Assembly (NCBI GenBank): GCA_026708545.1
Contig: JAPOUT010000109.1
Coordinates: 86,522 to 150,521, forward strand
Source of the DNA: Hyphomicrobiales bacterium
GTDB taxonomy: Bacteria > Pseudomonadota > Alphaproteobacteria > JAPOUT01
Direction of reading: 5' to 3'
DNA length: 64,000 nt
Positions 1-64,000 of this stretch are shown here, piece after piece. How positions within the stretch are numbered: position 1 is the first letter of the stretch; the number at the start of each line of letters is the position of its first letter. The notes under the pieces are model-generated. The model had not been told where the DNA came from and did no database searches. It saw only the letters and a program-made list of their open reading frames with translations. A program made the position numbers and the translations under genes.

Positions 1-2028
1 AATTTTTCCACCACGATGAACCTGAATAAAATCTTTCAACTTATTACGCCGAACATAGCCAAGACGCGTCGCAAACATTACATCAACATCAATGGCAGAT
101 TCGGACTCCGACTCCGGCAACTCCATAATCGAAGTAACACTTTCCTCGGTTTCCAGCGGGAAAATGTTCACCATAGCCTTGCCGCGTGATTGCGGCGCAC
201 CTTGAGGCAATCGCCAAACTTTCATCTTGTAGACAATACCGCGTGATGTAAAAAAGAGCATTGGCGTGTGCGTTGAGGCAGAGTAAATGCGGGTGACAAA
301 ATCCTCGTCTTTGATATTCATGCCCGAACGCCCTTTACCGCCCCGTCTTTGCGATCGATAGGTCGAGAGAGGCACGCGCTTGATATACCCCCGATGCGAA
401 ACGGTTACCACCATCTCTTCTTGACGAATTAGATCTTCGTCACTGAACTCGGTCTCAATTTGCATCACTTCGGAGCGTCTCGGCGTGGCAAATTCCTCGC
501 GCATTCCAGAGAGCTCATCACGCACAATCTTCAACAATTTCTTTGGGTCATCGAGGATGGCAAGATATTGTTTAATTTTCTTGACCAAATCATTGATTTC
601 TTCAGCAATTTCCTCACGCCCGAGAGCCGTAAGGCGTTGCAACCGCAAGTCCAAAATTGCCCGCGCTTGAATTTCGGAAAGCCGACATGTGTTTTTCTTC
701 GATATGGCGTAGTCAGGGTCATCAACAAGCTTAATCAGGTCAACAACTTGCTTGGCTGGCCAGTCACGCTCCATCAGCCTCTCACGCGCCTCGGTCGGAT
801 TTGCCGAGCTGCGTATCATTTTTACAACTTCATCAATATTGGCAACCGTGATTGCCAAACCAACAAGTATATGCGCGCGTTCGCGAGCACGGCGGAGTTG
901 GTAACGGGTTCGACGCGCAACAACTTCTTTACGGAATTTCAAAAATGCCTCAAGAATCTGCTTGAGATTCATCAACTCCGGACGCCCCTCGTTCAGCGCC
1001 AACATGCTCACGGAAAAACTGTTTTGCAAGGGCGTGTATCGATACAGTTGGTTCAAGACGACATCGGGCTCTGCATCCTTGCGCAACTCTATCACCACAC
1101 GAATACCCTCGCGGTTGGACTCGTCACGCATTCCCGAAATTCCCTGAATGCGTCGCTCTCCCTGCTTGCCGCTTGCCATCGCAGAAATCTTCTCAAGCAT
1201 CTCGGATTTATTAACTTGGTATGGAATCTCGGTGATGAGAAGCGCAGGGTTCTTACCGCGTCCGGTGGCAACCTCAACCTTCCCGCGCACACGGATAATA
1301 CCGCTACCGGTCCGATAAGGCGCGCGTCTATCACCCTGGTCGATAATGACCCCGCCAGTGGGAAAATCGGGACCCGGAACCAAACGCATCAACTCCTCAA
1401 GGGGAGTTTCGGCGTTGTCAAGCAGACATAGGCATGCATCAATAACCTCGCCGAGATTATGCGGCGGAACATTCGTCCTCATTCCGACTGCAATCCCGCC
1501 GGACCCATTCACCAACAGATTGGGAAATTCTGCCGGCAAAATTGTCGGCTCCTGCTCGGAGTTGTCGTAATTATCTCGGAAGTCGACCGTCTCCTTGTCA
1601 ATATCGGTCAGCAACGCGTGAGCCGGTTGTCCCATCCGAATCTCCGTATACCGCATCGCGGCAGGCGGATCGCCGTCAACAGAACCGAAATTTCCTTGTC
1701 CATCCAGCAACGGTAGCCGCATGGAGAAATCCTGAGCCATCCGCGCGAGGGCATCGTAGATGGCTTGGTCGCCATGCGGATGGTACTTACCCATGACCTC
1801 ACCAACAATACGTGCAGATTTGCGATAGGGTTTGTTCCATGCATAACCATTCTCATGCATAGAGAACAAGATGCGCCTGTGAACGGGCTTGAGTCCATCG
1901 CGAACATCCGGTAATGCGCGCGCGACAATCACGCTCATAGCGTAGTCAAGATACGACGAACGCATCTCCTCTTCGATAGCGATAGGAACGATCTGTTCGC
2001 TGGAAGGTGTCGTGGGCTTGTCGGTCAT
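1..2028 (-). CDS. gyrA: DNA gyrase subunit A (3' end outside window)
   Basis: Not in the supplied ORF track because it runs off the window, but reading the minus strand from the ATG at 2028 gives 676 open codons. GyrA cuts and passes DNA to introduce negative supercoils, as A2B2 with GyrB. Visible: the N-terminal stretch DYAMSVIVARALPDVRDGLK, the catalytic-Tyr neighbourhood AAMRYTE, and C-terminal beta-pinwheel sequence (GYVRRNKLKDFIQVHRGGKI) at the window edge. The gene lies 27 nt downstream of ssb on the same strand, the usual alphaproteobacterial order. In the quinolone-resistance region the motif reads GDQAIYD, with Gln where E. coli has Ser83, while Asp87 is kept. The GyrA rather than ParC call rests on the QDFSMRLPLLDGQGNFGSVDGD region. 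Confidence 0.96.
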   Translation of the reverse strand, partial: MTDKPTTPSSEQIVPIAIEEEMRSSYLDYAMSVIVARALPDVRDGLKPVHRRILFSMHENGYAWNKPYRKSARIVGEVMGKYHPHGDQAIYDALARMAQDFSMRLPLLDGQGNFGSVDGDPPAAMRYTEIRMGQPAHALLTDIDKETVDFRDNYDNSEQEPTILPAEFPNLLVNGSGGIAVGMRTNVPPHNLGEVIDACLCLLDNAETPLEELMRLVPGPDFPTGGVIIDQGDRRAPYRTGSGIIRVRGKVEVATGRGKNPALLITEIPYQVNKSEMLEKISAMASGKQGERRIQGISGMRDESNREGIRVVIELRKDAEPDVVLNQLYRYTPLQNSFSVSMLALNEGRPELMNLKQILEAFLKFRKEVVARRTRYQLRRARERAHILVGLAITVANIDEVVKMIRSSANPTEARERLMERDWPAKQVVDLIKLVDDPDYAISKKNTCRLSEIQARAILDLRLQRLTALGREEIAEEINDLVKKIKQYLAILDDPKKLLKIVRDELSGMREEFATPRRSEVMQIETEFSDEDLIRQEEMVVTVSHRGYIKRVPLSTYRSQRRGGKGRSGMNIKDEDFVTRIYSASTHTPMLFFTSRGIVYKMKVWRLPQGAPQSRGKAMVNIFPLETEESVTSIMELPESESESAIDVDVMFATRLGYVRRNKLKDFIQVHRGGKI

Positions 2029-2055
2029 GCTCGGAACTTACGGTCGCTACGTTAC

Positions 2056-2535
2056 TTAGAAGGGGATATCATCGTCAAGGTCGCTTTCTTTAGCCGAACC
2101 ACCTCCTCCGCCGGCACTTTCGCCACTCGAACTTGAACCCGCCTCGCCACTGCCGCTCCCGTAGTTTTGCTCACCGCCGGAGTCACGACGGTCGAGAAGC
2201 GTCAAATTGGAGTTGAAACGCTGCAAGACAACCTCGGTGCTGTATCTGTCCTGGCCGGATTGGTCCTGCCACTTTCGCGTTTGCAATTGCCCTTCGAGAT
2301 AAACTTTCGATCCTTTGCGAAGATATTGCTCGGCAACCTTGCACAGTGGCTCGGAAAAGATGACGACGCGATGCCATTCAGTTCGTTCGCGGCGGTCGCC
2401 AGTATTCCGGTCGCGCCATGTTTCAGAGGTAGCGACCCGAAGGTTGCAGACCGGGTTGCCGTCCTGGGTGTGACGGATTTCAGGGTCGGCGCCTAAATTG
2501 CCGATGAGAAGAACCTTATTAATGCTGCCAGCCAT
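2056..2535 (-). CDS. ssb: single-stranded DNA-binding protein
   Basis: 159 aa, normal SSB length. The N-terminal OB fold (about residues 1-110) begins [19 protein letters not shown] and contains the WHRVVIF strand. A Gly/Ser-rich linker follows, and the acidic tip DLDDDIPF is the conserved docking peptide for replication and repair partners. A GAGGGAG ribosome-binding site lies just upstream of the ATG. The protein coats ssDNA as a tetramer during replication, repair and recombination. The gene is divergent from uvrA and is followed on the same strand by gyrA after 27 nt. Confidence 0.97.
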
Positions 2536-3036
2536 GATACTCCCTCGCGTTGTGTGGTATGAGTTGCAGGTGGCAGTCTACAACAATTTGCCAGAAAGTG
2601 CCAGAGGAAATTCAAGAGATTTCCAAGCATCGAAATTCGGCTATTTTCTCCCCTTAAGCAGGAATTCGATATGTCTTGAATTTTAGCCATATTCTCGTCC
2701 AGCGCCTCTTAGGTTGGAACACAGCCACGAAATCACAATTCACCAGCACCCCAGATATAAAGGGCTGGCATCCTTATGGAAAGGTTGCATCTACACCTTT
2801 CCATTTCAGCGATTGCCTGTTTTGGGCCGAGGATGCGTAAAAGCGTCCATGAACAACCAACCCTTGGCTCCTCTACCGCAACCGGACGCAAAGTTCCATG
2901 ACGGAGCACAATGTGTCGACTGCCCCGTAGGATATTGCGAGTTCGTCTCAAGCTATTGTGAAGGTCTTCTCGAATCATGCAGGAAGGGGTATCCTGCGCC
3001 GAAACCCATTTCTACGATGCGCCTTGAGCCTATCCT
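2536..3036. promoter_or_regulatory. ssb-uvrA divergent intergenic region with a 10-bp dyad
   Basis: About 500 nt without a credible gene. It must hold the promoters of both ssb and uvrA. A perfect inverted repeat, ATGGAAAGGT (2776-2785) and ACCTTTCCAT (2795-2804), has a 9-nt spacer and no T-run after it, so it looks more like an operator or RNA hairpin than a terminator. I searched by eye for the alphaproteobacterial LexA box GAAC-N7-GTTC and did not find one, although uvrA is an SOS gene in many relatives. The 141-aa plus-strand ORF 2714-3139 overlaps uvrA out of frame and resembles no family. Confidence 0.5.
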
Positions 3037-5946
3037 ATGCCCAGCAAATCACAGACCAAGGCGATTCGTATTCTCCACGCCAGGGAACACAACCTCAAGA
3101 ATGTCAGTGTTGATATTCCCCGTAATCGTCTGGTGCTAGTGACGGGGATATCGGGTTCGGGGAAATCATCGTTAGCATTTGACACTCTCTACGCCGAGGG
3201 ACAGCGCCGGTATGTCGAAAGCCTCTCGGCGTACGCGCGCCAGTTCCTTGAGGTCATGGGCAAACCGGATGTCGAAAGCATCGAAGGGCTCTCGCCGGCA
3301 ATATCCATCGAGCAGAAGACCGGTTCCAGAAATCCCCGCTCAACCGTTGGCACCGTCACAGAAATTCACGACTACATGCGACTCTTGTATGCCCGCATCG
3401 GAATCCCCCACTCGCCAGCGACAGGTCTCCCCATCGAAAGCCAAAGCGTAAGTGAAATGGTTGATCGCGTACTTGCGCTACCGAAGGGATCTCGGTTGTA
3501 TTTGCTTGCTCCGATTGCACGCGGGCGCAAGGGGGAATACCGTAAGGAATTCACCGATCTGCGCAAGCGGGGATTCCGTCGCGTTCGCGTGGATGGAACG
3601 TTGCATGAATTGGAATCGCCGCCGACGCTGAACAAAAACCTTAAGCATGACATCGAAGTCGTTATCGACCGCTTGGTGCTACAAGAGGACGTTGCTGAAC
3701 GTTTGGCGGATTCCCTGGAGACTACCCTGCGCCTTGCTGACGGCATCGCGCTGGTCGAAAGTCTTGATAAAAGCGGATCGAGCATCGGTGAGAAACTTCT
3801 ATTTTCATCCCGCTTCGCCTGTCCTGTCTCGGGCTTTACCATTGAGGAAATCGAGCCACGCCTATTTTCTTACAACAGTCCTTTTGGAGCGTGTCCGTCT
3901 TGCAGCGGCCTAGGTGTGATGTACCGTATCGATGCGGATTTGGTCGTTCCTGATGCGAATCTGTCATTGCGTGAAGGTGCCATCGCACCGTGGTCACGCT
4001 CGTCCTCGCCCTATTACCTGCAAACCCTTGAGGCTCTCGCCCGTTACTACAAAACCTCAATGGATACACCGTGGAAGCGCCTGTCGAAAAAAATGCGCTC
4101 GGTTGTATTGAACGGCAGCGGTAACGATGAAATTGAATTCATTTACAGTGACGGCACGCGCAAACACATAAAGAAAAAAGCTTTCGAGGGACTTGTGCCG
4201 CATCTAGAACGCCGTTATCGCGAAACGGACTCCTCGTGGGCGCGGGAGGATATTGAGCAATATCAGACCACGACAGAATGCTCGGCGTGCAAGGGCTTTC
4301 GCCTCAAACCGGAAGCGCTGGCAGTGAAGGTTGAAGGGTTGCACATCGGAGAGGTTGCGCGTTTTTCCATCCGTGATGCGCGCGAGTGGTTCGAGGGACT
4401 TGATGCACGCCTGCGAGGCAACCGGCGCGAAATAGCTGCGCGTATTCTGAAGGAAATATGCGACCGCCTGCAGTTCCTTGACGATGTTGGTTTGGAATAT
4501 CTGAGCCTGTCTCGCTCCTCGGCAACGCTTTCGGGAGGGGAGTCCCAACGCATCCGTCTAGCATCACAGATAGGCTCGGGCCTAACCGGCGTGCTGTATG
4601 TGTTGGACGAGCCTTCTATCGGCCTTCACCAGCGCGACAACGCTCGTTTGCTTCACACACTTCGGCGTCTATGCGCGTTGGACAACACCGTGCTTGTCGT
4701 TGAGCATGATGAGGAAGCAATCCTCGCCGCGGACCACATCTTGGAGATGGGGCCGGGTGCCGGTATTCACGGAGGCGAAATTGTCGCGCAGGGAACCCCC
4801 AACGCTATCATGAAGAGTCGCAAAAGCCTCACCGGGCAGTATCTCTCCGGACGCAAAAGTATTCCCCTGCCCGCTCAACGCCGCAGAATTAACCCCAAAC
4901 GAGTCCTTCGCGTCACCGGCGCTAGCGGAAACAATTTACAAAATATTGATGTCTCATTGCCTTTGGGGTTATTTACTTGTGTGACGGGAGTCTCAGGCGG
5001 GGGTAAGTCAACGTTGCTGCTCGACACGCTCTATCGCGCAACGGTCCGAAGCCTTCACGGCGCGCGCGAACGTCCTGCACCTTTCAAAAAGATCGAGGGA
5101 CTCGATCATATCGACAAAGTCATTGATATAGACCAGTCGCCAATAGGACGAACGCCTCGATCGAATCCGGCAACTTATACCGGTGCGTTTACGCCGATTC
5201 GCGAGTGGTTTGCCGAACTTCCTGAGGCGCGCGCGCGCGGGTACAAACCCGGACGTTTTTCCTTTAACGTGCCGGGCGGACGTTGCGAGGAGTGCCAGGG
5301 CGATGGTCTTATCCGTATCGAGATGCATTTCTTACCGGATATTTATGTAACTTGCGACAGCTGCCGCGGCAAGCGTTACAACCGCGAAACTTTGGAAATA
5401 CTGTTTCGGGGCAAGAGCATTGCCGATATCCTCGACATGAGTGTTGAAGAGGCACGTGATTTTTTTAAAGCTGTACCCGCCGTTCGCGACAAAATGGAGA
5501 CGTTAGCGCGTGTCGGTTTGGAATACATGCGCCTAGGTCAGCAGGCAACGACGCTGTCGGGCGGTGAAGCACAACGGATTAAATTGGCCAAGGAGTTATC
5601 GCGTCGTGCGACAGGGCGCACGTTGTATATTCTGGACGAACCGACGACAGGACTGCATTTTCACGATGTCGCAAAATTGCTTGAAGTTCTGCACGCGCTG
5701 GTGGAGACCGGAAACAGCGTCGTTGTGATTGAGCATAATCTTGAAGTTATCAAGACAGCAGATTGGATCATCGACTTGGGTCCCGAAGGCGGCGACGGCG
5801 GGGGTCGGATAGTTGCGAACGGCACGCCTGAGGAAGTTGCAAAAGAGAAGGCCAGCCATACGGGTTCTTTTTTACGATCAATGTTAAAACGTCGCGGAAA
5901 TGCGAAGCCGAAAGCAAAAACAAAGACGGCTTCCAAGAAATGGTAA
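3037..5946 (+). CDS. uvrA: excinuclease ABC subunit A
   Basis: 969 aa, full UvrA length. Damage-recognition ATPase of nucleotide excision repair, loading UvrB at lesions. Two ABC modules are visible. The first has Walker [10 protein letters not shown] near residue 35 and signature [19 protein letters not shown] near 490. The second has [11 protein letters not shown] near 650 and [17 protein letters not shown] near 835. Zinc-finger cysteines occur in CPVSGFT...CPSC (module 1) and CEECQGDG...CDSC (module 2). The C-terminal tail is Lys-rich. The start is the ORF-track ATG; its Shine-Dalgarno is weak, so the exact start is less sure than the identity. Confidence 0.97.
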
Positions 5947-6037
5947 AAATCCCATTGAGCATTCCAGCGTTTCGAGTAAGCCGGGAGCGATATCGCCCCC
6001 TCCCCCGTAAATGCAGGAAATGATATTCCGATTTATT

Positions 6038-6094
6038 TTCCGACTCTTTTCGTGCCGTGCTACACTACTCTCCTTTGTAGCAACGGAGAGTAGT
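6038..6094 (+). promoter_or_regulatory. promoter plus dyad over the cbi operon ribosome-binding site
   Basis: An extended -10 box TGC-TACACT (6058-6066) with a weak -35 TTCCGA (6038-6043, 17-nt spacer) precedes cbiX. A perfect 10-bp inverted repeat ACTACTCTCC (6064-6073) / GGAGAGTAGT (6085-6094), spacer 11 nt, contains the GGAGAG ribosome-binding site in its right arm and ends two bases before the ATG at 6097. A shorter alternative pairing CTACA (6060-6064) with TGTAG (6076-6080) would exclude the long stem. If transcription starts upstream, this is an RBS-sequestering switch. If the -10 shown is used, the dyad is more likely a DNA operator. No B12-box (GCCACTG) of a cobalamin riboswitch was seen here. 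Confidence 0.45.
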
Positions 6095-6096
6095 TG

Positions 6097-7059
6097 ATGG
6101 TTAAGACTGGGATAATGATTTGCGGGCACGGGAGTCGTGACGAAGATGCTGTGCACGAGTTTCACGCCTTGCAGAACGGGCTGGAACGCTTGCTTCCCGA
6201 ACATGACGTTGACAGCGGTTTTTTGGAGTTTGCGCGCCCGACCATTGGCGAGGGGCTTGATGCCTTGCGTCAGCGTGGTAACAAGGATGTCGTTGCGTTG
6301 CCTGCGATGTTATTTGCCGCCGCGCATGCCAAGAACGACATCCCCGCCTTGCTGAACGATTACCAAGCATGCAATGATATCAATATCCGTTATGGCCGGG
6401 AGCTAGGTGTCACACCCGCCCTACTGCAAGCGGCAAGCGAGCGCATCATGGACGCTTTGGATAAAGTCGGCGATCACATCCCTCGCGAGAATACGTTGTT
6501 GTTGCTGGCTGGTCGTGGCGCATCCGATCCAGATGCCAATGCAAATGTCTCGAAGGTGATGCGTCTGTTATGGGAGGGTCTGGGGCTGGGCTGGGGCGAG
6601 GTCTGCTACTCCGGTGTGACTTTCCCGTTGACCGCGCCAGCGCTTGAGCACGCCGCTCGCATGGGATTCAAACGCATCGTGATATTCCCGTGGTTTTTGT
6701 TCACCGGTGTTTTAGTCAAGCGTATTTATGCAGCAGTGGATGAAGCCGCGCGCGCACATCCTAATATTGAGTTTGTTAAAGCGAAGTATTTCTCCGACCA
6801 TCCGCTTATCTTGCAAACGTTTCTCGAGCGCGCACAAGAGGTTGACAGCGGCGACAATGCCATGAACTGCCAGTTGTGCAAATACCGAGACAGCATGCCG
6901 GGTTTTGAGGCCGAAGTTGGACTGCCGCAAGAGAGTCACCACCATCACGTTGAGGGTATCGGCACCGGTGCGCACGCGCACGCGCACGACCATTCGCATC
7001 GCCCTTCCTACCCTCACGCCAACCATCCTCTCGGACCCGCAAGTTTAAAAAAGGAATGA
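6097..7059 (+). CDS. cbiX: sirohydrochlorin cobaltochelatase, long CbiX type
   Basis: 320 aa from the ATG at 6097, preferred over the TTG at 6094 because GGAGAG is better spaced. Inserts Co2+ into sirohydrochlorin, the committing step of the early-cobalt B12 route. Two tandem CbiX domains: the first has the metal-site motif ICGHGSRDEDA near residue 7. The second has the degenerate LAGRGASDPDAN near 140, without the His, as is usual for the long form. Near residue 255 a MNCQLCKYR (MxCxxC) motif may bind an Fe-S centre. The last 45 residues hold 11 His, probably a metal reservoir. First gene of the forward cobalamin operon; its stop overlaps cbiC by 4 nt. Confidence 0.93.
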   Translation: MVKTGIMICGHGSRDEDAVHEFHALQNGLERLLPEHDVDSGFLEFARPTIGEGLDALRQRGNKDVVALPAMLFAAAHAKNDIPALLNDYQACNDINIRYGRELGVTPALLQAASERIMDALDKVGDHIPRENTLLLLAGRGASDPDANANVSKVMRLLWEGLGLGWGEVCYSGVTFPLTAPALEHAARMGFKRIVIFPWFLFTGVLVKRIYAAVDEAARAHPNIEFVKAKYFSDHPLILQTFLERAQEVDSGDNAMNCQLCKYRDSMPGFEAEVGLPQESHHHHVEGIGTGAHAHAHDHSHRPSYPHANHPLGPASLKKE

Positions 7060-7688
7060 AATCCTCGTATACGCGCGCGCCCGAGGAGATATTGCGCCGC
7101 TCTTTCGCACAGGTTTCCGAAGCGTGCGACCTCGCGTGCTTGCCTGCTGACCTTCATGACGTTGCGTTGCGCTTGGTCCATGCGTGCGCGATGCCGGAAA
7201 TTGTCGACCGACTTGCGTGGCGCGGTAACATCGGTGCAATCGGAAACGAGTTGCTCTCAAAAGGAACGCTGATACTCACCGACTGCCGCATGGCTGCGAG
7301 CGGAATCTCTCGCGCACGACGCTCCCGCATCGATTGTTTTCTTGATGCTGATGGCTGCAGCGCCTTCGCCCTTAGTGAAAACATGACGCGCTCGGCTGCG
7401 GGCGTTTACCTGTGGCGAGATCGCATCGGCGGATCGATTGTTGCCATCGGTAACGCGCCGACAGCCTTATTTCAACTGCTTGAACTTATCGAAGAAGGCA
7501 TCGAACCACCCGCATTATTGTTGGCGTTTCCAATTGGTTTTGTCGGCGCGGCAGAATCGAAGCAGGCACTAGTCGAAAATGACGGTGACTTTCCTTTTTG
7601 CAGTTTGCTTGGACGTTTCGGCGGTAGCGCATTGGCGGCAGCAGCGGTGAACGCCTTGGCGGATCCGACGAAGGCATCAACGGCATGA
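7056..7688 (+). CDS. cbiC: cobalt-precorrin-8 methylmutase
   Basis: 210 aa, the usual CbiC/CobH length. Moves the methyl group from C-11 to C-12 to give cobyrinic acid. Family features: RLVHACAMPEIVDRLAW near residue 45 with the catalytic-type His, LTDCRMAASGI near 75, GNAPTALFQLLELI near 130, and IGFVGAAESK near 165. It starts inside the cbiX stop (ATGA) and overlaps the next gene in the same way, so translation is probably coupled. The anaerobic name is chosen because cbiX, cbiG and cbiD are present and cobG, cobF and cobNST are not seen. Confidence 0.93.
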   Translation: MKSSYTRAPEEILRRSFAQVSEACDLACLPADLHDVALRLVHACAMPEIVDRLAWRGNIGAIGNELLSKGTLILTDCRMAASGISRARRSRIDCFLDADGCSAFALSENMTRSAAGVYLWRDRIGGSIVAIGNAPTALFQLLELIEEGIEPPALLLAFPIGFVGAAESKQALVENDGDFPFCSLLGRFGGSALAAAAVNALADPTKASTA

Positions 7689-8917
7689 CTGCGCCACAGG
7701 CTTGGTTGACAATTGTCGGTATCGGTGACGACGGCTGGGACGGTTTGAGCGTGCACGCCAAAGACGCTGTTGAGCAATCCGGACGCATCATCGGTTCCGT
7801 GCGACAGCTACGCCTACTTCCAAACTCGATAGTACAGCGCAGCGAGTCTTGGAGCGGCGATATCACCGCATTGCTCAAGAGTTTAAAACGAGCGCGGAAA
7901 AAACACGGAACGATTTGCTTGCTAGCGAGCGGCGACCCGATGTGGCACGGTTTGGGAGCATCTTTGTCGACTCATTTGGATATGGAAGAATTTTGCGTGC
8001 TACCGGGAATCTCTTCTCGTTCTTGGGCGGCGGCCCGCTTGGGTTGGGCGTTGCAAGAAGTGATTTGTTTGAGTTTTCACAATCGACCGGTGAATCTTTT
8101 ACACTCGCACATCGCTCCGCGCACTCGGTTACTTTTACTTTCGCGCGACGGTAACACGCCTGGGATGGTCGCAAAACTATTATGCGAACGCGGTTATGGT
8201 TCGAGTGCTATATGGGTGCTGGAGCATTTGGGAGGCGAGCATGAACGTATCCGCAAAACGAGAGCTGAAAATTTCGATATCATGGATATCGCTTCCCTTA
8301 ATATGGTTGCGGTTGAAGTCAGTCAACACTGCGATAAGAACCACACGGCCCTATTTGGCCTTGCCGATGAGTTGTTCTTCCACGACGGTAACATCACCCG
8401 TCGGGACCTTCGCGCAATGGCACTAGCACGTTTGGCATGTCCCCCCGGAGCTTTGTTGTGGGATGTTGGGGCGGGGAGCGGCTCGTTGAGTGTGGAATGG
8501 ATGCGTCTGCACCATGACAACCGCGCGATTGCAATTGAAGCACGCGAGGACCGCTGTCGTTTGATTGAATCCAACCGCGATGTTTTTGGCGTTCCCGAGT
8601 TGCGTATTTGCACGGGAACAGCACCGCAGATGTTCGAAAGTTTACCGACACCGAATGCGATTTTTGTGGGCGGAGGTGTTTCCGCCGATGGCGTACTAAC
8701 GGCAAGTTGGAATTCGTTGCGCACAGGAGGATGCATGGTTGCACATGCGGTTTCGGTGGAGGGTGAAGCTACATTAGTGAAATTTCGCCGAGAGGTCGGA
8801 GGTGAATTACTGCGTATCGGCTGCGAACGCCTTGACGCGCTTGGCAGCATGGAGGGTTGGCGGCCGCTTCGCTCGGTCGTAATGTTCTCGGCATATAAAA
8901 ACGGAACACCAAAATGA
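7685..8917 (+). CDS. cbiET: cobalt-precorrin-7 C5/C15-methyltransferase with decarboxylase (CbiE-CbiT fusion)
   Basis: 410 aa fusion equal to CobL. The N-terminal half (about 1-205) is a tetrapyrrole methylase of the CbiE type: VGIGDDGWDGLS and SGDPMWHGLG. The C-terminal half is a class I SAM methyltransferase (CbiT): FHDGNITRRDLRAMAL, then the SAM loop WDVGAGSGSLSVEW. Together they methylate C-5 and C-15 and decarboxylate the C-12 acetate. It is joined by ATGA overlaps to cbiC upstream and cbiL downstream. Confidence 0.94.
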   Translation: MTAPQAWLTIVGIGDDGWDGLSVHAKDAVEQSGRIIGSVRQLRLLPNSIVQRSESWSGDITALLKSLKRARKKHGTICLLASGDPMWHGLGASLSTHLDMEEFCVLPGISSRSWAAARLGWALQEVICLSFHNRPVNLLHSHIAPRTRLLLLSRDGNTPGMVAKLLCERGYGSSAIWVLEHLGGEHERIRKTRAENFDIMDIASLNMVAVEVSQHCDKNHTALFGLADELFFHDGNITRRDLRAMALARLACPPGALLWDVGAGSGSLSVEWMRLHHDNRAIAIEAREDRCRLIESNRDVFGVPELRICTGTAPQMFESLPTPNAIFVGGGVSADGVLTASWNSLRTGGCMVAHAVSVEGEATLVKFRREVGGELLRIGCERLDALGSMEGWRPLRSVVMFSAYKNGTPK

Positions 8918-9648
8918 TCGAAGGTACACTGTACGGCATCGGCGTTGGTCCGGGTGACCCGCAATTGATCACATTAAAGGCTCTGGAGTTACTGCGGCAA
9001 ACTCCGGTAATTGCATATCCGGCACCGGAGCACGGCGAGAGTTTAACGCGTCGGATAGTTGCGCCGCACTTGGATGCTCGCAATGATACGTTCGAGGAGA
9101 TTGCGCTGCGAATGCCGATAGAGAACTCACGTTTTCCGGCTCAAGAAGCCTATGACCTCGCCGAGATGTTGTTGAGCGATGGTTTACGCAAGGGAAAGAA
9201 TGTTGCTGTGCTGTGTGAAGGCGATCCTTTTTTATATGGATCGTTTATGTATTTGTTTGCGCGGATGGTCCGGAAGTTTCGTGTTGAGGTGGTCGCCGGG
9301 GTTTCATCAATAAATGCCTGCGCGGCGGCACTAGGAAAACCGTTGTGCGCACGGGATGACCGCGTGAGTGTGCTGCCGGCCGGCCTGCCGGAGGCGCGTT
9401 TGCTGGAATCGTTGCGTGCAAGCGAAACTTGTGTGTTGATTAAAGTTGGGCGCCATCTTGGAAAACTGCGAGAGATGCTACGTGGCGAGAAGTTATTGAA
9501 AAGCGCGAGCTATGTGGAATATGCGACGATGAACAAGCAACGGGTTTTACCGTTGGAGAAGTTCGAAGGGGATGTCGCACCGTATTTTTCGATGATATTG
9601 GTGCATCGCAGTGGTGAAGCTCGCGGCTTGTGGGAGGAAAAATCCTGA
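8914..9648 (+). CDS. cbiL: cobalt-factor II / precorrin-2 C20-methyltransferase
   Basis: 244 aa. SAM-dependent C-20 methylation, the first methylation after cobalt insertion. It opens with the tetrapyrrole-methylase P-loop GIGVGPGDPQLITLKALE and has CEGDPFLYGSFMYLF near residue 105 and VVAGVSSINACAAA near 125. CobI (aerobic) and CbiL (anaerobic) cannot be told apart from motifs; cluster context favours the cobalt form. Its TGA shares bases with the ATG of the next gene (TGATG). Confidence 0.92.
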   Translation: MIEGTLYGIGVGPGDPQLITLKALELLRQTPVIAYPAPEHGESLTRRIVAPHLDARNDTFEEIALRMPIENSRFPAQEAYDLAEMLLSDGLRKGKNVAVLCEGDPFLYGSFMYLFARMVRKFRVEVVAGVSSINACAAALGKPLCARDDRVSVLPAGLPEARLLESLRASETCVLIKVGRHLGKLREMLRGEKLLKSASYVEYATMNKQRVLPLEKFEGDVAPYFSMILVHRSGEARGLWEEKS

Positions 9649-11429
9649 TGCCAACGCCAGCCTTGATCGCCCTAACGCAGAAAGGCGCAACAACGGCGCA
9701 ACGTTTATTGCAAATTTTTCCAGATGCAGAGATACACGCGCGCGAAGGTCGTGTCGCGGACGCGCATAGTTATTTCTCGAGCATTAAGGAGGTATTGCCC
9801 GTGCTGTTTGCGCGCGGCATTCCCATAGTTGCGTTTTGTTCAACTGGGATTATCATCCGCGCGCTTGCGCCAACATTAAACGAAAAGCATGCCGAGCCAC
9901 CAGTATTAGCGCTAAGTGAGGACGGCAACCGAATCGTTCCGCTGCTAGGCGGACATCGAGGCGGTCATACGCTCGCACAAGAAATCGCTGAATATCTCGG
10001 AGGTTGGATTGCCTCGACCGGAGCGGGAGAAAATCGTTTTGGCGTGATGCTGGATGCGCCGCCTGTCGGCTACCACCTCTCGAACGCTTCAGATTATCCG
10101 GCGTTCGTTGCCCGGTTATTGCAACAAGAGGGCGTGCGCCTAGAACGAGACGATGACACCCCTCCTCCCCTGTGGTTAACGCAATCCCGTTTACCATGGA
10201 AGAAGACGGCAGAGATGTCAATTCACGTCACCCTTAAGGAAGGACAGGGAAGTTCGAAGCGGCTTGTCTACCATCCCCGAACACTGCTCCTGGGAATTGG
10301 TTGCGAGCGCGGCATTGATGCAGATGAATTGCTTGCGCTAGTGAACGGGGTATTGCGCCGTGAAAGTTTATCGCGTGATTCAATCGCGGCAATTGTGTCG
10401 GTGGATATAAAAATGGATGAGTCCGCATTGATTCACTTGGGGGAAATATTGGATGTTCCTGTTCGTTTTTTTTCCGTGGAGCAGCTGGAGCACGAGACTC
10501 CGCGCTTAAAGAATCCTTCGGAAGAGGTTTTTGCGGCAATTGGATGTCATGGCGTTGCCGAGGCGTCTGCGTTGGCGGGAGCCGGCGAAAGTGGTGTATT
10601 GTTAATTGAGAAAAACAAGAGTGCACGGGCAACTTGTGCGATTGCGAGGGCGGACAAACCGGTAGATATCGAAAATGTTGGGCGTAGACGCGGCAATCTT
10701 GTGATTGTGGGCATGGGGCCGGGAGGTTCAGCGATGCGTTCGAAGGAAGCAGAACAATCGCTGGCAATGGCAAGTGACATTGTCGGCTACCATTTGTATT
10801 TGCGCTTGCTTAATCCTCTGACGAAAGGCAAGCGACTACACAGTTTTGAACTTGGAGAAGAACAAGCCCGCGCAAAAAAGGCATTGGAGCTAGCCGGGGA
10901 CGGCCGCGACGTTGTGCTGGTATCTTCTGGGGATGCAGGAATTTATGCAATGGCATCGCCCTTGTTCGAGATTCTTGAAGCACACAGGAATCGTGGATTT
11001 ACACTACGGGTTGTTCCGGGAATTTCGGCAATGCAGGCTGCGGCGGCGCGGAGCGGTGCGCCGCTCGGGCATGATTTTGCGGTGATTTCGCTTTCAGATT
11101 TGCTCACGCCCTGGGAACAGATAGAGAAACGTTTATCGGCGGCATTAGAGGGTGACTTTGTGATTGCCATGTATAATCCTGTTTCGAAACGCCGAGGCCA
11201 TCGATTGACACGCGTGTTGGAATTATTACGCTCAACTCGCACCTTGACGACTCCCGTTGTGATTGCACGTAATCTTGGGCGTGAAAACGAACGCGTTCGC
11301 ATCGTTACATTGGAAGAAATCAACGTGGACGAGATTGACATGATGACTCTTCTGTTGATTGGTTCATCAAAAACTCGTTGTTTCGACAACTGGGTTTATA
11401 CACCGAGAGGATATTCGGAGGAAGTATGA
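9648..11429 (+). CDS. cbiGH: CbiG-CbiH fusion: cobalt-precorrin-5A hydrolase and precorrin-3B C17-methyltransferase
   Basis: 593 aa from the ATG at 9648. The ORF track begins at an upstream GTG (9630), but GGAGGAAA is 8 nt before this ATG. Residues 1 to about 330 are CbiG: GIIIRALAP and LLGGHRGG typical of the family, then the CbiG C-terminal module from LLGIGCERGIDADELL. It opens the delta-lactone and loses acetaldehyde. From about 345 comes the CbiH/CobJ methylase: GMGPGG, SSGDAGIYAMASP, VVPGISAMQAAAARSGAPLGHDF. It makes the ring-contracted cobalt-precorrin-4. CbiG is specific to the early-cobalt route, so this gene decides the pathway type. Confidence 0.94.
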   Translation: MPTPALIALTQKGATTAQRLLQIFPDAEIHAREGRVADAHSYFSSIKEVLPVLFARGIPIVAFCSTGIIIRALAPTLNEKHAEPPVLALSEDGNRIVPLLGGHRGGHTLAQEIAEYLGGWIASTGAGENRFGVMLDAPPVGYHLSNASDYPAFVARLLQQEGVRLERDDDTPPPLWLTQSRLPWKKTAEMSIHVTLKEGQGSSKRLVYHPRTLLLGIGCERGIDADELLALVNGVLRRESLSRDSIAAIVSVDIKMDESALIHLGEILDVPVRFFSVEQLEHETPRLKNPSEEVFAAIGCHGVAEASALAGAGESGVLLIEKNKSARATCAIARADKPVDIENVGRRRGNLVIVGMGPGGSAMRSKEAEQSLAMASDIVGYHLYLRLLNPLTKGKRLHSFELGEEQARAKKALELAGDGRDVVLVSSGDAGIYAMASPLFEILEAHRNRGFTLRVVPGISAMQAAAARSGAPLGHDFAVISLSDLLTPWEQIEKRLSAALEGDFVIAMYNPVSKRRGHRLTRVLELLRSTRTLTTPVVIARNLGRENERVRIVTLEEINVDEIDMMTLLLIGSSKTRCFDNWVYTPRGYSEEV

Positions 11430-12226
11430 CGGTACATTTCATTGGAGCAGGACCGGGCGCTGCGGATTTACTGACTTTGCGGGCTAAAGATTTAATTGCC
11501 TCGGCCGAACTGGTTCTGTATGCGGGCTCACTGGTTCCTAAGGAGGTGCTTGCGCACGCGCGAACGGATGCGTGTGTGGTCGACAGCGCGCCTTTGACGC
11601 TCGACGAGATTATCGCACAGATGTCATCGGCACATGCAGAAGGCAAGGATGTTGCGCGAGTGCATTCCGGAGACCCGTCTTTGTATGGCGCGATTGGGGA
11701 ACAGATGCGGCGCCTCCGCGCGCTGGGGATTAATTATGACGTGACACCCGGGGTTCCCGCATATGCAGCTGCCGCAGCGGCATTGTGCGTGGAGTTAACC
11801 TTACCGGATGTGAGTCAGAGTATTGTGCTAACCCGAACGCAAGGTAAGGCTTCAGCGATGCCGAAACGCGAGTCACTGGATATTTTTGCCGCTACAGGAT
11901 CAACTTTGGCAATACATTTGTCCATTCGAAATTTGTCTAAAGTTTGCCGTACTCTCGAGCCTCATTACGGGAACAATTGCCCGACCGTAGTTGCGTATCG
12001 TGTTGGTTGGGAGGACGAAGCGTTTGTTCGCGGAACGCTGGAATCGATAGTTTCGCTTGTTCGTCCGTTGAAAATTACGCGCACAGCATTGATATTGGTC
12101 GGACGCGTTTTAGAAGATGTGAATTTTTCGGACAGCCGTTTGTATGACGAAACGCACGTGCATGTGCTACGGCCGAAGCGGAAGCCTAACGCAGTTGCCC
12201 GGTCACCCAATCGAAAGCCTCGTTAA
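11426..12226 (+). CDS. cbiF: cobalt-precorrin-4 C11-methyltransferase
   Basis: 266 aa from the ATG at 11426 (GGAGGA 5 nt upstream, ATGA overlap with cbiGH); the track's start at 11378 lies inside the upstream gene. CbiF/CobM methylates C-11. Motifs: FIGAGPGAADLLTLRA, LYAGSLVPKEVL, VHSGDPSLYGAIGEQMRRL and VTPGVPAYAAAAAAL. The last gene of the forward operon. Its final 41 nt overlap the 3' end of the opposing cobK gene. Confidence 0.94.
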   Translation: MTVHFIGAGPGAADLLTLRAKDLIASAELVLYAGSLVPKEVLAHARTDACVVDSAPLTLDEIIAQMSSAHAEGKDVARVHSGDPSLYGAIGEQMRRLRALGINYDVTPGVPAYAAAAAALCVELTLPDVSQSIVLTRTQGKASAMPKRESLDIFAATGSTLAIHLSIRNLSKVCRTLEPHYGNNCPTVVAYRVGWEDEAFVRGTLESIVSLVRPLKITRTALILVGRVLEDVNFSDSRLYDETHVHVLRPKRKPNAVARSPNRKPR

Positions 12227-12944
12227 CATTTTTAACTCGCGTGCCAGGGACAGGTGGAGGCGATGCGAGCATCCGTACGGGAATGCCTAATTCTCTTGCG
12301 GCATCGATTTTTGCGCGCATCGCATTACCGCCAGAGTTCTTACTCACCAACAACTCAATGTTCCACTTTTGCAGCAAAGCGCGCTCATTTTTTAACTCGA
12401 AAGGTCCTCTCTCCAGCAACAACTCTCCCGAAGGAAAATGTTGTTTGAATGTCAGACCATCGGAGAAGCTTGACGCTTCGATGGACCGTACAAGAAAAAA
12501 AACATCTTGTCGTGTTATGAAAGCCTCTAATCCCCGCGATCCTATTGATACGAAAACCCTAGCACTTGGAGGCAGGCTCGTCGCTATCTCTTCCAAAGAG
12601 CCGAATTGTTGCCACTCATCACCGGCTTGCGCCACCCAAGGTTCTCGATGCAATTGTGCACGGGGGATATTGCAGTTTTGAGCCGCCGCAGCGGCATTTC
12701 TCGAGATTTTCGTTGCATGGGGATGGGTTGCATCAAGCAACAAATCAATGCTGTTCTCCTGTAGGAAGCGTTCAAGTCCGGTAACACCGCCGAATCCCCC
12801 TCTCCTAACATTTCCACCGACACGAACGGCCTTGTGTGTGCGCCCGGCAAGCGAGTAAAAAATTTCGAGTCCTTGGCATTTGTGCAGGTTTTGCGCGAGT
12901 TCCCGGGCCTCAATGGTTCCGCCCAAAAGGAGGAGACGTGTCAT
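12186..12944 (-). CDS. cobK: cobalt-precorrin-6A reductase
   Basis: 252 aa. NAD(P)H-dependent reduction of (cobalt-)precorrin-6A. Features: N-terminal LLLGGTIEARELA, LLDATHPHATKISRNAA near residue 70, and KNSGGNAMRAKIDAARELGIPVRM near 205, all characteristic of CbiJ/CobK. The gene is read opposite to the cbiX-cbiF operon, follows cbiD by a 4-nt overlap, and its 3' end overlaps cbiF convergently by 41 nt. Confidence 0.92.
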   Translation of the reverse strand: MTRLLLLGGTIEARELAQNLHKCQGLEIFYSLAGRTHKAVRVGGNVRRGGFGGVTGLERFLQENSIDLLLDATHPHATKISRNAAAAAQNCNIPRAQLHREPWVAQAGDEWQQFGSLEEIATSLPPSARVFVSIGSRGLEAFITRQDVFFLVRSIEASSFSDGLTFKQHFPSGELLLERGPFELKNERALLQKWNIELLVSKNSGGNAMRAKIDAARELGIPVRMLASPPPVPGTRVKNVNEAFDWVTGQLR

Positions 12945-13993
12945 TCGGCGCGTCCGATGAGGATGCCGCTACGGTTAATAACGAGCAATTCAACCGCGGT
13001 GCTTTCAGGCAGCATGGTGACGACGCGTTTATGTGCAGCAGATGCGATGGCATCGCCGATATTGAGGCCCTCGCACATAAGAAGCACTTCGCCGATACTT
13101 TCGGCACCTTTGATGCGTTGTACAAGCGATTCACTCGCGCCAGCGTTTTTTGCCAACACCGCAAGGAAGTAGAAATCAATATTTGAACGCCTCGAATGCA
13201 GGTCGTTTGCGCCGTTCGCAAGTTTAGAGATTTTGCCCGCACCACCGGCGATAGTAACGCGTTCAACCGGATGCTTACGCAGATATTTGAGAAAACCGCC
13301 GACAAAATCACCCATGTCGATGGTCGCCGTTTCATCAAGCCCGTGCTTGCGCAATAAAGCTTCGGAAAGTTTACCTGTTGCAGCTCCGATGTGTTGAATG
13401 CCTGCGGCTCGTGCTACATCAATGCCTTGCTGGATAGAGTGTATCCAAGCAGAACACGAGTAAGGGATAACAATGCCGGTTGTTCCAAGGATAGAGAGTC
13501 CGCCTTTAATTCCGAGTTTTGGATTCCAGGTTTTCTGCGCGAGTTCTTCACCCCCGGGTACGGCAATTTCGATAATAACGTCATCGCCACCTTCTCGTTT
13601 GATTGCGTTCTGAATCATTTGACGCGGTGCCGGGTTGATAGCGGGCTCCCCAACATCAAGTGGCAAACCCATGCGGGTAACGGTGCCGACGCCCTCGCCT
13701 GCTCGAAACGACACGCCCGAACCGGTCGCACCGTGCTCAACACTCACGACCACCATGGCTTGATGCGTGACATCCGGATCATCGCCTGCGTCCTTGATGA
13801 TTCCCGCTGTGCAACGTTTGCCTTCACGTTGTTTGAGTGCAATGACAAAAACGGGGCGCTTGCCGTTGTCGAGTTCGATCTCGACCGAATCGGGAAAATT
13901 GCCACCCCGGAGCGCGCGGAAGGCTGCAACAGCGGCGGCGGTTGCACACGCCCCCGTGGTCCAACCGCGACGTAACCTTGTTTCATTTTTCAT
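12941..13993 (-). CDS. cbiD: cobalt-precorrin-5B C1-methyltransferase
   Basis: 350 aa, normal CbiD length. Methylates C-1 in the anaerobic pathway. N-terminal LRRGWTTGACATAAAVAAFRAL is a strong CbiD signature; TRMGLPLDVGEPAINPAPRQMI and ILGTTGIVIPYSCSAWI are also family-typical. No clear Shine-Dalgarno precedes the ATG. Upstream, in the 63-nt gap facing cbiA, is the direct repeat TTGCAT-TC-TTGCAT (13996-14009), a possible control site. It forms a two-gene operon with cobK. Confidence 0.94.
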   Translation of the reverse strand: MKNETRLRRGWTTGACATAAAVAAFRALRGGNFPDSVEIELDNGKRPVFVIALKQREGKRCTAGIIKDAGDDPDVTHQAMVVVSVEHGATGSGVSFRAGEGVGTVTRMGLPLDVGEPAINPAPRQMIQNAIKREGGDDVIIEIAVPGGEELAQKTWNPKLGIKGGLSILGTTGIVIPYSCSAWIHSIQQGIDVARAAGIQHIGAATGKLSEALLRKHGLDETATIDMGDFVGGFLKYLRKHPVERVTIAGGAGKISKLANGANDLHSRRSNIDFYFLAVLAKNAGASESLVQRIKGAESIGEVLLMCEGLNIGDAIASAAHKRVVTMLPESTAVELLVINRSGILIGRAE

Positions 13994-14056
13994 ATTTGCA
14001 TTCTTGCATATTGTGTTGTGTCATTCCATTCTATCACTTTATTTCTGGAGGTTAAT

Positions 14057-15418
14057 ATTAGGAGATTTGCCCGCGGATTGATGATAGCCGCGCCCTGTTC
14101 GGGTGCCGGGAAGAGTTTGGTAACTCTGTGCCTGCTGTCCGGATTTGCGCGTCGGGGTGTAGCGCTTTCTTCCGTAAAAATCGGTCCCGATTACATTGAT
14201 ACAGCCTTTCACAGAGAGGCTAGCAGGGGCGTATGCGTTAACCTAGATGGCTGGGCGATGCGCGCAGGTGTATTGCGCGAGATGGCCGCATTTGCGTCAA
14301 TGGACGCGGACCTGCTGCTTGCGGAAGGAGTTATGGGCCTGTTTGACGGTGCACGAGATGGCACCGGTTCGAGCGCCGATGTTGCAGCCGCAACAGGCTG
14401 GAATATTATATTGGTTGTGGACGGACGTGGCACGGGGCGTTCGATTGGTGCGTTACTGGAAGGTTTTGCAAACTTTCGCAAAGATGTTTGCGTAAGTGGG
14501 GTGCTGTTAAACCGTGTGCGTTCCCCATTACATCGAAAGCTTTTAGAGCAAGGTTGTCACGACGCCAACGTAGAAGTCTTGGGGGCAATTCCAGAGGATG
14601 CTGGACTCCATCTGCCCCATCGACATTTGGGATTGGTTCAAGCTGCCGAACATCCCGACTTGAAAGCGTTGTTACGTCGAGGAGCGGATATTGCCGAAAA
14701 ACATGTCGATATGGAGCGCTTGCTGGCCTTGGCGGTCCCGTTGAAGAACGCCCCCTCTCCAAAACCCCATGCGCCGTTTTTGCCACCGGCACAACGTATT
14801 GCGGTTGCGAAAGACACTGCCTTTGCCTTTACTTATCCGGGTTGGTTTGCCGCATGGCGTGATGCAGGAGCCGAAATTTCTTTTTTTTCGCCTCTCAGTG
14901 ATGAGTCTCCCTGCGAAAACTGTGACTTCATCTTTCTGCCAGGCGGCTATCCCGAACTCCATGCGGCGCAGATTGCAAGCGCATCAAATTTCTTGGGTGG
15001 ATTACGGTCAGCGCAGAAAAGAGGCGTGATGATTTACGGCGAATGCGGCGGTTATATTGTTCTCGGCAAAGGACTTACAGACGAACACGGCGAGCGGCAT
15101 GCGTTTGCCGGACTCTTACCTTTGGAAACTCGCTTTAAGGGAGAACGCACACTTGGTTACCGAAACGCCCGTTTGCTTGCGGACGGTTTCCTAGGTGCGA
15201 AGGGAAACAGTTTCCGTGGCCATGAGTTTCATTTTGTCGAGGAAAGAACCCGAACCAACGGCTTCCCTCCCCCGCTATTCGAGATCGCCCCGCCTGATTT
15301 TGCCGGAGAGGTAGTCACCATCTTTGACACCGGTATGCGTGCAGGCAAGGTGATGGGATCGTTCCTCCATCTTATCGATTGTCACGCTCCCTCCTTGACA
15401 GATGCGATTTTGCCATAG
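14057..15418 (+). CDS. cbiA: cobyrinate a,c-diamide synthase (start codon unusual)
   Basis: ATP- and glutamine-dependent amidation of the a and c side chains of cobyrinate. N-terminal P-loop GLMIAAPCSGAGKS and LMGLFDGARDGTGSSAD; C-terminal class I glutamine amidotransferase with GECGGYIVLGKGL holding the Cys nucleophile, and a late FLHLIDCH. The track's GTG at 14018 has no ribosome-binding site. A strong GGAGG at 14047-14051 is 5 nt before an in-frame ATT (14057), giving a start like that of homologues (RxFARGLxIAAP). Alternatives are TTG 14078 or ATG 14081. About 453 aa. Its last 47 nt overlap the GST gene convergently. Confidence 0.9.
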   Translation: MRRFARGLMIAAPCSGAGKSLVTLCLLSGFARRGVALSSVKIGPDYIDTAFHREASRGVCVNLDGWAMRAGVLREMAAFASMDADLLLAEGVMGLFDGARDGTGSSADVAAATGWNIILVVDGRGTGRSIGALLEGFANFRKDVCVSGVLLNRVRSPLHRKLLEQGCHDANVEVLGAIPEDAGLHLPHRHLGLVQAAEHPDLKALLRRGADIAEKHVDMERLLALAVPLKNAPSPKPHAPFLPPAQRIAVAKDTAFAFTYPGWFAAWRDAGAEISFFSPLSDESPCENCDFIFLPGGYPELHAAQIASASNFLGGLRSAQKRGVMIYGECGGYIVLGKGLTDEHGERHAFAGLLPLETRFKGERTLGYRNARLLADGFLGAKGNSFRGHEFHFVEERTRTNGFPPPLFEIAPPDFAGEVVTIFDTGMRAGKVMGSFLHLIDCHAPSLTDAILP

Positions 15419-16079
15419 AGGAAAAAAGATTGAGGCATCGATCCATCCATGCCTGCAGAGGCTCATCGGCACCTATGACGTCTTTGTTTGAAACAAGACG
15501 CGCCCATTGCAATGACGCAAATAAAATGTAATCGGAGAAAACAGGGGTTTCACCACCGAAGAACTTTGCACGTTCGAGTGCTTTGCTCGCGGGCATCAGA
15601 GCGTCGCGAGCGGATTGAATACCTGCATCGGCGTTTGAGGCAAGTTCTTCAAGTGTTTTACCGAAACGTTTTTCCCGTGATGTCCGGAAGTATTCCGTGT
15701 CTCTATTGTCGATGCAATCAAGGACCTCTCGCATGAGTGCCGGCGCGAAGAGTCTGTGAACACTGAGTTCAACCCAGTTTTTGAAGAACCCGTTGAATGC
15801 GACACCCCGCTCGCCGCCAAACAAAGACTCTCCGTCCGAAAAGTTCTCTTCGAGGTATGTCGCGATGTGCCAGGAGTCGAAAATCATCTTACCGTCATGT
15901 TCGAGTATGGGAACACTCTTCCACGGCTCCCCTGTATGGGGGATATCTGCGATTTCGCCGAAACGCACGGGCACGATTTGTGCGGTGACACCCTTGTGCG
16001 CGAGCGCCATTCGCGCGCGCCAACCGAAAGGACTGAAATGAAGTCCATCGCGTCCAACGAGGTCATAAAGTTTAATCAT
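15372..16079 (-). CDS. glutathione S-transferase family protein, LigE/beta-etherase-like
   Basis: 235 aa from the ATG at 16079, preceded by AAGGAG; the long track ORF from 16817 runs antifunctionally through gshA and is wrong. Thioredoxin-like N-domain: LYDLVGRDGLHFSPFGWRARMALAHKG, the SVPILEHDGK cis-Pro loop, DSWHIATYLEENF. The C-domain is alpha-helical. The SPFGWRARMALxHKG pattern recalls LigE-type and fungal FuA-type GSTs that act on aryl ethers or unknown electrophiles. It sits 13 nt after gshA, so enzyme and cosubstrate synthesis are probably co-expressed. The true substrate is unknown. Confidence 0.82.
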   Translation of the reverse strand: MIKLYDLVGRDGLHFSPFGWRARMALAHKGVTAQIVPVRFGEIADIPHTGEPWKSVPILEHDGKMIFDSWHIATYLEENFSDGESLFGGERGVAFNGFFKNWVELSVHRLFAPALMREVLDCIDNRDTEYFRTSREKRFGKTLEELASNADAGIQSARDALMPASKALERAKFFGGETPVFSDYILFASLQWARLVSNKDVIGADEPLQAWMDRCLNLFSSMAKSHLSRRERDNR

Positions 16080-16092
16080 GTGTGTATACTCC

Positions 16093-17475
16093 TTAGTATG
16101 CGTATTGTGTGAAGATGTTTGTGACGTTGCCGTTCCATTTGCCATGATAGCACTCGAGCAGTTCCTGTGCGAGATTTTGCTCTCGTGCAAGTGTTTCCTC
16201 GACGGGATGGAGGAAATGGGTTTCGTCATTGCCGTTGCTGTCGAAATTAGCACGTGCCTTGAGACCGTTGCGTGAGAGTTCGACAAATTTCCGTGCCCAT
16301 TTGACAAGAGGCTCGCCGCGCAGAAGAGTCGAAAGACCGTCTTTGGGAACTTGCTGGCGCATCTGGTTTCGGTCGGATGCGCTCCATTCGCGCACCATCT
16401 GCCAAGCGGCATCAAGGGCGTTGTCATCATAGAGAAGTCCGACCCAGAAGGCCGGGAGTGCACACAGTTGCCTCCACGGCCCGCTATCGGCGCCTCGCAT
16501 TTCGAGGAAACGCTTGAGCCGTGCTTCGGGGAAAATGGTCGTGAGATGATTTGCCCAATCGGCTTCGTTAGGACGTTCGCCTTCCAAACCGGGAAGTTTT
16601 CCTTCAAGGAAATCCCGAAAGGATTTGCCTGCAACGTCAATATATTGGCTGTCTCGATGGACAAAATAGAGAGGGACGTCAAGGGCATATTCCGCGTATT
16701 TTGCAAATCCGAAATCAGGAGCGAAGGCCTGGTCGAGCATGCCGGTTCGTTGCTCGTCAGTGTGGAGCCAGAGTTGAGAACGATAGGACTGGTATCCGGT
16801 CGGCTTACCGTCGGCAAAGGGAGAATTTGCGAATATTGCCGTTGCTATGGGTTGTAGTGCGAGGGCAACGCGAAGTTTTTTGATCATGTCAGTTTCACTG
16901 GAGAAATCGAGATTAACCTGTACGGTACAGGTTCGAAACATCATATCTCGTCCCTGGCTTTGGATTTTTTCCATGTATTTTTCAATGATGCGATATCTGC
17001 CTTTTGGCATGCGGGGAACATCCTTGAGAGCCCAGTGCGGGCAGAATCCGAGTCCGAGGAATCCGATACCGAGCGTTTGCGCGATCGCACGCACCTGCTC
17101 GAGATGAGAGTTGACTTCGTCGCAGGTCTGATGAAGGGTTCTTAACATGGCGCCGGAAAGTTCGAGTTGCCCGCCGGGTTCCAGCGAGATGTTCGCACCA
17201 TTTTTGCCGTTTGGCAGTTTTTGCTCGAGTCCAATGATATTATCCCCTTCGTAATGGGGATTCCAGCCGAATTGTTGCAGTCGATTCAGGAGCGTTTGAA
17301 TGCCGCCCTCCCCTTCGTAGGGAACAGGTGAAAAGTCTTTTTCAAAAAAACCGAATTTTTCATGCTCCGTCCCAATCCACCATTGCTCTTTCGGCTTGCA
17401 CCCACGTTCGAAATACTCGACCAAAGCGTCAAAACCATTGAGCGGTTCACTATCTCCTTGTGCGAGAACGCTCAT
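16093..17475 (-). CDS. gshA: glutamate-cysteine ligase (proteobacterial/plant type)
   Basis: 460 aa from the ATG at 17475, which overlaps the maf stop as ATGA; the track's GTG at 17484 is less likely. Catalyses ATP-dependent formation of gamma-glutamylcysteine, the first step of glutathione synthesis. Recognisable pieces: WIGTEHEKFGF near residue 35, SLEPGGQLELSGA near 95, MMFRTCTVQVNLDFSSE near 175, and FLEMRGADSGPW near 315. This is the alphaproteobacterial/plant class, not E. coli GshA. It is the third gene of infA-maf-gshA-GST. Confidence 0.94.
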   Translation of the reverse strand: MSVLAQGDSEPLNGFDALVEYFERGCKPKEQWWIGTEHEKFGFFEKDFSPVPYEGEGGIQTLLNRLQQFGWNPHYEGDNIIGLEQKLPNGKNGANISLEPGGQLELSGAMLRTLHQTCDEVNSHLEQVRAIAQTLGIGFLGLGFCPHWALKDVPRMPKGRYRIIEKYMEKIQSQGRDMMFRTCTVQVNLDFSSETDMIKKLRVALALQPIATAIFANSPFADGKPTGYQSYRSQLWLHTDEQRTGMLDQAFAPDFGFAKYAEYALDVPLYFVHRDSQYIDVAGKSFRDFLEGKLPGLEGERPNEADWANHLTTIFPEARLKRFLEMRGADSGPWRQLCALPAFWVGLLYDDNALDAAWQMVREWSASDRNQMRQQVPKDGLSTLLRGEPLVKWARKFVELSRNGLKARANFDSNGNDETHFLHPVEETLAREQNLAQELLECYHGKWNGNVTNIFTQYAY

Positions 17476-18056
17476 GCGGCACACTTTCGTGCAACTTCGA
17501 CGCCGGCGGCCTGAAGCAACTCAAGGGTTTCGCGCATCGGCAGCCCTGATGCTCCCGAGAAAGACCCATCAAGTCTCCGCACGAAACGTTCGCCGGTTTT
17601 TTGTATTGCGTAAGCGCCTGCACGGTTGTTCCATTCGTTTGTGTCAAGATAAGATTCTATTTCATCGAGATGGAGTCGTTTGAAGGAAACGCGCGTAACA
17701 GATGTCTTCGCGCCGATGGTGTTTCCATCACGCAGTACGCACACGGCGGTATGGACTCGATGCGCGGACCCCGAGAGGAGTTTTAGGATTTCACGAGCGT
17801 GGTCCCGGCTGCTTGGTTTGGAAAGAATGCGGCGTCCTTTCGCCACAACCGTATCAGCAGCAAGAATGGTTGCTCCTGCCCGAACATTGCTGATAGCCTC
17901 GGCTTTTGCTCGTGCCAACCGCATCGCTGTTTGTCTCGGCGTTTCTGTCTTCAAGGGTGTCTCATTGATACCTGCACCGATAACCTCGCCGGGCGGCAAA
18001 TCCAATTGCTGCAAGATATCGAGTCTTTGTTGTGACTCACTTGCGAGGATGAACAT
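17472..18056 (-). CDS. maf: Maf-like nucleoside-triphosphate pyrophosphatase
   Basis: 194 aa. Hydrolyses non-canonical or modified NTPs to the monophosphate. N-terminal FILASESQQRLDILQQL is the Maf phosphate loop (usual form LASxSPRR), and ILAADTVVAKGRRILSKP carries the conserved metal-binding Asp. The SPRR of typical Maf is ESQQR here, so the first two loop positions deviate. It lies between infA (8 nt upstream) and gshA (4-nt overlap), an arrangement common in alphaproteobacteria. Confidence 0.93.
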   Translation of the reverse strand: MFILASESQQRLDILQQLDLPPGEVIGAGINETPLKTETPRQTAMRLARAKAEAISNVRAGATILAADTVVAKGRRILSKPSSRDHAREILKLLSGSAHRVHTAVCVLRDGNTIGAKTSVTRVSFKRLHLDEIESYLDTNEWNNRAGAYAIQKTGERFVRRLDGSFSGASGLPMRETLELLQAAGVEVARKCAA

Positions 18057-18064
18057 GCCCGAAT

Positions 18065-18283
18065 TTACTTGTATCGATATGTAATGCGTCCTTTTGTGAG
18101 GTCGTACGGAGTCATTTCGACCAACACTTTGTCCCCGGGACGCACTCGGATGTAGTTTTTACGCATCTTTCCCGCCATGTGAGCGATAATTTCGTGCCCA
18201 TTATCGAGTTGGATTTTGAACATAGTGTTCGGTCGGGCTTCGATGACCGTGCCGGGAAACTCGAGGAATTCTTCTTTTGCCAT
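18065..18283 (-). CDS. infA: translation initiation factor IF-1
   Basis: 72 aa, exact family length. S1/OB-fold protein that occupies the 30S A site during initiation. The sequence [19 protein letters not shown], the central [19 protein letters not shown] and the ending RITYRYK are diagnostic. First gene of the infA-maf-gshA-GST operon, 77 nt downstream of lolA on the same strand. Confidence 0.98.
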
Positions 18284-18360
18284 AGATATTATTGGTTATG
18301 TTGGAGAGATGTGATTGTGCTGGATTGTAAGTCTCTAACGAGAATCGTTATTTTGCAAGT

Positions 18361-18975
18361 CTATTGCTTTCCTTGCCGGAGTTGTTGGGGCGCATCAAGG
18401 GTGAAGAGTTGCTGATCAATGGGAACACCTTCGATGAGTTGCGAGAGCCTGACAAGGGTTTTTCTGCCTTGAGGGTCCGTGATGACCCACTGTCGCAGGG
18501 CGAGCGTGGGTTGGTCGAAGACGAGGGTGATTTCGCCCCTTTCGGAATTTTTATTGTCTCGAAGATGCAGGAGAATTTTGTCGGACTCTTGATAGAACCC
18601 CAAGATATCTGCGTTTCTTTCTATGTTGATATTATCGGCGAGGAGAAATGCAAGAGGAGTTTGTTCCAGAGGGTAGCGCTGTATGGAGTCCGGAAATTGT
18701 TCTTCGACAATATTGACCCATTTTCCGTTTGACACGACCGTAAGCGATCCTCGCGGAAAATACTCGAAGCGGATATGCCCGGGACGTTGCAGATAAAAGG
18801 CTCCGTCGCGGCGATGGCCCCTTGCATCAATTTGAGTGAATCTACCTTGTAGATGGACAAGTTCGTTGAAATAGCGGTTGATCTGCTCAATGGCTTGCGC
18901 TCGTCCGGACGGGTCCTGCGCAAAGGAAGGATTCGCAAAAAGAGCGAAACTTATAACAAGCAGTAAAACCCTCAC
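18361..18975 (-). CDS. lolA: outer-membrane lipoprotein carrier protein
   Basis: 204 aa with an N-terminal signal peptide (MRVLLLVISFALFANPSFA, cleavage expected after PSFA). LolA ferries lipoproteins through the periplasm from LolCDE to the outer membrane. LQGRFTQIDARGHRRDGAFYLQRPGHIRFEY is the typical LolA front, followed by further beta strands. Its ATG overlaps the ftsK stop (ATGA), and ftsK-lolA adjacency is common. Confidence 0.92.
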   Translation of the reverse strand: MRVLLLVISFALFANPSFAQDPSGRAQAIEQINRYFNELVHLQGRFTQIDARGHRRDGAFYLQRPGHIRFEYFPRGSLTVVSNGKWVNIVEEQFPDSIQRYPLEQTPLAFLLADNINIERNADILGFYQESDKILLHLRDNKNSERGEITLVFDQPTLALRQWVITDPQGRKTLVRLSQLIEGVPIDQQLFTLDAPQQLRQGKQ

Positions 18976-21440
18976 GAGTTGCCACCTTGGTGGACGAGGA
19001 CTTCACGCCTTCCTTTGTGGTTTGGTTCAGAAATAATTCCCTGTTCTTGCATTTGCTCGATGATGCGGGCGGACCGGTTATATCCGATGCGAAGTTTGCG
19101 CTGAATATAAGATGTCGATGCGTATTTTTCGTTTTGAACCAGCGCAAGCGCACGATTGTAAAGTTCCTGATCCGCGCTGTTGTCATCGGCAGGTGCGAAG
19201 AAAGCATCAGCGCCGTCTTCGTCGTTCTGCTCGGTAACGTCAAGGAGGTAGTCAGGCGCGCCTTGTCGTTTGAGGTATTTTGCCACCTTCTCTACATCCT
19301 CATCGGAAAGGAATGCGCCATGAATGCGTTCGATACGACCACCGCCGCTCATATAGAGCATGTCGCCACGTCCGAGGAGTTGCTCTGCACCTTGCTCACC
19401 AAGAATGGTTCGGCTGTCGATTTTGGAAGTCATCTGGAAAGAAATGCGGTTTGGGAAGTTTGCCTTAATAGTCCCAGTGATGACATCAACAGAGGGCCGT
19501 TGTGTTGCAGTGATCATGTGGATGCCGGCGGCACGTGCCATTTGGGCAAGGCGCTGGACGGCAATCTCGATTTCTTTGCCGGCCACAAGCATGAGGTCCG
19601 CCATTTCGTCAACGATGACGACGATATAGGGCATGGTTTCAAGGGCAAGTTCCTCTTCCTCGTAGAGTGCTTTACCGGTTTCAGCATCAACACCGGTCTG
19701 AACGGTTCGGGTCAAGCGCTCGCCTTTTTTCGCAGCTTCACGGATTCGCTGATTGTAAGTTTCAATGTTTCGCACACCGAGTTTTGAGATTTTGCGGTAC
19801 CGGCTTTCCATTTCCCTCACGAGCCACTTGAGCGCGACAACAGCTTTCTTAGGATCGGTGACAACCGGCGTCAACAGGTGGGGAATGTCATCGTAGACGG
19901 AAAGCTCGAGCATCTTGGGGTCAATCATGATGAAACGACATTGATCAGGCGTGAGTCGATAGAGCAACGACAACAGCAACGCGTTGATGGCAACGGATTT
20001 CCCCGACCCAGTCGTTCCGGCGATAAGCAGATGCGGCATTCGCGCAAGATCGACGACGATGGGCTCACCCGTGATGCTTTTGCCGAGGATGATGGGTAGT
20101 TTCATCTTATTGCCGTTACCGGCAAATGCGGCACATCCAAGCAATTCGCGCAGGGCAACAAGTTCGCGATGTTCGTTCGGGAGTTCAATGCCGATGGCGT
20201 TGCGCCCAGGCACGACAGCAATGCGGGTCGAAACGGCGCTCATGGAACGCGCAATGTCATCGGCAAGTCCGATGACGCGTGACGACTTTATCCCCGATGC
20301 CGGCTCGAGTTCGTAGAGCGTGACAACCGGACCATTTCTTATGTTGATGATTTTACCGGAGATGCCGAAATCGCCGAGCACGCTCTCGAGCAATGACGTT
20401 TCTTGCAGAAGCTCTTGCCGAGTCCTTTTGTGTTTGGCGTTGCCTTCGGCCGCTTCGAGAAGTCCCAAGGTCGGAGACTGATAGCCCCCTCTCTTTTTCT
20501 TTTTGTCGAATTCAAGACCCGTTTGAACGGCCGCTCTGATTCTCGTCTTGCGGCGGATACTTGAAGTTCGCGCGGGTTTCCTAGTGACCGATTCGCTGTT
20601 TTCCTCGATAATGTCATTAATGTCATTCTCCCCGTTCTCGTCGGGGGCGAATTCGCTATATTTTTGGGGTCGATTTTTAATTTTTTCGATACAATCCAGG
20701 ATTGCTAAGGTTACTGCGGAAATGGTCTTGGAAACGCCCTGGGAGAATACCTTGAAGAAAATCTCGATGAACCTATAACCACCCTCCCGATTCGAATCCT
20801 CCGGATGCGGTTTTTCCATTGTTTCCGCGTAGTTCTTCGTGGCCTGAAGCATGGAGGCATGGGAAGAACGGACAGGCCAGTCCATAGCGAAAGCGAGAAG
20901 TAAAATTGCCGTGCCCCCGGCAATTGCCACGATAGCAATGTTGAGCAAGAATGCGGATTCTATGTAAGGGCCGAGCGCCGCATTGAAAGAACTAACAAGA
21001 AAGCCTCCCACACTTCCACCAACGCCCGCCAAGGTCGCTCCCCAGCTGTCCGGCGCAAGTGCCAAGACCGCAGAGGCAAAAACCGGCGCAAGAACGCAGG
21101 AAATCATGCGCCAGAAGATTCCCCCGACAGGGTCATGGCAAAGTATTCTCCACCCCCACACTGCCAGTGGAAAGCAGAAGAAAAACCCCCCGTAGCCCAA
21201 GTATTGGTAAGACAGGTCCGCCACGACAGCTCCGCCCAGTCCCAGCGGATTTTGCACATCCGCTGAGGTGGCATGGTTCCAACTGGGGTCCTGCGACGAC
21301 CATCCGCTCAACGCCACCAGCATGATAGCGCAAGCAACCAGCAAGCCTACGCCTGCCGTCTCATTCAAGCGTCTGCGCAGAAATACCCGCACCGCTGCCG
21401 GAAGCCATTCGATTCGTGTGGAAGACTGGGTGAAAGCCAT
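18972..21440 (-). CDS. ftsK: DNA translocase FtsK
   Basis: 822 aa. Membrane-anchored dsDNA pump that clears the septum and activates XerCD at dif. About four N-terminal membrane segments lie in residues 25-185. A short charged linker follows, then the motor with Walker A IAGTTGSGKSVAINALL near 465 and Walker B YIVVIVDEMADLMLV near 595. The C-terminal winged-helix gamma domain (YNRALALVQNEKYASTSYIQRKLRIGY) reads KOPS-type sequences. The linker is short compared with E. coli, as is normal in alphaproteobacteria. It is followed directly by lolA. Confidence 0.96.
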   Translation of the reverse strand: MAFTQSSTRIEWLPAAVRVFLRRRLNETAGVGLLVACAIMLVALSGWSSQDPSWNHATSADVQNPLGLGGAVVADLSYQYLGYGGFFFCFPLAVWGWRILCHDPVGGIFWRMISCVLAPVFASAVLALAPDSWGATLAGVGGSVGGFLVSSFNAALGPYIESAFLLNIAIVAIAGGTAILLLAFAMDWPVRSSHASMLQATKNYAETMEKPHPEDSNREGGYRFIEIFFKVFSQGVSKTISAVTLAILDCIEKIKNRPQKYSEFAPDENGENDINDIIEENSESVTRKPARTSSIRRKTRIRAAVQTGLEFDKKKKRGGYQSPTLGLLEAAEGNAKHKRTRQELLQETSLLESVLGDFGISGKIINIRNGPVVTLYELEPASGIKSSRVIGLADDIARSMSAVSTRIAVVPGRNAIGIELPNEHRELVALRELLGCAAFAGNGNKMKLPIILGKSITGEPIVVDLARMPHLLIAGTTGSGKSVAINALLLSLLYRLTPDQCRFIMIDPKMLELSVYDDIPHLLTPVVTDPKKAVVALKWLVREMESRYRKISKLGVRNIETYNQRIREAAKKGERLTRTVQTGVDAETGKALYEEEELALETMPYIVVIVDEMADLMLVAGKEIEIAVQRLAQMARAAGIHMITATQRPSVDVITGTIKANFPNRISFQMTSKIDSRTILGEQGAEQLLGRGDMLYMSGGGRIERIHGAFLSDEDVEKVAKYLKRQGAPDYLLDVTEQNDEDGADAFFAPADDNSADQELYNRALALVQNEKYASTSYIQRKLRIGYNRSARIIEQMQEQGIISEPNHKGRREVLVHQGGNS

Positions 21441-21599
21441 CCGCCTTTCTCCGTTAATTTACGTGCTTGGACTATACGAAGAAACGATAGGTTTGTCTAG
21501 TTTTATTTTTGAGAAATTTCATTTTGCACGAAAGTTTATGTAAAATATGAAATTCAATATATGAAGATTTGCCCGCTATCTCCTTGAAAATAAAAGTAT

Positions 21600-22403
21600 T
21601 TACGAATCTTCCAATATTTTCAAAATCGTACGGTGGAGATGAATATCTCCCGTCGCGACGGTGCGGAATTCGCCTTCCGTCTCGCATGAAAAGGGTTTTC
21701 CGTTCCAATCTGTAATGATTCCACCCGCACCCTCAACGATGGGAACCAAGGGTAGCACATCGTAGTGGCGCAAATCGGCCTCAACGATGGTATCCAGCCA
21801 CCCTGCCGCCAAAGCGCAATATAGATAGCAGTCACCACCGAACCGACGCATTTTCACCCGTTCAGCGAGGTTTCCGAAGATTTGGCCGGAGAACATAGCG
21901 GGATCGGTTGCTCCCAAAACCGCCTCTCGAATATTGCGGCAACCGCGTGTTTTCAGGGGTGTCCGCATCCCTCCTCTGAGGTGAAAACTCCCCCCTGCCG
22001 AGCCTTCGAATCGCTCCTCTATGAACGGCTGGTTCATAATGCCCAGCAATGGTGTATTTCCGTCGTAGAGAGCGATAAGCGTTCCCCACAGGGGCAATCC
22101 CATGACAAAAGACCTCGTCCCGTCAATAGGGTCAAGAATCCACCGCATTGATGCTCCCCTATTGGTATCAGTTTGCTCTTCCCCGAGAATTGCATGGGTT
22201 GGGAACCTCTCCTCGATCATTTCACGCATAACGGCTTCCGATTCTCTGTCAGCCTGCGTGACGGGGTTGAACCTCTCCTCGTCTTTGCTCTCGAGTGTCA
22301 ACGTTCGCCGGAAATATCTCCGAACGATATTTCCGGACGCCTCGGCAAGTTCATGCGCGAAGGTGATAAATTCGTTAACTTTTGTGCTTGTCACAAGAAG
22401 CAT
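21600..22403 (-). CDS. hisN: histidinol-phosphatase, inositol-monophosphatase fold
   Basis: 267 aa from the ATG at 22403, which has AGGAG 10 nt upstream; the track start is a TTG at 22430. Metal-dependent phosphatase: ILGEEQTDT (metal Glu), WILDPIDGTRSFVMG (DPIDGT motif), FGGDCYLY near residue 190. The late DLRHYDVLPLVPIVEGAGG is of the HisN type (YDxxxLxPIxEGAGG) rather than the WDxAAG of inositol monophosphatases. Hence histidinol-phosphate is the best guess; other sugar or inositol phosphates remain possible. Monocistronic in appearance. Confidence 0.85.
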   Translation of the reverse strand: MLLVTSTKVNEFITFAHELAEASGNIVRRYFRRTLTLESKDEERFNPVTQADRESEAVMREMIEERFPTHAILGEEQTDTNRGASMRWILDPIDGTRSFVMGLPLWGTLIALYDGNTPLLGIMNQPFIEERFEGSAGGSFHLRGGMRTPLKTRGCRNIREAVLGATDPAMFSGQIFGNLAERVKMRRFGGDCYLYCALAAGWLDTIVEADLRHYDVLPLVPIVEGAGGIITDWNGKPFSCETEGEFRTVATGDIHLHRTILKILEDS

Positions 22404-22715
22404 CTTACGCGGACTCCTCGCGCTCGACAATCCCCCCAGGTTAACCTGGTAAAAGTTCGCCGAACCGTTAAAAAGCGGCGATAAACATTAAAGTTTATTC
22501 TACCTTAAGTTGAAAGTTCGCTTGCTTGCAACCTATGCGAAAGAACAAGATGGATTAAATCAACGAAAAGGATTCTAGTTGAGTTTACTAAACAACCTTT
22601 AAAGCGAATATCGTTTTTTAGCACCTAGCATTGTGCGGATTTTTGTTTTTATATCTGTATGAACTCTCACCCGTAATAACACGGCGATAACTTCTCTGCC
22701 CGTACCGTCTTACCA
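22404..22715. promoter_or_regulatory. AT-rich hisN/XRE divergent region with a 14-bp palindrome
   Basis: 312 nt without an ORF, clearly more AT-rich than its neighbours. A perfect 14-bp palindrome CCAGGTTAACCTGG at 22436-22449 is 33 nt upstream of the hisN ATG and could be an operator for that gene or for the adjacent regulator. Several T-rich runs near 22610-22650 could support the promoter of the regulator. No RNA gene was recognised. Confidence 0.4.
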
Positions 22716-23159
22716 ATGCCAAAGAAAAAAACCCGCGCTAAGCAAACCTCGAACAAACCCCACCCTGTAGATGCCTACGTCGGCAAACGGATTAAGCAAC
22801 TCCGATGGCTCAAGGGCATGACACAACAACAGCTCGCCAAACAGGTCGACGTCAAGTTCCAGCAAATCCAAAAGTACGAAACCGGAGCGAACCGCGTGTC
22901 GTCCTCTCGCCTATGGCAGTTGTCTGAAGCGCTTAACGCACCTGTGTCTTTCTTCTTCGAAGGCTTTCCCGAGGACAAGTCTTCAAGGAGACCACGTGGT
23001 CTCTCCGAGAATAATGACCTCTTCAGTGAGCGCGAAGTTCTCGAGCTTGTGCGCGCCTACCACGCCCTTCCCGTAAACTTCCGCCGGTACATTCTCGACC
23101 ACATCAAAGCGATTCTAAAACACCTTGTCAGAGCCAAACCCGCCATCCGGCGCACATAA
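22716..23159 (+). CDS. XRE-family transcriptional regulator (alphaproteobacterial type)
   Basis: 147 aa. A basic N-terminus (MPKKKTRAKQ) precedes one helix-turn-helix: VGKRIKQLRWLKGMTQQQLA and VKFQQIQKYETGANRVSSSRL, followed by ALNAPVSFFFEGF. This HTH plus FQQIQKYExGxNRxxxSRL is frequent in alphaproteobacterial regulators with a short C-terminal tail. The C-terminal half (EREVLELVRAYHALP...) is a small helical module, probably for dimerisation. No ligand domain is seen. It lies beside the DAO fragment and the eutB/doeA pair, so a role there is possible but not shown. No clear Shine-Dalgarno. Confidence 0.85.
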   Translation: MPKKKTRAKQTSNKPHPVDAYVGKRIKQLRWLKGMTQQQLAKQVDVKFQQIQKYETGANRVSSSRLWQLSEALNAPVSFFFEGFPEDKSSRRPRGLSENNDLFSEREVLELVRAYHALPVNFRRYILDHIKAILKHLVRAKPAIRRT

Positions 23160-23171
23160 AACTTATTCCCA

Positions 23172-23612
23172 TTAATTCGAAGCGAGCAGTTCCACCATGC
23201 TCCTGTCAACGACAGGAACAAGTCCGAAGCCATGCCCGCTGAATCCTGCGGCGATGGCAAGCCCGGGGATAGCGGTATAAGGGGCGATAACGGGAAGTTC
23301 ATCGGGCATGAAATCGATTTGCCCTGCCCAGGAGTTTTCGAAATGCATTTCCATCGCGTCGGGATATTCTTGCCGAAACAACCACGCGGTTTGGCGTAAT
23401 CCTTTGACATCAGGCTCGGTATCAAGAATTCTGTGCCGGGTGAAATCATCATATTCGTCTGCGAGGCCCTCTCGACTTGTTCGCCCGAACACAAATTTGC
23501 GTTTACGCCAATGCTTTTGCATCAATGGAATATATTTTGCACCAAAACAAAAACTGTCGAAATATAGATCATGGAATCCGTCCGTGGTGGCGATGGTGAC
23601 GACATCACTCAC
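23172..23612 (-). pseudogene. C-terminal remnant of a DAO-family FAD oxidoreductase
   Basis: 146 aa that match only the end of D-amino-acid-oxidase-type proteins: FENSWAGQIDFMPDELPVIAP and the C-terminal LAIAAGFSGHGFGLVPVV that contacts the flavin. The N-terminal GxGxxG dinucleotide fold and most of the substrate domain are missing; full members are about 350-450 aa. Upstream there is no broken first half; instead the intact eutB gene ends here and overlaps this ORF by ATGA. So it may still be translated, but the protein could not bind FAD normally. Deletion remnant is my inference; a stand-alone small protein is the alternative. Confidence 0.7.
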
Positions 23613-24598
23613 GTCCCGATTTCCACATCTCCGAGTCGCAAGGTTTCGCCGTTGATGATTTTTTGAAACATTTCCATATCGACGTTTGCGCCAGAGACAA
23701 CGAAGGCTGTTGCACCTTCAAGTTTGAGTTTTCCTGCCAGCAACGCCGCGTGGCAAACAGCACCTGCACCTTCGGTAATGATACAGTCTTGTTGAAACGC
23801 GATGCGCATTGCCTTGTAGATGTCCGTCTCACTGACGAGAATGATGTCATCGAGATATTTACGACACAGTTTGAAGGTGATTTGGTTATTGGCACCGATA
23901 CCTCCGCCGAGAGCGTCCGCGAGGGATGGATATTCTTCAACCTCGACAGGCTTGCCTGCGCGGATGGCCTCGTACATTCCCGCCCCTCGTTCCATGCTCA
24001 CACCGACAACATGTACGCGTGGCTGTATCTGCTTTGCTGCAAAGGCGATACCGCCTGCCAACCCACCGCCCGACAAGGGGATAATGATGTTTTGCAGGTC
24101 GAATCTGCGCTCGAAGAGTTCGAGAGCAATGGTTGCCTGCCCTGCGATGACTCCGGCATCATCAAAGGCGGAGATTTCGGTTACGCCGCCGGACGCAATA
24201 CGGTTGGTTTCGAGGATGGCGTCCTCCTGCGTCTGCCCGACACGGCGGACGTTTGCACCGAGGTCCTCAATGGCTTTGACTTTTGCTGCGGGCACGAGTT
24301 CGGAGAGACACACGGTTGCCGTGATACCCATCTGTTTTGCCGCGAATGCGATAGCACGTCCGTGGTTTCCAGTTGAACAACACACGATACCACGAGATTT
24401 TTGCTCGTCCGTGAGCGATTCAATGGCGTTGGTAGCACCACGGATTTTGAAAGATCGAGTGGGCTGTGTAGTCTCAAGTTTCAATAACAATTCGTATCCG
24501 GCCTGCCCTGACAACATTGAGGGAATAAGCGGTGTCGTGACGCTGATGTGCCGAATGCGCTTGTGTGCAGCGCGAATGTCTTGGAGATTTAGTGACAT
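23609..24598 (-). CDS. eutB: threonine-dehydratase-like PLP enzyme, probably EutB of (hydroxy)ectoine breakdown
   Basis: 329 aa, fold-type II PLP enzyme: TRSFKIRGATNAI carries the Schiff-base Lys, CCSTGNHGRAIAFAAK is the substrate loop, and SGGGLAGGIAFAAK the phosphate loop. There is no C-terminal ACT domain, so it is the catabolic, unregulated size. On sequence alone it could be threonine or serine dehydratase. The divergent neighbour is a clear ectoine hydrolase, and EutB-type dehydratases accompany that gene in (hydroxy)ectoine loci, which is why I prefer EutB. A perfect TATAAT lies 5 nt upstream of the ATG (see promoter entry). Other eut/doe genes are not adjacent. Confidence 0.75.
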   Translation of the reverse strand: MSLNLQDIRAAHKRIRHISVTTPLIPSMLSGQAGYELLLKLETTQPTRSFKIRGATNAIESLTDEQKSRGIVCCSTGNHGRAIAFAAKQMGITATVCLSELVPAAKVKAIEDLGANVRRVGQTQEDAILETNRIASGGVTEISAFDDAGVIAGQATIALELFERRFDLQNIIIPLSGGGLAGGIAFAAKQIQPRVHVVGVSMERGAGMYEAIRAGKPVEVEEYPSLADALGGGIGANNQITFKLCRKYLDDIILVSETDIYKAMRIAFQQDCIITEGAGAVCHAALLAGKLKLEGATAFVVSGANVDMEMFQKIINGETLRLGDVEIGT

Positions 24599-24603
24599 AC
24601 TGG

Positions 24604-24647
24604 ATTATAGTATGTGTCTTGTGCAGTTGGAAAGTTGCAAGTATAAT
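24604..24647. promoter_or_regulatory. back-to-back promoters of eutB and doeA with TATAAT boxes
   Basis: On the minus strand TATAAT occupies 24609-24604, five bases before the eutB ATG at 24598; TTCCAA at 24632-24627 is a weak -35 with 17-nt spacing. On the plus strand TATAAT at 24642-24647 is six bases before the doeA ATG at 24654; TTGTGC at 24619-24624 is its -35 with 17-nt spacing. Both geometries put the transcription start at or next to the start codon, so both mRNAs would be leaderless. No Shine-Dalgarno is visible for either gene. The two promoters overlap in their -35 zone, suited to joint control. Confidence 0.65.
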
Positions 24648-24653
24648 TCTAGC

Positions 24654-25874
24654 ATGCCAGATATTGCGACACCGTCAACGCCTGCGATACCTCTTCCTTT
24701 TTCCGTGGGGGAGTATGCCAAACGCCTCGACAAGGTCCGCAAGGCTATGGAGCGGACGGATATTGATGTCTTGTTTACAACTGACCCGTCGAACATGGCG
24801 TGGCTGACAGGATATGACGGGTGGTCGTTTTATGTTCCCCAAGGCGTTTTGGTTGGAACGGATGGACTGCCTTTGTGGTGGGGGCGCTGGCAGGATCAAT
24901 ATGGAGCCGTTCGCACCGTGTATATGGGGGAGTCGTACATTCGCCCCTACCCCGACCACTACATTCAGTCGGAAAGCTTTCATGCAATGGAGAACCTTGC
25001 CAAGGTAATTCGGGATGAAGGCTGGGGCTCCAAGCGCATCGGCGTTGAGATGGACAATTATTACTACTCTGCCAAATCGCACGAGCGTTTGACGGAAGAG
25101 TTATATGAAGCGACCTTCATTGATGCAACGGGATTGGTGAATCGGGAACGGGGAGTTAAATCGTTGGCAGAACTGGCGTATATGGAGAAGGCGGCGGTGA
25201 TTGTGACATCAATGATGACTCGTGCGTATGAGGTGATCGGCCCTGGTGTCCGCAAGAATGATTTAGTCGCGGAGTTATATTCGGTTGCGATAAGGGGTGA
25301 GCGCGATGGTAACGGCACGCGGTTTGGTGGCGATTACCCCGCAATAGTTCCGATGTTGCCGACGGGCGCGGATGCGTCTGCGGCACACTTAACGTGGGAT
25401 GATCGTGTATTCACAAAAGATGCCGGGACTTTCCTGGAAATTGCCGGCTGTGTAAAACGCTATCACTGCCCAATGTGCCGGACGGTTTATCTGGGAATTC
25501 CGCCGGATGACATGCGCAAGGCTGCAAACGCGTTGCTCGAAGGTCTCGAAGCAGGGCTGGAGGCTGCCACGGCGGGCAATGTTGCCGGCGATGTGGCAAG
25601 AGCATTGCATGGAGCGTTAAGACGCCACGGAGTGGAGCGCGAGGGGCGTTGCGGGTATGGCGTAGGCCTGAGCTACCCGCCGGACTGGGGAGAGCGGGTT
25701 ATTAGCTTCCGTGAGAGTGACGAAACGGTTTTAGAACCAAACATGACGTTTCATTTTATGCCGGGGATTTGGCGTCGTGATTGGGGGCTCGAGATTACCG
25801 AGACAATCGTCATACAAAAATCGGGAGCGGCGCGTTGCTTGACGAAATTTCCGCGTTCCTTGCTTGTGAAGTGA
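24654..25874 (+). CDS. doeA: ectoine hydrolase (M24 peptidase fold)
   Basis: 406 aa from the ATG at 24654; the long track ORF begins upstream antisense to eutB and is not real. Creatinase/prolidase fold. The N-terminal domain has TDPSNMAWLTGYDGWSFYVP followed by WWGRWQDQYGAVRTVYM and YPDHYIQS, a pattern I associate with ectoine hydrolase DoeA/EutD rather than Xaa-Pro peptidases. Hydrolyses ectoine to N-acetyl-diaminobutyrates. The C-terminal catalytic domain contains GVGLSYPPDWGE. The usual partners doeB, eutC and the transporter are not in this window. A second possible start is the ATG at 24612. Confidence 0.85.
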   Translation: MPDIATPSTPAIPLPFSVGEYAKRLDKVRKAMERTDIDVLFTTDPSNMAWLTGYDGWSFYVPQGVLVGTDGLPLWWGRWQDQYGAVRTVYMGESYIRPYPDHYIQSESFHAMENLAKVIRDEGWGSKRIGVEMDNYYYSAKSHERLTEELYEATFIDATGLVNRERGVKSLAELAYMEKAAVIVTSMMTRAYEVIGPGVRKNDLVAELYSVAIRGERDGNGTRFGGDYPAIVPMLPTGADASAAHLTWDDRVFTKDAGTFLEIAGCVKRYHCPMCRTVYLGIPPDDMRKAANALLEGLEAGLEAATAGNVAGDVARALHGALRRHGVEREGRCGYGVGLSYPPDWGERVISFRESDETVLEPNMTFHFMPGIWRRDWGLEITETIVIQKSGAARCLTKFPRSLLVK

Positions 25875-25996
25875 AACAGGATTGAGGTTCCCAAGACGGG
25901 AAACACCAAGTTTCAAAATCCTTGACGAGTCCGGCAAAACTCTTTATCCTGTAGTCGACACGAAAGCGCGAACCAGCGCCAAAACTAAGGAACATA

Positions 25997-27130
25997 ATGA
26001 AAAACGAAGCAAATTTTTCCCGCGGACTAGAAGGCGTCATCGCGGCTGAGACAAAAATCGGAGGCATTCGCGAAAGCGAGGGAATCTACCACTACCGCTA
26101 CTATAATGCCGTTGAACTCAACAAAAAGCGTTCTTTTGAGGACGTATGGTTTTTGATGTTCCGCGGCCACCTCCCCTCCGAAGCCGAACGTGCCGAATTT
26201 ACCGAAGGCATCTTCGATGTCACCCTTCCCGAAGAGGTCCGGGAAGTTTTGCCTATATTGGCTCGTTCCGGCGACACCTCCTATTTGAATTGGATGCGCT
26301 CGGCGATTTCCGTGCTAGGTGCCGCGTATGGGTGTCGTCCGGTTACGGATGCGTCTCCCGAAGATATGATGCGCGACGCCATGCGGATGGTTATTGCGTT
26401 TCCGATGATACTCTCTTCGCTGTATCGGCTCTCCCAGGGGAAGGAACCCATCCCTCCGCGTCCGGATTTCTCCTATGCACAGAACTACCTCTACATGATT
26501 TCCGGCGAGCCTGCCGAAGAGAAACAGAACCACGCTATCGAGCGCTACCTTATCTCCACCATTGATCATGGCTTTAACGCTTCGACCTTCACCGCCCGGG
26601 TGATTGCCTCAACTGGCGCGGATATTGGTGCCGCAGTGGTCGGAGCTATCGGGGCTCTATCGGGGCCGTTGCATGGAGGTGCTCCCAGCAGAGCTCTTGC
26701 CATGCTTGACGCCATTCAGACTCCCGACAGAGCCGAGGCGTGGATTACCGATGCCGTCGAGAAAGGCGAACGTATCATGGGGTTCGGTCACCGAGTCTAC
26801 AAAGTCGAAGATCCGCGTTCCAAACTGCTCAAAGAAGTCGCTAAAGGGATGGAGGAGCCCATCGTTGACCTCGCTATCGAAGTCGAAGAGATTGCAACCG
26901 CCACTCTCGCGCGCTTGAAGCCCGGGCGGAAGCTCTTCACCAATGTGGAGTATTTTGGCGGTGTCGTGATGGAGGGGTGCGGGATTCCACGCGATATGTT
27001 TACGCCGACCTTTGCTTGCTCGAGAACGGTCGGATGGTTGTCGCATATCCTCGAACAGGCAGGGGACAACCGACTGTTTCGTCCGCGGTCGCTTTACAAA
27101 GGCAAGGAATTGCAACCGATTCCCGATTGA
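25997..27130 (+). CDS. citrate synthase, short actinobacterial-like form
   Basis: 377 aa. Condenses acetyl-CoA with oxaloacetate. The family signature GFGHRVYKVEDPR is near residue 260, the second catalytic His is in GPLHGGAPSRAL near 220, and the end has TFACSRTVGWLSHILEQ. Length and pieces such as GFNASTFTARVIASTGADIG resemble the CitA group of Actinobacteria, not the about 430-aa GltA usual in alphaproteobacteria. 2-Methylcitrate synthase activity cannot be excluded. It stands alone between doeA (122 nt upstream) and the convergent phoU gene. Confidence 0.9.
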   Translation: MKNEANFSRGLEGVIAAETKIGGIRESEGIYHYRYYNAVELNKKRSFEDVWFLMFRGHLPSEAERAEFTEGIFDVTLPEEVREVLPILARSGDTSYLNWMRSAISVLGAAYGCRPVTDASPEDMMRDAMRMVIAFPMILSSLYRLSQGKEPIPPRPDFSYAQNYLYMISGEPAEEKQNHAIERYLISTIDHGFNASTFTARVIASTGADIGAAVVGAIGALSGPLHGGAPSRALAMLDAIQTPDRAEAWITDAVEKGERIMGFGHRVYKVEDPRSKLLKEVAKGMEEPIVDLAIEVEEIATATLARLKPGRKLFTNVEYFGGVVMEGCGIPRDMFTPTFACSRTVGWLSHILEQAGDNRLFRPRSLYKGKELQPIPD

Positions 27131-27176
27131 TTTGGAGCCTCACCTCTTCAAAATCGGACGCGAGGTGACGGGGTTC

Positions 27177-27896
27177 CTAGGGTTTTTCGGAAATTATCTG
27201 GCTGGAATGGTCACTCTTCGGACGTTCCGACTCCAGGGATTCACCCGTCACCATCACATGTACGTGCTCCGCGACGTTGGTCACGTGGTCGCCTATCCGC
27301 TCTAAATTCTTCGCAATAAATAATAGGTGCATCGATAGTGTGATGTTACTCGGTGTTTCCATCATGTACGTCAGCAACTCACGAAATAGACTGTTATTCA
27401 ACTGGTCAACAGCCTCATCGCGCAAGCGTATTGCCTCGGCACGCTCAACATTCGCGTCGCGGTACGCCTCCAATACCCCGTGAATCATCTCGCCCACTAT
27501 CCCTCCCATCCGTTCGATGACGCGAATACCCCCATATTCTCCCGGTAACGCCGTCACGACCTGTGAACGATTCGCTATATTACGGGCGTAGTCGCCTATG
27601 CGCTCCAGCGACCCCCCTATCTTCATCGCGGCAACAACACGACGCAAGTCCAACGCCATCGGCTGTCGTAACGCCAACACCCTCACCGCAAGCGCATCAA
27701 CTTCATTTTCCAGAGCATCAATCGCGGCATCTCCCAAAACAACCTTTTGCGCTAACGCGGTATCCTCCTTCACAAGCGCCTGTATCGCATCTTCCAACTG
27801 TCTCGCCGCCAATACACCCATCTCCGCTATAATGTGGTCAATCTGGTCGAGCTCGTCATCGTAAGACTTAACGATGTGGTCTGTACGCTTCTCCAT
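27177..27896 (-). CDS. phoU: phosphate signalling and transport regulator PhoU
   Basis: 239 aa from the ATG at 27896 (MEKRTDHIVKSYDDEL); the extended track start overlaps pstB. Two repeated three-helix PhoU domains, each with the metal-binding E/DxxxD pattern: GGSLERIGDYARNIANRS near residue 85 and AKNLERIGDHVTNVAEHV near 190. It links Pst transport to PhoR signalling. Last gene of the pst operon, 7 nt after pstB. No phoB or phoR gene follows. Confidence 0.95.
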   Translation of the reverse strand: MEKRTDHIVKSYDDELDQIDHIIAEMGVLAARQLEDAIQALVKEDTALAQKVVLGDAAIDALENEVDALAVRVLALRQPMALDLRRVVAAMKIGGSLERIGDYARNIANRSQVVTALPGEYGGIRVIERMGGIVGEMIHGVLEAYRDANVERAEAIRLRDEAVDQLNNSLFRELLTYMMETPSNITLSMHLLFIAKNLERIGDHVTNVAEHVHVMVTGESLESERPKSDHSSQIISEKP

Positions 27897-27903
27897 AACC
27901 AAC

Positions 27904-28755
27904 CTATCCAATCCGCCCGGTAATATACGCCTGTGTGCGCGAGTCCTTTGGAGTCGTAAAGATGCGCTCCGTATCACCTTCCTCTACCAACTCGCCCAAA
28001 TGAAAAAACGCCGTCTTCTGCGATATCCGAGCCGCCTGCTGCATTGAGTGCGTCACAACGACAATGCTGTATTTCTGCCGCAATTCGTCGATTAAGTCCT
28101 CCACACGCGCACTCGCGATTGGATCCAGCGCAGAACAAGGCTCATCCATCAGAATAACCTCCGGCGCTATCGCAATCGCCCGGGCAATGCACAAACGTTG
28201 CTGCTGCCCGCCGGACAAACCCGTTGCCGATTCATGCATTCGGTCGCGAACCTCATCCAACAGACCCGCACGATCAAGACTGTTGAACACAATTTCGTCC
28301 AAATCCGCGCGAGAGGACGCAATTCCGTGAATCCGAGGACCATAGGCAACGTTGTCGTAAACGCTCTTCGGGAAAGGGTTGGGCTTTTGAAACACCATGC
28401 CAACCCGCATCCGCAAGGTAACGACATCAACCTCGGGAGCATAGATATCCTCGCCATCAAGAAAGATATTCCCTTTAACACGGCAGTTTTCAATCAAATC
28501 GTTCATGCGATTCAGACAACGCAGAAATGTCGACTTGCCGCAACCCGACGGCCCTATCATTGCGGTGACTTGATGGCGTGGAATTTCCACGTTCACGTTC
28601 GTAAGCGCAGGTTTTTCTCCGTAGAACACATCGATATTGCGCGCCGAAATCACCGAAGAACCCGCCTCCACACAATCCTCCCCTTGCTCGGAGGAAATTT
28701 CGGAGGTTGCCGTAGCTGTCGTTGTTACCGGTATGGGATGCACCAAACTCTCCAA
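27904..28755 (-). CDS. pstB: phosphate ABC transporter ATP-binding protein
   Basis: 283 aa with a TTG start at 28755, supported by GGAGGTG 7 nt upstream. ATPase of the high-affinity phosphate importer. Walker [20 protein letters not shown] near residue 72, signature [16 protein letters not shown] near 180, Walker [14 protein letters not shown]. The RCLNRMND extension is typical of PstB. A 30-residue Thr/Ser/Glu-rich N-terminal extension precedes the ABC domain. Confidence 0.97.
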
Positions 28756-28782
28756 TCTATTTCACCTCCATCATATCATGTT

Positions 28783-30024
28783 TCACCATTTCAATTCGAA
28801 CTTTTTGCGAAGGTAAATCGCGGCTGAATTCATCACCGCAAGGAACGCCAAAAGCACCAGTATCGCCGCGGAAGTCTTTTCCACAAAACCGCGCTCGGGA
28901 CTGTCCGCCCACAAAAACACCTGGACAGGCAATGCTGTTGAAGCTGAAGTAAAACCGTCGGGAATATCCGCGACGAAGGCCACCATCCCTATCATCAAGA
29001 GCGGAGCCGTCTCGCCCAAAGCCTGCGCCATCCCGATAATTGCTCCCGTGAAGATTCCCGGCATCGCGGAAGGCAACCCTTGGTGCAAAACCGCTTGCAT
29101 CGGAGTTGCCCCCAAAGCCAACGCCGCATAACGCAATGATGAGGGAACCGCCTGCAGCGCAGCCCTTGTCGCTATGATAATCGTGGGCAGAGTCATCAGT
29201 CCGAGTACGAGTCCGCCTACCAAAGGGGTTGAGCGTGGAACTCCAAACAGCCCAATAAACACCGCCAACCCCAGCAAGCCAAAAACTATCGAAGGAACCG
29301 CTGCGAGATTGTTGATGTTCACCTCAATAAAACGAAACAACCTCCCCTTTGCTGCGAATTCCTCAAGATAAACTGCGGCCATCACACCGACAGGAAACGA
29401 AAACAAAAAAGTCACGCACATCGTCAGCATCGAGCCAATCAACGCACCGAGAATACCGGCGACTTCGGGTTCGCGCGAATCGGCGTTCAGGAAAAAATCG
29501 CTGTTGAATACGGTCTCGACTTTCCCACCGGCCTCAATACGCTCGAGCCAACCGCGTTGCTCAGTGGAGAGGCGCTTGGAAAAACTATCGCGTTTATCAG
29601 GATCGGTCTCGAGGAATTCGCCAGCATCACTCGAAAACGGAACAGACAATACCACAATCCCATTATCGGGAACGGGAACATCGGCAAGGCGTTCGCGCAG
29701 GAGGAACTCCGCATCTCGACTTATCAGACCATAAAGCGCGCGCCTCTGTCTTCGCTCTGTAACTTCGGGGAATTGAGCCTTCCATGAATCCTTAATCATT
29801 GCCCCGTATCTATCACCATGATGCTCGGAGACGACAACTTCGAAGAGCATCCGTTTATGTATGAGCACTCCTGCACCATTGATGATAATCGTTGCCAATA
29901 ATACAAATAGAAACGCCAACGCAAAGCACAACGCCACAACCCCGTAGCAACGGAAGCGTTTTTCCGCAGCGTGACGGCGTCGTAGTCGCGTTCGTATACG
30001 TTGAGGCAAAACCGCGCTATTCAT
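28783..30024 (-). CDS. pstA: phosphate ABC transporter permease PstA
   Basis: 413 aa from the ATG at 30024, overlapping the pstC stop by 8 nt; the track's 30063 start would overlap by 47 nt. One N-terminal membrane segment (about 30-50), then a large extracytoplasmic insertion (about 55-190) seen in alphaproteobacterial PstA. Then the five-helix permease core with ALALGATPMQAVLHQGLPSAMPGIFTG, the EAA-type loop that contacts PstB. Imports phosphate together with PstC. Confidence 0.94.
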   Translation of the reverse strand: MNSAVLPQRIRTRLRRRHAAEKRFRCYGVVALCFALAFLFVLLATIIINGAGVLIHKRMLFEVVVSEHHGDRYGAMIKDSWKAQFPEVTERRQRRALYGLISRDAEFLLRERLADVPVPDNGIVVLSVPFSSDAGEFLETDPDKRDSFSKRLSTEQRGWLERIEAGGKVETVFNSDFFLNADSREPEVAGILGALIGSMLTMCVTFLFSFPVGVMAAVYLEEFAAKGRLFRFIEVNINNLAAVPSIVFGLLGLAVFIGLFGVPRSTPLVGGLVLGLMTLPTIIIATRAALQAVPSSLRYAALALGATPMQAVLHQGLPSAMPGIFTGAIIGMAQALGETAPLLMIGMVAFVADIPDGFTSASTALPVQVFLWADSPERGFVEKTSAAILVLLAFLAVMNSAAIYLRKKFELKW

Positions 30025-30976
30025 ATCTCTGTCTATATTTGTGAACAATTCGTAACGCCACAACGTTCAAAAGCAGCGTTATCATAAACAAAGTTAACGC
30101 CAATGCGAATGCCGACAAGGTCTTGGTGGAGTCAAATTCATGGTCACCCACAAGCAATGAAACTATCTGCACCGTCACAGTTGTAACCGCATCGAAGGGA
30201 TTTAACGTCAAATTTGCGGCAAGCCCGGCGGCCATCACCACTATCATCGTCTCTCCTATCGCACGCGACAACGCCAATAACAAGGCCGAAGCAATTCCAG
30301 GAAGCGCTGCAGGCAACAGAGTTAACGTAATGGTTTCGGATTGAGTCGCCCCTAGCCCGTAGGAGCCCTCGCGCAAACTCAGCGGAACTGCACGAATCAC
30401 ATCATCGCACAGAGACGAAACAAACGGGATAATCATCACCCCCATTACCAGCCCGGCTGCCAAAGCGCTCTCCGAGGCAATCTCAAACTCGAAATACCTC
30501 CCCACATCACGCACAATCGGCGCAAGAGTCAAAGCTGCAAAAAAACCATAAACGACTGTAGGAATCCCCGCTAACATCTCGATCAACGGCTTCGTTAGGT
30601 TGCGTGTCTTTGGCGCAGCGTATTCGCTCATGTAAATCGCAATCAACAAGCCTATCGGCGCGGCGATGGCAATAGCGATCGAAGTTATCAGGAGCGTCCC
30701 GGCCAGCACCGGCACGAGTCCGAAACTCCCGGATTGTCCGACTTGGTCCGTGCGGATGGCCGTCTGCGGACTCCACTCAAGCCCGAAAAAAAATGCCACT
30801 GGCGACACCTGCTGAAAGAACCGAAGCGCCTCAAAAATTATTGAGAAAAATATTCCGAAGGTCGCGAGTACGCAGACTGAAGCACTCAAGAAAAAGAAGG
30901 CCTTGAGAGTTCCTTCTATCACACGCCGGAGGCTGACACCGCCGCGACGCAAACTCATAGTCGCTTGCATATTCAT
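30017..30976 (-). CDS. pstC: phosphate ABC transporter permease PstC
   Basis: 319 aa, E. coli-like length. Six predicted membrane segments, with GSYGLGATQSETITLTLLPAALPGIASA as the coupling loop and PIGLLIAIYMSEYA, characteristic of PstC. The start ATG has GGAGG about 12 nt upstream; a second ATG two codons later is better spaced. It sits between pstS (46-nt gap) and pstA (overlap). Confidence 0.94.
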   Translation of the reverse strand: MNMQATMSLRRGGVSLRRVIEGTLKAFFFLSASVCVLATFGIFFSIIFEALRFFQQVSPVAFFFGLEWSPQTAIRTDQVGQSGSFGLVPVLAGTLLITSIAIAIAAPIGLLIAIYMSEYAAPKTRNLTKPLIEMLAGIPTVVYGFFAALTLAPIVRDVGRYFEFEIASESALAAGLVMGVMIIPFVSSLCDDVIRAVPLSLREGSYGLGATQSETITLTLLPAALPGIASALLLALSRAIGETMIVVMAAGLAANLTLNPFDAVTTVTVQIVSLLVGDHEFDSTKTLSAFALALTLFMITLLLNVVALRIVHKYRQRYE

Positions 30977-31022
30977 AACGGTACAAATCCTCCGACAAAT
31001 GATATTGGGTCACGCCACCTGC

Positions 31023-32093
31023 CTAGAACGACATCGGCTTGAGTGCACGAGCTTGCTTGCCCATTGCCTCGCGCTCCTCCTCGGGAAGCGGGATGAGCCC
31101 CTTGTCTACCAAGTAACCCTCTTCTCCCCAAGCGTCCTCATCGGTGAAAGCACTAACATATTCGCGCAAGCCCGGGACGATGTCTACATGCGCGTTCTTC
31201 ACATAGAAGAACAGCGAACGCGATACGGAATAATCCCCCGAGGCGATATTCTCGAAGCTGGGCTCGACACCACCGACATAAGAGCCATGCAAGCGGTCTT
31301 GGTTCTGGTCAAGGAAACTAAATCCGAACACGCCGAATGCTTCCGGGTTGCTCAGAAGCTTCTGCACGATGAGATTGTCGTTCTCTCCAGCATCAATCCA
31401 AGCTCCATCCTCACGAACCGTGTGACAGAGGGTTTTATAGGCGTTCTTGTCCGACTTACTCATTGCCTTGATGCTGTCGAACGACTTGCATCCGCCCTCC
31501 ATGGCAATCTCCACGAAGGCATCACGCGTCCCCGATGTCGGAGGAGGCCCGAGAACCTCAATCGCAACGTTCGGCAAGGACGAATCGATATCACTCCAGT
31601 TTTTGTAGGGATTGGCCACCAAGTTGGCACCATCCACGCCGCCCTCGGGAACCTCCTTGGCAAGCGCAAGCCAGATCTGTCGCAAGGTGACGTTTATCGT
31701 TGACGATTCTCTCGAGTTCGCCAAGACAATGCCATCGAAACCAATCTTAACCTCGGTGACCTTGTCCACGCCATTCTTGGCACAAGCTTCCACCTCCGAA
31801 GATTTGATTCGACGCGAGGCATTCGTGATGTCCGGATGGCTTTCGCCCGCTCCGGCACAGAACAACTTCAAACCCCCGCCGGAACCGGTACTCTCCACCA
31901 GTGGCGTAGGAAAGTCACTGCTCTTGCCGAAATACTCTGAAACAGCCGCCGAAAACGGAAAAACCGTCGACGAGCCGACAATATGTATCCGCCCACGCTC
32001 GGCAAGGCTTTCACCCGCATCGAAGCCGGCCAAAACTATCAAAGCGAACCCCGAGGCGACCGCCCATTTGGTTGGAAATAGTGAATTTTTCAT
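31023..32093 (-). CDS. pstS: periplasmic phosphate-binding protein
   Basis: 356 aa from the ATG at 32093, preceded by AAGGAGG; the track start (32180) lacks a ribosome-binding site. Signal peptide up to about AGESLAERG. RIHIVGSSTVFPFSAAVSEYF holds phosphate-contacting Ser/Thr residues, ESTGSGGG follows, then PPTSGTRDAFVE near residue 180. Binds phosphate and delivers it to PstCA. First gene of pstSCAB-phoU. I could not find a convincing Pho box in its long upstream region. Confidence 0.96.
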   Translation of the reverse strand: MKNSLFPTKWAVASGFALIVLAGFDAGESLAERGRIHIVGSSTVFPFSAAVSEYFGKSSDFPTPLVESTGSGGGLKLFCAGAGESHPDITNASRRIKSSEVEACAKNGVDKVTEVKIGFDGIVLANSRESSTINVTLRQIWLALAKEVPEGGVDGANLVANPYKNWSDIDSSLPNVAIEVLGPPPTSGTRDAFVEIAMEGGCKSFDSIKAMSKSDKNAYKTLCHTVREDGAWIDAGENDNLIVQKLLSNPEAFGVFGFSFLDQNQDRLHGSYVGGVEPSFENIASGDYSVSRSLFFYVKNAHVDIVPGLREYVSAFTDEDAWGEEGYLVDKGLIPLPEEEREAMGKQARALKPMSF

Positions 32094-32185
32094 CTGATAT
32101 CCTCCTTGTGAAGTTGTTTGTGCGACTTGGCGCCGAATCAGCAGCCCCGAATTGGACCACTGATTCGCACGCTTACACAACTCTC

Positions 32186-32215
32186 TTGACGATTTTTAAG
32201 AGTGAAAAATATATT
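32186..32215 (+). promoter_or_regulatory. candidate sigma70 promoter reading into the non-coding region
   Basis: TTGACG (32186-32191), 18-nt AT-rich spacer, TATATT (32210-32215). It points away from pstS, into the structured region and towards the lipoprotein gene. No ORF with a good start follows, so it would drive a non-coding transcript starting near 32222. Motif match only. Confidence 0.4.
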
Positions 32216-32449
32216 TTTTTCCTATTGCCAAATTAAATAACCGGGCTATCCTGTGCGAATCCTCTCAGCACTCCAGCCTCGAAAAGTCCGCGCTAGGCGT
32301 CGGCGGGCGTTTAGGTGTCGGCTTCTGAATTCCGAATTTCGCGTGTTGCCATCGGATAAGTTCCGATACATGGGTATTGAGTATCAAGCCTGCCACTGCA
32401 TCCCAGTTGTGGCCTGCGGCCCGAAACGCTCCCCGAGTGGAGCCCGCTG

Positions 32450-32473
32450 AAAAGCGAGAGGCCCTCCTCTCGC
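32450..32473 (-). terminator. terminator-like hairpin in the pstS-tRNA-Ser gap
   Basis: On the minus strand GCGAGAGG-AGGG-CCTCTCGC forms an 8-bp GC-rich stem with a 4-nt loop, followed by TTTT. It would end transcripts coming from the tRNA-Ser side before they reach pstS. The T-run is short, so efficiency is uncertain. Confidence 0.5.
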
Positions 32474-32939
32474 CAGGTTGGTTGCACCATTTACGAGCCT
32501 TTTTCCTGTAACTTTGCCCCTCTTTCGCATGAACTTGAAACAAGAGGCCCTGCCCAAAACGTGAAGGATACGGACCCGGATGCCTCTTATACAAACAAGG
32601 TGGACCGTGAGATCGATGCCCATTATTTCATTACGGACGGGGCGAGAACAAATAACGTAAATCACCGACAGAATCACGCAATATCAAGCAGATACCCCGC
32701 CCATATATGGCCAGAATGCCCGCGGGCGCCGAATATGCCGTATCTACCAGCGGGCGCTCATAGGCGCCGATTCGGCCGAAAAACCAAAATTGCTCAAATT
32801 CGCGCTGTCGAATTTTAAATTTGATAGCGGAAAAACAATCGAAAATTCCGTAACTCCCTTGATTTACTAGATGAAATCAACACTACCGCCATCAAGTTAG
32901 AGAGGTCAAACAGGGCATTTCAAGCAAAAAACAAGAAAT

Positions 32940-33029
32940 TGGCGGAGAGGGTGGGATTCGAACCCACGGCACGCTCACGCGCGCGGTAGTTTTCAAGACT
33001 ACTGCCTTCGACCACTCGGCCACCTCTCC
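32940..33029 (-). tRNA. tRNA-Ser (anticodon UGA)
   Basis: Minus strand GGAGAGGTGGCCGAGTGG... with a full acceptor stem GGAGAGG/CCTCTCC, anticodon stem-loop GTAGT-CTTGAAA-ACTAC (anticodon TGA, reads UCA), a long variable arm typical of class II tRNAs, and the T-loop GGTTCGAATCC. The 3' CCA is encoded (32942-32940). Confidence 0.95.
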
Positions 33030-33161
33030 TAATCGATATTACCGGACCATCTTACAGCCTCAACGCCACTATTTCGACACCCCCGTCACAACACCCTAGA
33101 CATATCCCGTGAAAAGCGGCATATTCGGAGGCGTAATTGGAACATTTGCGTTGGAAGTACC

Positions 33162-33401
33162 ATGCTTGCTTTGTTGCGACATCCGCTTTCTTATATGCTT
33201 CTTGCCGGGGCGCTACTGTCCGGGTGCAGTGCCATCCACGGCCATCACGAAAACTATGATCAAACATGCCAGCAACAAGGCTGGAAACCAGACACGCAAC
33301 AATATGACGAATGTATCGAAAAGCTCAAACAAGAGCACTCCGACGAAGAAATGCCGGATTCCCTCCTTGACGGTGGATGGTGGATCGGCACGTGGTTCTA
33401 A
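33162..33401 (+). CDS. small Cys-containing lipoprotein
   Basis: 79 aa. Signal peptide MLALLRHPLSYMLLAGALLSGC with lipobox LSGC, so the mature protein of about 58 residues is lipid-anchored. It has two Cys in the pattern QTCQQQGWKPDTQQYDECIEKL, like the CxxxGxxPGTxxYxxC motif I have seen in small alphaproteobacterial lipoproteins of unknown role. It ends in WWIGTWF. Its last 29 nt may overlap the start of hisS. Function unknown. Confidence 0.7.
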   Translation: MLALLRHPLSYMLLAGALLSGCSAIHGHHENYDQTCQQQGWKPDTQQYDECIEKLKQEHSDEEMPDSLLDGGWWIGTWF

Positions 33402-34845
33402 AACTGTAAAAGCACGACTCCCGAAAGGGTTGCGCGATATTGGTGAGTGCGAGGCCTACGCGCAGAACCGAATGTTGCGGGCGCTCTCGGAAGTCTGCAC
33501 TTCGTGGGGCTTCAGCGCCCTCGAGACTCCCATTCTCGAATACGCCGATGCTTTAGGAAAGTTCCTGCCGGATGAGGAACGTCCCAACGCCGGCGTATTC
33601 TCCTTACGCGACGACGACGAACAATGGCTCGCATTGCGCTATGACCTTACCGCTCCGTTGGCTCGCTATGTGGCGGAGAACTATGACTCCCTGCCCAAAC
33701 CCTTTCGCCGTTATCAGCATGGACCGGTCTTCCGCAACGAAAAACCAGACCCCGGACGCTTCCGGCAGTTCATGCAGTTCGATGCCGATATCGTCGGCGC
33801 ACCCGTTCCCCTCGCGGACGCAGAACTGTGCGCGTTAGCCGCAAAGTGCATGGACACGCTCGGACTGAAAGAGAAATACTCTCTTCATATTTCCAACCGC
33901 AAACTCCTTGATGGGTTGTTGGAAAGTATCGGTTTGAATAAAAATGAGTCCGGCTTTGCGGAGAAGCGCCTGCGCGTTTTACGCTCTATCGACAAAATGG
34001 AACGCTTGGGCGCACGGGCTGTGACGGATCTTCTGGGAATGGGGCGCAAAGACAAGTCGGGTGATTACACTCCGGGCGCAGGATTGGACCAAAAAGCCAT
34101 AGAGAAAGTTCTTGCGCTTGTGGAAGGACACATCGATTTCCCCAGCCTAGAAGCTATCATGGGCGAGACTGCCTCGGGTAAAGAAGGGATTGAACAGTTG
34201 CACGAGATGATAGATTTGATGAAGGCTTTCGGCGTCAATGAGGATGTCATCGAGCTAGACCCTACAGTCGTGCGTGGATTGGATTATTACACCGGTCCTA
34301 TCTTCGAAATTAAGATGGGTGCTAGCGACTCCCGTCTGACTCGTTTTGGTTCGGTTGGTGGAGGAGGTCGTTACGATGATTTGGTCACGCGTTTCAAAGG
34401 AATCGAAATTCCCGCAGCGGGTTTTTCCATCGGTATAAGTCGACTCTATACGGTTTTAGAAGCAATGAAAGAGTCGTCTGCCATTGAAGGGGAAACGCTC
34501 GATGTCGTAATTTTACTCCTGGACTCAACAGACAGAACCGAAGCCGTTCGAATCACTCGAGAGTTGCGCGAGGCAAATATCCGCGCCGAAGTTTATCTTG
34601 GCTCGAGTGGGATGCGTGCGCAGATGCGCTACGCTGACCGTCGTAGCGCAAAACTTGCCATCATTCAGGGCGAACAGGAACGCAAGCGTAACGAAATCAC
34701 CATTCGCAACCTCGTTTTGGGAAAAGAGTTGTCCGCAAGCATTAAGGATTCATCCCAGTGGAAAGAAGGCGGTGAAGCACAACGTTCCGTCGCCAGAGAA
34801 AGATTGCTCGAGGAAGTATCCAAAACGCTCGCCTCGCAAAAATGA
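33373..34845 (+). CDS. hisS: histidyl-tRNA synthetase, alphaproteobacterial type
   Basis: About 490 aa. The track start (33109) would run through the lipoprotein gene in another frame. I take the GTG at 33373, since the conserved LPKGLRDIGECEAY begins 18 residues later. Charges tRNA-His. Class II motifs: RYDLTAPLARYVA, then YQHGPVFRNEKPDPGRFRQFMQFDADIVG (motif 2), VRGLDYYTGPIFE (His A), GGGGRYDDLV. The form GSVGGGGRYDDLVTRF with FSIGISRLY is that of the divergent alphaproteobacterial HisRS. Translation is coupled to hisZ by ATGA overlap. The start codon remains uncertain. Confidence 0.93.
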   Translation: MDGGSARGSKTVKARLPKGLRDIGECEAYAQNRMLRALSEVCTSWGFSALETPILEYADALGKFLPDEERPNAGVFSLRDDDEQWLALRYDLTAPLARYVAENYDSLPKPFRRYQHGPVFRNEKPDPGRFRQFMQFDADIVGAPVPLADAELCALAAKCMDTLGLKEKYSLHISNRKLLDGLLESIGLNKNESGFAEKRLRVLRSIDKMERLGARAVTDLLGMGRKDKSGDYTPGAGLDQKAIEKVLALVEGHIDFPSLEAIMGETASGKEGIEQLHEMIDLMKAFGVNEDVIELDPTVVRGLDYYTGPIFEIKMGASDSRLTRFGSVGGGGRYDDLVTRFKGIEIPAAGFSIGISRLYTVLEAMKESSAIEGETLDVVILLLDSTDRTEAVRITRELREANIRAEVYLGSSGMRAQMRYADRRSAKLAIIQGEQERKRNEITIRNLVLGKELSASIKDSSQWKEGGEAQRSVARERLLEEVSKTLASQK

Positions 34846-35969
34846 GTCCCGTATCCGCTTCTTCTACCGATGCTTTACGCATCGAGAGTGTCTCGTTTGC
34901 ACTTGCACGCATGCTTCAAGAGGCGGGTTATAAAGCTGTCTCCACGCCCATTCTTCAGCCGTTAGAGGTATTTCTCGAATACGCCGGCGAAGATATTCGG
35001 AAACGCCTCTATAGCGTTACAGATATAAGCGGAGGTGAGCACTGCCTTCGTCCTGACCTGACTATTCCGACATGCCGGCACTATCTTGCATCCTCGGGCG
35101 GTGCAAATGGCGTTGAAGCGCGTCTGTGCTATCGCGGCGATGCATTCCGCTACCACGCCAAGGAATCGCTGAAACCCTCGGAATTTCCGCAAGTCGGCGC
35201 CGAGTATTTCGGTGGCAACAATTCTATTGATGCCGACGCCGAAATCATGGCGCTCGCTATCGATGGACTTCGACAACTCGGTTGCAAGGGATTCGAGATA
35301 GAAATCGGCGATCTGTATTTGTTTGGTGCTTTGGCGAAAAGTGTTGGGAAAAATTCTCCTTGGGGAGAGCGACTGCATCAAGTATTCTACCGTTCTGAAG
35401 AACGGTTCGACAAATTACTCCAACTCGCAAAGGAAGGCACACGGCAAACATCGCGTACGATTCCCGAAACAGACAATGTTGAACCAATTAATACGGACAT
35501 GGTTCTAGGCGGACGTTCCATCGAGGAAATCCAAACGCGGTTCAAGGAACGTATGGAACGCCGAAGCCTGCCGTCCCTACCCAAAGACGTCGGCACAATG
35601 TTGGAGAAATTTCTGCGCATTCGGGCACCCTTCCCCCAAGCGCTCAAAGATATCCGCAACACCACGAACGCCGCTGATATTGCACCGGCACTCGAGTGCC
35701 TCGAACAACGCGCCGAATGTTTGCGCAGGCACGGCATCGATATCAACGATGCAATTTTCTCAACCGGATTCGGACGCAGGCTAGGCTACTATACCGGTTT
35801 CGTCTTCGAGGTGCGTGTTGGCGAGATGCAAATCGCCGCGGGCGGGCGTTATGACCAACTCCTTCAGGCGCTCGGAAGCGAGCGGAGGATTCCGGCGGTG
35901 GGATTCGCAGCTCGACCCGACCGCATCGCAGCCCTTTTTCCCAAATTTGCCGAGAGGATCACACCGTGA
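34842..35969 (+). CDS. hisZ: ATP phosphoribosyltransferase regulatory subunit
   Basis: 375 aa. HisRS paralogue without aminoacylation activity that forms a hetero-octamer with the short HisG, giving allosteric control by histidine. Kept HisRS-like pieces: LRPDLTIPTCRHYLASSGG, GFGRRLGYYTGFVFEVRVG and AAGGRYDQLLQALG. Flanked by hisS and hisG with 4-nt overlaps, the standard alphaproteobacterial trio. Confidence 0.93.
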   Translation: MSPVSASSTDALRIESVSFALARMLQEAGYKAVSTPILQPLEVFLEYAGEDIRKRLYSVTDISGGEHCLRPDLTIPTCRHYLASSGGANGVEARLCYRGDAFRYHAKESLKPSEFPQVGAEYFGGNNSIDADAEIMALAIDGLRQLGCKGFEIEIGDLYLFGALAKSVGKNSPWGERLHQVFYRSEERFDKLLQLAKEGTRQTSRTIPETDNVEPINTDMVLGGRSIEEIQTRFKERMERRSLPSLPKDVGTMLEKFLRIRAPFPQALKDIRNTTNAADIAPALECLEQRAECLRRHGIDINDAIFSTGFGRRLGYYTGFVFEVRVGEMQIAAGGRYDQLLQALGSERRIPAVGFAARPDRIAALFPKFAERITP

Positions 35970-36736
35970 GCCTCTACCGCGAAACCATGGAAAACCGATT
36001 GTTACTCGGTGTTCCTGCGAAGGGACGAATCTTCGAGGCAACGAATGCGTTCTTGCGCGAGGCGGGCGTTCCAATTGTTGAACAGACAGGGCGCGGATAT
36101 TTTGGTCATTTAGATGGTTTTCCCGAAGTTGCGGTCGCTTTTCTCCCCGCAGGTGAAATCGCACTTGCTTTGGGGCGCGGCGACCTGCATCTCGGCATTA
36201 GCGGCAAAGATTTGCTGCACGAGAACATCGAATCGCCTGAGGAAACATTGGCGTTGATCGAGGATTTGGGATTCTCGCGTGCAGACCTATGCGTTGGTGT
36301 TCCGAAGAGTTGGATAGATGTTGAAGATATGGACGACCTGGATGACGTTGCCCGTGATTTTTATGCCAGACATCGCCGATTGCTTCGGGTGGCGACGAAG
36401 TATCCGCGCTTGACCCGGCAGATTTTTAGCGAGCACGGCGTCGATATGTATCGCATTGTTGCGAGCCTTGGAGCAACGGAAGGAGCACCTCGCGCCGGCA
36501 TTGCCGAAGTCATCGTCGATATCACTTCGACAGGTGCAACTTTGAAATCCAACGGACTTAAGCGGCTGGGAGATGTTTACTGGGCCAGCCAGGCGCAGTT
36601 GGCCGCCTCAAAGAGAGCTGTCTGGAACGGAGGGATTTTGAAAATAACGAAGCGGCCATTGGAGAAAATCGCGGCACGCCTCTCTAGTGACGGCACGGCG
36701 TGGTGGAACAGTTTAAATCAAAATATTAATGGGTGA
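35966..36736 (+). CDS. hisG: ATP phosphoribosyltransferase, short HisZ-dependent form
   Basis: 256 aa. First step of histidine synthesis: ATP plus PRPP to phosphoribosyl-ATP. The N-terminal LLGVPAKGRIFEATNAFLREAG and the later GATEGAPRAGIAEVIVDITSTGATLKSNGL (PRPP-binding region, residues about 170-200) are typical. There is no C-terminal regulatory domain, consistent with the adjacent hisZ. Last gene of hisS-hisZ-hisG. hisN is 13 kb away. Confidence 0.95.
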   Translation: MSLYRETMENRLLLGVPAKGRIFEATNAFLREAGVPIVEQTGRGYFGHLDGFPEVAVAFLPAGEIALALGRGDLHLGISGKDLLHENIESPEETLALIEDLGFSRADLCVGVPKSWIDVEDMDDLDDVARDFYARHRRLLRVATKYPRLTRQIFSEHGVDMYRIVASLGATEGAPRAGIAEVIVDITSTGATLKSNGLKRLGDVYWASQAQLAASKRAVWNGGILKITKRPLEKIAARLSSDGTAWWNSLNQNING

Positions 36737-36811
36737 CTTTCTCTTTTTCATTTGCATTTTCATCAATATGCTGTATGGTCCGTACATTAGCACCAACGGA
36801 GGAGCAAACAC

Positions 36812-37132
36812 ATGGACGGCATGGAAGAGCGTAAAAAAGCGGCAGAGACAAAATTTCGCCACGATAAGGAAATGGAATTCAAGTCCGAAGCGCGCCGGAA
36901 TAAATTGCTTGGCCGCTGGGCGGCGGAGTTAATGGGGCTTTCGCAATCCGAAACCGCCGAGTATATCCGAGAAGTCATTGAGGCTGATTTTGAAGAGGCC
37001 GGCGATGAAGATGTGTTCCGCAAACTCCGCGCTGATTTCGATGCGCGGGGAATCGAGCAGTCGGACCACCAAATTCGACGTGCCATGGCGGAATGCATGG
37101 AAGAAGCGCGGCGCCAGATTGCTAGCGAGTGA
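36812..37132 (+). CDS. F1-ATPase inhibitor zeta subunit (DUF1476)
   Basis: 106 aa, family length. Alphaproteobacterial zeta protein that blocks ATP hydrolysis by F1. KFRHDKEMEFKSEARRNKLLGRWAAELMG and EVIEADFEEAGDEDVFRKL match the Paracoccus zeta family closely. GGAGG is 8 nt upstream of the ATG. A possible promoter TTGCAT-N16-TATGGT lies between hisG and this gene. Its stop is 8 nt from the convergent purB stop. Confidence 0.92.
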   Translation: MDGMEERKKAAETKFRHDKEMEFKSEARRNKLLGRWAAELMGLSQSETAEYIREVIEADFEEAGDEDVFRKLRADFDARGIEQSDHQIRRAMAECMEEARRQIASE

Positions 37133-37140
37133 TCTTCACC

Positions 37141-38433
37141 TTATTTGCCGAAGACCCGATCGAACAAAACGTCCACTCGGCGCGTGAACCAATTCGGGTC
37201 GAATAAGGAATCCAACTCGTCCCCGATTAACCCGGTAACATGACTGTCGCTTCGTAAACGTTCAAGAAGGTTGCCACCGCCCTCCCAAACCGCCATCGCG
37301 TGACTCTGCACCAAACGGTAGGCATCCTCTCGCGACATCCCCTTCCCCACCAAAGCAAGCAATACACGCTGCGAATACACCAAACCAGCAAGACAATCCA
37401 TGTTTTGCGCCATCTTCTCCGAGTAAACCACCAGGCCATCAAGAACATCGCCGAGGCGTGCAAGAGCGAAATCCAAGGCGATTGTCGCATCAGGAGCAAT
37501 CACGCGCTCGACACTTGAGTGCGAAATGTCGCGCTCGTGCCACAAGGCAATGTTCTCCATTGCCGGTGCCACCATCGAGCGAACCAGCCGCGCCAGACCC
37601 GTAAGGTTTTCGCTCGCGACCGGGTTGCGCTTGTGCGGCATTGCTGATGATCCCTTTTGTCCGCCGGAGAAATGTTCCTCCGCCTCGCCGACCTCGCTAC
37701 GTTGCAGATGGCGAATTTCCACTGCCAGGCGCTCAATGGAACTCGCCAGAACGCCCAGAACGGCGAAATAAACAGCGTGACGGTCGCGCGCAATCACCTG
37801 CGTCGAGATAGACTCCACCGACAGGCCCATTTTCTTGGCAACATGAACTTCAATGCGGGGGTCCAGGTGCGCGAAATTTCCCATGGCCCCGGAGATGGCA
37901 CACACGGCTATTTCCTCACGTGCCGCAAGCAGACGCGCCCGATGACGCGAGAATTCCGCATACGCTTGCGCTAACTTCAACCCGAAACTCGTCGGCTCGC
38001 CGTGGATACCGTGCGAACGCCCCATACACAAAGTCGTTTTGTGTTCAAAAGCGCGACGCTTGAGTATTTCCAGCAACCTGTCAATGTCCCCAAGCAAGAG
38101 ATCGGTTGCACGGGCCAACTGTACGCTTAAGCACGTATCAAGAACGTCGCTCGAGGTCATTCCCTGATGGATAAAGCGCGCTTCCTCGCCAACGTGCTCG
38201 CCCAGATTCGTAAGGAAGGCAATGAAGTCGTGCTTAACCTCGGCTTCGATGACATCAATGCGCTCGGTGTCGAAGCCGCCACGTTTGCGAAGCGCTTCGG
38301 CTGCGGACTTCGGCGCCAAACCCAGATCGACCATTGCATCAAGGGCGTGGGTTTCAATTTCGAGGAAGATTTGGAAGCGACTTTCCGGCTCCCAAATCGC
38401 GGACATTTTCGGTCGTGAGTAGCGAGGTATCAT
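37141..38433 (-). CDS. purB: adenylosuccinate lyase
   Basis: 430 aa. Cleaves SAICAR and adenylosuccinate to fumarate plus AICAR or AMP. Family motifs: HQGMTSSDVLDT near residue 88 with catalytic-type TS, MGRSHGIHGEPTSFGLK near 135, and the fumarase/lyase signature GSSAMPHKRNP near 265. Its ATG overlaps the radC stop by 4 nt, making it the last gene of sfsA-map-radC-purB. Confidence 0.97.
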   Translation of the reverse strand: MIPRYSRPKMSAIWEPESRFQIFLEIETHALDAMVDLGLAPKSAAEALRKRGGFDTERIDVIEAEVKHDFIAFLTNLGEHVGEEARFIHQGMTSSDVLDTCLSVQLARATDLLLGDIDRLLEILKRRAFEHKTTLCMGRSHGIHGEPTSFGLKLAQAYAEFSRHRARLLAAREEIAVCAISGAMGNFAHLDPRIEVHVAKKMGLSVESISTQVIARDRHAVYFAVLGVLASSIERLAVEIRHLQRSEVGEAEEHFSGGQKGSSAMPHKRNPVASENLTGLARLVRSMVAPAMENIALWHERDISHSSVERVIAPDATIALDFALARLGDVLDGLVVYSEKMAQNMDCLAGLVYSQRVLLALVGKGMSREDAYRLVQSHAMAVWEGGGNLLERLRSDSHVTGLIGDELDSLFDPNWFTRRVDVLFDRVFGK

Positions 38434-39200
38434 ATAATTCCCAATTCTTTAAAGCTTGCATATTGTCCCTGTGAAACGACAAGATGGTCATGAATGGCGA
38501 TGCCGAGCGGTTGCGCGATAGCAATGAGGTTTCGTGTCATGTCGATATCGTTGCGTGAGGGAGACGGATCGCCGCCGGGATGATTGTGCACCAATACCAT
38601 CGCTGATGCACCTGTTTCCAACGCGCGTCTCAACACTTCGCGCGGATAAACGGGCGTGTGGTCAATGGTCCCGTGCTGGTGGATTTCTTCAGTGATAAGC
38701 TTGTCCTTGCGATCGAGAAAGAGGATATTAAGTTGCTCGATGTCGTTGTGCCCCATTTCCATGACAACATAGTCAATGACTGCACGCCATGATGATAACA
38801 CCGGACGGTCAATGACCTCCTCACGGGCCATTCGCAGACCAATGGATTTAGTGAGAGCGAATTCGTCGGTGATACGATCGATAAAGCGGTTGCAGATGCC
38901 ATTTAGGGCTTGGAGCTCGGACTCTCCCGCATTTAAAACTCCGTTGATGGTCTTAAAACGTTTGAGCAAGGTTTCCGCCATCGGTCTGACATTGCTTCCG
39001 GGAACGATACGAAACAACAAAAGCTCCAAAAGTTCATGGTCAGGAAGAGAATCAACTCGCGCGCAACGGAATCGTCGGCACAGACGCTCTCGACGTCCCG
39101 CCCGGAAAGTGTCGCCTGAAGGAAGAGAGACTTTCGTTTTTGTCTTAATCATGGTTGTTGGTTTGCTTTTCGTTTTGGTTTTGATTTTGCTGGCGGGCAT
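38430..39200 (-). CDS. radC: RadC-family JAB/MPN metalloprotein
   Basis: 256 aa. RadC homologues have an N-terminal helix-hairpin-helix (LLKRFKTINGVLNAGESELQALNG) and a C-terminal JAMM domain, here HNHPGGDPSPSRND near residue 205 with the metal His, His and Asp. The true role is unsettled; old repair assignments are not firm. The first 25 residues are an unusual Lys/Thr/Ser repeat (KTKTKSK...KTKTK), which may be untranslated or a flexible tail. A later ATG (MIKTKTK, 16 codons on) is an alternative start. Confidence 0.9.
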   Translation of the reverse strand: MPASKIKTKTKSKPTTMIKTKTKVSLPSGDTFRAGRRERLCRRFRCARVDSLPDHELLELLLFRIVPGSNVRPMAETLLKRFKTINGVLNAGESELQALNGICNRFIDRITDEFALTKSIGLRMAREEVIDRPVLSSWRAVIDYVVMEMGHNDIEQLNILFLDRKDKLITEEIHQHGTIDHTPVYPREVLRRALETGASAMVLVHNHPGGDPSPSRNDIDMTRNLIAIAQPLGIAIHDHLVVSQGQYASFKELGII

Positions 39201-39241
39201 GTATTTACTCTACGTTTTACACTGAGGAGGAGGAAGTTTTA

Positions 39242-40060
39242 TTAGTAAGGAGGGCAATCTCGTCCGGTTGGTGAACGTGTGAAGATGACAGCACCGTCGG
39301 CGCTGACGCCGATGGAATGCTCAAATTGCGCCGAGAGCGACCTATCTCTGGTAACGGCTGTCCATCCATCGTTGAGAAGTTTGACTTCGGGTTTGCCCAG
39401 GTTGATCATGGGTTCAATGGTGAAGCACATCCCTTCACGCAGGGTAATGCCTTCACCTCGCTTGCCATAATGGAGAATGTTTGGCGCATCGTGAAAAACC
39501 AAGCCGATTCCGTGACCGCAGAAGTCACGCACTATCGAGTAGCGATTTTCTTCGGCAAATGTTTGTATCGCGGCGCCTATATCTCCCAACGTTGTTCCCG
39601 GACGTACTTCCCCAATGCCGCGCATCATTGCCTCGTAAGTTATTTTGACCAATCGGGCGGCTTTGCGAGGGACATCGCCGACGTAGTACATGCGTGAGCT
39701 GTCGCCATGCCACCCGTCCTTGATGAAGGTAATATCAATATTGAGAATGTCGCCTTCGCGTAATTTTTTTGCGTTGGGGATTCCGTGGCATACAACTTGA
39801 TTAACCGACGTACATATCGATTTGGGAAAACCCCGGTAATTTAATGGCGCCGGGATGCAGCCGCGATCAAGAGCGAAACCATAGGCAAGACGGTCAAGAT
39901 GCTCGGTTGTAACACCCGGGCGCACTTCGTCTACAAGCATGTCAAGCGCCTCTGCCGCAATACTGCCGACCGCCGACATCTTTGCGAAGGCCTCGGCATC
40001 ATAGAGTTTGATTTGCCCGGTATTGACCGGAGGAGATTCGAACGCTTGCACGTATTCCAT
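39242..40060 (-). CDS. map: methionine aminopeptidase type I
   Basis: 272 aa from the ATG at 40060, with GGAGA 8 nt upstream; the track start at 40135 lies within the sfsA end. Removes initiator Met. Metal ligands are visible in LNIDITFIKDGWHGDSSRMY (Asp pair), FCGHGIGLVFHDAPNILHYG (His) and FTIEPMINLG / SAQFEHSIGVS (Glu residues). Part of sfsA-map-radC, with 14 nt between sfsA and map. Confidence 0.95.
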   Translation of the reverse strand: MEYVQAFESPPVNTGQIKLYDAEAFAKMSAVGSIAAEALDMLVDEVRPGVTTEHLDRLAYGFALDRGCIPAPLNYRGFPKSICTSVNQVVCHGIPNAKKLREGDILNIDITFIKDGWHGDSSRMYYVGDVPRKAARLVKITYEAMMRGIGEVRPGTTLGDIGAAIQTFAEENRYSIVRDFCGHGIGLVFHDAPNILHYGKRGEGITLREGMCFTIEPMINLGKPEVKLLNDGWTAVTRDRSLSAQFEHSIGVSADGAVIFTRSPTGRDCPPY

Positions 40061-40074
40061 TGCTGTGTCTCCGT

Positions 40075-40773
40075 TCAAGGAAATTCGACGGGAATTCTCT
40101 GCGAAATGCGGATGCCTGTCGTGCTCACGGAGCAATTATAGCAAAGAATCTCGACTCCCGCACGAATCCCCTCTTGCATGGCGTTAGAATATGCTGGATC
40201 AATATCGCCTGCGGGAGCGAACCTTTCACAATCTTCTCGCTGCGCCACATACAACATTACCGCTCGGTGCCCCTGCCCAGCCAAAACGGAGAGTTCTTGT
40301 AGGTGCTTGACCCCGCGTGCGGTCTTGGCATCGGGGAATTCGGCAAGACCGGATTCGCGGCTTAAGGTTACACTTTTTACCTCAACATATGTCTTCGGCT
40401 CGGTGAGGAGGAAATCAATGCGGCTTTTCTCGGAAACCCGAACCTCCCGCTCAATCTTCTCGAAGCCGTGTATTTCTTTGATGCTCCCTTCGAGCAAAGC
40501 CTCATGGACGAGATCATTGGTTTTGCCGGTATGCACTCCGATAAGGGTGCCTGTCTCGGACTCGACTATCTCCCACGACCACGGCAATTTTCGTTTTGGG
40601 TTTGAGTGGCGAGAAAGCCACACGCGCCAGCCGGGCTGTGCGAGCCCCATCATGGAACCGGGATTGGGACAATGCGCCGTAACCACACTTTCATCGGCTA
40701 AGCGAACATCGGCGAAGAAGCGCTTATAGCGACGCTCCAAGCGCGCCTGTGTCAGGGGCGGGTCAAACTTCAT
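40075..40773 (-). CDS. sfsA: SfsA family protein
   Basis: 232 aa. SfsA proteins have an N-terminal OB fold and a nuclease-like C-terminal domain; the biochemical role is poorly defined. Visible: LERRYKRFFADVRL, AHCPNPGSMMGL, RIDFLLTEPKTYVEVKSVTL (the PD-(D/E)xK-like core) and FPDAKTARGVKHLQEL. First gene of the minus-strand sfsA-map-radC-purB run, divergent from the CinA-like gene. Confidence 0.93.
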   Translation of the reverse strand: MKFDPPLTQARLERRYKRFFADVRLADESVVTAHCPNPGSMMGLAQPGWRVWLSRHSNPKRKLPWSWEIVESETGTLIGVHTGKTNDLVHEALLEGSIKEIHGFEKIEREVRVSEKSRIDFLLTEPKTYVEVKSVTLSRESGLAEFPDAKTARGVKHLQELSVLAGQGHRAVMLYVAQREDCERFAPAGDIDPAYSNAMQEGIRAGVEILCYNCSVSTTGIRISQRIPVEFP

Positions 40774-40810
40774 ATTGTCCGAGCGGCACGACGGGGTTAA
40801 AGTTACACAA

Positions 40811-41587
40811 ATGAAGCAAGCACAAGAGAAAATTGTTCGAGCTGCGGTGCTGTTGATCGGCGATGAACTGCTGAGCGGTCAAACCCAAGACAGCAACCTA
40901 GCCCATATTGCAAAGCGGTTGCAGGAATGCGGCATCCGCATTGGTGAGGCTCGCATGGTCGCCGACAACACCGACGACATTCTAACCGCATTAAATCATC
41001 TGCGCAAGCGTTATGACTATGTCCTGACAACTGGCGGCATCGGCCCTACGCACGACGATATTACCGCCGATGTTATTGCTCAAGCCTTTGGTGTGGAAAT
41101 TTCGCATAATGAGGAAGCAGTTCGACGTCTTGAGGCGCAATATACCGGTAGCAACTACGTCCTCAACGAGAGTCGCCTACGAATGGCGCGCATCCCCCAT
41201 GGGGCTCGTCTGATTGACAACCCTGTGAGCGGTGCGCCCGGATTCATGCTGGATAACGTTGTTGTGATGGCCGGAGTTCCGGAGATCATGCGGGCAATGT
41301 TGGAACATGCTGTTTCATTTTTGAAGGGTGGCACACTTGAGGAATCCCGTTCGGTTCGTGTGCATTTGGGCGAGGGAGATTTGGCTGCACCCTTGAGACA
41401 ATTACAAGAAAAGTGGAAAAATGTTCGAATAGGTTGTTATCCATCGTTTAGTGACGGAAAGCCTTCAGGCGTTCGTGTGGTTTTGCGCTCCAATGACACC
41501 ACTGCCTTGGAATCTGCTTTCAAGGCTTTGCTGGGAGTTCTGCGCGAGATGAGCGAAAATGTAGAGATTTTACAGAGGAAGGAGTAG
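40811..41587 (+). CDS. CinA-like molybdopterin-binding domain protein (no deamidase domain)
   Basis: 258 aa from the ATG at 40811; the track start is a TTG within the divergent promoter zone. MoCF_biosynth fold: AVLLIGDELLSGQTQDSNLAHIAKRL, VLTTGGIGPTHDDITADV, and GAPGFMLDNVVVMAGVPEIM. It lacks the C-terminal CinA nicotinamide-nucleotide amidase domain, like the short COG1058 proteins. These may hydrolyse ADP-ribose or be remnants of competence-damage proteins; no sure function. A tRNA-Leu follows 11 nt downstream on the same strand and may be co-transcribed. Confidence 0.82.
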   Translation: MKQAQEKIVRAAVLLIGDELLSGQTQDSNLAHIAKRLQECGIRIGEARMVADNTDDILTALNHLRKRYDYVLTTGGIGPTHDDITADVIAQAFGVEISHNEEAVRRLEAQYTGSNYVLNESRLRMARIPHGARLIDNPVSGAPGFMLDNVVVMAGVPEIMRAMLEHAVSFLKGGTLEESRSVRVHLGEGDLAAPLRQLQEKWKNVRIGCYPSFSDGKPSGVRVVLRSNDTTALESAFKALLGVLREMSENVEILQRKE

Positions 41588-41598
41588 GATTTAGACTG

Positions 41599-41683
41599 GC
41601 GGGCGTGGCGGAATGGTAGACGCTAGCGACTTAAAATCGCTTGGGCTGGTCCCGTGGGGGTTCGACTCCCCCCGCCCGCACCA
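41599..41683 (+). tRNA. tRNA-Leu (anticodon UAA)
   Basis: GCGGGCGTGGCGGAATGG... with acceptor stem GCGGGCG/CGCCCGC, anticodon arm AGCGA-CTTAAAA-TCGCT (TAA, reads UUA), a long variable arm, T-loop GGTTCGACTCC and encoded CCA at 41681-41683. It follows the CinA-like gene closely and faces nadD. Confidence 0.95.
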
Positions 41684-41774
41684 TCTCAAGGCTTTAGAGC
41701 CGGAGAGTCTAATCCCTGCAGCAGACGGTTGGCGTGATATAGTCGTACAGTGAAACTGTAGTATGAGTTCCCAT

Positions 41775-42458
41775 CTAAAGCCTCCGTCCTCTAGAAATTT
41801 CAGAACCAACCAGACCACGTAGCCGTGTAGAAGAAACTGAAAGCCTTGTGCCGGAAAGAAAACATACAGCCGGCGGCCGGGATCCTACAAGTTGATAGGC
41901 ACGCTCAGGCGGAATGATACGAAAACCTCTCCTTCCACAGTTCATTGATATCAACGAGCGTGTCCTTGGCGCAACCAGCAAAGGGAGCAGTCGAGTTAAC
42001 TCGCGCCAATCACTCCAGCGTGGCAATTCCGTTAGGATATCCGAACCCATTAATAGAACAAACTGAACATGCGAATACCTCTGCCGCAGGACTCGCACAG
42101 CATCAACCGTGTAGCGCGTCCGCAAACGTATCTCAATATCGCTCACCCAGATACATCGTAGCGGATGTCCGGCGAAGCGACGTGCGCGTTCCAGACGCTC
42201 GCGTAACGATGCACTCGGCGTGTCTTTGAGAGGGTTTTGCGGCGTAACCATCCACCAGACCCAATCCAGTCGAGCTTGCCGCATTGCACGCAAGGAAATC
42301 GCCACATGGCCTTCGTGAGCGGGATCAAAACTTCCCCCCAGCAAACCGATTCGCGCACCGGGGCGAACGTCGGGGAGATCAGGGGCGAAGTTGCCCACTC
42401 CCTCGCACCAGATATTTCCAGCCAACGAGTTGCTCCGCACCGACAGGTCCACGCGCAT
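41775..42458 (-). CDS. nadD: nicotinate-nucleotide adenylyltransferase
   Basis: About 227 aa from the ATG at 42458, which overlaps the end of proA by 80 nt; a GTG nearer the core is a fallback. Converts NaMN to NaAD. RIGLLGGSFDPAHEGHVAISL is the nucleotidyltransferase front with HxGH, QNPLKDTPSASLRERLE follows, MGSDILTELPRWSDWREL near residue 135 and the end SVSSTRLRG (the ISSTxIR motif). In many relatives rsfS comes next; here it is 14 kb away. Confidence 0.9.
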   Translation of the reverse strand: MRVDLSVRSNSLAGNIWCEGVGNFAPDLPDVRPGARIGLLGGSFDPAHEGHVAISLRAMRQARLDWVWWMVTPQNPLKDTPSASLRERLERARRFAGHPLRCIWVSDIEIRLRTRYTVDAVRVLRQRYSHVQFVLLMGSDILTELPRWSDWRELTRLLPLLVAPRTRSLISMNCGRRGFRIIPPERAYQLVGSRPPAVCFLSGTRLSVSSTRLRGLVGSEISRGRRL

Positions 42459-43671
42459 GGAACTTACCTGTTGCGATTCCGATTTCGGCTCCCATGCCGA
42501 GTTCACCACCGTCGGCAAATTGCGTTGAAGCGTTGTGGAGCAGAATGGCACTGTCGACGTTACGGAAGAATTGCGCGACCGCATCCGCATCCTCGCTGAC
42601 AATGCTTTCAGTGTGCCCGGATCCGTATGCAGCGATATGTTCGATAGCTCCCCTAACTCCATCGACAACTCCAAGCGTGATGATTTTATCGAGATATTCT
42701 TTGCTCCAATCTTCTCCGGTTGCGGCTTTTATATCGGGATAAATTTGCCGCGCACGATTGTCGCCACGGATTTCGCAACCGTGTTCACGCAGAGTTGACG
42801 CCAATGCGCTGACATACTCTTGCGCACAGGCTGAATCGACCAGGAGAGTTTCCGCGGCACCGCAGATGCCGGTGCGTCTAAGTTTTGAGTTGACAACGAT
42901 TTCGCATGCCATGTCTAAGCGTGCGGATTTATCTACATAGACATGGCAAACACCTTCGAGGTGACCGAAAACGGGAACGCGCGCCTTATCCCAAACCAAC
43001 TCGACCAGCGAGCGGCCACCGCGCGGCACGATAACGTCAATGCAACCGTCCAAACCTGCGAGCATTTCGCTAACGGACCTGCGTTCGCGGGTCGGCACCA
43101 GCGCTATCGCCGCTCTCGGGAGTCCTGCGTGCTCAAGTCCTGCAACAACGCATCGATGCAAGGCCCGGTTAGAGTGAAAACTTTCGGAACCGCCACGCAG
43201 AATGGCTCCGTTCCCGGATTTGATGCACAAGCACGCGGCATCAAGGGTGACGCCCGGACGTGACTCATAAATCATCCCGATAACTCCCAACGGTGTTGCC
43301 ATTCGCTCGATTTGTAATCCGTTGGGGCGCTCCCAAGACGCAAGCACGCGCAAGGGATCCGGCAATACAGCGATTTCTTTCAAGGCGGAAACAAAGCCTT
43401 CGAGACGTTTTTCATCGAGAGAGAGTCGGTCAAGTTTTGCCTCGCTCAACCCGGATTCCTGCGCCGCGGACATGTCTTTAATGTTGGATTCGAGGATTTC
43501 GGATACACGACCGGTAACCTCGTTCGCGATTGCGTAAATGGCCTGCGTTCGAGTCTCCCCTGATGTCAACGCCAAAGACTTTGCCGCTTCTCGTGCCTCC
43601 CGGGCTAGCATTAATAGCGAGTCTCTTGATATATCCGGCGCATTCGATTTCATCGAAGTCACATTCGCCAT
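42379..43671 (-). CDS. proA: gamma-glutamyl phosphate reductase
   Basis: 430 aa from the ATG at 43671 (AGGTGA 6 nt before it); the track uses a GTG nine bases upstream. Second step of proline synthesis, NADPH reduction of glutamyl-5-phosphate. GVIGMIYESRPGVTLDAACLCIKSGNGAILRGG near residue 125 and the catalytic Cys in SKLRRTGICGAAETLLV near 270. One base after the proB stop. Its 3' end overlaps nadD. Confidence 0.96.
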   Translation of the reverse strand: MANVTSMKSNAPDISRDSLLMLAREAREAAKSLALTSGETRTQAIYAIANEVTGRVSEILESNIKDMSAAQESGLSEAKLDRLSLDEKRLEGFVSALKEIAVLPDPLRVLASWERPNGLQIERMATPLGVIGMIYESRPGVTLDAACLCIKSGNGAILRGGSESFHSNRALHRCVVAGLEHAGLPRAAIALVPTRERRSVSEMLAGLDGCIDVIVPRGGRSLVELVWDKARVPVFGHLEGVCHVYVDKSARLDMACEIVVNSKLRRTGICGAAETLLVDSACAQEYVSALASTLREHGCEIRGDNRARQIYPDIKAATGEDWSKEYLDKIITLGVVDGVRGAIEHIAAYGSGHTESIVSEDADAVAQFFRNVDSAILLHNASTQFADGGELGMGAEIGIATGKFHARGPVGAEQLVGWKYLVRGSGQLRP

Positions 43672-43672
43672 T

Positions 43673-45825
<2,153 letters not shown>

Positions 45826-45853
45826 CTAAAGAGGGTGCAAAAGTTCAGCTCGC

Positions 45854-46117
45854 TTAGGAGCCCTCCGGCGTCGGTACAACGAAGGCTTTCGTCTTACCTT
45901 TAGATTTGCGGAAACCGACGGTCCCATCAACAAGAGCGAACAGAGTGTGATCGCGTCCCATTCCGACGTGCTCGCCCGCGTGCCACTTGGAGCCCCGCTG
46001 ACGCACGATAATCCCGCCACAAAAGATTTGCTCCCCGGCGAATTTTTTGACTCCGAGACGTCGTCCGGCAGAATCCCTTCCGTTGCGTGACGCGCCTCCT
46101 GCTTTCTTGTGTGCCAT
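45854..46117 (-). CDS. rpmA: 50S ribosomal protein L27
   Basis: 87 aa, family length. [20 protein letters not shown] is diagnostic; the N-terminal tail reaches the peptidyl-transferase centre. It is followed by obgE and sits 5 nt after rplU, the universal rplU-rpmA pair. Confidence 0.98.
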
Positions 46118-46122
46118 TGTGG

Positions 46123-46821
46123 TTATTCCTTCTTGTCTTTGTTTTTCGCCAAGGTTTTTGCCGCCTTGACGACATCCTCGTTCTTGATGATTTTTGCAAG
46201 GGCTGGCTCTTTCTCGATCTCAGCGAGAATTGCGTCCCCGGGCCGAATAATGTCCTCGTAGTATTTGATTCCCGCCTTATGGAGCTTTTTCTCGGTTGCC
46301 TCGCCGACACCGGGAAGTTCCGTAAGTTTGTCGGGTTTTTGTTCGGGTGCCGGCGTTTTCGTTTCGGCGGCCGTTTTCTTCGTCGCCGTTGTTTTGGCAA
46401 CAGACGCTTTCGGCGCGGCTTTCGGAGTCGTTTTTGCCGCCGTCTTGGTTGCGACTTTCTTTGCAGGCCTCCCGGCAGAGAGCTCGGGGAAGAGTTCCTT
46501 GGGGGCTTCGATGCCGTCAATGCGCAACCATGTCATCTGCTGGCGATGACCGAGAGTGCGTTTATATTTTTTGCGACGCTTCTTTTTAAAGACCCTAATT
46601 TTTGGGAGTCTGTCCTGCTTGATAATTTCGGCGTGGACGCACGCATCGGCAATAAGGGGTTCGCCTGCGACCGTCACCCCTTCTGCATCTCCCGAACCGA
46701 GCATGAGAACATCGCGCAGGGCAACCTGCGCGCCGACTTCGCCGGGGAGCTTTTCAACGGCGATGGTTTGTTCCTGTTGGACGCGGTATTGTTTACCGCC
46801 GCTTTTGATGATTGCAAACAT
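46123..46821 (-). CDS. rplU: 50S ribosomal protein L21 with C-terminal HhH extension
   Basis: 232 aa, about 130 longer than plain L21. Residues 1-105 are L21 ([42 protein letters not shown]). An Ala/Lys/Thr-rich linker with repeated [11 protein letters not shown]-type units follows. Then comes a helix-hairpin-helix-like end ([20 protein letters not shown]) near 165-190. Such tails occur in many alphaproteobacterial L21 proteins; their function is not established. A consensus promoter lies between it and infC. The 416-aa ORF on the opposite strand (46087-47337) is a shadow. Confidence 0.96.
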
Positions 46822-46883
46822 GCAGAACCGGTTGAAACCGCCTCACTTGATAATCTAGAGAACATTCCTTTCCCCCGCCACGG

Positions 46884-46912
46884 AGAATATAGCCTTACGG
46901 AACTCCTGTCAA
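46884..46912 (-). promoter_or_regulatory. strong promoter for rplU-rpmA-obgE, -35 box spanning the infC stop
   Basis: Minus strand TTGACA (46912-46907), a 17-nt spacer, then TATTCT (46889-46884). The -35 is a perfect consensus and contains the TGA stop codon of infC (46911-46909). Transcription would begin near 46877, leaving a leader of about 55 nt before rplU. It allows rplU expression separate from infC. Confidence 0.6.
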
Positions 46913-47457
46913 CCTACGGATTTTTTGGGTGCGAGCACCATGCTCATCTGCCAGCCCTCCATTTTGGGCTCGGCCTCGATTTTGGCGACTTCATCCACCT
47001 CTTCGCATATTCGCTCAAGAAGTTTCTCGCCGAGATGCGGGTGCGCCATTTCCCTGCCCCGGAAGCGCAGGGAAACTTTGACTTTGTCGCCCTCTTCGAG
47101 GAATCTGCGCATAGCTCTCATTTTGAACTCGTAATCGTGAACATCGATATTGGGGCGCATCTTGATCTCCTTGACCGTAATCACGCGCTGGCGCTTGCGG
47201 GCCTCGTTCGCCTTCTTTTGCTCTTGGTATTTGAATTTCCCGTAATCAAGGAGTTTGCAGACTGGAGGATCTGCGTTTGCGGATACCTCGACGAGGTCAA
47301 GTCCCTTTTCTTCAGCGAGATTGAGAGCATCGCTTAACGACATGACTCCCTCCTTCTCGCCGGTAGCGCCTATGAGCAGGATATTTTCGGCTTCGATGGC
47401 AGCATTGATGCGGGGCCCGTCTGCGGATTTGGCGGGCTCGGGTTTTGGAATATTCAT
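46909..47457 (-). CDS. infC: translation initiation factor IF-3
   Basis: 182 aa. N-domain [28 protein letters not shown], linker [19 protein letters not shown]-domain [19 protein letters not shown] and [14 protein letters not shown]. Prevents premature 50S joining and checks the start codon. It begins with a normal ATG, not the AUU that mediates autocontrol in E. coli. rpmI and rplT, the usual followers, are replaced by rplU-rpmA. Confidence 0.96.
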
Positions 47458-47568
47458 TCCGGCTTATGCGGATGCTTTTCCGATTTTGTTTCTTCCGTCA
47501 AGGATGCTTTCCTTTTTATTTTCGAAATAGTGTGCTGGATGAAAAAATTATAGCAATCGCAGGAAAAG

Positions 47569-48744
47569 TCAAGGGGTATTCAGGATTTGTCGATAAAGTT
47601 CCAGCGTTTTGTTGCACATCTGCTCAAGGGAGAATTTTGCAACGGCACGGGTTCGGGCCCTCTGCCCTATCTCTTTGCGTTTCGATGCCTCCAAAGCGGC
47701 GACTTCCTCAAGTGCCCGTGCCAGCGCTTCGGCATTGCCGACCTCAACAAGCCATCCGGTTCGCGCGGACGGGTCCGTTCGAATGGTCTCTCGAAAGCCC
47801 CCGATGTCCGAAGCGATGACGATCCGCTGCATTGCCTGCGCCTCGACGGCGATTCTCCCGAAGGGTTCGGCAAACACGGAGGGTGCAACGACAACATCGG
47901 CGGCAGCATAGGCAAGCGGAATGTCGTCGGCATTGATTGCGCCGGCGAAAACGACATCGCTTTCCAAGCCGAGCGCGACGACGCGTTGATGCAGTGATTC
48001 CAGATAGACGCGTCCGGATGCTTTCGCGGTGTCACCCACGATGACTCCCAAGGGCCTTGGCGATTTCATTTGCGCAAGCGCTTCGATAAAAACTTCATGT
48101 CCTTTGTTTTTATCGAGGCGTCCGGGAAGCATTGCGACGGTGCGCCCGCGCGCGTGCCAGCTTTCGCGCAACTGCGACAATTGTTTGGAAGTGTAGTGCA
48201 CTGGATCGAAAGCATCCATATCAACGCCGGCAACGATGACTTCGAGACGTGCGCGGAAGTCTCCGTGCACTTCGCGGATGCGCCCTCCGTTGTAGTGTGA
48301 TGCAGCCGTGACGACATCCCCGCGTGTCATCACGCTGTTATACCAACGTTTCCATGCGGGTCCCGTATGGACCGTGCTGTGATACGTCGTTACGAGCGGA
48401 ACGCCGCACCACCGCGATGCTGCCAAGGCGCTCCAGGCGGGCATGCGCGAGCGGGCGTGGAGGATGTCAACGCGATGTTCGCGGATGCATCGGCGCAGCC
48501 GCGCAATGTTCGAGAGCACGGTTGCCGGATTTTTCGAATGCAGCGGCAGGGTTACGTGCATGGAACCGTTTTGGGTGACGGCATCTTGCAGGGCTCCGCC
48601 CGCACTCGCGACAATGGAGCGCCACCCCGCTCCTGCCAGAGCCCTCGATACATCGAGGGTCGTGCGTTCGACGCCCCCGACCCCCAGACGCGGGAGGATT
48701 TGCAAAACGCATGGGGGTGTTTTATTTTGCAGTTTGTTTGACAT
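47569..48744 (-). CDS. glycosyltransferase family 4
   Basis: 391 aa, GT-B fold. N-terminal LQILPRLGVGGVERTTLDVSRAL is the GT4 acceptor-side loop. The donor domain has AMLPGRLDKNKGHEVFIEAL and PSVFAEPFGRIAVEAQAM, with the E-x7-E nucleotide-sugar motif. Probably acts on LPS core or another surface glycan at the cytoplasmic membrane; donor and acceptor are unknown. Its start is only 15 nt from the divergent hydrolase start, so promoters must overlap coding sequence. Confidence 0.88.
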   Translation of the reverse strand: MSNKLQNKTPPCVLQILPRLGVGGVERTTLDVSRALAGAGWRSIVASAGGALQDAVTQNGSMHVTLPLHSKNPATVLSNIARLRRCIREHRVDILHARSRMPAWSALAASRWCGVPLVTTYHSTVHTGPAWKRWYNSVMTRGDVVTAASHYNGGRIREVHGDFRARLEVIVAGVDMDAFDPVHYTSKQLSQLRESWHARGRTVAMLPGRLDKNKGHEVFIEALAQMKSPRPLGVIVGDTAKASGRVYLESLHQRVVALGLESDVVFAGAINADDIPLAYAAADVVVAPSVFAEPFGRIAVEAQAMQRIVIASDIGGFRETIRTDPSARTGWLVEVGNAEALARALEEVAALEASKRKEIGQRARTRAVAKFSLEQMCNKTLELYRQILNTP

Positions 48745-48759
48745 TAGAGGGATTTTGTT

Positions 48760-49527
48760 ATGTTTGAGGCGGGTATTCCACCAGCACAGATGCTACCACA
48801 CAAGGACGGCGAGCGCATTGCCCACTATATTGACGGCGACGGAGATGCGGAGGTGTTATGGTGCGGAGGTTTTTCTTCGGACATGACCGGCGAAAAGGCA
48901 TCAACGATTGCGCAATGGGGCGTTGAGCGGGGTCGGCGAATTGTTCGCTTCGATTATTTCGGCCATGGTCAGTCATCGGGGAAATTTGACGAGGGGACGA
49001 TTGGGCGCTGGAAGGAGGATGCCGCCCTTGTCCAGGAGAAACTTGTTCGGGGACGCCATATTATCGTCGGATCGAGCATGGGCGGCTGGATTTCGATGAT
49101 GCTGGCCCTTGAGCGTCCCCAACGTGTTGCGGGGTTGCTGTTGCTTGCCCCCGCCCCCAACTTTACCGAGCGGCTCTTGTGGGACGGCTTCTCGGACGAG
49201 GAAAAACGGCAATGCAAAGAACAGGGATTTTTGAATCTCGGCGATCCGGAGGACGAAGGGGAATACCTCGTCACCTACCGGCAAATCGAAGAAGCTCGTG
49301 CGCATTTGCTGCCCGAGGGCGCGCTACCGATAAGGTGCCCGATTCGAATTATCCACGGGATGGGCGATGATGTCGTTCCGTGGCGGCACTCCCTTGAGAT
49401 TGTCGAGCAGGTCGAATCGCGCAATGTCGCCATCACCCTCCCGAAAGAATCCGACCATCGTCTCTCCTCGCCCGACGACCTCCTTCTCATCCAACAGGGG
49501 CTCGAAGAACTCGTCCGCGCAGCCTAA
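48760..49527 (+). CDS. alpha/beta hydrolase
   Basis: 255 aa. Nucleophile elbow GSSMGG near residue 108, DYFGHGQSSG oxyanion-side region near 66, acid in IIHGMGDDVVPW near 205, and catalytic His in KESDHRLSSP near 238. The GxSMGGW elbow and short length recall ABHD10-like thioesterases or carboxylesterases. Substrate unknown. GAGGG lies 8 nt before the ATG. The stop codons of this gene and the convergent epimerase share four bases (CTAA). Confidence 0.85.
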   Translation: MFEAGIPPAQMLPHKDGERIAHYIDGDGDAEVLWCGGFSSDMTGEKASTIAQWGVERGRRIVRFDYFGHGQSSGKFDEGTIGRWKEDAALVQEKLVRGRHIIVGSSMGGWISMMLALERPQRVAGLLLLAPAPNFTERLLWDGFSDEEKRQCKEQGFLNLGDPEDEGEYLVTYRQIEEARAHLLPEGALPIRCPIRIIHGMGDDVVPWRHSLEIVEQVESRNVAITLPKESDHRLSSPDDLLLIQQGLEELVRAA

Positions 49528-50393
49528 GCATCCTCCGCAGACAAGCACCCGCGCAGGCCTTCCCGGTAGGTCGGATAGGCGAGAGCAACCTTCAGTTCTT
49601 TTCTTAACAATCTATTGGAAACCCTTTTATTTTCTGAATAAAAACTCCTCCCCATCTCGGAAAGATTCGCCTCTTCCAATGACACTTCCGGCGGCGGTTC
49701 CATGCCGAGCAATTCCGCCGCGAAGGCGATGATTTCACCCGGCGGCGCGGGTTCGTCATCGCACACGTTGTAAACCGCTCCCGCCCTCGGCCGGTGAATG
49801 GATGCCTCCAAAACGGCCGCGATATCGGCAATGTGGATGCGTGAGAACAATTGCCCGGGTTTGAAAATCCGCTGCGCGCGCCCTTCCCGAATCCGCGCAA
49901 AGGGATTGCGCCCGGGTCCGTAAATCCCCGCCAGTCGAAAAATATGTGTCGCTATGCCGTGTTTTTCGCCCAGTCGCGCCCAGGCTTCCTCGGCCTGGCA
50001 CCGTCGGCGCCCCCGCTCCGATATCGGCGCACAGGGCGTGGTTTCATCCACCCATGCTCCATCATGGTTGCCGTAAACTCCGGTGGTGGAGAGATAACCG
50101 ATCCACTCCAAACTTTCGGCGCAGGCGGCAATTAGACCGCCGTGATGGTGTAACACGACATCACCCTCCTCTCCCGGGGGAATCGAAACAAGCAGATGGC
50201 TCGCCTCCGCTAGGTGCTCATGCGCCTTCTCCATCGGTCCGGTGCCATCGAATCGAATCGTCTCCATACCGGCAACATCGCGTCCGTTCCGGCTTGTACC
50301 GGCGACTTCCCATTCCTGAGAACGCATCCGCCCCGCCAACGCCTGCGCGCTTGCGCCGTAGCCAAAACAGAATAATCTTCCCGCAGTATCCAT
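49524..50393 (-). CDS. NAD(P)-dependent epimerase/dehydratase-like protein
   Basis: 289 aa. Rossmann start LFCFGYGASAQALAGRM, a GxGxxA variant of the usual GxxGxxG. Then LLVSIPPGEEGD, WIGYLSTTGVYGNHDGAWVDETT and IFRLAGIYGPGRNPFARIREG, matching the SDR a-type atypical family near YeeZ/GalE. The YxxxK pair is not obvious, so it may act as a reductase or as a non-catalytic protein. Its ATG is 17 bp from the divergent glycosyltransferase ATG. Confidence 0.8.
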   Translation of the reverse strand: MDTAGRLFCFGYGASAQALAGRMRSQEWEVAGTSRNGRDVAGMETIRFDGTGPMEKAHEHLAEASHLLVSIPPGEEGDVVLHHHGGLIAACAESLEWIGYLSTTGVYGNHDGAWVDETTPCAPISERGRRRCQAEEAWARLGEKHGIATHIFRLAGIYGPGRNPFARIREGRAQRIFKPGQLFSRIHIADIAAVLEASIHRPRAGAVYNVCDDEPAPPGEIIAFAAELLGMEPPPEVSLEEANLSEMGRSFYSENKRVSNRLLRKELKVALAYPTYREGLRGCLSAEDA

Positions 50394-50396
50394 TAT

Positions 50397-50410
50397 GCTA
50401 TTAGAATAGC
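50397..50410. promoter_or_regulatory. GCTATT-AG-AATAGC dyad filling a 17-bp divergent gap
   Basis: A perfect 6+2+6 inverted repeat occupies nearly all of the space between the epimerase ATG (50393) and the glycosyltransferase ATG (50411). It includes TATTCT on the minus strand, a possible -10 for the epimerase. A binding protein here would block both genes. Chance occurrence is not excluded. Confidence 0.3.
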
Positions 50411-51118
50411 ATGGACCCCATGCTTTCCGTCATCATCCCCACCCGCAACGCCGAACGAGGATTGAGCGCCTGCCTCGATTCTATCCATCCTGCCCGACAA
50501 GACGGCTTGATTGAGGAAGTGATTGTCGTTGATGCTGACTCCGCCGACGCAAGCATCGCTGTTGCCGAACGGCACGGATGCGTAACGCTCTCTTCTCCGG
50601 CCGGGCGGGCGCGCCAAATGCATGCCGGCGCAAACCGCGCGGACGCACCGTGGTTGTTGTTCCTCCACGCCGATGTCGTTCTCGAATCAGGATGGGAGAA
50701 AGAGGTGCGGGAGTTTATTCGGCACCGGGGTGCCAACACACACATCGCCGCAGTCTTCCGCTTTGCGCTGCAACACACATCAAAAAAAGCGCGCGCGCTC
50801 GAACAAATCGTCTCGTTGCGGTGCAGGTGGCTTGCTCTTCCCTATGGCGACCAGGGACTTCTCATCTCCGCGGACTTCTACCGCTCTCTCGATGGTTTCG
50901 CCATTCTGCCGCTTATGGAAGATGTCGAATTGGTGCGGCGCATCGGACGCAAACGACTCGCTCTTCTGCGCTCCCGGGCATGCAGTGACGCCGTCCGTTA
51001 CCAAAGCGACGGATTCCTCGCGCGAGCGACCCGCAACATCACCCTTACGAGTCTTTTTCTGCTCGGCGTGCCTGCGGAGCGGCTGGCAAACTTCTACGAT
51101 ACAAAGAGTAAACCGTGA
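50411..51118 (+). CDS. family 2 glycosyltransferase (TIGR04283-like)
   Basis: 235 aa, GT-A fold: LSVIIPTRNAERGLSACLDSI, EEVIVVDADSADASIAVAERHG, then GRARQMHAGANRADAPWLLFLHADVVL with a DxD-like HAD. The short size and LPYGDQGLLISADFYRSLDGF are typical of the TIGR04283 group. The next gene is of the TIGR04282 type, the partner usually seen beside it. In other genomes such pairs may accompany arsenosugar or mycofactocin-like loci; neither is here. Substrate unknown. Confidence 0.82.
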   Translation: MDPMLSVIIPTRNAERGLSACLDSIHPARQDGLIEEVIVVDADSADASIAVAERHGCVTLSSPAGRARQMHAGANRADAPWLLFLHADVVLESGWEKEVREFIRHRGANTHIAAVFRFALQHTSKKARALEQIVSLRCRWLALPYGDQGLLISADFYRSLDGFAILPLMEDVELVRRIGRKRLALLRSRACSDAVRYQSDGFLARATRNITLTSLFLLGVPAERLANFYDTKSKP

Positions 51119-51720
51119 ATCGACATCTCATCATCATGGCAAAATCGCCGCGTATGGGTGTTGTGAAGACGCGTCTTGCCGTTGATGTCGGCCTGCTTGA
51201 AGCGACCCGCATTTATCGCCGCATGTTGACGGGAATCATCCGCGAGGTCGGCATTGAACCGCGCTGGCAAGCGCACATTGCCCTTGCACCCGAAGGTTCT
51301 TTTCACGGCTGCAATCTACCGCACGCCCGGGAGTTGGACATCATCGCGCAAACGCGCGGCAATCTCGGCGCGCGCATGGGTGCGTTGCTGCGGCAATTTC
51401 CCCAAAGCGACAGAGTCATCATCGGCAGCGACATCCCCGACATTCGGCGCCGGCATGTCATTGACGCGTTTCGAACGTTAGGAAGCCACGATGCGGTGTT
51501 CGGCCCCGCACAAGACGGAGGCTACTGGCTTGTCGGCGTGCCCCGGAGACACAATTGCGCAAACATCTTCGAAAATGTTCGATGGTCGACGCCCCATGCT
51601 CTCGAAGACACGCTGGCGAATTTTCAGGGGCGGCGGGTCGGTTTACTCGAAACGTTGCGCGATATCGATAAGGCCGCCGACCTCAGGAGCGGCGCATGTG
51701 TTCCTCCAAACGCGGCATGA
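51115..51720 (+). CDS. TIGR04282-type nucleotidyl/glycosyltransferase-like protein
   Basis: 201 aa with a GTG start that overlaps the previous stop. LIIMAKSPRMGVVKTRLAVDVG near the N-terminus, IIGSDIPDIRRRHVIDAF near residue 100 and FGPAQDGGYWLVGVPR near 125 are the hallmarks of this CofC-like GT-A group. Works presumably with the upstream GT2; exact donor unknown. Its 3' end overlaps the convergent moaB by 38 nt. Confidence 0.83.
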   Translation: MNRHLIIMAKSPRMGVVKTRLAVDVGLLEATRIYRRMLTGIIREVGIEPRWQAHIALAPEGSFHGCNLPHARELDIIAQTRGNLGARMGALLRQFPQSDRVIIGSDIPDIRRRHVIDAFRTLGSHDAVFGPAQDGGYWLVGVPRRHNCANIFENVRWSTPHALEDTLANFQGRRVGLLETLRDIDKAADLRSGACVPPNAA

Positions 51721-52222
51721 TCTCGACAAGATTGCACGGACGAAAACGGTAATCCAACTGCTGGCAGAGAATGCCGTCCCAGGCATCCTTGCAAGCTCCG
51801 GGCGAACCCGGCAGGGAGAACAGATACACGCCGTCCGCCACCCCCGCGCTCGCGCGCGACTGCATTGTCGAGGTTGATATCTTCGCAAAACTTATCTGGT
51901 GGAACAAAACCGCGAAGCCGTCGATTTCCTTTTCATAAAGCGAGCGAAACGCCTCGGGCGTGACATCGCGGCCCGTCAAGCCCGTTCCACCCGTCGCAAT
52001 TACGACATCAACCTCACCGCCTGCAATCCACTTGCGCACGGTTGTGACAATCGCCTCAACATCGTCCTTCACAACAGCACGCGCGGCCAGCGTGTGTCCT
52101 GCGGCGTTGGCACGCTCGGCCAGCACGCCACCGGAAACATCGTCATCCAATTCGCGTGTATCCGAAACTGTCAGCACCGCAATGCGCATCGGAACGAACG
52201 GGCGTGACTCGTCCAAAGGCAT
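51683..52222 (-). CDS. moaB: molybdopterin adenylyltransferase-like MoaB
   Basis: 179 aa. MoCF_biosynth fold: RIAVLTVSDTRELDDDVSGGVLAE, DVVIATGGTGLTGRDVTPEAFRSL and VYLFSLPGSPGACKDAWDGIL. Activates molybdopterin for metal insertion in the family. It follows the udg gene with no gap. Other moa or moe genes are not in the window. Confidence 0.92.
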   Translation of the reverse strand: MPLDESRPFVPMRIAVLTVSDTRELDDDVSGGVLAERANAAGHTLAARAVVKDDVEAIVTTVRKWIAGGEVDVVIATGGTGLTGRDVTPEAFRSLYEKEIDGFAVLFHQISFAKISTSTMQSRASAGVADGVYLFSLPGSPGACKDAWDGILCQQLDYRFRPCNLVEIMPRLEEHMRRS

Positions 52223-53068
52223 CTAGGACAGGTCCCTCGCCGCGCCCGCATCAAGGCGCTGCTTGAGCGAGAGGAAATCCCGCCACGCCAGCGCCTTGTC
52301 GCCGGGGCGGCGCAACAAATAGGCAGGATGGAATGTAGGCAGCGCCGGAAACGTCTGCGTGCCGATTTGGCACTGCCTCCAACTGCCGCGCAGTTTCAAA
52401 ATCCCCGTCGTCGTATGCAGCAAGGACTTCGCGGACACCCCTCCCACCAGCACCAATAACTCCGGCTGCACCAGTTCCACATGGCGTTCGACAAACGGAC
52501 GCAACAACTCAATCTCATTGATTGTCGGGTTGCGATTGCCACTGGGACGCCATGGTAAAATATTCGTTATGTAGGCACTCTCGCGGTTGAGGCCGATTGC
52601 CGCGAGCATCTTGTCAAGCAATTGTCCGCTGCGGCCGACAAAGGGCAGTCCCCGTCTATCTTCTTCCGCGCCGGGAGCCTCGCCGATGAGCATCACGCGC
52701 GCCTCTGCATTGCCGTCCGCAAACACCAGAGAACGGGCTGAACGCTTCAACGAGCACCCCTCGAACGACTCCAACGCGGAACGCAGCCCCTCCAGGGACA
52801 TTGCCGTCTTCGCCAGCGAGCGTGCATCTGCAATCGCAATGCCGACGGCATCGGGCTCCTGTTCCACAACAGGCATGGGCCGGGGAGCGGATTTTGGCGC
52901 GGGCTGCGGTGCAGCAGTTTCTTGCGTCGTTTGCAAAACGGGCGGTGCCTTTGCCTGCTCGGTGTAACGATTGCGCGGCACTTCCACGAGCGCCTCGCTC
53001 ACGCCGGCATCCCGGTGCCAGCGAAGCGTCTCTATCCAAGCTGCGCGCTCCTCGACCGCCCCGACCAT
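52223..53068 (-). CDS. udg: uracil-DNA glycosylase, family 4
   Basis: 281 aa. Removes uracil from DNA. The first 95 residues are a Pro/Ala-rich extension. Core motifs are GEAPGAEEDRRGLPFVG (motif A) and FHPAYLLR (motif B). Family 4 enzymes usually bind a [4Fe-4S] cluster through four Cys. Here only two Cys occur in the protein (EGCSL and WRQCQ), and the expected CxxC is FEGC, so the cluster is probably absent. Downstream of rppH by 2 nt. Confidence 0.9.
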   Translation of the reverse strand: MVGAVEERAAWIETLRWHRDAGVSEALVEVPRNRYTEQAKAPPVLQTTQETAAPQPAPKSAPRPMPVVEQEPDAVGIAIADARSLAKTAMSLEGLRSALESFEGCSLKRSARSLVFADGNAEARVMLIGEAPGAEEDRRGLPFVGRSGQLLDKMLAAIGLNRESAYITNILPWRPSGNRNPTINEIELLRPFVERHVELVQPELLVLVGGVSAKSLLHTTTGILKLRGSWRQCQIGTQTFPALPTFHPAYLLRRPGDKALAWRDFLSLKQRLDAGAARDLS

Positions 53069-53070
53069 CC

Positions 53071-53598
53071 CTACCCCGCCAATTTTGAGAACTCCGCCAC
53101 CAGGCGCTCGTAGACCTTGCGCCGAAACGGTTCAACCAAACCCGGCAGGCCGGCAAAATCGAACCAGCCCCATTCGACAAATTCGGGATTGTCATCGCCG
53201 TCAATGGCGAAGTCGCCATCTTCGCCAGTGAAACGCATTGCAAACCATTTTTGCCGCTGGCCCCGATACTTCCCGTCCAAGGCAAGGCCTACTAACTCTT
53301 CCGGCAAGTCGTAGTAAAGCCACTCGCGGCTTTCACCCAAGAGTTTTGCCTTGTTTGTGCCCGTTTCCTCAAGCAATTCGCGCCATGCGGCATCAACGGG
53401 TGATTCGCCTTTTTCGATGCCCCCCTGCGGCAATTGCCAAGGGCAGCGAATAATCTCGGACCCCTTGCCCGGCCGACGCTTGCCCATCCATACGCGACCG
53501 TCCCGGTGGAACAGCACTATTCCCGCGCTCGGACGGTAGGCGGCCACGCCATGCATACCGCTTCCCAATGGCGGGGGCGGCTCGGCGGGATCGCCCAT
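53071..53598 (-). CDS. rppH: RNA pyrophosphohydrolase (Nudix)
   Basis: 175 aa. Nudix box GGIEKGESPVDAAWRELLEETGT near residue 58 fits Gx5Ex7REUxEExGU exactly. The opening YRPSAGIVLFHRDGRVWMGKR and WQLPQGGIEKGE are RppH-like. Removes pyrophosphate from mRNA 5' ends and so triggers decay. Lies between ctpA (1-nt gap) and udg. Confidence 0.93.
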   Translation of the reverse strand: MGDPAEPPPPLGSGMHGVAAYRPSAGIVLFHRDGRVWMGKRRPGKGSEIIRCPWQLPQGGIEKGESPVDAAWRELLEETGTNKAKLLGESREWLYYDLPEELVGLALDGKYRGQRQKWFAMRFTGEDGDFAIDGDDNPEFVEWGWFDFAGLPGLVEPFRRKVYERLVAEFSKLAG

Positions 53599-53599
53599 G

Positions 53600-54931
53600 C
53601 TAGCCGCTGTTGCGCTTCATCTCACGCAACAACTCCAACGCACGCAACAATTGTATATCGTCTTCTTTTTCGAAGGGAACGAAAGACGCCGAACCACTCT
53701 TCGGGCGGCCCTTTTCGTCCTTGACCTTATCATCGTTGTCCTCTTCGCTGTCACGCTTGATATATTGAGGGAGTTCCGCCTCGCCGGTTATACGGGCCTG
53801 TGAGGGATCTTCAACCGGCTGCTCGATTTCAATGTCCGGCTCGACGCCATGCGCCTGAATTGTTTCGCCCGACGGTGTGTAATACAACGCCGTCGTCAAA
53901 CGCAACGCACCTTCGTCGCCCAAAGGAATCAACGTCTGCACCGACCCTTTGCCGAAAGAACGCGTCCCCAGGACACTCCCACGCCGGTGGTCCTGCATTG
54001 CGGCTGCAACGATTTCGGATGCCGAAGCCGAACCCCCGTTAATCAGAATCACCAAGGGTTTGCCGCCGATAAAGTCACCGGGTGTTGCATTGTAGCGATC
54101 GGCATCGGAGTGGTCCCTGCCGCGCGTCGATACGATCTCGCCGCGGTCGAGGAAAATATTTGAGACCGCAATCGCCTCGTCGAGAAGTCCGCCCGGATTG
54201 TTGCGCAAGTCCAGCACATAACCGATGAGATTCTCCTCGCCGATTTCGCCACGCAAATCAACTATCGCTTCTCGTATCTTCTCGGAAACATCAGTGCGGA
54301 AAGTCGTCAGCCGGATATAGGCGATGTCGCCTTCACGTTCCGTTCGGACCGAACGTATCGTGATGATGTCGCGGATAATCGGAACCTCGAAAGGCGCGTC
54401 AACACCCTCACGCACAACCGTCAGCACGATCGAGGTGTCCACCGGGCCGCGCATGACATCAACCGCTTCCGAGAGCGTCATGCCTTGAATCGGCACACCG
54501 TCCAAATGGGTGATGTAGTCGCCCGTGATTAGGCCCGCGCGCTGCGCCGGCGTGTCGTCAATCGGCGTAATTACCTTGACGAAGCCCATGTCCATTGTGA
54601 CCTCGATTCCAAGACCTCCGAAGGTGCCGCGCGTCTGCTCCTGCATATCCAAAAAATCGTCGGGTGTGAGGTAGGCGGAATGAGGATCGAGCGATTGCAA
54701 CATTCCATTGATGGCATCCTGTATCAAACTGCCATCCTCAACCTCTTCGACATAGGACCTGCGTACGCGCTCGAAAACATTGCCGAATAAATCGAGTTGC
54801 CGGTAAGTATCAGTATCTTCGCGAGCCTCACCGCTTGGATGCCAAGGCGCCGAAGCGAGCAACACACCGAAGATAAAAGCCGCTGCAAGCGGCAGGATTG
54901 TTTTTTTCATCATCTTGTCCATTTTTTCCAT
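53600..54931 (-). CDS. ctpA: carboxy-terminal processing protease (S41)
   Basis: 443 aa from the ATG at 54931, with AAGGG just upstream. Periplasmic, with an N-terminal anchor (TILPLAAAFIFGVLLASA). PDZ domain: GTFGGLGIEVTMDMGFVKVI. The S41 catalytic Ser is in ILINGGSASASEIVAAAMQDH, and the Lys follows in GTRSFGKGSVQTLIPL. It degrades or processes periplasmic proteins and often murein hydrolases, which fits the envC-like gene directly upstream (22-nt overlap). Confidence 0.95.
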   Translation of the reverse strand: MEKMDKMMKKTILPLAAAFIFGVLLASAPWHPSGEAREDTDTYRQLDLFGNVFERVRRSYVEEVEDGSLIQDAINGMLQSLDPHSAYLTPDDFLDMQEQTRGTFGGLGIEVTMDMGFVKVITPIDDTPAQRAGLITGDYITHLDGVPIQGMTLSEAVDVMRGPVDTSIVLTVVREGVDAPFEVPIIRDIITIRSVRTEREGDIAYIRLTTFRTDVSEKIREAIVDLRGEIGEENLIGYVLDLRNNPGGLLDEAIAVSNIFLDRGEIVSTRGRDHSDADRYNATPGDFIGGKPLVILINGGSASASEIVAAAMQDHRRGSVLGTRSFGKGSVQTLIPLGDEGALRLTTALYYTPSGETIQAHGVEPDIEIEQPVEDPSQARITGEAELPQYIKRDSEEDNDDKVKDEKGRPKSGSASFVPFEKEDDIQLLRALELLREMKRNSG

Positions 54932-55680
54932 TCGTCCCTTTCTGCTACCCATTCCTCTGGCGCGACGGCCTCGCCGCGCCTGCGAAACTCCAAATACAAC
55001 TGCGGCGACGGCGAATCCGAATCCGCCGTGAAGGTCACGTCGCGGGACAATCCCATCGCACCGACAGGCTCGCCCCGAACAATCTGCTCGCCCACATCTG
55101 CGGACAAGCGCTCTAACCCCGCCAGAACCAAATGATACCCCTCTCCCGCTTCAACAATCAAGAGCTTCCCGTAATTTTGAAACGGTGCCGAAAACACGAT
55201 TTTGCCGTCCACCGGCATAAGGATGGGGGCGCCGGGGGCAGTTTCAATCACCAAGCCCTGCATCTCCCCGCCCGTGCCGTTCGGCTCGCCGAAATTCCCC
55301 CGCATAGGGCCGTGCACGGGTCGGAGGAGGATGTTGAACAACCCTCCCGTCGAGCCGCTCATAGCGAGCGCTTCGGCCTCTTCCCGCAATTTCTTTAATA
55401 GCAAGGCTTCCTCGCGCAGGTGCGCGACCATCCCGTGCAGCAACATCCCGCCGTGGAGCGCATCCAAGCCGCCGCCCTCCAACGATAACAAGGGGAACTC
55501 CTCCGCGTACTCCAATTGGCGCAGAGCGGACAAGAGTTCGCCGAGACGTTCCTGCTGTGCAACAGCAGCGGCGGCGGCGCCCTCCTGCGCCGACGCAGTC
55601 GCCGGAAACAAAGCACCCGGCACAAGCGTAAACGATAATACCGCTACGGTAATCAGTCGGTAGGTGCTTCGGAGGACCAT
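54910..55680 (-). CDS. short EnvC-like LytM-domain protein
   Basis: 256 aa from the ATG at 55680, overlapping the rsfS end by 28 nt. Signal peptide ending ATASAQ. Only a short helical part (about 35-110) precedes the M23/LytM domain: RPVHGPMRGNFGEPNGTGGEMQGLVIET. The zinc ligands of active M23 enzymes are replaced (QGLVI instead of HxGxD; YHLVLAGL instead of HVYAHL). So it would be an amidase activator like EnvC, not an enzyme. It is shorter than usual EnvC (about 400 aa). Confidence 0.85.
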   Translation of the reverse strand: MVLRSTYRLITVAVLSFTLVPGALFPATASAQEGAAAAAVAQQERLGELLSALRQLEYAEEFPLLSLEGGGLDALHGGMLLHGMVAHLREEALLLKKLREEAEALAMSGSTGGLFNILLRPVHGPMRGNFGEPNGTGGEMQGLVIETAPGAPILMPVDGKIVFSAPFQNYGKLLIVEAGEGYHLVLAGLERLSADVGEQIVRGEPVGAMGLSRDVTFTADSDSPSPQLYLEFRRRGEAVAPEEWVAERDEWKKWTR

Positions 55681-56021
55681 AGTTTTTCCAAGTTGTAGAA
55701 TTCGCGTATTTCCGGATGAAAAAGGTTGACCCATACACCTCCTCCGTCAATAAGGACCCAGTCGCAACGCGTGCCTCCCTCTACCTGCACGCGTCCGGCG
55801 CCGAGTTCTTTCAGACGTCGAAGCAAATGGTCCCGCAACGCTCCCACATGCATGCGTGAGCGCCCGCTCGCAATTACCATGAAATCGGCAAAAGCCGTTC
55901 GCCCGGCGATATCCAAACAAACGATGTCGTTTGCCTGATACTCGTCAAGGGTCTCGCGCACGGCGGCCACGAGCGTGCCGACAGACGGCTCCTTTGCGTG
56001 CGATGCCTTTACTAGGGGCAT
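55653..56021 (-). CDS. rsfS: ribosomal silencing factor
   Basis: 122 aa. Binds L14 and blocks subunit joining in starvation. ANDIVCLDIAGRTAFADFMVIASGRSRMHV, GGTRCDWVLIDGGGVWVNLFHPEIREFYNLEKLW are diagnostic. In most relatives it follows nadD and precedes rlmH; here it follows tRNA-Leu and precedes envC, and rlmH is absent. Weak Shine-Dalgarno. Confidence 0.94.
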   Translation of the reverse strand: MPLVKASHAKEPSVGTLVAAVRETLDEYQANDIVCLDIAGRTAFADFMVIASGRSRMHVGALRDHLLRRLKELGAGRVQVEGGTRCDWVLIDGGGVWVNLFHPEIREFYNLEKLWSSEAPTD

Positions 56022-56043
56022 TGCACTTTCGGGAGGGGGTGTA

Positions 56044-56130
56044 TGGTGCGGTCGAGAAGACTCGAACTTCCACGGGTTTTATCCCACAGCGCCCTCAACG
56101 CTGCGCGTCTACCAATTCCGCCACGACCGC
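56044..56130 (-). tRNA. tRNA-Leu (anticodon GAG)
   Basis: Minus strand GCGGTCGTGGCGGAATTGG..., acceptor GCGGTCG/CGACCGC, anticodon arm CAGCG-TTGAGGG-CGCTG (GAG, reads CUC/CUU), long variable arm, T-loop AGTTCGAGTCT, encoded CCA (56046-56044). Its first base directly follows the glyA stop codon with no spacer, so it is probably cut out of a glyA-tRNA-rsfS transcript. Confidence 0.95.
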
Positions 56131-57417
56131 TCATTTGCTCCCGTAGATGGGAAAGCGTGACAGCAATGCCGCCACTTTTGTTTTGACATTGTCCTCAACG
56201 TCGCCGTTGTTATCATCGCCGTTTTGCGCGAGGCCGTCGAGGGTTTCGACGATGAGTTCGCCGACTTGTTTGAATTCGTCAACGCCAAAGCCCCGCGTCG
56301 TGCATGCCGGGGATCCCAAACGTATGCCGGATGTTATCGTCGGCTTTTGCGCGTCGAAAGGAATGCCGTTTTTGTTGCATGTGATGCCTGCGCGACCGAG
56401 GGAGATCTCCGCGGCCTTGCCGGTGAGGTTTTTGGAACGCAAGTCAACAAGCAGAAGATGCGTATCGGTCCCGCCGGAGACAATATCAAATCCATGTCCC
56501 TGCAACGTTGACGCCAACTGCTGCGCGTTTGCAATAACCGCGCCCGCATAGTCCGCGAAAGAGGGCCGGAGAGCTTCGCCAAACGCCACCGCCTTTGCCG
56601 CGATCACATGCATGAGCGGTCCGCCCTGGTATCCCGGGAAGACGGCGGAATTGATGCGCTTGCCGAGTTCGTCGTCACGCGAGAGAATCATGCCGCCGCG
56701 AGGGCCTCGCAGGGTTTTGTGCGTGGTCGTTGTCGCAACGTGGGCATGGTCGAGGGGATTGGGATGCTTGCCTCCGGCAACCAAACCGGCAAAGTGCGCC
56801 ATATCGACCATGAGATAAGCGCCGACCTCGTCCGCAATCGCACGGAAGCGTGCAAAGTCGATGATGCGGGGATACGCGGAACCTCCGGTGATGATGAGTT
56901 TGGGCCGATGCTCTTTCGCCAACTGCTCGACTTCGTCATAGTCGATGAGGTGGTCTTGCGCTCGCACGCCGTAGCTAACAGGCTTGAACCATTTACCCGA
57001 AAGATTCACCGGGGCGCCATGGGTAAGATGCCCCCCGGCGCTCAAGGAAAGCCCCATGTAGGTGTCGCCGGGCTGCAACAGGGTGAAGAAAACCTCCTGG
57101 TTGGCCTGCGCACCCGAGTGGGGCTGAACGTTTGCAAAGGAACAGTTGAATAATTTTTTCGCACGCTCGCGCGCGAGATCCTCGGCGATATCGACGAATT
57201 GGCAACCGCCGTAGTAACGCGCGGCGGGATAGCCCTCGGCATATTTGTTGGTGAGGACGGATCCCTGGGTCTCAAGCACGGCGCGCGAGACGATATTCTC
57301 GGACGCGATGAGCTCGATTTCATCGCGCTGCCGCCCGAGTTCGGCGGCAACGGCATTGGCAATCTCCGCATCACCCTGCTTCAAGGTCGCGGTAAAAAAG
57401 TCTTTCGAAACTGTCAT
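56131..57417 (-). CDS. glyA: serine hydroxymethyltransferase
   Basis: 428 aa. PLP enzyme that makes serine from glycine and methylene-tetrahydrofolate, the entry of C1 units into the serine cycle. [29 protein letters not shown], and the PLP Lys in [19 protein letters not shown] near residue 235 are visible. It shares a strand with hprA (26 nt upstream) and sgaA, consistent with a sgaA-hprA-glyA operon. Confidence 0.97.
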
Positions 57418-57443
57418 AATCCGTCTTTATACCATCGAAAGCA

Positions 57444-58418
57444 CTACGATGTTACCAAATCCCTTGGCTGTTCGTCCCCAAAAAATGCACGCAAATTTTC
57501 AAGGACGCGCATTCCCATCGCCTCGCGGGTCTCAAGGCTTGCACTTCCCAGATGCGGAAGGAGGACGGCATTTTCGCAAGCGGCAAGCGCGGGTGCAATT
57601 TTGGGCTCGGCGGCATAGACATCAAGACCCGCTCCCGCGATGGTTCCGTTCGAAAGCGCCGATGCGAGCGCCTCCTCGTCAACGATTTCGCCCCGTGCGG
57701 TGTTGATGAGGAACGACCCGGGCTTCATCATGGCGAGACGTTCGCGGTTCATGAGGTTTCGGTTTGAATCTCCCCCGGGGCAGTGAAGCGAAACAAAGTC
57801 GGCCCGCTTGAGCAACTCATCCAGCGTCCCGACTCCCTCTCCGTCGCAGCGCGAGAGCACTGATTCGTTAAGAGACATGGAATCAAAAGCGATGATATTC
57901 ATGCCGAATCCGAAGTGCGCGCGTTCGGCAACCTTCTGGCCAATGCGTCCAAAGCCGACAATGCCGAGTGTCTTGCCTGAAAGTTTCGAACCCAGCATGT
58001 GTGTCGGACGCCATCCGCTCCACTTTCCCGCTCGAACCTCCCGCTCGCCTTCACCCGCGCGCCTTGCCGTCATAAGCATGAGTGTAAGAGCCAAGTCGGC
58101 GGTGCATTCGCTCAGCACTTCTGGCGTGTTGGTCACAACGATTCCGCGGGATTTTGCCGCGAAGACGTCAATATGGCTGTATCCGACTCCGTAGTTTGCC
58201 AGAATGCGCACCCGGGGCTCCGAGACATCCAAGACAGATGCATCTATTTTATCGGTGACTGTCGGCAGAAGGGCGTCCGCCTCGCCGAGTGCCGAGCGCA
58301 GTTGCTCGGCACTGAAAGGTCTGTCGTTCTTGTTCAAGACCGCATCGAATTCCTCGGCGAGCACCTGCTCTATCGATTCAGGCCATCGCCGTGTCACGAT
58401 AACTTTGTGTTTTGCCAT
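57444..58418 (-). CDS. hprA: hydroxypyruvate reductase / D-glycerate dehydrogenase
   Basis: 324 aa, D-2-hydroxyacid dehydrogenase family. NAD(P) loop GIVGFGRIGQKVAERA near residue 152, catalytic Arg in INTARGEIVDEEAL, Glu in the following segment (AAEPKIAPAL), His in LLPHLGSASLETREAM. Reduces hydroxypyruvate to glycerate (and may reduce glyoxylate). It lies between sgaA, which makes hydroxypyruvate, and glyA. Confidence 0.93.
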   Translation of the reverse strand: MAKHKVIVTRRWPESIEQVLAEEFDAVLNKNDRPFSAEQLRSALGEADALLPTVTDKIDASVLDVSEPRVRILANYGVGYSHIDVFAAKSRGIVVTNTPEVLSECTADLALTLMLMTARRAGEGEREVRAGKWSGWRPTHMLGSKLSGKTLGIVGFGRIGQKVAERAHFGFGMNIIAFDSMSLNESVLSRCDGEGVGTLDELLKRADFVSLHCPGGDSNRNLMNRERLAMMKPGSFLINTARGEIVDEEALASALSNGTIAGAGLDVYAAEPKIAPALAACENAVLLPHLGSASLETREAMGMRVLENLRAFFGDEQPRDLVTS

Positions 58419-58493
58419 TTCAGTATTCCTCCTTGTCCGTGTGAAAGTTCCACAGACGCATCCGCCTCGCCGCGCTTTTCTGCATCTGCCGGA

Positions 58494-59720
58494 TTATTCC
58501 GCCGCCGCCTGGGTTGCTTGCGTCGCCTGTGGCGGGAACGCGTCCTTATATCCGTTTTTAGCAGTGCGGTAATATTCCTCCGCTGCGGCAACTCCGCTAC
58601 CCGGCTCAACGTTGACGCCGATATCGCGCATGGACATTTCCGTTCCGGTGAGTGCCATCATGATCATAACCTCGTTGAGATCACCGAGATGTCCGATGCG
58701 GAACACTTTCCCCGCGACTTTGGACAACCCCGCTCCCAGCGACACATTGTAGCGGAAGTACGCGCGCTTGATAATCTCGGCGGAGTCGAATCCGTCGGGA
58801 ACGCAGATGGCGGAAACGGTATCGGAATAACTCTTCGGGTCGACGGCACACAGGCGCAATCCCCACGCCGAGACCGCCTTGCGGACTCCTTCGGCAAGGT
58901 AAGCGTGCCGCAGGAAAACGTTCTCAAGCCCCTCCCCAAGTATCTTGTCGACGGAGACACGCAATCCCCGAATCAGCGACATCGGCGGAGTGTAAGGGAA
59001 GTATCCGGTGTCGTTCATGGCAATCATGTCCTTGAAATCGAAGTAACAACGCGGAAATTTTGCGGACTCGACCGCCGCAAGAGCCTTCCGGCTAACACAC
59101 ATGATTGCCAGGCCCGCCGGCAACATAAAGCCTTTCTGCGAGCCTGCAACGGCAGCATCTACGCCCCACTCGTCCATGCGAAAGTCAATACTCCCGATGG
59201 AACTCACTCCGTCTACGAACAACAGTGCCGGGTGGTTGCATTGGTCGAGTGCCTTGCGCACCCCGGCAACATCACTGGTGACGCCTGTCGCCGTCTCATT
59301 GTGGCAGACGAGCACGGCCTTGATTTTGTGTTCGGTATCTTCGGCGAGTTTCTGCGCGTAGACGTCGACAGGGGCTCCCTCACCCCACTCGACGTCGGTG
59401 ACATCGACCTCAAGTCCGAGGCGTTCGCACATGCTGGCCCACAAGAGCGAGAATTGTCCAAATCGCGTCGTGAGAACTTTATCCCCGGGAGAGAGGGTGT
59501 TGGTGAGTGTGGCCTCCCATCCTCCGGTTCCGGAACCGGGGTAGAGAAAAACCCGTCCGTCTTCGGACTTGAAGATTTTGCGGATGTCCTCGAAGAGCGG
59601 GAGGACGAACCGGGGAAGATCCGGCGCCCTGTGATCCTCCATCGGAATGTCGATAGCGCCGCGCACTGACTCCGGGACATTGGTGGGACCCGGAACGAAT
59701 AAACCTCTATTACCTTGCAT
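58494..59720 (-). CDS. sgaA: serine-glyoxylate aminotransferase
   Basis: 408 aa. Class V PLP aminotransferase: serine plus glyoxylate gives hydroxypyruvate plus glycine. FVPGPTNVPESVRGAID at the start, PGSGTGGWEATLTNTL near residue 62, PLP Lys in AVAGSQKGFMLPAGL near 195. The last 15 residues are a Gln/Ala/Thr tail (QATQATQAAAE). A full AAGGAGGT Shine-Dalgarno lies 7 nt upstream. First gene of the minus-strand serine-cycle operon, divergent from mclA. Confidence 0.95.
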   Translation of the reverse strand: MQGNRGLFVPGPTNVPESVRGAIDIPMEDHRAPDLPRFVLPLFEDIRKIFKSEDGRVFLYPGSGTGGWEATLTNTLSPGDKVLTTRFGQFSLLWASMCERLGLEVDVTDVEWGEGAPVDVYAQKLAEDTEHKIKAVLVCHNETATGVTSDVAGVRKALDQCNHPALLFVDGVSSIGSIDFRMDEWGVDAAVAGSQKGFMLPAGLAIMCVSRKALAAVESAKFPRCYFDFKDMIAMNDTGYFPYTPPMSLIRGLRVSVDKILGEGLENVFLRHAYLAEGVRKAVSAWGLRLCAVDPKSYSDTVSAICVPDGFDSAEIIKRAYFRYNVSLGAGLSKVAGKVFRIGHLGDLNEVMIMMALTGTEMSMRDIGVNVEPGSGVAAAEEYYRTAKNGYKDAFPPQATQATQAAAE

Positions 59721-59757
59721 AACGAATACCTCCTTGGAAATAACCCCACCGAGAAGG

Positions 59758-59779
59758 ATAACGGTTTTTTTGCCGTTAT
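59758..59779. promoter_or_regulatory. ATAACGG/CCGTTAT dyad in the sgaA-mclA divergent region
   Basis: A perfect 7-bp inverted repeat, ATAACGG (59758-59764) and CCGTTAT (59773-59779), with loop TTTTTTTG, 37 nt upstream of the sgaA ATG. As RNA on the minus strand it is a hairpin with an A-rich loop just before the Shine-Dalgarno; as DNA it could be an operator for both operons. In Methylorubrum the LysR-type QscR controls the corresponding genes; whether a homologue binds here is unknown. Confidence 0.4.
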
Positions 59780-59941
59780 GCCAGACTCTTTTCGACTTTT
59801 TTTGATTTTTATTTGACCGCCTATTTCCCTGCTAAAGGTTTGCGTCACCCCCTTATACGATGCTACCATCGTGGCATGCGGGGAGGAATCAGCGGCGTTG
59901 CCCGCGGCGGCGGCCGTATCGCGTGAAATTAGGAGGAGTAG

Positions 59942-60046
59942 ATGAGGGATTGTCTTCTTTACAGCGGCGGAATTGACCGTTTGCCCCGCCCTGGTTTGGC
60001 GACTGCAAGCAAGACGGGCGGGAAGCCTCGCAAAGACGAAACATGA
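59942..60046 (+). CDS. 34-aa upstream ORF translationally coupled to mclA
   Basis: Too short for the ORF track. ATG at 59942 has a near-perfect AGGAGGAG at 59931-59938. The peptide MRDCLLYSGGIDRLPRPGLA (then 14 more, basic, ending KPRKDET) stops at TGA 60044-60046, sharing ATGA with the mclA ATG at 60043. mclA itself has no Shine-Dalgarno in its last 16 nt. The arrangement predicts that ribosomes reach mclA through this ORF. No membrane segment or known motif. A still smaller ORF (59876-59926, 16 aa) precedes it but lacks a ribosome-binding site. Role of the peptide unknown; it may be only a coupling device. Confidence 0.65.
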   Translation: MRDCLLYSGGIDRLPRPGLATASKTGGKPRKDET

Positions 60047-61023
60047 GTTTCCACACGATAGACCCCGCTCCTGCCCGGCTCAACCGCTGCGAACTCGCAG
60101 TTCCCGGCAACCGCCCCGAAATCTTCGAGAAAGCCGCCCGCTCGGACGCTGATGTCTTGTTCCTCGATCTTGAGGATTCCGTTCCCCCCGACGAGAAAGA
60201 AAACGCCCGCCGCAACATCATTGAAGCGCTGGGCGACATTGACTGGAACAACAAGAGCGTCTCGGTTCGCATCAACGCCTTCGATACCCATTACGCCTAT
60301 CGCGATATCGTGGATGTCCTCGAGCAAGCCGGCGAGCATGTCGACCTCATCATGCTGCCCAAGGCCGGAACCGCATCCGACATCTACGCTCTGGATTTTC
60401 TAACCACCTCGATACAGTCGGCGAAAGGCCGCACCAACCATATCGGCTTTGAAATTATCATTGAGACTGCACTGGGCATGAGTAACATCGATGAAATCGC
60501 CGCCGCAAGCCCCCGCAACGAATCACTGCATTTTGGCGTTGCCGACTATGCCGCTTCAACCGGTGCACGAAGCACGAATATCGGCGGGGCAAATCCCGAC
60601 TATGCCATTCTCTCCGATGTCGACGACACCAACGAGCGAAGGCGCCATCTCGGCGATATGTGGCATTACGCCCTCTCCCGCCTTGTTGTTGCCGCGCGCA
60701 CGAACGGACTGCGTCCCATAGACGGCCCCTTCGGCGACATTACCGATGCCGAAGGACTTACCGCCACCGCCAAACGCGTCGCCATGTTGGGATGCGAAGG
60801 CAAATGGGCAATACATCCCAGCCAAATCGATGCCGTCAACGCCGCCATGACGCCTTCCAAATCCGACATCAAACAGGCCGAGCGCATTCTCAAAGCCCTC
60901 AAGGATGCGGAACGAGAAGGACGTGGCGCGGTTACGCTGGACGGCAAACTTATTGACCGCGTTTCCATTCGCCAAGCGGAGGCGCTTCTTGCGAAGGCGG
61001 AGCAATTATCAAAGCGCAAATGA
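60043..61023 (+). CDS. mclA: malyl-CoA lyase (HpcH/HpaI-CitE family)
   Basis: 326 aa. Cleaves malyl-CoA to acetyl-CoA and glyoxylate (and acts on beta-methylmalyl-CoA in relatives). RLNRCELAVPGNRPEIFEKAA, DVLFLDLEDSVPPDEKENAR (metal-site acids), IGFEIIIETALGMSNIDEIA, FGVADYAASTGARSTNIGG and GLRPIDGPFGDITD, then GKWAIHPSQI, correspond closely to serine-cycle Mcl of methylotrophs. It heads the forward mclA-gck operon and depends on a coupled upstream ORF. The ethylmalonyl-CoA or glyoxylate-assimilation role is an alternative to the serine cycle. Confidence 0.93.
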   Translation: MSFHTIDPAPARLNRCELAVPGNRPEIFEKAARSDADVLFLDLEDSVPPDEKENARRNIIEALGDIDWNNKSVSVRINAFDTHYAYRDIVDVLEQAGEHVDLIMLPKAGTASDIYALDFLTTSIQSAKGRTNHIGFEIIIETALGMSNIDEIAAASPRNESLHFGVADYAASTGARSTNIGGANPDYAILSDVDDTNERRRHLGDMWHYALSRLVVAARTNGLRPIDGPFGDITDAEGLTATAKRVAMLGCEGKWAIHPSQIDAVNAAMTPSKSDIKQAERILKALKDAEREGRGAVTLDGKLIDRVSIRQAEALLAKAEQLSKRK

Positions 61024-62324
61024 GCGCAAACGAAACTACGCAGCAAAAACTGCGGCGGCATGCCAAAGAATTCTTCCTCTCTGGAATCAATGAGGTCGAC
61101 CCCCGCTCTTGTGCCTTTAACTCGATGACGCATTGCCCCCTGCCCACACCGCCGGGGCGACTTTTCCTTATCGCCATCGGTAAAGCCGCTTGCGCCATGA
61201 TGCAAGGTGCGCAGGAATATCTGCAACAAAACGACCACACGGCGCATCACTGCCTGCTTGTCACCGACCATAGCAATTTTAAACAAATTGGCGACTGTGA
61301 ATGCCTCAGTGCAGGGCATCCGGTTCCCGATTCGGACGGTTTGCGTGCAACCAAACGCTTGATAGAAGTTCTCGACACGGCACAAAAAAACGACCTTGTG
61401 CTTGCGTTCATTAGCGGCGGAGGATCGGCGATACTTCCCTGCCCTCCTGATGGAATCTCGTTGGAAGACGAAATCGCGCTCAATCATTTATTGCTGGCAT
61501 CAGGCATTGATATCGAAGGCATCAATCTCATTCGGCAACAATTTTCTTTATTAAAGGGTGGCGGATTGGCACGTTTTGCGGCCCCGGCAAGGGTAGAGGC
61601 ACTCCTGCTTTCAGACGTCCTCAGCGATGATGAACGTGCCATCGCCGGCGGCCTGACCGCCGCTCCATTGGGATCCGTCGCACAAGCGATAACTCTGCTA
61701 AAAAAGCGCGGTTTATGGCAGTCTCTTCCGACTGCCATGCGAGAGGGCCTGCAAACAAGGCAGACAGAGCAACCTTTCCCCGCGCCGGGTAACGCCGGAA
61801 ACGCTCTAATGGCAAGCAATCGAATGTTGACGTTCGCCATCTCCAAAAACGTTAAAAAGAATTATCAAACCTGTTACGAAGAGAAGAGCATGATCGGGGA
61901 TGTCGGCAATGCAGCGCGACAATTGGTCGAGCAAGCAAGCGGGCTGCTTGTCTGCGGCAAACCCGTTGCCCTCGTGTGCGGCGGCGAGACCACCGTGCGT
62001 TTGGGCAATGCAACCGGCCGGGGAGGCCGCAACCAAGAATTGGCGCTTCGTTTTGCCTTGAACGTTGAGAAGCGCGGAGGTTTTCATCTGCCATGGGCGT
62101 TTTTAAGCGGTGGAAGCGACGGCCGTGACGGTCCCACGGATGCAGCAGGCGGCTTGGTGGACGGCGGCAGCATCAACCGGATGCTCTCGGCCGACTTGTC
62201 GCCGGAGGCTTTGTTGAAAGACCACGACTCCTACCGTGCCCTGGATGCCTCCGGAGATTTGCTTCTCACCGGCGCGACAGGAACGAACGTAGCCGATGCA
62301 CAGATTTTTCTAGCCGCTCCTTAG
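61020..62324 (+). CDS. gck: glycerate 2-kinase (MOFRL family)
   Basis: 434 aa. Phosphorylates D-glycerate to 2-phosphoglycerate in this family. GRLFLIAIGKAACAMM near residue 48, FISGGGSAILPCPPDGISL near 130, and the C-terminal MOFRL part VALVCGGETTVRLGNATGRGGRNQELALRFA and LSGGSDGRDGPTDAAGG. It overlaps mclA by ATGA and has no good ribosome-binding site of its own. Its last 59 nt overlap the opposing hypothetical gene. Confidence 0.94.
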   Translation: MSANETTQQKLRRHAKEFFLSGINEVDPRSCAFNSMTHCPLPTPPGRLFLIAIGKAACAMMQGAQEYLQQNDHTAHHCLLVTDHSNFKQIGDCECLSAGHPVPDSDGLRATKRLIEVLDTAQKNDLVLAFISGGGSAILPCPPDGISLEDEIALNHLLLASGIDIEGINLIRQQFSLLKGGGLARFAAPARVEALLLSDVLSDDERAIAGGLTAAPLGSVAQAITLLKKRGLWQSLPTAMREGLQTRQTEQPFPAPGNAGNALMASNRMLTFAISKNVKKNYQTCYEEKSMIGDVGNAARQLVEQASGLLVCGKPVALVCGGETTVRLGNATGRGGRNQELALRFALNVEKRGGFHLPWAFLSGGSDGRDGPTDAAGGLVDGGSINRMLSADLSPEALLKDHDSYRALDASGDLLLTGATGTNVADAQIFLAAP

Positions 62325-62901
62325 TCGTTTTCCGTCGCCTGCTTCCTTCGATTTCGCCAACCTTTCTCTTGAGAGCAATTTCCGGGCGTTCGCCTTTCAG
62401 TATGCCCGGGCGCGGAATACCGTAAATCCCCCTCGCCTGTTTGGCAATATCACAAGCCTCAAGTCCCAACCGTGCATACGCCAGTTGTTTTTCTTCAAAA
62501 TATTTTTCGCAATCGGGCGATTTGATTTCAACAGAAGAGGAATCAAACGAGGCCGCAATTTCTTTGCTCGCGTTCAATAGAGAGCGGACACGATAGTGTA
62601 TCTTGGAGTCCATAGCCTCCCAATTAATGTCTTCGGAATAAATTGGCGGCGGCGACTCGCTTACATCAATCCCCCTCCCATCGTCATATGCGACTCTCAC
62701 ACAATATGCGACATACCGGTCGAGTTCATCCATTAAATTGGGCGCATGGCGATGTTTAACCTCGCTTTCACGTTTTTCCCGTTTCGAACGCTGAAAAGAC
62801 ATGAAAAGCCATAAAATGACAAGAACAATAAGCAGGACTGCAGCCCAAGGATTGGCTGCGATGTTGCTGACTGCTCGACTAATTTCGAGAAATTCGTTCA
62901 T
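62266..62901 (-). CDS. hypothetical single-pass membrane protein
   Basis: 211 aa from the ATG at 62901, preceded by AAGGAGGG; the track start (63096) lies inside the dehydrogenase gene. A membrane helix (AAVLLIVLVILWLFMSF, about 20-36) is followed by a basic stretch (RSKREKRESEVKHRH) and a soluble, mostly helical, Lys/Arg-rich C-terminal half. No family recognised. It lies 25 nt after the GarR-like gene and overlaps gck at the 3' end. Confidence 0.65.
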   Translation of the reverse strand: MNEFLEISRAVSNIAANPWAAVLLIVLVILWLFMSFQRSKREKRESEVKHRHAPNLMDELDRYVAYCVRVAYDDGRGIDVSESPPPIYSEDINWEAMDSKIHYRVRSLLNASKEIAASFDSSSVEIKSPDCEKYFEEKQLAYARLGLEACDIAKQARGIYGIPRPGILKGERPEIALKRKVGEIEGSRRRKTTKERLEKSVHRLRSFLSRR

Positions 62902-62926
62902 AAAAACCCTCCTTCCGCTCTTCCGG

Positions 62927-63919
62927 TCACTTTTTAAGCGAAGATGTAACCTCGTAGCCCCGTTCTTCCGGCTCGTCGTCAACGATTTCGGCGGGAAAAC
63001 CGTCTGCAAGCACCGAAACTCCGCAAACTTCTTCCAGTCGACGGATGATGTTGGGGGACCATTCCCTTTCACCATAGCGGTCACAACCGTCGGCAAAGAT
63101 CTTAACCAGTAGCGGTGACAACTCCACCGGGACGCCGCAACGTTCGGCTATGTCCTGAAACAGCCCGACGTCTTTGCAAACCAAATCCATTGTGAAGTTG
63201 ATATCGCGCGAACCGTTGAGAATAACCTGGCTTTCGGTTTCGTGCACGAAGGAATTGCCGGATGAAATCCGAATCGCCTCGTAGCTGGTATTTAAATCCA
63301 TCCCGGCGCATCGGGCGGTAACGAGCGCCTCGCACAAACTGACCAAATTCGCGGATGCGAGATAGTTGGTAATGACCTTCAACACCGATGCCGAACCTAA
63401 TCCTCCGGTGTGCAAAATCCTCCTTCCCATGACCCGCAACAGAGGGAAAGCCTGATCGAAAGCAACGCGTTCGCCTCCGGCAAAGATGGAAATGTTACCG
63501 GTAGCGGCTCGATGGCACCCGCCGGAAACAGGACAATCGAGTGCCATCGCACCGGCGGAGGAAACCTTCCCGCCCAACCGCAAGACTTCTTGCTGGTCCG
63601 TTGTGGACATTTCCATCCACAAACGCGAACCTCCGGTTTCGGCGAAGCCTTCAAGGATTCCGTCTTTGCCTTCAACGGCGTCAGCGGATGCTTGTGGCGT
63701 TGGCAGGCAGGTGATGACGGCATCGCTTTTTTGTGCCGCATGTTTCGGGGAGTTCACTGCGGCTGCACCGCGTTCGACGAAGGACCCCATGACGGCGGAA
63801 TCGATATCGAAAACATTCAACGAGAAGCCGTTGCGCAACAGACTCGCGGCGAGTTTACCGCCGACATTTCCAAGTCCGATGAACCCAACACTTTGGACTT
63901 GTGATGTTTGTGCATTCAT
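62927..63919 (-). CDS. GarR-like 2-hydroxy-3-oxopropionate reductase / 3-hydroxyisobutyrate dehydrogenase
   Basis: 330 aa, beta-hydroxyacid dehydrogenase family. Rossmann GFIGLGNVGGKLAASLL near residue 12, substrate loop DCPVSGGCHRAATGNISIFAGG near 128 (family DAPVSGG), catalytic Lys in ASVLKVITNYLASANL near 180. Tartronate-semialdehyde reduction to glycerate would fit the nearby glycerate kinase. 3-Hydroxyisobutyrate or succinic-semialdehyde activity is equally compatible with the motifs. Glyoxylate carboligase is not seen in the window. Confidence 0.82.
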   Translation of the reverse strand: MNAQTSQVQSVGFIGLGNVGGKLAASLLRNGFSLNVFDIDSAVMGSFVERGAAAVNSPKHAAQKSDAVITCLPTPQASADAVEGKDGILEGFAETGGSRLWMEMSTTDQQEVLRLGGKVSSAGAMALDCPVSGGCHRAATGNISIFAGGERVAFDQAFPLLRVMGRRILHTGGLGSASVLKVITNYLASANLVSLCEALVTARCAGMDLNTSYEAIRISSGNSFVHETESQVILNGSRDINFTMDLVCKDVGLFQDIAERCGVPVELSPLLVKIFADGCDRYGEREWSPNIIRRLEEVCGVSVLADGFPAEIVDDEPEERGYEVTSSLKK

Positions 63920-63945
63920 CCTTACCCTCTTTTTTGAAAGAAATA

Positions 63946-64000
63946 TGGTGGAGCCGGACGGGATCGAACCGACGACCTCCTGCTTGCAAAGCAGGCGCTC
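63946..64000 (-). tRNA. tRNA-Ala (anticodon UGC), 5' part outside window
   Basis: Minus strand GAGCGCCTGCTTTGCAAGCAGG with anticodon TGC in a TTTGCAA loop, T-arm GGTTCGATCCCG, acceptor end GGCTCCA and encoded CCA (63948-63946). The sequence is a standard alanine tRNA. The D-arm and 5' end lie beyond 64000. Downstream is the GarR-like gene, not 23S rRNA. Confidence 0.93.

Follow-up and report, generated by a model that had tools for sequence, protein, structure and literature searches.

A short open reading frame with its own ribosome-binding site ahead of mclA, a probable translated leader in a Hyphomicrobiales bacterium

The mclA locus and its leader frame

In the window (the whole stretch of 64,000 nucleotides that was analysed), mclA and gck are transcribed divergently from genes for an aminotransferase and a hydroxyacid dehydrogenase and from glyA, and together these genes are a serine-cycle set (Table 1). 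The aminotransferase scores 621.6 bits against BhcA (L-aspartate–glyoxylate aminotransferase), below the cut-off of 650, so that with glyoxylate it may use either serine or aspartate. Just upstream of the aminotransferase start, at 59758–59779, is an inverted repeat, ATAACGG-TTTTTTTG-CCGTTAT, which could be an operator or a 5′-UTR hairpin of that gene. It is partly kept (GCGGCTTTTTTGCCGTTGC) in G001, a Hyphomicrobiales MAG (contig JAPOUU010000100.1) and the sole same-genus genome compared, in one pairwise comparison. The mclA–gck junction at 61020–61023 reads ATGA in both species and has no clear Shine-Dalgarno (SD) sequence in the window.

Table 1. Coordinates of the genes and sequence features discussed, numbered from the first nucleotide of the window
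Feature	Position	Strand	Basis and comparison with G001
glyA	56131–57417		On the divergent strand
Hydroxyacid dehydrogenase	57444–58418		On the divergent strand
Aminotransferase	58494–59720	−	Divergent from leader-mclA-gck
Putative promoter of leader-mclA-gck, TTGCGT + 18-nt spacer + TACCAT	59840–59869	+	Identified by eye
SD sequence of the leader ORF, AGGAGG	59931–59936	+	Read directly; 5-nt spacer to ATG; motif and spacer the same in G001
Leader ORF, 34 sense codons (ATG 59942–59944, TGA 60044–60046)	59942–60046	+	Read from sequence; frame open in G001 with 33 codons, one 3-nt indel
GAAAC-ATGA-GTTTC, placing the mclA start codon in the loop of a possible 5-bp hairpin	60038–60051	+	Sequence and predicted fold of the window; weak
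ATGA shared by the leader stop and the mclA start	60043–60046	+	Read from sequence; kept in G001; largely fixed by the Met-Ser start of MclA
mclA, malyl-CoA lyase-like CoA ester lyase, 326 aa (ATG 60043–60045)	60043–61023	+	Pfam HpcH_HpaI, 5e-36; homologues annotated as CoA ester lyase
gck, glycerate 2-kinase-like (DUF4147/MOFRL)	61020–62324	+	Profile matches; ATGA junction with mclA

The leader frame ahead of mclA encodes MRDCLLYSGGIDRLPRPGLATASKTGGKPRKDET. A preliminary description of this DNA had reported a 34-codon ORF here, with a strong ribosome-binding site of its own and an ATGA overlap with mclA, and the sequence coordinates bear this out. Its statement that mclA lacks an SD sequence also holds: the match ahead of the mclA ATG is at best 3 nt, and mclA in G001 has AAGG, 4 nt. 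We looked for an alternative upstream start of mclA and rejected it, as there is no in-frame ATG, GTG or TTG upstream. Two characteristics of an upstream ORF coupled by termination-reinitiation are present in both species, namely a ribosome-binding site of its own (AGGAGG, 5-nt spacer, ATG) and a stop codon that overlaps the downstream start (ATGA), though the second is largely set by the mclA start. Judged from its sequence, the leader is probably a translated cistron, placed for coupling with mclA.

At the position of the putative promoter, G001 has TTGCGT, 18 nt and TATCAT within an otherwise diverged stretch; a sigma-70 scan made no call at 59840–59869. A second candidate, within the leader (TTGACC at 59973), was rejected, the aligned G001 sequence being non-matching. 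Although weak, the possible GAAAC-AUGA-GUUUC hairpin around the mclA AUG would be in keeping with coupling; its G001 counterpart, GAAACATGAGTTTT, could pair by way of G-U and is absent from the predicted G001 fold.

Retention in the sister genome and the expectation of chance

Between the window and G001 the MclA proteins are 92% identical. Nucleotide identity is 90% at the mclA start, 65% in the leader and 66–73% in the flanking intergenic sequence. The intergenic region before the ORF contains five alignment gaps of 1–2 nt, and the leader only a single gap of 3 nt, with its start and frame intact. Differences within the leader number 13, 12 and 9 by codon position, so that a third-position bias is absent, and NG86 estimates give dN 0.46 and dS 0.54 for the leader versus dN 0.04 and dS 0.42 for mclA (dN/dS of about 0.85 against 0.1). 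When amino-acid identity of the leader was compared with random substitution, P was 0.09 overall and 0.14 for codons 2–20, values drawn from two sequences and thus of modest power. In this alignment the frame and ribosome site are retained and constraint on the peptide is not detectable; a peptide would drift in this way if translation itself were all that counted.

The main rival to a functional leader is a chance or passive ORF. According to this explanation, mclA starts alone and independently of an SD sequence, and the leader is either untranslated or translated without consequence. We consider this rather unlikely, although several observations fit it. The nucleotide identity of the leader equals that of the intergenic background, and its peptide is near neutral. 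The overlap comes free with a Met-Ser start: mclA homologues have NTGA at the start in 29 of 34 loci, mostly as ATG-AGY, and because MclA begins Met-Ser the ATGA is not independent evidence. Of 32 first genes that are transcribed divergently, 21 have starts without an SD match of at least 4 nt (leftmost start, crude gene calls in the surveyed part of the genome). In that same part, and with the same crude calls, the four-base overlap is a common operon junction, present in 49 of 143 adjacent same-strand pairs; of the 49, 26 are without an SD of at least 4 nt.

How often such a frame arises by chance was estimated by dinucleotide shuffling of the upstream 182 nt. The mclA ATGA stayed fixed, and ORFs of at least 20 codons were counted if they had an SD match of at least 6 nt and ended on the TGA. 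The shuffles yielded an ORF of this kind in 0.8% of cases with any start codon and in 0.2% with ATG only. At one locus this is unusual, yet several would be expected per genome, over about 1000 genes, which fits a passive ORF; retention in the sister is the stronger evidence. Neutral evolution was also simulated, at roughly the divergence seen and under several rates of indels; AGGAGG together with a frame of 25 or more codons reaching the fixed TGA survived in 0.7–3% of runs. That G001 has kept AGGAGG, the spacer, the ATG and the frame therefore argues against a passive ORF, as do the empirical controls, which covered 22 orthologous upstream regions (about 282 kb of G000, the genome of the window, versus 1.4 Mb of G001; genes were called with a crude custom program). 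Specifically, only about 1 in 16 intergenic ORFs of at least 20 codons without an SD sequence was kept in G001 where the regions were at most 74% identical, and G001 has lost all three of the other ORFs of this kind that lie ahead of mclA.

Five ORFs with an SD of at least 5 nt were kept in G001, the leader included; among the other four there may be small genes of the ordinary kind that the crude gene caller overlooked. On contig C44 of G000, outside the window, an ORF of 68 codons (69 in G001) lies upstream of 20574–21017 (−). It has a 5-nt SD, overlaps the gene after it by 4 nt and is probably either another leader or a small gene in its own right.

Chance retention of the SD sequence, ATG and ORF at mclA is unlikely but not impossible. 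Because this is a single comparison of two genomes, the retention in G001 speaks well for selection on translation but falls short of settling it.

Distribution of the leader and searches for a role of its peptide

Among 32 mclA loci outside the genus (Alphaproteobacteria and Actinobacteria, 50–69% identity), none has a short SD-led ORF that ends on the mclA start, which makes the leader, as far as seen in these sequences, a genus-specific feature. One locus (L006) was considered as leader-like and rejected: its frame begins with GTG, is 146 codons long and has an SD match of 5 nt, and is not comparable. The surroundings of mclA also differ outside the genus, where it follows, for instance, glyA in Ruegeria and folD in Paracoccus. 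A class-wide search for further orthologues at E ≤ 1e-146 found a single additional genome from outside the genus, with 66% identity; a scan of GTDB contigs returned G001 alone as a close relative, and viral contigs contained no orthologue. The preliminary description had proposed aligning related mclA upstream regions to see whether the ORF, its overlap and its peptide are kept. The ORF and ATGA are kept in G001; the peptide is not, and the leader does not extend to the loci outside the genus.

These patterns bear on whether the encoded peptide itself has a function, as had been suggested earlier. A functional microprotein encoded together with mclA and gck would account for the retained ORF and SD sequence. 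It is hard to reconcile with a dN/dS so far above that of mclA, with a C-terminal half that is almost wholly different between the species (4 of 13 residues kept), or with the profile searches, in which neither leader peptide matched a Pfam or NCBIfam family. In addition, a search of the own genome and of the order for homologues of the leader peptide found only the G001 orthologue to be significant, and no convincing copy elsewhere. We consider a microprotein very improbable, and the near-neutral drift speaks against the earlier suggestion of a peptide function.

A regulatory leader peptide is a different proposition, in which ribosome stalling, through amino-acid shortage or a nascent-chain signal, would set mclA–gck output; the earlier suggestion that the leader matches output to codon supply or amino-acid state is of this kind. 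The first 20 codons are better kept than the last 14, with 13 of 20 residues shared (M-DC---SG-I-RLP-PGLA), and the codons identical in both leaders include AGC GGC, CGT and TTG GCG. Yet identity in this first half is not clearly above random substitution, and the other searches at the locus do not support sensing. Neither peptide has an amino-acid codon run of the trpL kind or polyproline; a conserved C-terminal stall motif of the SecM or CruR kind was not found, in a comparison of two peptides with modest power. A terminator/attenuator scan of the locus found no terminator-like site, and an Rfam scan gave one weak match only, far below the gathering score and on the opposite strand, and no riboswitch. 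RNA fold z-scores from −0.6 to +1.1 indicate no excess structure. As a candidate for a conserved RNA structure, a CCCGCCC/GGGCGGG stem in the leader was rejected; it is missing from G001. With no conserved regulatory codon run, terminator, Rfam element or unusual fold, the suggestion of sensing is not upheld, and we judge a regulatory peptide to be very improbable. A mixed case, in which a dedicated leader sets serine-cycle flux in this lineage by loading ribosomes and by some form of sensing in codons 1–20, where the kept residue pattern lies, seems to us to have very little likelihood.

A ribosome-loading role and its relation to known systems

With moderate confidence, we propose that the leader, an upstream ORF, is translated and serves the mclA–gck mRNA as a ribosome-loading cistron, by termination-reinitiation; transcription, translation and the dependence of mclA on the leader are what we infer. 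A promoter about 75–100 bp upstream of the leader start would give an mRNA whose only strong SD sequence is the leader AGGAGG. Ribosomes would load there, read the 34 codons and stop at the TGA, which shares bases with the mclA ATG; mclA would then be initiated by the same ribosomes, or by others given access to the opened start region, and gck would be translated next through the second ATGA junction. The leader peptide would probably be a by-product.

The weak SD sequences at the mclA starts of both species count for coupling, as does the frequency of four-base overlaps among operon junctions here. However, mclA may initiate by itself, because genes without an SD sequence are normal in this genome. 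The preliminary description had held that mclA translation should depend on the leader. The retention of SD sequence, start, frame and length in G001 supports a probably translated leader placed for coupling; dependence is plausible rather than forced, since starts without an SD sequence are ordinary here. Published tests of overlapping gene pairs found strict coupling in 13 of 14, and in E. coli overlap junctions the removal of the SD sequence often lowered reinitiation by 60–90% (PMC6728339). Because SD removal weakened reinitiation in E. coli, an SD-less junction such as that of leader and mclA may couple poorly.

The nearest parallel among the systems considered is uPPE2-ppe2 of M. tuberculosis, where experiment has shown that ppe2 expression depends on translation of the upstream ORF, by termination-reinitiation (PMC11260477). 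As in that pair, the upstream ORF is out of frame, has its own SD sequence and overlaps by AUGA a downstream gene that lacks one (PMC11260477). Unlike in that pair, where a B12 riboswitch controls the upstream ORF, no riboswitch was found at the mclA leader; the genes and peptide are unrelated, and coupling at mclA is presumed. Short upstream ORFs that bring ribosomes to a downstream gene and make no functional peptide have been reviewed (PMC12548453), and the mclA leader would share this role, although none was found described ahead of a malyl-CoA lyase gene in the literature searched. The junction has the same four bases as the ATGA/TGATG overlapping pairs; in contrast to those pairs, whose partners are ordinary protein genes, the upstream partner here is a 34-codon ORF of drifting sequence (PMC6728339). 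In Bordetella, translation of the copper-responsive upstream ORF CruR is needed for expression of the following genes, a likeness to the dependence proposed here; CruR, however, uses a conserved sensing motif, stalling and Rho, and the mclA leader has no conserved motif (PMC9426467). The CruR gap of 162 bp is stated to be incompatible with coupling, whereas the mclA leader overlaps by 4 nt (PMC9426467). Leader and mclA are likely a further case of known upstream-ORF coupling, with the coupling step itself presumed.

As the preliminary description had said, no leader peptide appears to have been described for malyl-CoA lyase; our literature search agrees, having returned no paper with both terms. 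We know of no translational control point for this enzyme in any methylotroph. If coupling is true, a metabolic gene that stands first in a C1-assimilation operon would take in its ribosomes through a short ORF whose sequence is neutral, and annotation pipelines would be missing functional short ORFs that can be seen only by a retained SD sequence and frame around a peptide free to change. At present, the mclA leader offers a modest example, open to experiment, of an already established principle.
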